NCBI GenBank assembly: GCA_013390375.1
Contig: JACATA010000012.1
Coordinates: forward strand, 1-32,818
DNA from: Marine Group I thaumarchaeote
GTDB lineage: Archaea; Thermoproteota; Nitrososphaeria; Nitrososphaerales; Nitrosopumilaceae
Reading direction: 5' to 3'
Length of the DNA: 32,818 nucleotides
Positions 1 through 32,818 of this stretch are shown in pieces. Position 1 is the stretch's first letter, and each line of letters starts with the position of its first letter. The notes below the pieces were generated by a model, which did no database searches, had not been told where the DNA came from, and worked only from the letters and a program-made list of their open reading frames with translations. The position numbers were made by a program, and so were the translations under genes.

Positions 1-2
1 AA

Positions 3-251
3 CCTGTACCAGAACCTGTACCAGAACCAACAGCTGAACCAGAACCTGTACCAGAACCAACAGCTGAACCAGAACCTGTACCAGAACCAGAAATTAAAGA
101 GCCTTCATCTGATCCTTTTGAAGGAATTAAAACTGATGACATAGAAGATTTTGCTGAATTATTTGACGTACCATCACCTAGTAGTGATAAGGAAGCGTTT
201 GAAATGGTAAAAAAAATAAGAAAATGGATTGCCGATGGACGGCCAAAATAG
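3..251 (+). CDS. C-terminal part of a Pro/Glu-repeat protein (5' end outside window)
   Basis: The reading frame is open from the window edge to a TAG at 249-251, giving 82 residues of C-terminus. The first 30 residues are a tandem PVPEPTAEPE decapeptide, followed by an acidic linker and a short basic end (residues ~65-82, with MVKKIRKWIADGRPK). This looks like a flexible linker leading to a small helical tail. I do not recognise the family and the functional domain probably lies upstream. The next gene starts 59 bp downstream in the same direction. The open frame, biased codons and clean repeat phase make coding very likely; function is unknown. Confidence 0.7.
   Translation, partial: PVPEPVPEPTAEPEPVPEPTAEPEPVPEPEIKEPSSDPFEGIKTDDIEDFAELFDVPSPSSDKEAFEMVKKIRKWIADGRPK
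15..92 (+). repeat. In-frame 30-nt tandem repeat (Pro/Glu decapeptide)
   Basis: Two identical 30-nt units at 15-44 and 45-74 encode PVPEPTAEPE. Partial units flank them (PVPE at 3-14, PVPEPE at 75-92). The period is a multiple of three, so copy-number change would keep the frame. The array may extend past the left edge. Confidence 0.85.
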
Positions 252-310
252 ATAACATATCTTAGAAACAAAACCTAAAAAGTAATAGAATTATCTGGAA
301 AATCTAGAAA

Positions 311-1225
311 ATGAAACTTAAAACAAAAGATCTTCTAACTGTTGATGAGATTTCCAGCAAAGAATTTTTAGAATTAATTGATTTTTCCATAAAACTAAAG
401 AAAGAAAATAAAACGGTAAAAGAAAAACCATTACTAAAAAATAAAACTTTAGCTATGCTGTTTGGAAAACCATCAACACGAACCAGAGTAAGTTTTGAAA
501 TAGGAATGTTACAGCTAGGAGGTCACACTGTAAATCTATCATTAAATGAAATGCAACATTCCCGTGGAGAATCAGTTGAAGATACAGCAAAAACTTTATC
601 ACGTTATGTTGATGCAATTGTGGCGCGAGTGTATGAACATAGTTTTATTGAGAAACTTGCAAAACACGCTACAGTCCCAGTTATTAATGGGCTATCTAAT
701 TCGTATCATCCATGCCAAACTTTAGCTGATTTGATGACAATTAAAGAACATAAGAAAAAATTCAAAGATCTTAAAATAGCCTGGATTGGTGACGGAAACA
801 ACGTATGTAATTCATTAATTTTTGGTTGTAGTAAAACACAAACTCAAATTGTAATTGCTACTCCAAAAGGCTTTGAACCAAATCCTGAAGTTGTAAAAAA
901 ATCCTCAAAATACACTGTTGTTGATTTAACAACCGATCCAAAATCTGCTGTTAAAGATGCTGATATAGTAATGACTGATACTTTTACATCAATACATATG
1001 TCTGATCCAAAACGAACTGAAAAATTCCTACCATCCTTCCAGGTCAATGATTCCTTGATGGAAAAAGCCAAAAATGATGCAATTTTCATGCATTGCTTGC
1101 CTGCAAAACGTGAACAAGAGGTTACTAGTTCTGTTATTGATGGGCCACAATCAGTAGTTTGGGACGAAGCTGAAAATAGACTGCATACACAAAAAGCTTT
1201 GTTATTATCATTACTTAGTATCTAA
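311..1225 (+). CDS. argF: Ornithine carbamoyltransferase
   Basis: This is a cytosolic enzyme that joins carbamoyl phosphate and ornithine to make citrulline in arginine synthesis. The 304 residues match the usual family length. The carbamoyl-phosphate loop STRTR is at residues 55-59, HPCQ at 133-136 and the catalytic HCLP at 261-264. The ornithine-binding region reads DTFTSI (223-228), where many family members have an SMG end, a mild variation. It sits alone between the repeat protein and the ribosomal operon. ATG 311 is the first start in frame and gives a normal N-terminus. The alternative, aspartate carbamoyltransferase, is less likely because of the HCLP motif. Confidence 0.93.
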
Positions 1226-1227
1226 CG

Positions 1228-1237
1228 TTTATAAAAG
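1228..1237 (+). promoter_or_regulatory. TATA box of the uL18-SecY operon
   Basis: The sequence TTTATAAAAG is centred about 31 nt before ATG 1264, so the predicted transcript starts only a few bases before the start codon. It is the only strong TATA-like element in the 38-nt gap after argF and precedes a ten-gene operon. Confidence 0.6.
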
Positions 1238-1263
1238 CAGATTCAAATTTTTTCCGTATAGAT

Positions 1264-1752
1264 ATGGCATACACAAAAATATTACGTAGAATACGTGAAA
1301 ATAAAACTAACTATAATCGGAGGAAGAACATGCTGATGGGGCATAGAGATTTTATTACTGTACAAATATCGAATGAAAATACACAAGTTCAAGTTATCCA
1401 CCCAGAATTAACTGGAGATAAAGTTATTTCATCAGCACATTCTAGATTTTTAATTGAAAAAGGATGGAAGGGATCACGTAAGAACATCCCAGCAGCTTAT
1501 CTAACTGGTTATTCTGCAGGAAAAAAAGCGATAGAAAAGGGCACGAATTCAGCAATTATGTATAGTGGTACAAGACAATACACACAACGAATGGCTGCAG
1601 CACTGAAAGGTGTTGTTGATGCAGGACTTGAAATACCAGCAGATGAAAAAACTTTTCCTACAAATGATAGAATAAATGGTGAACATCTAAAAGTCAAAAA
1701 TGATGTAAAAAATATCAAATCTTCTATAGATACTGGAGCAAAAGCTAAATGA
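1264..1752 (+). CDS. rpl18: 50S ribosomal protein uL18
   Basis: This protein binds 5S rRNA in the large subunit. The 162-residue product has the archaeal uL18 pattern: a basic N-terminus (RRIRENKTNYNRRKNMLMG), a central AAYLTGYSAGKKA helix and a GVVDAGLEIP segment. It is the first gene of the operon and overlaps uS5 by ATGA (1749-1752), indicating coupled translation. ATG 1264 lies just downstream of a TATA box, supporting the start. Confidence 0.92.
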   Translation: MAYTKILRRIRENKTNYNRRKNMLMGHRDFITVQISNENTQVQVIHPELTGDKVISSAHSRFLIEKGWKGSRKNIPAAYLTGYSAGKKAIEKGTNSAIMYSGTRQYTQRMAAALKGVVDAGLEIPADEKTFPTNDRINGEHLKVKNDVKNIKSSIDTGAKAK

Positions 1753-2453
1753 GTCAAACACAATCACGAGCTTCATCTGGTCCACCACAATCAAGAAATT
1801 CATCCGGTCCACCACGATCAAGAAATTCATCCGGTCCACCACGTAGAAGATATCAGAAAGAAGAAGAAGTATGGATACCAAAAACTAGTATAGGAAAAAG
1901 AGTAGTAGCTGGCGAAATAAATTCTATGGAAGAAATTTTATCTCAAGGTCTAAGAATTCAAGAAGCGGGTATTGTAAAAAAACTATTACCTGATTTAAAA
2001 ACTGAAGTAATTGATGTTGGAATAATTCAAAAAATGACAGCTAATGGGCAATCTACTCGTTTTAAGGCATTAGTGGCAGCAGGAAATGAAAATGGATGGT
2101 TAGGTATAGGTATGGGAAAATCAAAGCAGATGAGAATTGCTATTGAAAAGGCAAACAATTCAGCATATCTCAATGTAAGTCCAGTAAAACTAGGTTGTGG
2201 TAGTTGGGAATGTAGATGTGATCAGAAGCATTCTGTACCATTTAAAGTAAAAGGAAAGGGCGGTAGTGTGGTAATTGAAATTCTGCCCGCTCCACGTGGA
2301 CTAGGATTAGTAGCTGGCGAAAAAATTAGAAATTTGCTTAAACTTGCTGGCTTGAAAGATGCATGGACTACTGCAAAAGGTTCTACTAGTACAATGAATT
2401 CTACGTCAAAAGCTGTCTTGCAATGTTTAAGACAGACTTTTAGTCAGGGTTGA
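1749..2453 (+). CDS. rps5: 30S ribosomal protein uS5 with a repetitive N-terminal tail
   Basis: This is a small-subunit protein of the decoding and accuracy centre. The 234 residues contain the S5 double-stranded-RNA-binding domain (about 65-130, with GNENGWLGIGMGKSKQ) and the C-terminal S5 fold (GKGGSVVIEILPAPRGLGLVAG). The first ~35 residues are a low-complexity basic tail built from SSGPPxSRN repeats, longer than I expect for archaeal uS5. ATG 1749 overlaps the uL18 stop by 4 nt and no better internal start restores a conventional N-terminus. The next gene begins 3 bp after the stop. Confidence 0.93.
   Translation: MSQTQSRASSGPPQSRNSSGPPRSRNSSGPPRRRYQKEEEVWIPKTSIGKRVVAGEINSMEEILSQGLRIQEAGIVKKLLPDLKTEVIDVGIIQKMTANGQSTRFKALVAAGNENGWLGIGMGKSKQMRIAIEKANNSAYLNVSPVKLGCGSWECRCDQKHSVPFKVKGKGGSVVIEILPAPRGLGLVAGEKIRNLLKLAGLKDAWTTAKGSTSTMNSTSKAVLQCLRQTFSQG
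1773..1844 (+). repeat. 27-nt tandem repeat in the uS5 N-terminus
   Basis: Units at 1773-1799 and 1800-1826 and a partial unit from 1827 encode SSGPPQSRN, SSGPPRSRN and SSGPPRRR. The units differ by only a few bases, which suggests recent duplication by slippage. The period keeps the frame. Confidence 0.8.
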
Positions 2454-2456
2454 AAA

Positions 2457-2924
2457 ATGGCAAAGGCATATCTAGTTATTAGAATAAAGGGTCAAGCAGA
2501 TGTACCATACTGGGCCAATACTACATTGCGTCTTTTAAAATTAGAAAAGAAATATCGTGCCATAATACTTCCGGTTAAAGAAAACACTGATGGCATGTTA
2601 AAAAAAATACAACAATTTGTTTCTTGGCAAGAAGTTGATCTATCAACAACTAAAGAACTGTTGGATAAAAAGGGCAGAAGATCTGGTTACAAAAAAATCA
2701 CTCCTGAAGATATTTCAAAGGCTGGTTTTAAAACAATTAACGAACTAGCAACCTCTTTATCAGAAGGAAAAATTAGTATGACAAAAATCAAACCTCTAAA
2801 ACCATGGTTTGCTTTATCTCCCCCTAGGCAAGGATTTAAACGAAGTACAAAACGTTTGTATGGTCAAAAGGGAATTCTTGGACATAATAAGGAACTCACT
2901 ACTTTAGTTAAGAGAATGATGTAA
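2457..2924 (+). CDS. rpl30: 50S ribosomal protein uL30
   Basis: The 155-residue length is the long archaeal/eukaryotic form of uL30. The N-terminus AYLVIRIKGQADVP and following LRLLKLEKKYRAIIL are characteristic of the L30 fold, and the C-terminus has the archaeal extension with SPPRQGFKRSTKR. ATG 2457 lies 3 bp after the uS5 stop and the stop is 1 bp before uL15, in the canonical archaeal order uL18-uS5-uL30-uL15-SecY. Confidence 0.92.
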   Translation: MAKAYLVIRIKGQADVPYWANTTLRLLKLEKKYRAIILPVKENTDGMLKKIQQFVSWQEVDLSTTKELLDKKGRRSGYKKITPEDISKAGFKTINELATSLSEGKISMTKIKPLKPWFALSPPRQGFKRSTKRLYGQKGILGHNKELTTLVKRMM

Positions 2925-2925
2925 A

Positions 2926-3351
2926 ATGCCAACAAGATTAAGAAAAACAAGAAAGCTTAGAGGCGGTAGACACATGGGATGGGGTCAAGTTGGACAGCAC
3001 AGAGCTAGTGGTCATAAGGGCGGACTTGGTCAATCTGGGATGTTAAAGCATCACTTTAGTTCTATGTTAAAAGATGACCCAGACCATTTTGGTCACAGCT
3101 CTCTAAATCCACCTCAACGAAATATCATAAAAAAGTGGACAAATGTTCGCGACCTAGATGATTTGTATTCACAACATGGCAAACAAGAAAATGACAAAAA
3201 AATCCTAGACTTGAAGGCTTTGGGTTTTGATAAACTTCTAGGAGGCGGACAAATAAAAAACGCATATTCTATCAAAATAGACCAATTTACCTCTAAAGCG
3301 GAAGACAAAGTCAAGAATGCAGGGGGAGAGTTGGTAAAAAAGAATGGCTAA
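2926..3351 (+). CDS. rpl15: 50S ribosomal protein uL15
   Basis: The 141-residue protein starts with the Gly/Arg-rich extended tail typical of uL15 (RKTRKLRGGRHMGWGQVGQHR, residues ~5-25), which reaches into rRNA, followed by a compact domain ending KVKNAGGELVKK. It overlaps the secY start by 8 nt (3344-3351), so translation of SecY is probably coupled to it. The position between uL30 and SecY is the conserved archaeal order. Confidence 0.92.
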   Translation: MPTRLRKTRKLRGGRHMGWGQVGQHRASGHKGGLGQSGMLKHHFSSMLKDDPDHFGHSSLNPPQRNIIKKWTNVRDLDDLYSQHGKQENDKKILDLKALGFDKLLGGGQIKNAYSIKIDQFTSKAEDKVKNAGGELVKKNG

Positions 3352-4777
3352 AGGAACTCTTACTGATTACGTTCGAAAGATAGTAGCCAAGGCTGAACCA
3401 TATTTACCTCAGGTTCCAAAACCGAAAAGAAAGATATCACTTCAACAAAAATTGCTGTGGTGCGGTGCTTGTGTTTTTATCTATATGGTAATGGGCCAAA
3501 CACCTCTCTTTGGGGCTACAGCTCCAGAATTTGACTTTCTAGCATTTGCACGTGTTATTTTTGCCTCACAACAAGGATCCTTAGTTGAGCTTGGAATAGG
3601 ACCAATTGTCACAGCTGGACTTTTAATGCAATTACTTAGGGGTTCTGACATTCTCAAGTTTGACTTTAAACGCCCTGAAGAACGTGGCATATTTCAGACA
3701 GCTACTAAAATGCTGACCTACTTTGTCATAGTCATAGAGTCTGCCGTTTATGGTTGGGCTGTTTATGGTCCAGGCATAAGTGAACCCAGTGTTCTGGCTA
3801 TTCTGGTAGGGCAACTCATGGCCGCATCTGTCTTTGTAGTGTTTATGGATGAATTGATTCAGAAAGGATGGGGATTAGGTTCAGGAATTAGTCTGTTTAT
3901 TGCATGTGGAGTTTCTCAACAGATACTCTGGAGTCTTTTCAGTCCTCTCCCTGCTGGCGATGGCGGCAGTATAGGTATTGTTCCTTTCATTATTCAAAAC
4001 TTACAGACTGGAATGGGAGATTTTGCTGATGTTTTCTTCAGGTCAAATCAGCTGCCTAGCATATTTGGACTTTTGCTTACAGTTGGAGTCCTATTGATAC
4101 TTGTATATACTCAAGGCATGAAAGTTGAGATTCCAATCGTCTCAACAAAATATAGAGGATTTGCGGCAACTTATCCAATCAAATTAATGTATGTATCAAA
4201 CATACCTGTAATTTTGGCATCAGCTCTTACAGCAAATGCATTATTTATGGGTCAGATGCTTTGGTCACAGTTTAATCCCCGTAACGCCAATCCACTTTTT
4301 AATATACTTGCACAATATGATCCCACTAGTCCGGGAAATCCCATAGGAGGAATTGTTTACTACATAACGCCACCCAGAGGATTGGATCTTTTAGCTTTGG
4401 ATCCCATGAGGGGAGTGCTGTATGTCTTATTCATGATTGGTATTGTAGTTGTATTTGGAAAATTATGGGTGGAATTAGGTGGTCTTTCATCCAAAAAGGC
4501 TGCACAAAACCTTTTGGACGCTGATGTCGTAATTCCTGGATTTAGGAGATCGAACAAACCAGTAGAGATGCTTCTAAACAAGTATATTCCATCCGTTACC
4601 ATTCTTGGCTCTGTAATATTAGGTCTAATAGCTGGCGTTTCTGATATTTTGGGAGTGTTTGGTTCTGGCATAGGTATTTTGTTGACTGTGGATATTTTGA
4701 TTAACTATTATAACCAGCTTGTAAGAGAAAAAGTTGAAGTAGTAATGCCCAGACTAGGTGCTTGGCTTGGTAGATAA
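3344..4777 (+). CDS. secY: Preprotein translocase subunit SecY
   Basis: This is the channel subunit of the Sec translocon in the cytoplasmic membrane. The 477-residue product has multiple hydrophobic segments, the ELGIGPIVTAGL region, the GLGSGISLFI stretch and a conserved C-terminus (GIGILLTVDILINYYNQLVREK). Its length matches archaeal SecY/Sec61-alpha. It begins inside the uL15 gene and its last 20 nt overlap the adenylate kinase start, showing tight coupling within the operon. Confidence 0.96.
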   Translation: MAKGTLTDYVRKIVAKAEPYLPQVPKPKRKISLQQKLLWCGACVFIYMVMGQTPLFGATAPEFDFLAFARVIFASQQGSLVELGIGPIVTAGLLMQLLRGSDILKFDFKRPEERGIFQTATKMLTYFVIVIESAVYGWAVYGPGISEPSVLAILVGQLMAASVFVVFMDELIQKGWGLGSGISLFIACGVSQQILWSLFSPLPAGDGGSIGIVPFIIQNLQTGMGDFADVFFRSNQLPSIFGLLLTVGVLLILVYTQGMKVEIPIVSTKYRGFAATYPIKLMYVSNIPVILASALTANALFMGQMLWSQFNPRNANPLFNILAQYDPTSPGNPIGGIVYYITPPRGLDLLALDPMRGVLYVLFMIGIVVVFGKLWVELGGLSSKKAAQNLLDADVVIPGFRRSNKPVEMLLNKYIPSVTILGSVILGLIAGVSDILGVFGSGIGILLTVDILINYYNQLVREKVEVVMPRLGAWLGR

Positions 4778-5345
4778 CAAAAAAGTTGTAATAGTTGGGA
4801 TTCCTGGAGTTGGTAAAACATCTCTTGTTACAAAACTTGTGGAACTAATCATACAACAAAGCAAGACTGTTAGTGTACACAGTTTTGGGACAGTAATGCT
4901 TGAGGAGGCAATGAAAAACGGAGTTAAAGATAGAGACGAATTAAGAACATTACCAATAGAAAAACAACAAGACCTTCAAAAAATGGCTGCAGAAAAGATA
5001 TCAAAGATGGAAGACGATGTAGTTTTAATCGACACACATGCTTTCATATCTACAAAATCAGGTTTCTATCCTGGTCTTCCGAACTATGTAATACAAATCA
5101 TACAACCTACTAATTTCATAGCAATTACTGCTAGTCCTGATGAGATACACAATAGAAGAATGAAGGATAACACTAGAAACAGAGATACAATTTCTATTGA
5201 AGATATTAAAAAAGAACTTGCTGTTCAAGACGCAATGCTTTCTAGCTGTTCTGTTCTTTCAGGTTCTCCGATGAAGGTAGTCTTCAATCATGAGGGAAAG
5301 GTTGATGAAGTAGCTGTTGCTGTATTAGGTGCTATAGGACTATGA
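4758..5345 (+). CDS. adkA: Archaeal-type adenylate kinase
   Basis: It converts AMP and ATP to two ADP. The 195 residues begin with a strand and P-loop, VVIVGIPGVGKTS (P-loop at ~14-22), as in archaeal AdkA rather than bacterial Adk, and there is no bacterial-type LID with zinc cysteines. The gene follows SecY as in many archaea. The start is uncertain: GTG 4758 overlaps secY by 20 nt, while TTG 4767 also gives a plausible short N-terminus. The stop overlaps the next ATG (5342-5345). Confidence 0.9.
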   Translation: MLGLVDNKKVVIVGIPGVGKTSLVTKLVELIIQQSKTVSVHSFGTVMLEEAMKNGVKDRDELRTLPIEKQQDLQKMAAEKISKMEDDVVLIDTHAFISTKSGFYPGLPNYVIQIIQPTNFIAITASPDEIHNRRMKDNTRNRDTISIEDIKKELAVQDAMLSSCSVLSGSPMKVVFNHEGKVDEVAVAVLGAIGL

Positions 5346-5983
5346 TTGAGTTTAACTTTATCCTGAATTTCTTGGATCTTATATTCTTACAAGGAGATCT
5401 TTTTGGAATACGGGGAGAAGGTCCACTTGGTAGTGCTGATCCACTAGTAAAAGGCATGTTACCATCAGTGTTTGCAGTTATTGGCTTCTCTCTAATGTTA
5501 AATCTATTCAATGCTGGAGTTCGAAAAAAACTAGTTGATTCAGTAAAACTCAAAAGAATAATGAAAGAGACAAAAACTTGGCAAAAAGCAAGAATGGCAG
5601 CCTTTAAGGCAAAAGATGAAGCAAAAATTGCGGAACTAAGCAAAAAATCTACTTACATGAACAAAATGAGTATGGAAATGATGACGATGAACATGCGTCC
5701 AATGATGATTACCATAATTCCACTACTGTTGATTTTTTACTTTCTAATGCCTACGTTATTTTCATACACTGTAGCCATTTCTCCAATCCCTCTAAATGTA
5801 ATACCTGGTGATTTCTTCCAACTCACTTGTACAGCTGAAAAAATGGCACAAGATGCAGCTGCAGGTATTGGACCATTCTGTAATACTGAAAATGAGATCT
5901 TTCTGTGGGCTTGGTATTTTCTTACTGCCATTGCATTTAGTGGAATGATAATGAAACTAACCAAGACTTCTATGAATGAATAG
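5342..5983 (+). CDS. EMC3/TMCO1-like (DUF106) membrane protein insertase
   Basis: This is the archaeal member of the Oxa1 superfamily (YidC, Get1, EMC3, TMCO1), which helps insert proteins into membranes beside SecY. The 213-residue protein has three hydrophobic segments (about 40-57, 122-140 and 186-205). A long charged, probably coiled-coil stretch (66-105) lies between the first two, followed by a Met-rich segment (105-122), as in the family. Its place two genes after secY agrees with a translocon-linked role. ATG 5342 overlaps the adk stop by 4 nt. Confidence 0.87.
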   Translation: MIEFNFILNFLDLIFLQGDLFGIRGEGPLGSADPLVKGMLPSVFAVIGFSLMLNLFNAGVRKKLVDSVKLKRIMKETKTWQKARMAAFKAKDEAKIAELSKKSTYMNKMSMEMMTMNMRPMMITIIPLLLIFYFLMPTLFSYTVAISPIPLNVIPGDFFQLTCTAEKMAQDAAAGIGPFCNTENEIFLWAWYFLTAIAFSGMIMKLTKTSMNE

Positions 5984-5985
5984 GA

Positions 5986-6546
5986 TTGATAAAATCTATA
6001 ATTATTTCTGGACCACCAGCAATAGGAAAAACAACCATTGCTAAAGGTCTTGCAAAAGAATTTGGTCTTCTACATCTGAGTGGAGGGGATATACTAAAAG
6101 AACTAGCTGAAGAGGAAGGATTTGAGACAGGGGGGGATGATTGGTGGGATACACAAGAAGGAATGAATTTTCTTAGCCAGCGCCAAAAAAATTCTGAATT
6201 TGACAAAAAGGTAGATGATAAACTCAAAAAACTTTTTTCTAAAGGAGATGTTGTCATAACCAGTTATACACTTCCATGGCTTGTTGAAGGCGGAGTTAAG
6301 ATTTGGCTTGCTGGTTCTAAAGAAAATAGTGTCCAAAGAATGACTACTAGGGACAATTTATCAGAAACCGACGCTTTAGAAATTGTACAAAAACGATATA
6401 GTGAAAATAAAATAATTTACAAAACATTATACGGATTTGAGTTTGGTGAAGATCTATCTGTATTTGATAAGATCATCGAAACCGATGACCTTAATGTAGA
6501 ACAAGTTCTTGAAGTTGCAAAATCAACTGTGAGGAAATATTTTTGA
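5986..6546 (+). CDS. cmk: Cytidylate kinase (archaeal type)
   Basis: It phosphorylates CMP and dCMP. The 186-residue protein has a P-loop GPPAIGKT (residues 9-16), then LHLSGGDILKELAEEEG, the archaeal Cmk nucleotide-binding segment with its GD motif, and a late RDNLSETDALEIVQKRYSEN lid region. The start must be non-ATG: the frame is closed by TGA at 5977-5979 and TTG 5986 is the first usual start, 2 bp after the preceding stop. It lies before Cbf5, the usual archaeal context, although the eL34 and eL14 genes often found here are absent. Confidence 0.87.
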   Translation: MIKSIIISGPPAIGKTTIAKGLAKEFGLLHLSGGDILKELAEEEGFETGGDDWWDTQEGMNFLSQRQKNSEFDKKVDDKLKKLFSKGDVVITSYTLPWLVEGGVKIWLAGSKENSVQRMTTRDNLSETDALEIVQKRYSENKIIYKTLYGFEFGEDLSVFDKIIETDDLNVEQVLEVAKSTVRKYF

Positions 6547-7556
6547 CGCTAAAACAACTTGAGGGTCTAATTACCATCGACGAAGATATTACTGACAATC
6601 AATATGGTACATACTATAACAAGCGTACAGTTGAACAGCTGCTAAACTACGGTTTAATACTGCTGGATAAGCCAGCCGGTCCAACCAGTCACGAAGTTGT
6701 TGCGTGGACTAAACGCATTCTTGAAATTCCAAAGGCTGGACATAGCGGTACTTTGGATCCACAAGTTACTGGTGTACTTCCGTTGGGTCTTGGTGAGGGC
6801 ACAAAGGCCTTGGGTGTTTTATTACTTGGTCCAAAAGAGTATCATGCATTGGGCAGACTACATTCATTGCCATCTAAAGAAAAACTTGAAAATATCTTAA
6901 ATGAATTCTGTGGAGACATTTACCAAAAACCACCTCAGCGTTCATCTGTCTTAAGACAGACGCGAGTTCGTAAAATTTTTGAGCTGGAGTTGCTTGAACA
7001 GAAAGAAAACTTGATTTTAATCCGTGTACTTTGCGAGGCAGGTACCTATATTAGGAAATTGATCTATGATTTTGGTGAAATATTGGTGCATGGCGCTACT
7101 ATGATTGAGCTAAGACGAACTCGTGTAAGCCAGTTTCATGAAAATTATCCATTAGTTACTCTTCATCAAATCGCAGTTGCGTTTGCAGATTGGAAGGACA
7201 ACAAAGATGATTCCAAACTATCTACTATGATACATCCAATAGAGCATGTCCTAAGTGAAATCAAGTCAGTGGTTATTCGTGATACTGCTGTTGATGCGCT
7301 ATGTCATGGAGCACAGCTTGCTATACCTGGAATATTACAAATTTCTCCAAATTTACAAAAGGAAGATCTTGTTGGCATTTACACGCAAAAAGGAGAGATT
7401 GTAGCACTTGCACAATCTTTGATGTCTGAAGATGATATCAAAGAAAATACAAAAGGATATGCCTTTGAAACAAAACGAATAATCATGGCGCCAGAAACCT
7501 ACCCAAAAAGTTGGAGATCACGGTCAACAATTAAAGAAAACGTCACGAATACTTAG
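6543..7556 (+). CDS. cbf5: tRNA/rRNA pseudouridine synthase Cbf5 (TruB family)
   Basis: This is the catalytic subunit of the archaeal H/ACA RNP, also able to make tRNA U55 pseudouridine. The 337 residues contain the TruB core LLDKPAGPTSHEVVAW (41-55), the catalytic motif HSGTLDPQVTGVLP with Asp72, the substrate motif CEAGTYIRKL and a C-terminal PUA domain (~255-330). TTG 6543 overlaps the cmk stop by 4 nt, consistent with coupled translation. The length is normal for archaeal Cbf5. Confidence 0.93.
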   Translation: MTLKQLEGLITIDEDITDNQYGTYYNKRTVEQLLNYGLILLDKPAGPTSHEVVAWTKRILEIPKAGHSGTLDPQVTGVLPLGLGEGTKALGVLLLGPKEYHALGRLHSLPSKEKLENILNEFCGDIYQKPPQRSSVLRQTRVRKIFELELLEQKENLILIRVLCEAGTYIRKLIYDFGEILVHGATMIELRRTRVSQFHENYPLVTLHQIAVAFADWKDNKDDSKLSTMIHPIEHVLSEIKSVVIRDTAVDALCHGAQLAIPGILQISPNLQKEDLVGIYTQKGEIVALAQSLMSEDDIKENTKGYAFETKRIIMAPETYPKSWRSRSTIKENVTNT

Positions 7557-7561
7557 GCAAG

Positions 7562-8014
7562 ATGAAAAAAGTACCTAGAGGTCTTATAATTGCAATTTCA
7601 GTTGGTGTGCTGGCAGGTTTGACACTTGGATTTTTCGTGAACTCTCAGTCTAATCATGAGCAATTAGTATTTCAGCTAGGTCCTTCAATCTCCATTGTAA
7701 CAGAAAAGATTGATTTTGAATTGGGAGAGCAGATTTACATTAAAATTGTAAATTCTGGCACCGTGCCACTAACATTTTCTGATGCTTCGTATGGTTTGAA
7801 GGTGACAGGACTTGACGGTGTGTTGTTTTACACTCCAATGGCAGCCCAAGTAATTTCAACGCTTGAACCAATGGAGGAAAAAACATTTGTTTGGGATCAG
7901 AAAAGGATGGACAACTCTGCTTCATTGGAGGGCATATACAAGATCATAGTTGAGGGATTTGACCATGATAACAACAAAGTGAAAAAATCCATAGTCATAA
8001 ACCTTCTAAAGTAA
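7562..8014 (+). CDS. Membrane-anchored Ig-like protein, BsuPI-like
   Basis: The 150-residue product has an N-terminal hydrophobic segment (8-26) after a short basic end, fitting a signal anchor with the rest outside the cell. The exported part is beta-rich and contains LELGEQIYIKIVNSGTVPL-like text (ELGEQIYIKIVNSG) and a Glu-rich turn before FVWDQK. This resembles the Ig-like BsuPI/DUF-type domain seen in many archaeal surface proteins, but I infer this from pattern only. It begins 5 bp after cbf5, so it probably ends the operon. Function unknown. Confidence 0.75.
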   Translation: MKKVPRGLIIAISVGVLAGLTLGFFVNSQSNHEQLVFQLGPSISIVTEKIDFELGEQIYIKIVNSGTVPLTFSDASYGLKVTGLDGVLFYTPMAAQVISTLEPMEEKTFVWDQKRMDNSASLEGIYKIIVEGFDHDNNKVKKSIVINLLK

Positions 8015-8047
8015 GATATTCAGAAATCTATATGGCGAATAAATAAT

Positions 8048-8148
8048 GCCGGGGTCGCCTAGCCTGGTAGGGCGCGCGCCTGGAATTTTATAAAAACCAT
8101 AAAGCGCGTTCTCGCAAGGGATCGAGAGTTCAAATCTCTCTCCCGGCG
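8048..8148 (+). tRNA. tRNA-Ser(GGA) with a 17-nt intron
   Basis: The acceptor stem GCCGGGG pairs with TCCCGGC (8141-8147), with a terminal G-U pair, and the discriminator is G8148. The T arm is GAGAG-TTCAAAT-CTCTC (8124-8140). The anticodon stem CGCGC (8075-8079) pairs with GCGCG (8104-8108). The anticodon is GGA (8082-8084). The long variable arm (TCTC/GGGA with GCAA loop, 8110-8121) is the class II mark of tRNA-Ser. CCA is not encoded. The intron lies after position 37. Confidence 0.93.
8086..8102 (+). other. tRNA-Ser intron, canonical position 37/38
   Basis: Removing 17 nt restores a 7-nt anticodon loop CTGGAAA. The intron end CCA (8097-8099) can pair with TGG (8081-8083) of the anticodon loop. 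This leaves two 3-nt bulges, AA|T (8084-8086) and AA|A (8101-8103), each cut after its second base, as expected for the bulge-helix-bulge substrate of archaeal splicing endonuclease. The central helix has only 3 clear pairs, so it is slightly relaxed. Confidence 0.8.
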
Positions 8149-8180
8149 CCTTTACATAACCAAAAGTGACAATAATTGCA

Positions 8181-9473
8181 ATGCAAAAATATGATATTGC
8201 AATTATTGGTGCAGGAGTATTAGGAACTACAATTTCATATTGGCTTTCTACATTATATGATCTAAAGATTTGTGTAATTGAAAAAGAACCTGATGTTGCG
8301 TTACATTCCAGTACTCGTAACAGTGGCGTAATTCATTATCCGTTTTACTTGGATTCTAAAAAAAAGAAGAATTTTGCAAAAGCCGCATTTCTTTCTCATG
8401 ATATGTGGAAAGTATTGGCTAATGAAAACAATATTCCTTGGGTTCAGGGCGGGACAATTGAAATTGCGTTAGATGAGGAACAACACAAAACTCTTGAAAA
8501 ATATATGGTTTTGGGAAAAGAAAACGGATTAACTGAAGAAGATATTTCAATTCTTGATTCCAACGAACTTAAAAAAAAGGAACCAAACTTGACCTGTCAC
8601 TCTGGTCTTTATTGTACCAAGGAGGCTTCCACAAACTACGGTATGCTTACAAATGCAATTACAAATCTAGCGAAAAAAAATAAAATAAATTTTTTACTTA
8701 GACATAATGTAAAGTATGTAGAAGAAACATCTAAAGATGTAAACATGATATTTTCAGACAACTCAACACTGACAGCTAATTTTGTTATCAATTGTGCTGG
8801 GGGAAATTCTCTTGATATTGCTAAAAAATTTAGATTGTTAAAAGGTTATTCAGATCTTCATTTTCGTGGTGAATATTGGGTAGCCAATTCAGACATTGCA
8901 GATCTAGTTAAAACAAATATCTATACTGTACCACGCTATCCAGAATTTCCATTTTTAGATCCACATTGGATTAAAAGAGCCAACGGCGAAACTGAAATTG
9001 GTCCAAACGCAGTTCCGGTTGATTCTCCAGAGGCATATGACAGCTTTATCACAGATATACCTACCACACTTTCAAAAATCATGGACATTGTTACCGGTAG
9101 TGCAAAGAAGCTTCTTCTAAATACAGACTTTATTTCACTGGTATCTAAGGAATTTCTTAGTTCAATTTCTAAATCAGCCATGGTTGAAAGGGTGAAAAAA
9201 TTTATTCCTGCCGTCAAACCAGAAAACTTTCCAAAACGCGGAACATCAGGAATTAGAACACCAGTAATTTCACCTGATGGAGATTTTGTATCCGAAATGA
9301 TTGAAACTGAAGGTAAAAATTCTTTTCATATAGTAAATTATAATACTCCTGGCGCAACTGGGGCTCCAGCTTACTCTGCTTTTGTTGTGAAAAAATTACA
9401 AGAAAAGGGAATCTTGGCACAGCCAAAAAATCAAAAAGACTCAATTTGGAATTTCAATAAAATTTTTGGATAA
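8181..9473 (+). CDS. LhgO-like FAD-dependent oxidase (L-2-hydroxyglutarate type)
   Basis: The 430-residue protein is a DAO-fold flavoprotein: the N-terminal dinucleotide motif is IGAGVLGT, then VIEKEPDVALHSSTRNSGVIH as in L-2-hydroxyglutarate oxidase, then HFRGEYW and EIGPNAV, which are typical of that family. It probably oxidises a 2-hydroxy acid to a 2-oxo acid; the substrate is inferred. An upstream GTG (8166) would add five residues, but a TATA-like CTTTACATAA lies 27 nt before ATG 8181, and ATG gives a standard N-terminus. It is transcribed away from the tRNA just upstream. Confidence 0.85.
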   Translation: MQKYDIAIIGAGVLGTTISYWLSTLYDLKICVIEKEPDVALHSSTRNSGVIHYPFYLDSKKKKNFAKAAFLSHDMWKVLANENNIPWVQGGTIEIALDEEQHKTLEKYMVLGKENGLTEEDISILDSNELKKKEPNLTCHSGLYCTKEASTNYGMLTNAITNLAKKNKINFLLRHNVKYVEETSKDVNMIFSDNSTLTANFVINCAGGNSLDIAKKFRLLKGYSDLHFRGEYWVANSDIADLVKTNIYTVPRYPEFPFLDPHWIKRANGETEIGPNAVPVDSPEAYDSFITDIPTTLSKIMDIVTGSAKKLLLNTDFISLVSKEFLSSISKSAMVERVKKFIPAVKPENFPKRGTSGIRTPVISPDGDFVSEMIETEGKNSFHIVNYNTPGATGAPAYSAFVVKKLQEKGILAQPKNQKDSIWNFNKIFG

Positions 9474-9502
9474 GCTTAATATCCATTTCAATTACAATTT
9501 TT

Positions 9503-9766
9503 TTGTTGTTACCTAACAAGTGCTCCATTAGAGAAGTGAACAAAGACTGTGTTAACCCGCCAAAATACGTAATCACAGTAGTATCTAACAATGATGAATT
9601 TATGCTTGGAATTACATGTGAAAAACACAAGACATCTGTTTCGTCAAAAATTGGATCACTTCAAAACGATGGAAAAATACCAAAAGGTAGAATCAAATTT
9701 GAAAACCTCAAATCTGTACAAACTGATTGTATTCGTGGAGATCCCGATGATTTAATTCAGTTATGA
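9503..9766 (+). CDS. Small hypothetical protein with Cys/His residues
   Basis: The 87-residue product has C7, C16, C39 and H42 (CEKH), which could bind a metal, plus C76. I do not recognise the family. The start must be TTG (9503 or 9506): no ATG lies upstream in frame, and a TATA-like CTTAATATC about 26 nt upstream fits a leaderless transcript. It follows the LhgO-like gene by 29 bp. Codon use and composition resemble neighbours, so it is probably real. Confidence 0.65.
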   Translation: MLLPNKCSIREVNKDCVNPPKYVITVVSNNDEFMLGITCEKHKTSVSSKIGSLQNDGKIPKGRIKFENLKSVQTDCIRGDPDDLIQL

Positions 9767-9781
9767 ACGCCCACTTAAACC

Positions 9782-9791
9782 ATTTATAATA
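9782..9791 (+). promoter_or_regulatory. TATA box of the eight-cysteine mini-protein
   Basis: ATTTATAATA is centred 25 nt before ATG 9811, the spacing seen for other genes here, and predicts a leaderless transcript. Its presence supports the small downstream gene as real. Confidence 0.55.
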
Positions 9792-9810
9792 TCTTAACAA
9801 TAAAAAATCA

Positions 9811-9969
9811 ATGAGTTCTGATAATACCAACGAAGAATTCACTATTTGTGATGATTGTAAAAACCCAATAGAAAATTGTACCTGTGTTTGCCCGTTCTGT
9901 GGAGAACGCGATAAATGCGAATGTGCACTAAAACTTTCTACTGATGATAGCGCAGCTACTGGCGGTTAA
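9811..9969 (+). CDS. 52-residue cysteine-rich protein
   Basis: The ORF MSSDNTNEEFTI... ends at TAA 9967-9969. It contains eight cysteines at residues 13, 16, 23, 25, 27, 30, 36 and 38, in the order CxxC, CxCxCxxC, CxC, with acidic ends. Such density in 26 residues suggests one or two zinc sites or a metallothionein-like metal cluster; the CPFCG piece resembles a zinc-ribbon knuckle. A TATA box at 9782-9791 fits its start. I do not know the family. It has its own promoter and lies 41 bp after the 87-residue gene. Confidence 0.7.
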   Translation: MSSDNTNEEFTICDDCKNPIENCTCVCPFCGERDKCECALKLSTDDSAATGG

Positions 9970-10027
9970 TTATGCTACAGCCAGTATTAGTATTACATTT
10001 TTAAGATTCAGAGTTTTATGAAAATTA

Positions 10028-10282
10028 ATGGTTGAAGTAATATATCAAGATCTAAGCAACAAAGATTCTCGGAATTACTACATTGGCATACCAAGGAACT
10101 GGAAATACGGAAAAGATGATGACGTGACAGTTATTGTGTCAGATGTTTGTGTTGTTATCCCTCAAACTATTGCGGGAGCAACGGGAGAATTGAAAGTTTT
10201 AAGGACTCTTGAAGCAATGTTGGATGCAAATGTAATCAATACAGGAGATATTCAAAAGGCAATAGAGCACGTACTTCTATAA
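10028..10282 (+). CDS. Hypothetical 84-residue protein
   Basis: The product starts MVEVIYQDLSNKDSRNYYIGIPRNWKYG and ends in a helical segment (VLRTLEAMLDANVINTGDIQKAI). It looks like a small soluble alpha/beta protein without membrane segments or clear motifs. A TATA-like CATTTTTAAG is centred 27 nt before ATG 10028, supporting the start. It precedes the oxidoreductase genes by 80 bp, but those have their own promoter. Function unknown. Confidence 0.68.
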   Translation: MVEVIYQDLSNKDSRNYYIGIPRNWKYGKDDDVTVIVSDVCVVIPQTIAGATGELKVLRTLEAMLDANVINTGDIQKAIEHVLL

Positions 10283-10330
10283 ATCAACATAAATCCGATT
10301 TATTCTGTATGCTGTTCACATGAACATATC

Positions 10331-10341
10331 ATTTTTAATAT
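10331..10341 (+). promoter_or_regulatory. TATA box of the 2-oxoacid:ferredoxin oxidoreductase operon
   Basis: ATTTTTAATAT is centred about 26 nt before ATG 10363, predicting a leaderless transcript. It lies in the 80-nt gap before the alpha subunit gene. Confidence 0.5.
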
Positions 10342-10362
10342 TCAATAAAGGAAGCATTTGTT

Positions 10363-12270
10363 ATGGCTTTTGACTATAGTTGGTTAATCGGAGGACCACA
10401 AGGAAGTGGTGTTGATACAGCAGCAAACATATTTTCACGAGTTGGCGCAAAACTAGGCTATCACGTTTTTGGAAAAAGGGAATACCACTCTAACATCAAA
10501 GGCCTGCACAGCTATTTCGTGGTGAGACTTTCAGATAAGAAAATTCGTTCAAACATAAACGGTGCAAACATTATGGTAGCTTATGACGCTGAAACTTTGG
10601 TTAGGCATGGTTTAGAAATAATCAAAGACGGTGCAATAATTTATGATGCCTCCATAGTTAATACAACAGTTGATCAAATTCCAACTCTTGAAGCGAGCCA
10701 TAAGGCACGATTATTGAAATTTTTTAATTCTAAAAATATGGAGCCGAATGTTTCAAGCATACTTGATTTGGCAAAGGAGAATGGTGTTAAGGTTTATCCA
10801 ATCTCATTTAGGGATATATTATCAAATATTGCAAACGAATTGAACAGCCCTGAACTTTCACGTATGGTACGTTTGTTTAACGTACTGGGAGTCTCATTTT
10901 CACTTGGAATTTTGAAAGCCCCAATAGAACCACTGTTGGAGGCTATCGAAGATACTTTTTCAAAAAAACCTTCTATTGTTGACTTGAATAAGAAAGCAGC
11001 AAACTTTTCTTACAATTATGCGTCAGCAAAATTTTCTGATTTTAATAGTTCAATTAGTAAAATAGACAAGGAATCAAACACACTTTTAGTTCAGGGTCAT
11101 CAGGGTTCAGCTCTTGGAAAGATAGTATGTGGATGTAGGTTTCAATCATACTATCCAATTACGCCTGCATCAGACGAAAGTGAATTTTTGGAAACCCATG
11201 AAATTTTACAAGTAAAAGAGGATAGACCGGGTTCTACCACTATAGTGCAAACAGAGGACGAAATTTCGGCGATAGGAATGGCGGTTGGTGCATCATTAAC
11301 AGGTGTACGCTCGGCAACGTCAACTTCAGGACCAGGATTCTCTTTAATGGCAGAGACACTTGGTTGGGCTGGAATAAACGAAACGCCAGTAGTTATTACA
11401 CTATTTCAACGGAGTGGACCTTCAACTGGATTACCAACAAGACAAGGTCAGGATGATTTACTTTTTGCAATTAATGCAGGACACGGAGAATTCCCAAGAA
11501 TAGTTTATGCATCAGGTGATGTTGAAGACAGTTTTTACGATACGTGCAAATGTTTCAATTTTGCTGATATTTTTCAGGTTCCTGTTATTCACATACTTGA
11601 TAAATTCATTGCTAGTTCGGTTGTTACATGTAAGCGATTTGAGCCAGATTTAATCTCTATTGATCGTGGAAAATTACTTGAAAAAATAGATGGTGATTAC
11701 AAACGTTTTGCTCATTCACCTGATGGTATTTCTCCAAGATCAAAGCTTGGTCTTGAAAATGGTGTTTTCTGGAATACTGGTGATGAGAGTGACGAATACG
11801 GTCATATCTCTGAGGATCCAGTGAATAGAATTCAGATGATGGACAAAAGACAAACAAAAGTTGAGCAAATGCTGTCTTTAATTCCTAAGGACGATCAGGC
11901 TGTAGCATATGGCAAGTTAGACATTTGTATAGTCAGTTGGGGCTCTCCAAAAGGACCAATCTTAGACGCAATTGAAATGCATAGGAACGAAGGACACGAA
12001 ATTGGTTTTATTGATATCAAACTATTACATCCATTCCCTACAAACTATATCAAATCAATGCTAAAAGATTCTTCAATTATAATTGATATTGAAGCAAATA
12101 TGACTGGCCAACTTGCTTCATTGATAAGAGAAAATTTGCTAAGAGATCCAGACTATTATGTTTTAAAATATACAGGAAGACCTATGACATGTATAGAAAT
12201 TTTTGATTCTTTGAAAAAAATACTAGAAAAGAAATCTGAAAAAAAGCAGGTGTTAACATATGGCGATTAA
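10363..12270 (+). CDS. 2-oxoacid:ferredoxin oxidoreductase, fused gamma-alpha subunit
   Basis: This subunit takes part in CoA-dependent oxidative decarboxylation of 2-oxoacids with ferredoxin as acceptor. The 635 residues hold an N-terminal gamma domain (~5-200, [25 protein letters not shown]) fused to an alpha domain (~245-625). The YPITPASD motif at 264-271 matches the Sulfolobus-type two-subunit enzymes that accept 2-oxoglutarate and pyruvate. Substrate preference cannot be read from the sequence alone. It overlaps the beta-subunit gene by 11 nt, so the two are co-translated. Confidence 0.92.
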
Positions 12271-13225
12271 ACTAGGTGATTACAAAACTCAGGTACATAA
12301 CGATTGGTGCCCAGGCTGTGGAGATTTTGGAATAGTTAATGCAATACAAATGTCATTAACAGAAATGCAAATACCTAGACACAAGGCGGCCATTTTCTCT
12401 GGAATTGGCTGTTCAGGTAAAACATCTCATTTTATCAACGTATATGGAATTCACACTCTTCATGGTAGAGTTTTAACATTTGCTCAGGGTGCAAAAATAG
12501 CAAATCCTGAAATGACAATAATTGCTGCCGGTGGAGACGGTGACGGTTTGGGAATTGGAGCCGGTCATTTTGTTGCAGCGGGGAGGCGAAATGTCAATAT
12601 GACATACATCATATTTGATAATGCTGTATATGGATTAACAAAAGGTCAAGCTTCACCAACTCTAAAGTTAGGCGAACAGACTAAATCATTACCAAACCCT
12701 AATCCAAATTACAATGTAAATCCTATAGCCCTAGCAATTTCTAGCGGTTTTACATTTGTTGCTAGAAGTTATTCATATGATGTTAGGCAATTAAAAGATC
12801 TTATTACGGCTGCAATAAAACACCAAGGTCTCTCATTTATTGACGTTTTACAACCATGTCCTACGTATAATGACCTTTACACCAGAGACTGGTTTGCAGG
12901 TATTGATCAAGTTAATGAAGAAACAAAGAAACCAACACCTAGAATTTACAACCTAGCAGAAACTGATTATGACCCAGTAGTACATTATAGCACTAATGAT
13001 GAGCTCAATGAAAAACTAAGCCAAGCATTAGTAAAATCACTTGAATGGGGTGATAAAATTCCCACAGGAATATTCTACAAGAACGAATTAATCACACCAT
13101 ACACAAAAAGAATAACAGACAAAATACCTAACTATCTTGAAAACCCTGCAGCAAAACAGAAGATTTCGAAGAACGGAAAACCAACTACAGATATTTCAAA
13201 ACTTCTTGATTCTTTAAGAGTGTAA
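12260..13225 (+). CDS. 2-oxoacid:ferredoxin oxidoreductase, beta subunit
   Basis: This is the thiamine pyrophosphate and [4Fe-4S]-binding subunit. The 321 residues begin with WCPGCGDFG (16-24), followed by C51 in SGIGCSGK. The TPP motif is GDGDGLGIG (92-100) with [11 protein letters not shown] (120-130), and a further Cys is in QPCPTYND, so the four cluster ligands can be proposed. ATG 12260 lies inside the end of the alpha gene. The conserved beta-subunit length and order agree. The ferredoxin encoded at 26132 is a plausible partner (inference). Confidence 0.93.
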
Positions 13226-13289
13226 TATACTGTAATTATATAAATGCCATATGAGTTATTAGCAAGAAATTCTAACTGTTACGTTATCT

Positions 13290-13724
13290 TTGAACATAAC
13301 CGATGTTAACATAATTTTTCGTAAAGCAATCATTAAAGGTTTTTTTGAAGATGAACTTCTGAATCTTGATTTTAAAAAATCAACCATAAAGCATCCTACA
13401 ATTAATGGCGAAGGCTTGATGCAATCTCGCCTGCTTCATATTTTTTTTGATATTGAAACTGGCGCAGATTATCCTGATGGCGACGAGTGGTTTATCGCCG
13501 ATTTTTTATTCCCTTATGATATGAAAATACCTGATGAAATTAAAGGACCAGACTATTTTATAACTATCTCTACTGCAGATAACAAAAACTTTTGGCATCA
13601 TCGTGAGATGATAAGATACAAGTATGGTAAGACAAAAAAGCTTACTGAAGCATTAGAATTTTTAGAGACAAAATACAAAGAACTTCATTCAATGGTAGAA
13701 CCATTAGAGAAAGATATCAAGTAA
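13290..13724 (+). CDS. Hypothetical 144-residue protein
   Basis: The product contains acidic beta-rich text (GADYPDGDEWFIADFLFPYD) and a helical C-terminus (KKLTEALEFLETKYKELHSMVEPLEK). I recognise no family. There is no ATG in frame; TTG 13290 is the first usual start after an in-frame TAG at 13260-13262. A TATA-like stretch lies about 50 nt upstream and a weaker one about 32 nt upstream, so the start is unsure. It converges with the next minus-strand gene, with 7 bp between stops. Confidence 0.65.
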   Translation: MNITDVNIIFRKAIIKGFFEDELLNLDFKKSTIKHPTINGEGLMQSRLLHIFFDIETGADYPDGDEWFIADFLFPYDMKIPDEIKGPDYFITISTADNKNFWHHREMIRYKYGKTKKLTEALEFLETKYKELHSMVEPLEKDIK

Positions 13725-13731
13725 CAACCTT

Positions 13732-14253
13732 TCATCCTTTTTTGGTAAGACTAATTTTTTTTTGTCCTACCAAAACTGAATTCAATCTCCATCTACCAGA
13801 CTCTATATCATATTTGTATACGGCCTCAGATAGATCATTCGGAATATTGTTATCATTGAGATGGTACGGAAGCAATTCTACTACGGAATCAATTTTTTCT
13901 ATTGCACTATTAAAATTATGATTCTCACTCAAATCAGTTACAAATCGAACATCTGGGTCACCTGTAAAGAGAATTTCAACTATGATAGCATTTCCCTTGC
14001 CACGCCGTCTCTTCATTTCTTTGATAATATGCTTTACCTTCTCCCATTCCCGAAATTCAAACCATTTGAAAAATTCTTCACTAAATGGTAGTGATATGAT
14101 AATAGTTAATGCACTCACAAAATTTAGTTCAGTTTGTTCAGTTTCCTCTTGAATAACCTCAAATTTTTCATTGAACAAGTTATAGATCACCTCAATTTCC
14201 CATGGTGAAATTCCATAGTATCTTAAACAAACAGTTAACGGTTTTTCATCCAT
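13732..14253 (-). CDS. Hypothetical 173-residue soluble protein
   Basis: The product is a soluble protein without membrane segments. It contains an amphipathic basic stretch (WEKVKHIIKEMKRRRGKGNA, residues ~70-89) between beta-like segments and an acidic C-terminal half. I recognise no family. ATG 14253 has TATA-like sequence 27-33 nt upstream on the minus strand. It converges with the 13290 gene and follows the tail-anchored gene in the same direction with a 58-nt gap. Function unknown. Confidence 0.7.
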   Translation of the reverse strand: MDEKPLTVCLRYYGISPWEIEVIYNLFNEKFEVIQEETEQTELNFVSALTIIISLPFSEEFFKWFEFREWEKVKHIIKEMKRRRGKGNAIIVEILFTGDPDVRFVTDLSENHNFNSAIEKIDSVVELLPYHLNDNNIPNDLSEAVYKYDIESGRWRLNSVLVGQKKISLTKKG

Positions 14254-14311
14254 TAATTTCTAAACTAGAAATTTGTAATTAAAGGTTAAAAGTAGATGAA
14301 AAATTTCTAAT

Positions 14312-14869
14312 TTAAAAAACCGTATCCAGATATTTCCAAAGATACATCAATGCTACTGTACCTATAACAAACAGCATGGGTTTCCATGCAAATACTGGTA
14401 TATTTGGAGTAACCAATTTGATTTTATAATTGTCAAATACAGTATGGACATATTTTTTGATTCTATTATTCCAAACTCTGTAATCAATTTCATATTTTTT
14501 TAGCATGTTTTCTATTTCGTATATCACTGGAGTTCTTTGTCCAAACAGATGTTGTAAATAATCTCGAGAAACTTCTACCTCAGCGTGTATAGCCACAAGT
14601 TCTTTTTTCAATTCTACAAGTCTTACATGCAATTCCCATGGCTTTTTGAGTTTTAGGGAAAGACCATTACCAATTTGAAATGGCTGCTTGTGCTCAAATT
14701 TTACCTTTGAAAAACCCTCTTGTAAAAACATTTGAAATAATTCACTAGCATTTTTTTTTACTATAATATGAAGCTGTTCAACAGTAGAACGATTTTCTAT
14801 GTTTATCATTCCTTTAAGACCGTCAAGAAAAGAAATTGTTTTTGGGTATTTTGTAATGTACTCTGCCAT
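14312..14869 (-). CDS. Tail-anchored membrane protein of unknown function
   Basis: The 185-residue product has a soluble N-terminal part (1-160) and one hydrophobic segment near the end (164-180, MLFVIGTVALMYLW) followed by five residues, a tail-anchored layout with the bulk in the cytoplasm. The soluble part has Lys/Glu-rich helical stretches (VELKKELVAIHAEVEVSRD). I know no matching family. ATG 14869 lies 28 nt after a TATA-like GCTTTTAAATAT on the minus strand. Such proteins depend on post-translational insertion, which the EMC3-like protein at 5342 could provide (inference). Confidence 0.75.
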   Translation of the reverse strand: MAEYITKYPKTISFLDGLKGMINIENRSTVEQLHIIVKKNASELFQMFLQEGFSKVKFEHKQPFQIGNGLSLKLKKPWELHVRLVELKKELVAIHAEVEVSRDYLQHLFGQRTPVIYEIENMLKKYEIDYRVWNNRIKKYVHTVFDNYKIKLVTPNIPVFAWKPMLFVIGTVALMYLWKYLDTVF

Positions 14870-14936
14870 CGCCTGTTCTCAAAACTACCTATATTTAAAA
14901 GCGGATATAATTCTTAGTTAATTTTTAAATAACATA

Positions 14937-15698
14937 CTATTTTTTCAAACCTCTGAAATAAATACACTCATCATATGGAATTGCAGTTTCTTCAGAACTT
15001 ATCCTTCTGTCCGTCAATTTTGCACCAGATTCCCTAATAATTGCTAATGGTATTAATTCATCTGCTTCTCCCATTTTGTGATTTGCAATTGATGCTAAAT
15101 TGTCCGCAACGGCTTGAAATGTTACTTTCAGTACGTTTCCATCGAGATCCTTGGTTGCTCGTCGATCCAAAACTGGTTCAATTCCAGAACAAGCAATTGC
15201 CACGCCACTAGTACCTATTCTTGCTGGCATAAGTCTACTGTCAACTATTATGATACCAACATGGAGGTTATAATCCAAAAAGAATTTCCTTTTAATTTGC
15301 TCTGCAACTTGATAAGGATCATTAGGATATAAAATCAGTTTACCTTGAGAATTTGATTTGTCAATACCAGCATTGGGTGCCATAATATTATTTGATGATG
15401 TGATAACAAACCCAGAAACACCACCAAAGACAACATCCGACTCACGAATTATCGCCTCGCTTAATTTTTGGTTAATTGAAAATTTTTTGGATAATTCATA
15501 TGCCTTTTCAGACAGTTTAATAGAATTATGATCCAGTATTCTTCCCTGTGAATTAGAAATGTATTTGCTTGAAATGACTAGAATATCACCTTCCTTTAGG
15601 GAAACACTGTTTTTTTTTACAAGTTTTTTAATTTCATTATAAAGATCAAATTTACCCTCTTTTTTTGTTGCCTTTACTGGAAAGACCTCTAGAGACAT
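14937..15698 (-). CDS. cofE: Coenzyme F420-0:L-glutamate ligase
   Basis: It adds glutamate residues to F420-0 in F420 synthesis, using GTP. The 253-residue product contains VISSKYISNSQGR, the PNAGIDKSNSQGK segment and IIVDSRLMPARIGTSGVAI, all typical of CofE. A GTG at 15716 would add six residues. ATG 15698 is preferred because it gives the usual short N-terminus and a TATA-like AATAATAAAAA (15721-15731) lies 28 nt before it on the minus strand. It is divergent from leuC with 72 nt between starts. Confidence 0.92.
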   Translation of the reverse strand: MSLEVFPVKATKKEGKFDLYNEIKKLVKKNSVSLKEGDILVISSKYISNSQGRILDHNSIKLSEKAYELSKKFSINQKLSEAIIRESDVVFGGVSGFVITSSNNIMAPNAGIDKSNSQGKLILYPNDPYQVAEQIKRKFFLDYNLHVGIIIVDSRLMPARIGTSGVAIACSGIEPVLDRRATKDLDGNVLKVTFQAVADNLASIANHKMGEADELIPLAIIRESGAKLTDRRISSEETAIPYDECIYFRGLKK

Positions 15699-15720
15699 GA
15701 CCAATTTTAAACTCACTTCC

Positions 15721-15748
15721 TTTTTATTATTCTGAAAAGGTTTTAATC
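15721..15748. promoter_or_regulatory. Divergent promoter region of cofE and leuC
   Basis: Two back-to-back TATA-like elements lie here: one on the minus strand at 15721-15731 serving cofE (28 nt from ATG 15698), and GGTTTTAATC at 15739-15748 on the plus strand serving leuC (27 nt from ATG 15771). Both predict leaderless transcripts. Confidence 0.5.
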
Positions 15749-15770
15749 TAAAGAAGAAGCGATTTCGAAT

Positions 15771-17042
15771 ATGAATATTACTGAAAAAATTCTAGCTAGA
15801 GCATCTGGTAAAGATATGCTTGAGCCAGGTGATGTGATATTTGCTAACGTTGATAAAATCATGCTACATGATGTGTCAGGGCCGGGAGTAATTAAGACAT
15901 TTGAAAAATTGGAAAAAGATGGAGTTGTCAAAGTAGACAAGCTTTTTGATCCTTCTATGGTATGGGTTGCTGAAGATCACTTTGTTCCCTCAGTGGATAA
16001 AATATCTGCAGAAAATATAGTTCAACTATCAAAGTTTACAAAAAAATTTGGAATAACTAAACATTTCAAGTATGGTCTGGGACAATATGGAATCTGTCAT
16101 ACTTTATCTCATGAGGAAGGATTAGTTTCACCAGGCGAGTTGTATATTGGAGGTGATTCTCATACCAACACAACTGGCGCATTAGGCGCTTTTGCTTGTG
16201 GACTAGGTCACACCGACGTAGCCTATGTATTATTAAATGGAAATCTGTGGTTCAAAGTTCCTGAAACTTTGTATTTCAAAATTAATGGTAAACTTCCAGA
16301 ACATGTAATGGCAAAAGATTTGATCTTGAAAATTATTGGAGATATTACTACTGAAGGTGGAGCGGGTTATGCAATGCAGTTTGGCGGAAATGGAATTTCT
16401 GATATGTCTGTGGAATCACGATTGACGTTAACAAATATGACTACTGAGGCAGGTGCAAAAAATGGAATAATCGAACCAGATCAGAAAGTTTTTGATTATT
16501 TGTCAGAACGAGGTGTGACGGAATATGATGCTGTATATGACGATGACGACGCTCAATATAAAAAAACATACGAATATGATGTGACAGAACTTGAACCATT
16601 AGTTGCAAAACCATTTTCTCCACAAAATGTTTCTGTTGTTCAAGAGACAACCGGCATAGAACTTGACAAGTCCTACATTGGTTCATGTACAGGAGCAAAA
16701 TATGAGGATTTAGAGGCTGTTGCAAAAATTCTCAAAGGCAAAAAGGTTAAAATCCGAACTGAAATTCTTCCAGCAGCAATATCTATTTACAAAAAAGCAA
16801 CTGAGAACGGTTTAATTCAGATTTTCATTGATGCGGGTGCAGTTGTCGGTCCACCTACTTGTGGTGCATGTTGTGGAGCGCATATGGGTGTTTTAGCAAA
16901 AGATGAAGTGTGCGTTAGTACAACAAATCGTAATTTTCCTGGTCGTATGGGGCATGTTGAGTCAAAAACATATCTTACATCACCACTAGTTGCAGCTGCT
17001 TCAGCAGTAACTGGAAAATTAACTGATCCAAGGGATTTGTAA
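15771..17042 (+). CDS. leuC: 3-isopropylmalate dehydratase, large subunit
   Basis: It isomerises 2- to 3-isopropylmalate in leucine synthesis with LeuD. The 423-residue product is the short archaeal aconitase-family form. [4Fe-4S] ligands are C306 (GSCTGAKYED), C364 and C367 (PPTCGACCGAHMG), and GGDSHTNTTGALGAF (128-141) is the family signature. Homoaconitase is the main alternative; no lysine-pathway gene is adjacent to support it. Its stop overlaps the leuD start by 1 nt (TAATG at 17040-17044). Confidence 0.88.
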   Translation: MNITEKILARASGKDMLEPGDVIFANVDKIMLHDVSGPGVIKTFEKLEKDGVVKVDKLFDPSMVWVAEDHFVPSVDKISAENIVQLSKFTKKFGITKHFKYGLGQYGICHTLSHEEGLVSPGELYIGGDSHTNTTGALGAFACGLGHTDVAYVLLNGNLWFKVPETLYFKINGKLPEHVMAKDLILKIIGDITTEGGAGYAMQFGGNGISDMSVESRLTLTNMTTEAGAKNGIIEPDQKVFDYLSERGVTEYDAVYDDDDAQYKKTYEYDVTELEPLVAKPFSPQNVSVVQETTGIELDKSYIGSCTGAKYEDLEAVAKILKGKKVKIRTEILPAAISIYKKATENGLIQIFIDAGAVVGPPTCGACCGAHMGVLAKDEVCVSTTNRNFPGRMGHVESKTYLTSPLVAAASAVTGKLTDPRDL

Positions 17043-17524
17043 TGAAAGGCAAAGTGATCAAATACGAACAGGATAATATTGACACAGATGTAATTTTACC
17101 CGGGCCATATCTGAAACTACATGAACATGCTGAGCTAGCGGAACATGCAATGGAAGGAATGGATCCTGATTTTCATTCAAAGGTAAAAGAAGCTAATATT
17201 ATTGTCACAGGTAAAAACTTTGGTTGCGGTTCTTCGCGTGAGCACGCTCCAATTGCTCTTAGTGCTAGTGGGATAGAAGCTGTTTTGGCGTTGTCTTTCG
17301 CAAGAATTTTTTACAGAAATTCAGTGGATGGCGCTTATTTACTACCTATCGAAATTGATGAAAAAACATATTCCGCCATTTCAGAAAAAGATGAATTAGA
17401 AATTGACACAAACACGAATGTGATCAAAAATATTACAAAAAATCAGACGTATTCCATGAAACCATTTCCAGATCTCATTGGCAAAATTATAGAAGCTGGT
17501 GGTCTTTTCAAGTACAAACCATAA
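17042..17524 (+). CDS. leuD: 3-isopropylmalate dehydratase, small subunit
   Basis: This is the swivelling domain that completes the IPM isomerase active site. The 160 residues contain DTDVILPGPYLKL (15-27) and GKNFGCGSSREHAP (58-71), the binding signature. The YLKL loop ends in a hydrophobic residue, which fits isopropylmalate better than the YLRT loop of methanogen homoaconitase, though this is only suggestive. It overlaps leuC by 1 nt and converges with uS9 (9 bp between stops). Confidence 0.88.
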   Translation: MKGKVIKYEQDNIDTDVILPGPYLKLHEHAELAEHAMEGMDPDFHSKVKEANIIVTGKNFGCGSSREHAPIALSASGIEAVLALSFARIFYRNSVDGAYLLPIEIDEKTYSAISEKDELEIDTNTNVIKNITKNQTYSMKPFPDLIGKIIEAGGLFKYKP

Positions 17525-17533
17525 ATCTGAATC

Positions 17534-17980
17534 TTAACGATATGATTTTTGTTTTCTTCTTCTAGCGCCAGGCCCACCAAATTTCTTAGGCTCCTTTCTT
17601 CTTGCATCACCACTAATGAGATATTTATCAAATTCATCAATCTTCTTTCTAAGGTCAGTCCTGATAGATTTTGTAAACGGGTGATCTTTGGGATCCTTTT
17701 TACTTTTAGTCCATCCTATTAGCGCTCGTGTTATGGCAGTGGCTGCAGCATATGATTGGCCCATAAAACCGCCTCCGCTAACTCTAACTGAAACATCAAT
17801 TTTATTTCTTAATTCTCCAGAAATTTCAAGCGGAATCAAAATCACTTCACGTGCCATCTCTGGTTCTATCATATCTATTGGTACATTGTTTACTCTAACT
17901 TTTCCTACCCCTTTTTTGATGAAAACATGAGCATTGGCGGTTTTTCTTGTCGCGAAATAAATCTCAGTTTTTACAACCAT
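17534..17980 (-). CDS. rps9: 30S ribosomal protein uS9
   Basis: The product (148 residues from ATG 17980) has the S9 fold: YFATRKTANAHVFIKKG at the N-terminus, VSGGGFMGQSYAAATAITRAL in the middle and the conserved basic tail ARRRKQKSYR that reaches the ribosomal P site. GTG 17989 in frame would add three residues but ATG 17980 shares TAATG with the uL13 stop, a typical coupling junction. It is the last gene of the minus-strand ribosomal cluster. Confidence 0.93.
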   Translation of the reverse strand: MVVKTEIYFATRKTANAHVFIKKGVGKVRVNNVPIDMIEPEMAREVILIPLEISGELRNKIDVSVRVSGGGFMGQSYAAATAITRALIGWTKSKKDPKDHPFTKSIRTDLRKKIDEFDKYLISGDARRKEPKKFGGPGARRRKQKSYR

Positions 17981-18516
17981 TAATGCCACCCAACATATCT
18001 ACCAAGTTCTCCCACGCTCGTATACAACGCACTTGATTTTCTAATCTTTGTTTTTTCAAGCTGTATTTTTCCTAATGGTTTTACATCTTTTGGGACTCCA
18101 ATATACACTCTAAGCCTACTAAGGGCTGCCTTACCTGACGGTTTATCCCTTGGTAACATTCCTCTTATCATCCTACTGATTATCGTATCAGGTTTACGTG
18201 GATGAAATGGACCGTGTTTTGGATGTAAAATACTTGATATCTTTAGGAATTGTTTGTACTCACCAACGATACTTTTCTTTCTACCACTAATCATAATTTT
18301 TTCAGAGTTTACCACCGTGACCCTATTTCCTTGAAGTAATAATTTTGCAACATTAGATGATAGCCTTCCAGCAATATGATCTGTTCCATCTATTACTAAT
18401 GGCCTACTAGTTTTGTCAATTGGCTTCTCTTCTGGTTTAGCTGCTGGCTTTGGTTTAGCTGCTGGCTTTGGTTTAGCTGCTGGCTTTGGTTTAGCTGCTG
18501 GCTTTGGTTTAGCCAA
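17980..18516 (-). CDS. rpl13: 50S ribosomal protein uL13 with an AKPKPA-repeat tail
   Basis: The 178 residues hold a conventional uL13 domain from about residue 38 (RPLVIDGTDHIAGRLSSNVAK, then NSEKIMISGRK and HPRKPDTIISRMIRGMLP). The first ~30 residues are a Lys/Pro/Ala tail made of four AKPKPA units, not part of typical uL13. The start is TTG 18516, overlapping the eL18 stop by 8 nt; no ATG exists before the core domain. The positively charged tail may contact rRNA or be disordered (inference). Confidence 0.9.
   Translation of the reverse strand: MAKPKPAAKPKPAAKPKPAAKPKPAAKPEEKPIDKTSRPLVIDGTDHIAGRLSSNVAKLLLQGNRVTVVNSEKIMISGRKKSIVGEYKQFLKISSILHPKHGPFHPRKPDTIISRMIRGMLPRDKPSGKAALSRLRVYIGVPKDVKPLGKIQLEKTKIRKSSALYTSVGELGRYVGWH
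18442..18513 (-). repeat. 18-nt tandem repeat in the uL13 N-terminus
   Basis: Four identical units encode AKPKPA (18496-18513, 18478-18495, 18460-18477, 18442-18459 on the minus strand), followed by AKPEEK. Identity at synonymous positions points to recent expansion by slippage. Confidence 0.88.
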
Positions 18517-18856
18517 AAATTATTACACCTTTTCCAGTTGGATATTTTTTAATCATGTCAGAGTAAGTCATGATCTTTCCTCCAGTTTGAATTATCTTAT
18601 TTGCTGCGGTTACAGACATTGAAAAGGAACTTAATGTAATTTTATGAGATAAGTTACCTGTTCCAAGTACTTTGCCAGGTACAAATAGAATGTCGTTCTC
18701 CTTTGTGGTCTTGTTTATTCTTGTCAAGTTTACAACTCGCCTTGATGACGATGGTTTTAAAGCAAGAACTGCCAGCCTAGACCATATAGGCGCTTCATTT
18801 TTCTTTGAGGCTTGTTTAAGATCCTTGACCATATGCAAAACTATTTGGTTAACCAA
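18509..18856 (-). CDS. rpl18e: 50S ribosomal protein eL18 (L18e)
   Basis: The 115-residue product matches archaeal eL18: LKQASKKNEAPIWSRLAVLALKP, then DILFVPGKVLGTGNLSHKITL and a GVIIFG end. The start is taken as TTG 18856, because a TATA-like GTTATATTTGG on the minus strand (18878-18888) is centred about 27 nt before it; ATG 18832 in frame is possible. It overlaps the uL13 start by 8 nt. It lies 45 nt downstream of rpoD. Confidence 0.9.
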   Translation of the reverse strand: MVNQIVLHMVKDLKQASKKNEAPIWSRLAVLALKPSSSRRVVNLTRINKTTKENDILFVPGKVLGTGNLSHKITLSSFSMSVTAANKIIQTGGKIMTYSDMIKKYPTGKGVIIFG

Positions 18857-18877
18857 TAGAATAATGCCCTTTCTAAC

Positions 18878-18888
18878 CCAAATATAAC
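18878..18888 (-). promoter_or_regulatory. TATA box of the eL18-uL13-uS9 unit
   Basis: On the minus strand GTTATATTTGG is centred about 27 nt before TTG 18856, the same spacing as other promoters in the window. It lies in the short gap after rpoD, so the ribosomal genes may be transcribed separately from rpoD as well as with it. Confidence 0.5.
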
Positions 18889-18901
18889 AGTATGACTATT
18901 A

Positions 18902-19501
18902 TTATTTCAAGTTAACAAGAATTTCTTTGAACTCTTCTAGCCTTTTAGAAAGTTCCTCAATTCCAGCTAGAATTATCTGTCTTGGTTCAAGAGAACCAGT
19001 AGTTTCGACAGTTAAAATACGCTCATCTTCTTTGTCTGTATTTGTAAGTACTGATATATTTGCCGAATTCCATTTGGCATGTTCCGTTCCCCTACCAAGT
19101 CTTGCATATGCTTCAAGTTTAATGCGTTGTCCAGGAGCTAAATGTACAATAGGGATTTGTTTAGAAATTGGTTTTACAACTTGATCCTTTGATTCTAGTT
19201 CTGCAGACGTAACTATTTTTGTATTTTCTGCAGCCTCTGAATCAAGAACTAAAATTACTCTGGAATTTGATTCATCAAATCCATTAAGTTCTGTTTTGAG
19301 AGGAATCATACCCAATGTATGGGCTATACCCTCATCTGGTATAACAGACGAATTCTCTATTACATCTACAGTGTCTATGGCAAAAATTGGAACACCATTA
19401 AGACAAATTCTCCTAAGTGCATTTGCATAATGTAATGAAATACCTTTTAGTTTGATGGATATTTTTTTATCATCGCTAGTAAGAATCTGGATAGAGGGCA
19501 A
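18902..19501 (-). CDS. rpoD: DNA-directed RNA polymerase subunit D (Rpo3)
   Basis: This assembly subunit of archaeal RNA polymerase is equivalent to Rpb3 and bacterial alpha. The core ISIKLKGISLHYANALRRICLNGVPIFAIDTV is diagnostic, and GRGTEHAKWNSA is present. The protein is short and lacks the cysteine-rich ferredoxin-like domain found in some archaeal D subunits. The ORF opens at ATG 19546 (214 residues), but that start adds 15 atypical residues; TTG 19501 gives the usual N-terminus and lies about 29 nt after a TATA-like TTTTTATTT (19526-19534). I chose 19501; the start remains unsure. Confidence 0.88.
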   Translation of the reverse strand: MPSIQILTSDDKKISIKLKGISLHYANALRRICLNGVPIFAIDTVDVIENSSVIPDEGIAHTLGMIPLKTELNGFDESNSRVILVLDSEAAENTKIVTSAELESKDQVVKPISKQIPIVHLAPGQRIKLEAYARLGRGTEHAKWNSANISVLTNTDKEDERILTVETTGSLEPRQIILAGIEELSKRLEEFKEILVNLK

Positions 19502-19582
19502 ACTTATTGAAAATTTCTGAAATCCAAATAAAAATCTAGCTAGCATCTATAGATTAATATCAATTCTGGCGCTATGAGTACC

Positions 19583-20272
19583 ATGTCAGACAAGTTTACA
19601 GTAGTAAAATACACTTTTGAAGGTGAAAAATTTGAGATATTGGTTAAACCTGATCCAGCACTTGACTATAAACTTGGAAAAATTAAAGATATCAGTTCTG
19701 TTCTCGTATCTGATGAAATATATCAGAATTCAAGCAAGGGTACTCGGGCACCATCTGAAAAATTACAAAAAGCATTCAAAACAGATGATGCTTTAATTAT
19801 TGCGGAAAAAATATTACAGAAAGGAGATCTTAATTTAACAACTGAGCAGCGCCGCAAGATGACTACAGAAAAACGAAAGCAGATAATCACATTTATTGCA
19901 AAGACATTTGTTGATCCGCGTTCTCATTTACCTCACCCACCTATAAGAATTGAGCAGGCTATGACCGACGCTCGCGTAAGCATTGATCCTTTCAAAAATG
20001 TTGAGGAACAAATCAAAGACATCGTGGAGCATGTACGTTCTATTATTCCATTAAAATCAGAAAATCTTTTGTTAGAAATTTCAGTTCCTGCTCAATATGT
20101 AGCAAAGTCTTATTCTGTACTAAAATCAACAGGCATTTTGAAAAAAGAAGATTGGCAGAAAGACGGATCTTTGAAAGCAATACTAGAAATACCTGCCGCA
20201 GCAAGACCAAACGTGATAGATAGATTAGGCGCAATAACAAAAGGCACTGCATTTGTTGAGGTTTTAAAATGA
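19583..20272 (+). CDS. Ribosome maturation protein SBDS (SDO1)
   Basis: Archaeal SBDS, with EF-2-like GTPases, releases the anti-association factor aIF6 from the large subunit. The product has the N-terminal FYSH domain (YTFEGEKFEILVKPD, VSDEIYQNSSKGTRAP), a central QRRKMTTEKRKQIITFIAKTFVDPR helix bundle and a C-terminal ferredoxin-like domain. ATG 19574 would add three residues; ATG 19583 is preferred because an ATTAATAT box (19553-19560) lies 27 nt before it. Its stop overlaps the first rrp4 start by ATGA, beginning the exosome operon. Confidence 0.93.
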   Translation: MSDKFTVVKYTFEGEKFEILVKPDPALDYKLGKIKDISSVLVSDEIYQNSSKGTRAPSEKLQKAFKTDDALIIAEKILQKGDLNLTTEQRRKMTTEKRKQIITFIAKTFVDPRSHLPHPPIRIEQAMTDARVSIDPFKNVEEQIKDIVEHVRSIIPLKSENLLLEISVPAQYVAKSYSVLKSTGILKKEDWQKDGSLKAILEIPAAARPNVIDRLGAITKGTAFVEVLK

Positions 20273-20928
20273 GTGAAAACCAATTTGTTCTTCCAGGTGA
20301 TGTAATTGTTACAGGTGATTATAGACCAGAACAAAATGTTATACTTGAAGGTAACAAACTAATGTCTACAGCAATTGGATTTTCCGAAATAAAAGACGAC
20401 TTGGTTACTGTAACTCCTTTGACTGGATTGTACACTCCAAAAACCGATGATCTAATTATTGGTAAAATTGTATCACATAATGCATTATCATGGCAGGTTG
20501 ACATAAATTCTTACTACTCAGGTATTCTCACGGCATCTGACATCTTTGGAAAAGATTATTCGCCTTCTCGAGATGATCTTTCTTTAAAATTAAAAACAGG
20601 TGACATCATTTTGGCTAGAATTGCAAACGTGAATTCTAGAGATCCCTTAATCACTATAATTGGTGAGAATCTTGGAAAGATTGATTCTGGAGAATTAATT
20701 AAAATCTCTCCCACTAAAATTCCTCGTCTTACTGGATCTGTGATACAAACAATCGAAGCATCTACTAATGCAACTATTACTGTGGGTCAAAATGGCTTAA
20801 TTATTTTAAAATGTGACAATTCTACAGGTTTAAAAAAATCTATTGCGTCTATCAAAATGATTGGTATGGCACAACATGATGCTAATCTTGAAGAAAAAAT
20901 TCAAAAATTTTTAGATGAAAACAATTGA
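20269..20928 (+). CDS. rrp4: Exosome subunit Rrp4, copy 1, lacking the KH GxxG loop
   Basis: Rrp4 is an RNA-binding cap subunit of the archaeal exosome. The 219-residue product has the N-terminal domain (LPGDVIVTGDYRPEQNVILEG), an S1 domain (~60-130) and a C-terminal KH-like domain. In the KH domain the sequence PRLTGSVIQTIE replaces PRLIGKHGSMIQTIE of copy 2: three residues of the RNA-binding GxxG loop are missing after G156. The rest remains open and well conserved, so it is probably expressed, not a pseudogene. It is followed by copy 2 with a 4-nt overlap. Confidence 0.9.
   Translation: MSENQFVLPGDVIVTGDYRPEQNVILEGNKLMSTAIGFSEIKDDLVTVTPLTGLYTPKTDDLIIGKIVSHNALSWQVDINSYYSGILTASDIFGKDYSPSRDDLSLKLKTGDIILARIANVNSRDPLITIIGENLGKIDSGELIKISPTKIPRLTGSVIQTIEASTNATITVGQNGLIILKCDNSTGLKKSIASIKMIGMAQHDANLEEKIQKFLDENN
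20674..20796 (+). repeat. Near-identical Rrp4 tract, copy A (second copy 21345-21476)
   Basis: Aligned codon by codon with 21345-21476, 117 of 123 shared bases match. The only gap is 9 nt (21408-21416) encoding KHG, absent in copy A. Outside the tract the two genes differ at many positions. This pattern suggests gene conversion or strong constraint restricted to the KH-linker region. Confidence 0.85.
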
Positions 20929-21611
20929 AGAAATTAGAATCTAAAAAGCGATATGTTCTGCCAGGTGATTTTATTACTACTGCACCTCTTCGGTTACAGG
21001 ATAATGTTGTATTAGAAGGTAAACGAGTTATTTCAACTACTATAGGATTATCTGATGTTTCTGCTGATAGTGTACGAGTAATCTCACTAAATGGAATTTA
21101 CATGCCAAAAATAGACGACTTGGTAATAGGTACGATTCAATCTATTTTTGGCAATTCTTGGTTTGCAGATATCAATTCATGTTATCAAGGAATGCTTTTG
21201 GGTCAGGATGTATTTGGAAGAGGTTCATATCCTACCACGAGCGAAATGAAAGAGAGACTTGATAAAGGTGATATCATCTTTGCAAGAATTGCAAATTCTG
21301 ATAGACAGCGTGAACCTTTAATTTCTATTGCAGACAAAAATCTGGGAAAGATTGATTCTGGAGAATTAATTAAAATCCCTCCCACTAAAATCCCTCGTCT
21401 TATTGGAAAACATGGATCTATGATACAAACAATCGAAGCGTCTACTAATGCAACTATTACTGTAGGTCAAAATGGCTTTATTGTTGTATCTTGTGATGAA
21501 ACAAATGGATTATTAAAGGCACTTGCAGCAATTCGGATGATTGATGAACAAGCACATCTTGTTGATTTGACAGATAAAGTGAAAAAAATGTTGGAATTTA
21601 ATGGTGTATAA
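20925..21611 (+). CDS. rrp4: Exosome subunit Rrp4, copy 2, canonical
   Basis: The 228-residue product has the full Rrp4 architecture: N-terminal domain (VLPGDFITTAPLRLQDNVVLEG), S1 domain (~65-135) and KH domain with an intact IGKHGSM loop (160-166). It starts with TTG 20925 overlapping the stop of copy 1 (20925-20928). Outside a near-identical tract the two copies have clearly diverged. Copy 2 lies directly before rrp41, the usual archaeal order rrp4-rrp41-rrp42, and is likely the canonical cap protein. Confidence 0.92.
   Translation: MKKLESKKRYVLPGDFITTAPLRLQDNVVLEGKRVISTTIGLSDVSADSVRVISLNGIYMPKIDDLVIGTIQSIFGNSWFADINSCYQGMLLGQDVFGRGSYPTTSEMKERLDKGDIIFARIANSDRQREPLISIADKNLGKIDSGELIKIPPTKIPRLIGKHGSMIQTIEASTNATITVGQNGFIVVSCDETNGLLKALAAIRMIDEQAHLVDLTDKVKKMLEFNGV
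21345..21476 (+). repeat. Near-identical Rrp4 tract, copy B
   Basis: This is the partner of 20674-20796. It carries the extra 9 nt at 21408-21416 that complete the KH GxxG loop. The tract starts at a shared GGA-AAG codon pair and ends at GGC, after which the genes diverge again. Confidence 0.85.
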
Positions 21612-21614
21612 TTA

Positions 21615-22352
21615 ATGGGAGGACGAGAAACTGATGTAGTATTACTTGACGAAAATGGGATTCGTAGTGATGGACGCAAGGTAAATGAAACAAGAAAGGT
21701 TACCATAAAAGTCGGAGTATTAAAAAACGCTGATGGTTCTGCGTATATTGAATTTGGTGGAAATAAAATTCTTGCCGGTGTTTTTGGTCCAAGAGATGTT
21801 CATCCAAAACATATGTCAAATCCAGACACTGGAATTTTAAGAGTCAGATATCATATGGAGCCTTTTTCTGTTAGTGAAAGAAAAAATCCGGCGCCATCAC
21901 GACGAGAAATAGAGATCAGTAAAGTTCTCAAGGAAGCATTAGAACCTGCTGTAATACTTGAAAAGTTCCCTAGAACTGCAATTGATGTGTATCTTGAAGT
22001 ATTGCAAGCAGATGGTGGAACTAGATGTGCTGCATTAGATGCGGCATCAGTTGCATTAGCGGATGCAGGAATTCCAATGAGAGATATGGTATGTTCATGT
22101 GCTGCAGGAAAAGCTGCGGATGCTTTAATTCTTGATGTTAATAATGAAGAAGACCAAGCTGGACAAGCCGATATGCCAATAGGTTACATGCCAAACTTGG
22201 GAAAAATCACACTTTTACAATTAGATGGTGTTCTCACCACCGATGAATTCAAAAAATGTATAGAACTAGGTTTAGAAGGTTGTAAACAGGTATATGAAAT
22301 ACAGAAAAATGCATTGCGTGAAAAATATTTTTCGAGTGGTGATAACAACTAA
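21615..22352 (+). CDS. rrp41: Exosome catalytic subunit Rrp41
   Basis: This is the phosphorolytic active subunit of the hexameric RNase PH ring. The 245 residues contain RSDGRKVNETRKVTIKVGVL, REIEISKVLKEALEPAVILEKFPRT (phosphate and RNA-binding arginines), ADGGTRCAALDAASVALADAGI and the acidic EEDQAGQADMPIGYMP segment expected to hold the catalytic Asp. ATG 21615 lies 3 bp after rrp4 copy 2 and the stop overlaps rrp42 by 1 nt (TAATG). Confidence 0.95.
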   Translation: MGGRETDVVLLDENGIRSDGRKVNETRKVTIKVGVLKNADGSAYIEFGGNKILAGVFGPRDVHPKHMSNPDTGILRVRYHMEPFSVSERKNPAPSRREIEISKVLKEALEPAVILEKFPRTAIDVYLEVLQADGGTRCAALDAASVALADAGIPMRDMVCSCAAGKAADALILDVNNEEDQAGQADMPIGYMPNLGKITLLQLDGVLTTDEFKKCIELGLEGCKQVYEIQKNALREKYFSSGDNN

Positions 22353-23170
22353 TGACAAACCTTTCAATTATAGACAAACTCAAAAGATCTAAAATTCTAG
22401 ATTTACTGCAGGAAGGAAAAAGAATTGATGATCGTGCACTAGATGAACCTAGACCTTTAGTTATTGATACTGGAGTTATACCTCACGCTAATGGTTCTGC
22501 ACGGGCTAGATTAGGTGACACAGAAGTTGTATCGGGGATCAAAGTTCAACCTGACAAACCTTTTCCTGATATGGGTGACAAGGGAATCTTTATCTGCACA
22601 GCAGAAATTCTTCCATTAGCTCATCCAAGTGCAGAAACAGGTCCTCCTCAACCAAATGTGATAGAGATAGCTAGAGTGGTTGATAGAGGAATACGGGAAA
22701 GTGGTATGATTGATTTATCACAGATGGTTTTACAGAAAGACAAATCTGTCATTGGCGTGTTTGCTGATAATGTAGTAACTGATCATGACGGTAATTTGTT
22801 TGATGCATGTTCATATGCAGCTGTTGCTGCAATTATTACATCAAAGATTCCAAAATGGGAAATGAAAGATGACAAACCTGTTTTAATAGAGGATCAGGCA
22901 TCAGACACACCAATTACTACCATTCCAATATCAGTTACAATGGGACTAATGGGCGAATTCATAATTGTAGATCCAAATCTTGATGAATGGGAATGTCTTG
23001 ATGCTAGAATAACAATTACTACAAACTCTGATGGAAATATTGTAGCGCTTCAAAAGGGTGGCAGTGACGGATTTTCACTTGAGCAACTTGTTAAATGCTC
23101 TGAATTATCCATTGTAGTTGGTAAAAAAATCAGAGATATTATAAAACAAGCAACAGAAGGTAGTAAATAA
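22352..23170 (+). CDS. rrp42: Exosome subunit Rrp42
   Basis: This is the non-catalytic RNase PH-fold partner of Rrp41. The 272-residue product has RIDDRALDEPRPLVIDTGVIPHANGSARARLGDTEVV, the family signature, and ARVVDRGIRESGMIDLSQMVL. It is longer than Rrp41 as usual for Rrp42, and lacks the EEDxxG(E/Q)AD active-site motif seen in Rrp41. It overlaps rrp41 by 1 nt and precedes eL43 by 1 bp. Confidence 0.95.
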   Translation: MTNLSIIDKLKRSKILDLLQEGKRIDDRALDEPRPLVIDTGVIPHANGSARARLGDTEVVSGIKVQPDKPFPDMGDKGIFICTAEILPLAHPSAETGPPQPNVIEIARVVDRGIRESGMIDLSQMVLQKDKSVIGVFADNVVTDHDGNLFDACSYAAVAAIITSKIPKWEMKDDKPVLIEDQASDTPITTIPISVTMGLMGEFIIVDPNLDEWECLDARITITTNSDGNIVALQKGGSDGFSLEQLVKCSELSIVVGKKIRDIIKQATEGSK

Positions 23171-23171
23171 A

Positions 23172-23384
23172 TTGGCAAAAAAGAAAGGCTACCTTAAAGG
23201 TCTTGGCGCCAGATATGGTATAAAACTTAGAAAAAAATACAGTATAGTTCACAGAGTTTTAAAATCTAAAAGAAAATGTCCTGAATGCGGCTCCTCACAA
23301 TTTGGTAGACAGGTTGTAGGTATCTGGAGTTGTAAAAAATGTGGATTTAAGATAGCGGGTTATGCATATGACATCAAGCTTTAA
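23172..23384 (+). CDS. rpl37ae: 50S ribosomal protein eL43 (L37Ae)
   Basis: The 70-residue zinc-ribbon protein has C36, C39 (CPECG) and C54, C57 (CKKCG) as zinc ligands, and the GLGARYGIKLRKK N-terminus of eL43. The start is TTG 23172, 1 bp after the rrp42 stop; no ATG is available before the conserved N-terminus. In many archaea this gene is followed by RNA polymerase subunit P, which is not found here. Confidence 0.92.
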   Translation: MAKKKGYLKGLGARYGIKLRKKYSIVHRVLKSKRKCPECGSSQFGRQVVGIWSCKKCGFKIAGYAYDIKL

Positions 23385-23613
23385 TGCCAAAATTGAAATA
23401 GACGCGGAAGAAAAAACAAGTGCAGTTTTTGATTCAGTTAATATTGACAACAAATTCTATCCCGAAAATCCAACTAAAACAGAGATGTTTTGCAGCGACA
23501 AAATTACAATACTAGTTGAATCTAACAATTTGGCACATATGCGTGCAAACCTTAATTCCTGCATTCGTCTTATTCAGACAGGCTATGACTCGATTGAATC
23601 AGTAGATATATAA
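23368..23613 (+). CDS. pcc1: KEOPS complex subunit Pcc1
   Basis: Pcc1 is the small dimerising subunit of KEOPS, which makes the t6A modification in tRNA. The 81-residue product has the compact Pcc1 pattern: a beta hairpin (NAKIEIDAEEKTSAVFDSVNID) and the ending NNLAHMRANLNSCIRLIQTGYDSI. It overlaps the end of eL43 by 17 nt from ATG 23368; ATG 23362 two codons earlier is also possible. Position between eL43 and prefoldin beta matches other archaea and supports the call. Confidence 0.82.
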   Translation: MTSSFNAKIEIDAEEKTSAVFDSVNIDNKFYPENPTKTEMFCSDKITILVESNNLAHMRANLNSCIRLIQTGYDSIESVDI

Positions 23614-23637
23614 TTAAAATAAGTTTCTTACTGCCAT

Positions 23638-24015
23638 ATGTCTTCCAATCAACAAATTCCTCCTATGGTACAAGAGCAGCTAGCAAAATTGCAACAAACA
23701 CAACAGAACTTTCAATCCATTCTAATGCAAAAACAACAGGTGGAATCAGAAAAACTTGAAACAGGAAAAGCACTGGAGGAGTTAAAAAAGGCAAGTGACG
23801 ATGAATTAGTTTTCAAACATGCTGGAACTATCATGATAAAATCTAACAAAAAGGATCTTATTGAAGAACTTGAAGAACAGGTGGAACTGGCAAAAACAAA
23901 AGCTTCCATTTTAGTGAAACAAGAAGAGAGATTGAAAACTACCCTAAAAGAACAGGAAACAAAAATTCAGGAAATGATACAAAATTCCTCTACAAATACT
24001 AAACCACCAAAATAA
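23638..24015 (+). CDS. pfdB: Prefoldin subunit beta
   Basis: This is a chaperone subunit that hands unfolded proteins to the thermosome. The 125 residues form two long coiled-coil helices (about 8-55 and 75-115) linked by a hairpin with DELVFKHAGTIMIKSNKKDLIEEL, typical of prefoldin beta. A TATA-like TATATAATTAAAA (about 23605-23617) lies 27 nt before ATG 23638, so it may be transcribed on its own as well as from the exosome operon. Confidence 0.93.
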   Translation: MSSNQQIPPMVQEQLAKLQQTQQNFQSILMQKQQVESEKLETGKALEELKKASDDELVFKHAGTIMIKSNKKDLIEELEEQVELAKTKASILVKQEERLKTTLKEQETKIQEMIQNSSTNTKPPK

Positions 24016-24058
24016 CAACTTCCCAAGAAAATATTAATCAAACAGACAAGCATTTTTT

Positions 24059-24745
24059 GTGAATCTAAAGAATCTGCGTATAGTGGTGGATGAAAGGGAA
24101 AAAAAAAGTGGCATACCAGACCTTTTAAAGGGAACCGGCATTAATTTGGAAATAAAAACACTGCCAGTGGGTGATTATATTGTTGCACCTGAAACTGTAG
24201 TTGAGAGAAAAACAATTTCTGATTTGGTTTCATCAATCTTTGATGGCCGTCTATTTGATCAATGTCATAGGTTAAAAGAACATTATCAATTTCCAATTTT
24301 AATAATAGAGGGAGATATAGACGAAATAGAAGAATTGACGGAAAACCCACTTGTGTTTTATGGTGCAATTTCATCTATTGCAATTGATTTCAAAATTCCA
24401 GTAATTCCTACACCTAACGCTACTCATACATCCAAGTTGTTGATATCTATGTGTTCAAGAAAGGATGCAAGCAAGGGTCCATTTATTAAAAAAATTAGAA
24501 AATCAAATGATCTACAAAAACAACAACTTTCTATGCTGTGCAGTTTACCTGGTGTAGGAGAAAAAACTGCTATACGTATGCTAGAGAAGTTTGGAACACC
24601 TTTGAGGGTATTAAGCTCATCAATTATAGAACTTTCTAAAGTCAGCGGTCTTGGTGAGGCTCGTGCTAAAAATATAAAAAAAGTATTGCAAGCACAAAGT
24701 AAGCATTTGAAAAAAATTAGTCAGAAAACACTTCACGACACATGA
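24059..24745 (+). CDS. XPF/ERCC4-family structure-specific nuclease (helicase-less)
   Basis: It probably cuts branched or flap DNA with PCNA, as the short crenarchaeal XPF does. The 228 residues hold an N-terminal nuclease domain with VDEREKKSGIPD (10-21), D39 in GDY, and ERKTISD (49-55), the ERKx3D metal site, followed by tandem helix-hairpin-helix motifs (LPGVGEKTAIRMLEKFG, VSGLGEARAKNIKK). No helicase domain is present, unlike euryarchaeal Hef. GTG 24059 lies 25 nt after ATATTAATC. No clear C-terminal PCNA box is visible. Confidence 0.9.
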   Translation: MNLKNLRIVVDEREKKSGIPDLLKGTGINLEIKTLPVGDYIVAPETVVERKTISDLVSSIFDGRLFDQCHRLKEHYQFPILIIEGDIDEIEELTENPLVFYGAISSIAIDFKIPVIPTPNATHTSKLLISMCSRKDASKGPFIKKIRKSNDLQKQQLSMLCSLPGVGEKTAIRMLEKFGTPLRVLSSSIIELSKVSGLGEARAKNIKKVLQAQSKHLKKISQKTLHDT

Positions 24746-24746
24746 A

Positions 24747-25226
24747 TTAGTTTTTCATAGGTTTTCTTTTTAATCTATTTCCACATCTAGGGCATTCTGT
24801 AACTTTAGAAAAATTTGTTTTACATCCTGGGCAATAATACTTCCAAATTATAACATTTTTTATACCGCTAGTCATTACAGGAATAACTTTTATGCTAAGA
24901 TTTTTTGCCACATTAGAAATAGCAAAATCATCAGTGACAAGTTCAGCCTCAAGTTGAAGACTTAGAGAAATAGCAGATATATCTTCATGTGAAAGATTTG
25001 GAAAATCACCCGATTTTTTTGCCGCATCATTAACAGTAATAATAAATCGATGCTCGGGATCGCGGATCATTAATCTTTTTGTTTCAATTAAAATCTGAAT
25101 TGCATCATGATCTTTTTTTATGTGTTCAATTTCACCATAGATGAGAGATGTAATGTAGCCTGGTTCGTTTGAACTAAATGGAATTCCTGCATAAAATGCG
25201 CTAGAATCTAAAACTCTAAAAGCCAA
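24747..25226 (-). CDS. nob1: Nob1-like endoribonuclease (PIN domain plus zinc ribbon)
   Basis: It is expected to cut pre-16S rRNA at its 3' end during small-subunit maturation. The 159-residue product has the PIN domain, beginning VLDSSAFYAG with D7, and acidic residues at 32, 82 and 99-100, then a zinc ribbon with C132, C135, C145 and C148 (CPGC, CPRC). TTG 25226 is the start; it overlaps the NAD kinase gene by 11 nt. Being in the same operon suggests cotranscription. Confidence 0.88.
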   Translation of the reverse strand: MAFRVLDSSAFYAGIPFSSNEPGYITSLIYGEIEHIKKDHDAIQILIETKRLMIRDPEHRFIITVNDAAKKSGDFPNLSHEDISAISLSLQLEAELVTDDFAISNVAKNLSIKVIPVMTSGIKNVIIWKYYCPGCKTNFSKVTECPRCGNRLKRKPMKN

Positions 25227-26031
25227 GCTTAGCCATCTGTCTCAGACCTCTCTTTTTTAGCCTGACAAAAACTGCCTGTTTTTTGTATTTTTTTACAGTT
25301 ATAAGATCTCCAAAGCCAACTGATTTGATGACTTGAGCATCCATAGCTATATTGCAATCATGTGAACACGTTATCTCCACCTTTTCGTCAGGAACTACTA
25401 TGGGCGGAAGCCTATGGACTGGGGCAACCGGTGTTATAATCAGCACATCCAAACTTTCATGCAGAACTGGCCCGCCAACTGATAAAGAATGGCCAGTTGA
25501 ACCGCTTGGTGTTGAAATCATAACGCCATCCATCCTTTGTTTTACTGTATCGTTATGAAATTTTATTACAAATTCCGCGGTTTTAGTCAAATTTTTTCTA
25601 TTAACATATATCTCGTTTAATGCGGGCTGAAACTGTTCACCATTACAAGAAGCAACAACCCTTATTCTTTTGTCAAGCCAAATCTCATTTTTCTTTATGG
25701 ATTGTATAGCGTTGTCAAATTCATCCAAAAATATTTCTGAAAAAATTCCTCTATTACCACCAACATTTATTGCTAGAAGCGGTATCTCATTTTCAAGATT
25801 TCTAAACGTTCTAAGAGTGGTCCCGTCTCCACCTAATGTGATTACAAGATCAAGTTTTATCTTCCTTAAATCTTCTAAAGAGTTTACTTTTTTTGCTCCC
25901 TTAACTAATACTGGTGAAACAGTGTAAACTTTGAATTTTTGTTTTAGTAACTTTTCTACTATCCCTTCTGCTGCCTTTTCAGATTTTTTCGAGCCAAATT
26001 TACTAACAATGGCGATTTTGTTAATTTTCAA
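25216..26031 (-). CDS. nadK: NAD kinase
   Basis: It makes NADP from NAD with ATP or polyphosphate. The 271-residue protein has the signature GGDGTTLRTFR (67-77) and TPSGSTGHSLSVGGP, the NAD-binding loop, as expected for the PpnK family. TTG 26031 is the start: a TATA-like AAATTTTTAAG (26056-26066, minus strand) lies about 28 nt upstream, fitting a leaderless transcript. The nob1 gene follows with an overlap. Confidence 0.92.
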   Translation of the reverse strand: MKINKIAIVSKFGSKKSEKAAEGIVEKLLKQKFKVYTVSPVLVKGAKKVNSLEDLRKIKLDLVITLGGDGTTLRTFRNLENEIPLLAINVGGNRGIFSEIFLDEFDNAIQSIKKNEIWLDKRIRVVASCNGEQFQPALNEIYVNRKNLTKTAEFVIKFHNDTVKQRMDGVMISTPSGSTGHSLSVGGPVLHESLDVLIITPVAPVHRLPPIVVPDEKVEITCSHDCNIAMDAQVIKSVGFGDLITVKKYKKQAVFVRLKKRGLRQMAKLGF

Positions 26032-26131
26032 GCTAATTCCGTTTACAAATGCTTCTTAAAAATTTAATTTATTATTTACTCATGAATTCTGGGAACAAAG
26101 ATTTTTATCTATTTTATAACATACATGAATC

Positions 26132-27088
26132 ATGTCATTGCTTCTTAAAGATAGAGTATACACAATGCAAGCTTCAACTGCTAAACGTGGAGTTTATCCA
26201 ATGCATGGTTACAAGCTCGGTCTATACAGAATGCCAATCAAACTTGATGATCCAGCTGAGATAAAGTCTATTCTCGAAGGAATGAAAAAGACATTTGATA
26301 TGGATCAATATGCCGACAGGATATATGCAACATACAATTGGATTGAAGAAAATATGCCGGATCCAGACGCTGATGGATATGAATCCATAGATCTTAGCGT
26401 TACTGTTGAAATTGTAACGGGTGAAGTGATTGATGCCATTTATCAGATTTATCCAGTTGAAAAATTTGCTGCCCCTCAATGGGTACGAAACTATAGAAAA
26501 AAGGCTGACCACTTTGCAAAAATGATAATTGACACACTTCTTAGAAACACTATACTTTCTGACAAGATGGTTGAACATCTTATGAAATCAGAAAAAATGT
26601 CTGAAGTACAGGCATTGGCAAAATTGGATGAACTAACTCCCTTGGCACAAATTGTACTAGATGCCAAACCAATAGCTAAAGTAGAACCACCCAAACCGGC
26701 AATTGAAGGCAAAAAACATGTAATCACCAGAGACGGAGAGGCAGCGGTTCCAGGACCAATCGATGTTGACTACAAAGATAAGATGGATCCTTCTCCAGTG
26801 TTCAAAACTAAAACTGGAAATGATCTTAAGACTTGGGGGCGTGTTGGAGCAGATAACAAGGTCATGGGTGTTTGGGGCGAGTTTGTTTCTGTAGACTTTG
26901 ACATCTGTGTTGCAGATGGAGCCTGCATTGACGCATGCCCTGTGGCTGTTTTCGAATTCTTTGATTTTCCGGGAAATGCAGCATCTACAAAAAAACCGCT
27001 ACAAATTAACGAGCCAGACTGTATATTCTGCATTGCATGTGAGAATGTCTGTCCTCCGGTGGCGATCAAGATTTTTTCACCATCATAG
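26132..27088 (+). CDS. Ferredoxin with a long N-terminal extension, zfx-like first cluster
   Basis: The C-terminal ~70 residues form a dicluster ferredoxin. The first motif is C259-x2-D262-x2-C265-x3-C269-P, with Asp in place of the second Cys as in Sulfolobus ferredoxin, so a [3Fe-4S] centre is expected. The second motif C297, C300, C303, C307 binds [4Fe-4S]. The first ~190 residues are a helical acidic domain I do not recognise, not seen in typical zfx ferredoxins (~100 residues). ATG 26132 fits a TATA-like box 27 nt upstream; ATG 26165 in frame is an alternative. It may accept electrons from the 2-oxoacid oxidoreductase (inference). Confidence 0.85.
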   Translation: MSLLLKDRVYTMQASTAKRGVYPMHGYKLGLYRMPIKLDDPAEIKSILEGMKKTFDMDQYADRIYATYNWIEENMPDPDADGYESIDLSVTVEIVTGEVIDAIYQIYPVEKFAAPQWVRNYRKKADHFAKMIIDTLLRNTILSDKMVEHLMKSEKMSEVQALAKLDELTPLAQIVLDAKPIAKVEPPKPAIEGKKHVITRDGEAAVPGPIDVDYKDKMDPSPVFKTKTGNDLKTWGRVGADNKVMGVWGEFVSVDFDICVADGACIDACPVAVFEFFDFPGNAASTKKPLQINEPDCIFCIACENVCPPVAIKIFSPS

Positions 27089-27149
27089 CTACAATTAACG
27101 ATAAATTTCGTAATTGTTAATATTGATAATACTCTGACGATATTATAAG

Positions 27150-29180
27150 ATGGAATTTATTTCACCGAATCCGTTCACTAGTTTTATTTTTTATATTTTC
27201 ATAACCTGCGCGATTATCATAATTGCTTATACATGTAATTTCTATTATTTGGCATTTCTTTCAGGACGAAGAAAAGAAAATCAGGATACCATATCAATAG
27301 GTGAACCAACTGTTACAATTCATCTTCCAATATATAATGAAAAGTATGTTACAAAACGCCTCATAAATTCTGTCTGTGATCTTGACTATCCAAAGGAAAA
27401 GATGTGTATCATGGTTCTGGATGATTCTGATGATAACACTACAGAGCAAATAGCAGAACTTGTCGAAAATTACAAGGGTAAGGGCTTTGATATCTCCCAC
27501 GTTAGACGTGGAACAAGACAGGGTTACAAGGCTGGGGCACTAAAGTACGCGATGAAATATACTAAAAGTGAGTTTGTCGCAATTTTTGATGCAGACTTTA
27601 TTCCACCAAAGTGGTATCTAAAGAGAGCAATTCCATATTTTGCAAAACCAAACATTGGATTTGTACAGTGCAGGTGGGGACATGTTAATGAAAATTATTC
27701 TGCTCTGACCCAAGCTCAAGCACTCAGTCTAGACTTCCATTTCTTAGTCGAGCAAAGAGCAAAAAGTAACTCACACCTATTTATGAATTTTAATGGCACT
27801 GCTGGAATTTGGCGAAAAGAATGCATCGAAGATTCTGGTGGCTGGCACACCGCAACTCTAGTGGAGGACTTGGATTTGAGTTATAGAGCGCAAATGAAGG
27901 GTTGGAAATGCCTTTTCATACCGGATATAGTTGTTAATGCGGAACTACCTGTACAGATGAACGGTGCCAAGAGGCAACAGTTCAGATGGGCAAAAGGCTC
28001 AATTCAATGTGCAATAAAACTTCTTGGCGGTATTTTACTAAAACGAAAAATTACAATTGATGCAAAACTACAGGCTTTCGTGCAGCTCACACGTCACATA
28101 GTTTTTCCATTAATGTTAATTCAATTTCTAGCACTTCCAATTCTTTTAGCATCTAATGTGAATCTCTATATTGTTAGCTTTCTCCCAGTAGTAACGCTTG
28201 TAACATACGTTGCTATGGGACCAGGAGCTTATCTTTTCATAATTCGTAACATGTATGATAAAAATCGGAAGGAAAAGGCAATAGCCATGCCTTATCTGAT
28301 AATTTATTCCATGGGAATGGCGGTAAACAATACCATAGCTGTAATAGACGCTATGGTGGGGAAGAAGAGTGAATTTCTGCGAACTCCAAAATACGGTATT
28401 GTTAAAAATACTGATGATTGGAGGACAAAGGCATACAATCTGCCATTTTCTAAGACTACATTGCTAGAGCTTTTCTTTGGCATTTATGGAATTATGGCAA
28501 TTTTAATTGCAATTTACTCGAGAAATCCCATATGGGTTCCCATCATTGCTTTACAGACAATGGGATTCTTGTATATTGCTTGCATGAGTTTCTCCCATAC
28601 AAGATTTAAAAGAGGTAATTCAAAAATTGACTATACAAAAACAAAAGAGGAAACGATGTCTGATATTATACACAAACTTGCAGTTGCTGGCATAGTGGCA
28701 ATAATCTGCTTTGGTGCATATTTGGCATATACTGGCTATCAAAATGATGTTTATCCCATGGATCTATCAATAGGACTGTTTGATAGAATTATGGCATCTT
28801 CTGAACCAAAAACCATAATGACTGACATTAATGCAATCAAAGGATATCTTCCTGCTGAGGGAAACCCAGTTTGGATATTTCCAACCGATACCACTAATTT
28901 TACCAGAATACAGGCTGACTTGGATGTCATGTTTGCTAGTGCAGAAAAAATCTCTGTCGTTCCTAGGGACAGTTCTGCATTTCATACGGGAATGATGGAT
29001 GTCAGTCTCAGGGCAGAGATAATTCAGAAACAGATCATGGACATGGTACCATACATGTATGCAAGCGTTTCAAACATTCTTTTTGCTTCTATATGGATCG
29101 CAGTAATTATTGGAATATTTGCTATCCTTAAAAGGAAAAAGCAGAGTTTAGAGGCTTTTGATAAATCAGAAGGAGTCTAA
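27150..29180 (+). CDS. Family 2 processive glycosyltransferase (BcsA-like) with external domain
   Basis: It probably polymerises or transfers a sugar from a nucleotide donor across the membrane. The 676 residues have an N-terminal membrane segment (~11-33), a GT-A domain with DD (91-92), DAD (147-149), ED (239-240) and QQFRW (276-280), the D,D,D,QxxRW signature of the cellulose-synthase superfamily, then membrane segments (~310-365, 380-400, 435-480, 508-528). A ~110-residue external region (530-640) precedes a last membrane segment (642-660) and a basic tail. The sugar and product cannot be assigned. Its stop overlaps that of the converging gene. Confidence 0.88.
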   Translation: MEFISPNPFTSFIFYIFITCAIIIIAYTCNFYYLAFLSGRRKENQDTISIGEPTVTIHLPIYNEKYVTKRLINSVCDLDYPKEKMCIMVLDDSDDNTTEQIAELVENYKGKGFDISHVRRGTRQGYKAGALKYAMKYTKSEFVAIFDADFIPPKWYLKRAIPYFAKPNIGFVQCRWGHVNENYSALTQAQALSLDFHFLVEQRAKSNSHLFMNFNGTAGIWRKECIEDSGGWHTATLVEDLDLSYRAQMKGWKCLFIPDIVVNAELPVQMNGAKRQQFRWAKGSIQCAIKLLGGILLKRKITIDAKLQAFVQLTRHIVFPLMLIQFLALPILLASNVNLYIVSFLPVVTLVTYVAMGPGAYLFIIRNMYDKNRKEKAIAMPYLIIYSMGMAVNNTIAVIDAMVGKKSEFLRTPKYGIVKNTDDWRTKAYNLPFSKTTLLELFFGIYGIMAILIAIYSRNPIWVPIIALQTMGFLYIACMSFSHTRFKRGNSKIDYTKTKEETMSDIIHKLAVAGIVAIICFGAYLAYTGYQNDVYPMDLSIGLFDRIMASSEPKTIMTDINAIKGYLPAEGNPVWIFPTDTTNFTRIQADLDVMFASAEKISVVPRDSSAFHTGMMDVSLRAEIIQKQIMDMVPYMYASVSNILFASIWIAVIIGIFAILKRKKQSLEAFDKSEGV

Positions 29181-29830
29181 GATAATTTTAATTTATTTTT
29201 AATTTTGTCAACCGCCTTAATACCAAAGATATCCCTAACTTGTTGGATCCTTATTGATTCTTTTAGCAAATTTTTGCCCAAAGAATCTAATAATATCTTG
29301 AATAAATCATCAAATCTGATTTCCCATCTATCCGCACAGTCAAAAATTGTGCTTACGGCCCACTGTCTGACTTCATGAGGCAAAGGAATTTTTTTCCCTG
29401 ATTCGATCGATATCTTATCAAAAAGGTTAACAATTTCTGCTGTTTGTTCTGCCATTTTTTCAATGTCTTCTAACGAGCCATATTTTGATTCAGCCAGCAT
29501 ACGTATGTTCGATTGATATTCTGACAGTTTCAATAATCCGATAACTTCATTTGATGTTGTGATTGATGCCTTATTCGTAGTGTCTCTAATTTTTTGTAAT
29601 TCCTGAATTATTGAATCTGCCTTTTTGTGAAATTCAGCAGAAGATGCCTCTGTTCTATTTATCATCTCTGAAATGCCTGAAATTTTTTCTAACAACTCAT
29701 CCTCATTGTCACCTACGTATTCTCTAAGCGTTACAAACTCTGATTTTATATTTTCAAGATTTTTTAGCAGTGAAGAATAGTTTGAAGCATTACCATCATT
29801 TGTGTTAGGAATCTTTGTTTTTGTTGGCAC
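29177..29830 (-). CDS. Coiled-coil protein of unknown function
   Basis: The 217-residue product has an unstructured N-terminus (1-20), a long coiled-coil region (20-95, LKNLENIKSEFVTLREYV, ELLEKISGISEMIN) and a helical C-terminal half containing EVRQWAVSTIFDCADRWEIRFDDLF. No membrane segment is seen. GTG 29830 is preferred because a TATA-like GCTTTTTAACA (29853-29863) lies 28 nt upstream. It converges with the glycosyltransferase and the stop codons overlap (CTAA at 29177-29180). The family is unknown to me. Confidence 0.72.
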   Translation of the reverse strand: MPTKTKIPNTNDGNASNYSSLLKNLENIKSEFVTLREYVGDNEDELLEKISGISEMINRTEASSAEFHKKADSIIQELQKIRDTTNKASITTSNEVIGLLKLSEYQSNIRMLAESKYGSLEDIEKMAEQTAEIVNLFDKISIESGKKIPLPHEVRQWAVSTIFDCADRWEIRFDDLFKILLDSLGKNLLKESIRIQQVRDIFGIKAVDKIKNKLKLS

Positions 29831-29893
29831 TATATCTAAACATGTTTTCCGATTGTTAAAAAGCTCGCTAAAATAAATTAAAAGAATTGGACT

Positions 29894-30001
29894 TTACTGA
29901 TTGACAATTTCGGGTTCATGTAATACTTCATGAAATGTTTTTTCAGCCAAGCCGTTCATACTCTCTACAAAACTTTTTGTGCAGTATTCGCATTGTATCA
30001 T
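29894..30001 (-). CDS. 35-residue C2H2 zinc-finger mini-protein
   Basis: On the minus strand, ATG at 30001 opens a 35-residue frame, MIQCEYCTKSF..., ending at TAA 29894-29896. It has C4-x2-C7-x16-H24-x3-H28, with F11 and L18 between, resembling a C2H2 zinc finger whose Cys-His spacer is four residues longer than the classical one. A TATA-like ATTAAT is centred 27 nt upstream, matching the spacing of other genes here, and a dyad lies between. It fills the gap between the coiled-coil gene and the antiporter. DNA binding is inferred only. Confidence 0.65.
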   Translation of the reverse strand: MIQCEYCTKSFVESMNGLAEKTFHEVLHEPEIVNQ

Positions 30002-30005
30002 ATAT

Positions 30006-30022
30006 TACGGTATGGTACCGTA
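30006..30022. promoter_or_regulatory. 17-bp perfect dyad, candidate operator
   Basis: TACGGTA-TGG-TACCGTA is a 7-bp inverted repeat with a 3-bp spacer. On the minus strand it sits between the TATA box (30023-30033) and the start codon (30001) of the mini-protein, where a bound dimer would block initiation. Terminator use is unlikely because no T run follows. Confidence 0.6.
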
Positions 30023-30033
30023 CTATTAATAAC
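30023..30033 (-). promoter_or_regulatory. TATA box of the C2H2 mini-protein
   Basis: The minus-strand sequence GTTATTAATAG is centred 27 nt before ATG 30001. It directly adjoins the dyad at 30006-30022. Confidence 0.5.
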
Positions 30034-30129
30034 ACGGTGATTGTACAATTACCAATCCAATTTGGATAACAATGGAAAGATTGAACTTTTACTGCGATCA
30101 CTTTTAACACGCGAATGTGTATTTAATAG

Positions 30130-31452
30130 GTGAGAGATTTTTTTTTACAAATTCAGTCTCAGGATAGTGTTCAATCTTCCCTGAGTGAAAACATCTCTAC
30201 ATTTGTTGAAAGGATTAATCCTTTGCAGCTTCCCCACGAAACTTTTGTAACTGATCTTGCAATTATTATGATCTTAGCAGCAATAGTAACGCTTGCATTT
30301 TTTAAAATTCGACAGCCTTTGATTATAGGGTACCTGTTTGCTGGAATGTTGATAGGTCCTCTTTCTCCATTGTGGACATCCATTCTACCACAAAATGGAA
30401 GTTCGGGTACGTCTGCTGGGATTGGTATTTTGTCTGACATATCTGCATTGAACCTTTTTGCAGACATTGGTGTTATACTGTTGCTTTTTGTTATAGGCAT
30501 TGAATTTCCGTTTGCAAAAATTCGTTCAATTGGCAAGGTAGCGGTTGGATCTGGTACATTAGGCCTATTTGCCACACTGGGAGTAGTTTTTATGGCAGCA
30601 TCTGCCATGGGCCTAAACTTTATGGATTCATTATTTATCGCAGCAGCACTATCAATCAGCAGTACAGCGATAATTATTAAAATTCTACAAGATTCTGGAA
30701 AGATAAAAAAAGAGTCATCCATACTTATTATGGGAATTTTAATTGTTGAAGACGTTATTGCCGTTATTCTAATTGCATCTCTTGAATCAGTTGGTTTGGT
30801 TGGTGCTGTCTCCATTGAAACTGTAGTTTTAGTCGTACTAGTGGCAAGTGGGCTTTTTATTGGAACATTTACTATTGGAAGACGAGTTATTCCTCCTTTA
30901 ATTGATAAGGTTGCAAGCGTGCAAAATAGAGAAATTTTATTGCTTAGTATTCTTGGTGTTTGTTTTGGTTACGCACTTTTAGCAAACGTAGTAGGACTTT
31001 CCGTCGCCATAGGCGCATTTTTGGCAGGTGTTTTGGTAGCAGAATCCAAGTCTTCCGAAGTTTCAAAAATTCTGTCTAGCCCTATAAAAGACATGTTTGT
31101 TGCCATTTTCTTTGTATCTGTTGGTGCACTGATGGACATAACACAATTAGAAAGTTACATTTTCATCGCAATTGCATTAATCGCAGTCACTGTCGCAATG
31201 AAGTTTGGTGCAAATCTTCTTGGAAACATGGCATTCAGACAGGAAAAAGCAAAGTCATTACGTTCGGCCTTTGCATTATCTGCACCACGAGGTGAATTTT
31301 CAATTATTATTGTGAAAGTTGGTGTAGACATGGGTGTAGTTAGTGCATTTCTTTTCCCGTTAATAGGATTGATAACAATAATTACTGCATTTATCTCACC
31401 TTTCCTTATTCGTCTGGGAGACAAAATAATCCCAAAACTTGTCAAATCTTAG
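30130..31452 (+). CDS. CPA2-family cation/proton antiporter (Kef-like, without RCK domain)
   Basis: It probably exchanges Na+ or K+ for H+ across the cytoplasmic membrane. The 440 residues hold about 12-13 membrane segments with the family stretches AFFKIRQPLIIGYLFAGMLIGP, SISSTAIIIKIL, SVAIGAFLAGVLVAES and FFVSVGALMDI. There is no C-terminal RCK (TrkA-N) domain, so it resembles the shorter NapA/KefB core. GTG 30130 is the start, 24 nt after a TATA-like CTTTTAAC. The next gene starts 4 bp after the stop and is likely cotranscribed. Confidence 0.88.
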   Translation: MRDFFLQIQSQDSVQSSLSENISTFVERINPLQLPHETFVTDLAIIMILAAIVTLAFFKIRQPLIIGYLFAGMLIGPLSPLWTSILPQNGSSGTSAGIGILSDISALNLFADIGVILLLFVIGIEFPFAKIRSIGKVAVGSGTLGLFATLGVVFMAASAMGLNFMDSLFIAAALSISSTAIIIKILQDSGKIKKESSILIMGILIVEDVIAVILIASLESVGLVGAVSIETVVLVVLVASGLFIGTFTIGRRVIPPLIDKVASVQNREILLLSILGVCFGYALLANVVGLSVAIGAFLAGVLVAESKSSEVSKILSSPIKDMFVAIFFVSVGALMDITQLESYIFIAIALIAVTVAMKFGANLLGNMAFRQEKAKSLRSAFALSAPRGEFSIIIVKVGVDMGVVSAFLFPLIGLITIITAFISPFLIRLGDKIIPKLVKS

Positions 31453-31456
31453 GAAA

Positions 31457-31891
31457 ATGGCTAGCAAAGAAATGGAAAAACTACTTGAGCATGTATACAA
31501 GGATATCGATATGTTTGATTTTAATGGAAAAAATGTACCTAGGATCATTTTAGATGATAGAAAATTTGACGACATGATGTCAAAAATTCAGGGCAAGCCA
31601 ATTTCTGTTAACACTAATCTTAACATATTACAGGATGGACTAGGACATGTTTTTGTTGAGATTACACTGGATTTTTCCCATGGAGATATACATGAAGAAT
31701 TTCTGATTTATGCAAATGAATTCCTTGAATTTTTCGAATCTTTGGCAAATACAACTATGTTTGCTTTATCTCCGCCAAATTATTCTGAAGTTAACCAAGA
31801 CAAAATTTTCATGGTTCAACTCCCCAAACCAGAGAAAGCCATTGAGGCTCTAGATATAATAAAAAATGCATTGATAAAAAAATCTAACTAA
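31457..31891 (+). CDS. Hypothetical 144-residue soluble protein linked to the antiporter
   Basis: The product is a soluble alpha/beta protein with an acidic middle (DFSHGDIHEEFLIYANEFLEFF) and a basic helical end (EKAIEALDIIKNALIKK). No family is recognised. A TTG at 31439 in frame overlaps the antiporter, but ATG 31457 lies 4 bp after its stop and gives a better N-terminus (MASKEMEKLL), so I chose it. The tight spacing suggests a regulatory or accessory role for the antiporter (inference). Confidence 0.7.
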   Translation: MASKEMEKLLEHVYKDIDMFDFNGKNVPRIILDDRKFDDMMSKIQGKPISVNTNLNILQDGLGHVFVEITLDFSHGDIHEEFLIYANEFLEFFESLANTTMFALSPPNYSEVNQDKIFMVQLPKPEKAIEALDIIKNALIKKSN

Positions 31892-31920
31892 ATTCACACA
31901 CTATCATTTTTCGAAAACAA

Positions 31921-31994
31921 TGCAGTCGCCGGGATTTGAACCCGGGTCACTAACTTGGCAAGCTAGAATAATAACCAAACTATACTACGACTGC
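31921..31994 (-). tRNA. tRNA-Gly(GCC)
   Basis: Minus strand: acceptor GCAGTCG pairs perfectly with CGACTGC, discriminator A. The anticodon arm CTAGC-TTGCCAA-GTTAG gives GCC, which reads glycine GGC/GGT. The T arm CCGGG-TTCAAAT-CCCGG is perfect. The D stem is weak (three pairs including G-U). No intron and no encoded CCA. It lies between the antiporter partner gene and the 89-residue gene. Confidence 0.94.
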
Positions 31995-32075
31995 TTGATC
32001 GATAATTTTGTCCAAGTCTATTAAAGCGTAATGATTTTTCATATTCTTTTTAACTATAATTAGTATAACTAAGTC

Positions 32076-32345
32076 ATGGATGAAAAAATTCAAAAAGTTC
32101 TGGAAGAGAAAATACATGAATCTACAAGTAGAATAAATGAAATTACTTCACTTGTTAACTCATTAGGACAAGCAAAAAATCTAAATGTATTTGGACGGGG
32201 GATAATAATTGGAAGACTGTATAACTCATTTTATTACCAATATAGAAGAATTTTAAAAAGGAATCCAACGGAGCAAGAATTTTCCGAATTCATTCAATTA
32301 CTAAAAGAGCATGAAAATGAATTCTTAGAGATTTCTTTTTCTTAA
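32076..32345 (+). CDS. Small helical hypothetical protein
   Basis: The 89-residue product is mostly helical and charged, with GRGIIIGRLYNSFYYQYRRILKRNP in the middle and a Glu-rich C-terminus. No membrane segment or cysteine is present. ATG 32076 lies 26 nt after a TATA-like CTTTTTAACT, fitting a leaderless transcript. It converges with the uL16 gene and their stop codons overlap (32342-32345). Family unknown. Confidence 0.7.
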   Translation: MDEKIQKVLEEKIHESTSRINEITSLVNSLGQAKNLNVFGRGIIIGRLYNSFYYQYRRILKRNPTEQEFSEFIQLLKEHENEFLEISFS

Positions 32346-32818
32346 TTTAGTGGAACAACTCGAATTGTTGGTGTTCCAGGTAGTTTTACACATGCTCCCT
32401 TCAGAGCCTTTTTAGCTGCTTCCAGATGTTCCTTTTTTACTTGTATTTCCATTATACACTGTCCCCTCTTTACACGTGCTGCTAGACTTACTGCCTTTCC
32501 AAAAGCCCTTCTCATTCCCTCTTGCAATCTATCTGCCCCAGCAGCTGCAATCATCTTGTTCTCCCGAAGCAAGACGTGAGGATATATCCTAAGTTTTGAA
32601 AAATAGCCTGATTCTCCTGTTGTTTTTTCGAGTGTTTTGTTTGCAGCGAGCCTTGTAGACTCGATAGCCATGTGTGTGATCTGCATTTTTTCGTTAATCA
32701 AAAGTTGTACAGTATAATCATAGTCTTGCAATCTATCTGCACTACCACTTTGAAATTTGGTGATTTTGATTTGTGGTTTGCCTTTTATGTACTCCTTTCT
32801 AGTGTATGGCTGTCCATT
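32342..32818 (-). CDS. rpl10e: 50S ribosomal protein uL16 (L10e), 5' end outside window
   Basis: The minus-strand frame is open from the window edge, giving 158 residues; archaeal L10e is about 170-180, so only the extreme N-terminus is missing. It contains NGQPYTRKEYIKGKPQIKITKF at the edge, then STRLAANKTLEKTTG, RIYPHVLLRENKM and GADRLQEGMRRAFGKAVSLAARV, which are diagnostic of uL16/L10e, near the ribosomal A-site. An internal TTG (32731) could pass as a start but lies within the conserved domain, so the true start is outside the window. Confidence 0.95.
   Translation of the reverse strand, partial: NGQPYTRKEYIKGKPQIKITKFQSGSADRLQDYDYTVQLLINEKMQITHMAIESTRLAANKTLEKTTGESGYFSKLRIYPHVLLRENKMIAAAGADRLQEGMRRAFGKAVSLAARVKRGQCIMEIQVKKEHLEAAKKALKGACVKLPGTPTIRVVPLN

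Follow-up and report, generated by a model that had tools for sequence, protein, structure and literature searches.

The N-terminal domain (NTD) of Rrp4 makes most of the contacts with the exosome ring, and RNA enters the ring via the S1 pore (PMC11201974). Archaeal caps mix Rrp4 and Csl4 as heterotrimers; Csl4 is required for tight binding of DnaG, and the preference for poly(A) is conferred by Rrp4 (PMC7667871). Thus, a heteromeric cap as such has already been described; a sequence-only reading of the locus discussed here had considered that a heteromeric or alternative cap with altered RNA preference would be new. In the KH domain, the motif VPRVIGxxG is conserved in the Rrp4 proteins of A. 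fulgidus and P. abyssi and absent from those of S. solfataricus and yeast (PMC11201974). Loss of GxxG by itself is, therefore, not new, and this loop, which is common but not universal in Rrp4, was not counted as a family-defining feature.

The window analyzed, i.e., the whole stretch of 32,818 nucleotides, is contig C9 of a small genome (G000; 1.05 Mb in 37 contigs) from an ammonia-oxidising archaeal lineage. Its closest relatives in the databases are single-cell genomes of Marine Group I thaumarchaeotes and one Candidatus Nitrosopelagicus MAG. SBDS, two copies of rrp4, rrp41, and rrp42 are arranged head-to-tail between positions 19574 and 23170 on the + strand, with the following features:

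19574-20272, + strand: SBDS ribosome-assembly factor, 5' of copy 1 (TIGR00291, E 6.3e-65)
20269-20928, + strand: rrp4 copy 1, 219 amino acids, ATG start; ECR1-type NTD, S1 domain, and KH domain with a degenerate loop (NF003181, E 2.5e-59)
20674-20799, + strand: gene-conversion tract, copy-1 side, from GKIDSGEL to VGQNGL (nucleotide identity to copy 2)
20722-20751, + strand: KH loop of copy 1, PRLTG-SVIQT (codon alignment)
20925-21611, + strand: rrp4 copy 2, 228 amino acids, TTG start; GKHG loop intact, NTD and S1 domain diverged (NF003181, E 2.1e-69)
21345-21479, + strand: gene-conversion tract, copy-2 side, with GKHG at 21405-21416 (nucleotide identity to copy 1)
21615-22352, + strand: rrp41, catalytic subunit of the exosome ring (TIGR02065, E 2.3e-112)
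22352-23170, + strand: rrp42, subunit of the exosome ring (NF003282, E 1.1e-83)

The TGA stop codon of SBDS overlaps the ATG start codon of copy 1 (ATGA), and the stop codon of copy 1 overlaps the TTG start codon of copy 2 (TTGA). Relatives with a single rrp4 gene, as far as examined, carry it at this site between SBDS and rrp41. Scans for promoters and terminators, with models that are not of archaeal promoters, revealed nothing above chance. Upstream of the cluster, a - strand gene (17980-18516), which from its sequence resembles that for ribosomal protein L13, contains a perfect 18-nt repeat in 4.5 copies (18433-18513) encoding an N-terminal extension of the type (PKPAAK)n.

Both copies are genuine, divergent paralogues of Rrp4 that are maintained across a clade. 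Over 221 aligned residues, 53% are identical. In a comparison with the NCBIfam equivalog model for Rrp4, NF003181, copy 1 scored 200.2 bits over residues 4-217, barely above the cut-off of 200, and copy 2, a full-length Rrp4 with an intact GxxG loop (GKHG), scored 233 bits. This agrees with the sequence-only reading, which had described two complete and divergent rrp4 genes in front of rrp41. Copy 1 matched the ECR1_N_2, RRP4_S1, and KH_6 domains (PF22625, PF21266, PF15985), all above cut-off; in the Pfam domain search, KH_1 (PF00013) was not matched by copy 1, and copy 2 matched it at E 1.4e-9. The top matches of both copies in the structural database are archaeal Rrp4 proteins (E 1e-22 to 1e-37), with PDB entry 2z0s matched by copy 1 at E 5.9e-33 and 3l7z by copy 2 at E 6.7e-37. 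Neither is nearer to eukaryotic Rrp40 or Rrp4, as eukaryotic structures were matched at E 1e-9 or weaker, and neither is a Csl4: the scores with the Csl4 model (cut-off 90) were 38 and 27 bits for copies 1 and 2, respectively. A separate, true Csl4 is encoded on contig C19, and DnaG is also encoded elsewhere in the genome. Loss of GxxG is uncommon but precedented and does not take copy 1 out of the Rrp4 family; the concern that it might group with another family does not apply, as copy 1 is an Rrp4. When AlphaFold was run on the two copies with an alignment of 12 sequences, confidence was low (pLDDT 51 and 52), probably due to the lack of a deep alignment, and the models are uninformative.

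Among the 31 genomes of the genus, the tandem is found at the same site in eight (G000, G302, G266, G303, G316, G317, G318, and G312), several of which are incomplete single-cell or metagenome assemblies, and one complete rrp4 gene in 19; in G212, the contig ends inside copy 2. The carriers include the single-cell genomes AC-661-N08, which is the nearest relative of the source genome (G302), AC-647-G13, and AG-464-C10. In a survey of Nitrososphaeria, an Rrp4 match was present in 294 of 300 genomes, single in nearly all of them. Among 398 Thermoproteota genomes surveyed, 19 with multiple hits were checked, and nearly all of the additional matches in them resembled Csl4, with NTD and S1 domain but no KH domain. 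In the Nitrososphaeria and Thermoproteota surveyed, one Rrp4 is, thus, indeed the usual number, as the sequence-only reading had assumed for archaea. One MAG (G618) contains two full-length rrp4 genes on separate contigs. A second rrp4 broken by an in-frame stop codon in another genus of the same family (G108, C7:257921-258576) is possibly an independent extra copy that is now decaying, and G276 has an additional, incomplete copy that begins at base 2 of a contig. Other candidates were discarded: the two matches in G325 are pieces of one gene, and apparent SBDS-Rrp4 fusions in G159, G176, and G180 are out-of-frame readings over SBDS. A literature search, which was thin on subscription papers, yielded no account of paired Rrp4 proteins in ammonia-oxidising archaea.

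The KH loop reads LTG-SVIQT in copy 1 and LIGKHGSMIQT in copy 2 of the window, and the codon alignment places the loss in copy 1 as an in-frame gap of 9 nt, relative to copy 2, between positions 20733 and 20734. The copy-1 loop is LTG---SVIQT in G000 and G302 and LTD---SIIQT in G316-G318, whilst in the other carriers its length is kept and one glycine is lost (LTEKNGSMIQT in G266, LLGKHKSMIQS in G303, and LISKHGSMIQT in G312). The loss of three residues, emphasized in the sequence-only reading, is, thus, real in this genome but is not the general rule in the clade: it is one of four types of lesion, the others being G to E, G to K, and G to S. Four is the most parsimonious count of types, and the shared deletion may represent one or two events, depending on the branching order of the lineages. 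In copy 2, the loop is LIGKHGSMIQ or LIGKRGSMIQ in all tandem genomes. Hence, none of the eight copy-1 proteins has an intact GxxG, whereas every copy-2 protein does, as do, without exception, the 46 aligned single-copy rows of the genus and the family. Elsewhere in the Thermoproteota, it is intact in 41 and missing in 8 of 49 rows; among the latter is a GKNK loop, the form also present in the S. solfataricus structures 3l7z and 2je6. Rrp4 proteins without GxxG in other families of Nitrososphaeria and Thermoproteota are L171, L174, L175, L133, L126, L120, and L149; some of them have wholly different loops (LLDRRE, LLKSKS, LYASRS). The interpretation made from the sequence alone is upheld only in part: copy 1 lacks GxxG in all eight tandem genomes, but the 8 exceptions among the other 49 rows and the published cases (PMC11201974) show that such a loss alone is no proof of a new function.

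The possibility that the rrp4 genes of two strains were collapsed into a false tandem, or that the deletion in the loop is a sequencing error, deserves virtually no credence. One chimera does occur in this data set: in a relative, ETNP7_MAG_54 (G312), copy 2 on contig C21 (L093 / L101) has an N-terminus of the type found on contig C77 (L102) and is otherwise of the G303/G212 type. As revealed by the second contig, it is, by its sequence, a chimera of assembly or recombination, and the copy from contig C77 was therefore taken as the partner in the analyses of G312. However, the same tandem recurs in independent assemblies, the three single-cell genomes among them, the orthologues of either copy yield consistent trees, and the deletion is in frame. 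Since the same 9-nt gap is present in G302, it is not a sequencing error, and no relative was found to have an intact loop in copy 1, which disposes of a further reservation made from the sequence alone.

In a species tree based on seven neighboring proteins, the tandem genomes are monophyletic (support 100/99), so that a single duplication is the simplest account of their origin. When the converted KH tract (see below) was left out of the Rrp4 gene tree, the sequences of each copy grouped together (100/99 and 100/100); the stem was 0.81 changes per column for copy 1 and 0.55 for copy 2. The species-tree stem of the tandem clade is 0.071 on the concatenate; as different alignments are involved, this comparison is indicative only, but it suggests that both copies evolved unusually fast after the duplication. 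The gene tree does not join the two copies and, with weak support (87/77), puts copy 1 next to the genes of single-copy members of the genus; this might be taken to mean that copy 1 did not arise locally by duplication but was transferred from a different archaeon. Such a transfer is very improbable: sisterhood of the copies is allowed by the AU test (p 0.38), the long stems make the placement unreliable, no donor lineage appears in the tree, and the tandem position favors duplication. The long stem of copy 1, together with its marginal score against the Rrp4 model, could also indicate that it left the exosome to become a stand-alone S1-KH RNA-binding protein. This, too, is improbable, albeit somewhat less so, as the gene lies in the exosome cluster with overlapping neighbors in 8 of 8 genomes and its product retains nearly all conserved residues of the NTD, the main contact with the ring (PMC11201974).

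The two copies are homogenised by gene conversion near the loop in most tandem genomes, yet the loop itself differs. In the source genome, they are 96% identical at the nucleotide level outside the loop in the tract from GKIDSGEL to VGQNGL, against 57% in the flanks. Within-genome identity of the tract is 95-96% in four lineages, 82% in G318, and 76% in G317, with flanks of about 56%; in G312, the alignment contains more than 50 consecutive bases identical between the copies. Among 720 possible pairings of copies 1 and 2, the pairing within each genome gave the highest total identity. In the four lineages with recent conversion, the seven-codon loop differs at 14 of 75 nucleotides and the rest of the tract at 20 of 444 (Fisher p 7e-5; p 2e-4 at the residue level). 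These p-values are descriptive, since the loop window was picked after viewing the alignment and related rows were compared. This leaves two histories: renewed breakage of the loop following every conversion, or failure of loop-restoring conversions to persist. Either history suggests that copy 1 does not require an intact loop or is better off without one.

Purifying selection acts on copy 1, albeit less strongly than on copy 2, so that the gene is not a pseudogene: in five comparisons, dN/dS (NG86) was 0.17, 0.13, 0.20, 0.25, and 0.34 for copy 1 and 0.04, 0.04, 0.08, 0.08, and 0.12 for copy 2, i.e., about 2.5 to 4 times higher in copy 1. The copies also differ in what they have shed. Among positions invariant in single-copy Rrp4, the losses confined to copy 1 number 5 in the NTD and S1 domain and 11 in the KH domain, and those confined to copy 2 number 13 and 1, respectively (Fisher p 8e-4, with arbitrary thresholds set after viewing the alignment and related rows). 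This complementary pattern matches, at the level of sequence, what a division of labor would predict. Together with the gene conversion, the losses from the NTD and S1 domain of copy 2, neither of which figured in the sequence-only reading, constitute better evidence for a split of functions.

Relaxed constraint would explain part of these data. Copy 2 would then do the KH-mediated RNA binding, and copy 1 would serve structurally, with its NTD for docking and its S1 domain in the pore, so that its loop decays unselected and no new RNA preference arises. The lesions differ between lineages, which resembles decay rather than one adaptive form, dN/dS is higher in copy 1, and the absence of GxxG from some single-copy Rrp4 proteins implies that loss of the loop may reflect relaxation. 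However, a KH domain released from constraint should differ throughout, and not predominantly in the loop as observed in the converted tracts, and copy 2 has shed conserved S1 and NTD residues as well. As a full account, this explanation is possible but rather doubtful, although decay of the loop in a copy that acts as structural filler may be partly true.

The reading preferred here, with a probability of about 0.57, is that the copies are subfunctionalised cap subunits, which arose from one tandem duplication, divided the ancestral duties, and form mixed caps. The duplication would have occurred once, in the common ancestor of one sub-clade within this Nitrosopelagicus-like genus. Copy 1 (Rrp4a) has kept more of the ancestral residues in the NTD and S1 domain, with degeneration of the KH loop and divergence of the KH C-terminus, whilst copy 2 (Rrp4b) has kept the GxxG loop and the KH C-terminus and has changed in the NTD and S1 domain. 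Both are presumably co-expressed from the SBDS-rrp4a-rrp4b-rrp41-rrp42 cluster, with probable translational coupling. Since only 1 of 20 conserved NTD positions was lost exclusively in copy 1, which keeps nearly all of them, and copy 2 keeps most, both should dock on the Rrp41-Rrp42 ring. The cap would then draw on a pool of Rrp4a, Rrp4b, and Csl4 with DnaG in varying numbers, in which the KH loop is intact on Rrp4b only, and some positions of a mixed cap would present no KH loop to RNA. Co-expression, co-assembly, stoichiometry, and altered RNA handling of the two copies are all inferred from sequence.

Both copies resemble the archaeal Rrp4 proteins of S. solfataricus, A. fulgidus, and T. 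acidophilum in their NTD-S1-KH layout and match them over the full length, and the gene order of the single-copy archaeal relatives, SBDS-rrp4-rrp41-rrp42, is preserved. Whereas those clusters contain one rrp4 gene, here there are two paralogues, the first without GxxG, although the S. solfataricus Rrp4 in the solved structures likewise lacks the second glycine (GKNK). The mixed caps proposed here are similar to the archaeal Rrp4/Csl4 caps with DnaG, which differ in RNA preference (PMC7667871, PMC4227792), but a second Rrp4 in the pool would add a third cap type. In eukaryotes, Rrp4 and Rrp40, both homologous to archaeal Rrp4, are likewise two diverged S1-KH subunits beside Csl4, and the yeast structure likewise lacks the GxxG loop (PMC11201974). 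A bolder and rather unlikely extension of the preferred reading is that the eukaryotic Rrp4/Rrp40 split was repeated independently, with obligate co-assembly, an asymmetric cap carrying a KH loop at some positions only, and selection that breaks the copy-1 loop again whenever conversion restores it. The transition from the symmetric archaeal cap to the asymmetric eukaryotic one (Rrp4, Rrp40, and Csl4) has been inferred from its end points only. A more recent, independent duplication of Rrp4, with single-copy sister species and recurrent loss of the loop, would amount to a natural repetition of this event that is open to reconstitution in vitro. In addition, a loop that breaks repeatedly against a background of gene conversion would allow one to ask clearly whether selection favors the loss of an RNA contact in one subunit. 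In contrast to the eukaryotic situation, the duplication took place within one archaeal genus, and the ring offers three equivalent Rrp41-Rrp42 docking sites, so that the positions of the two paralogues would not be fixed by different ring subunits.
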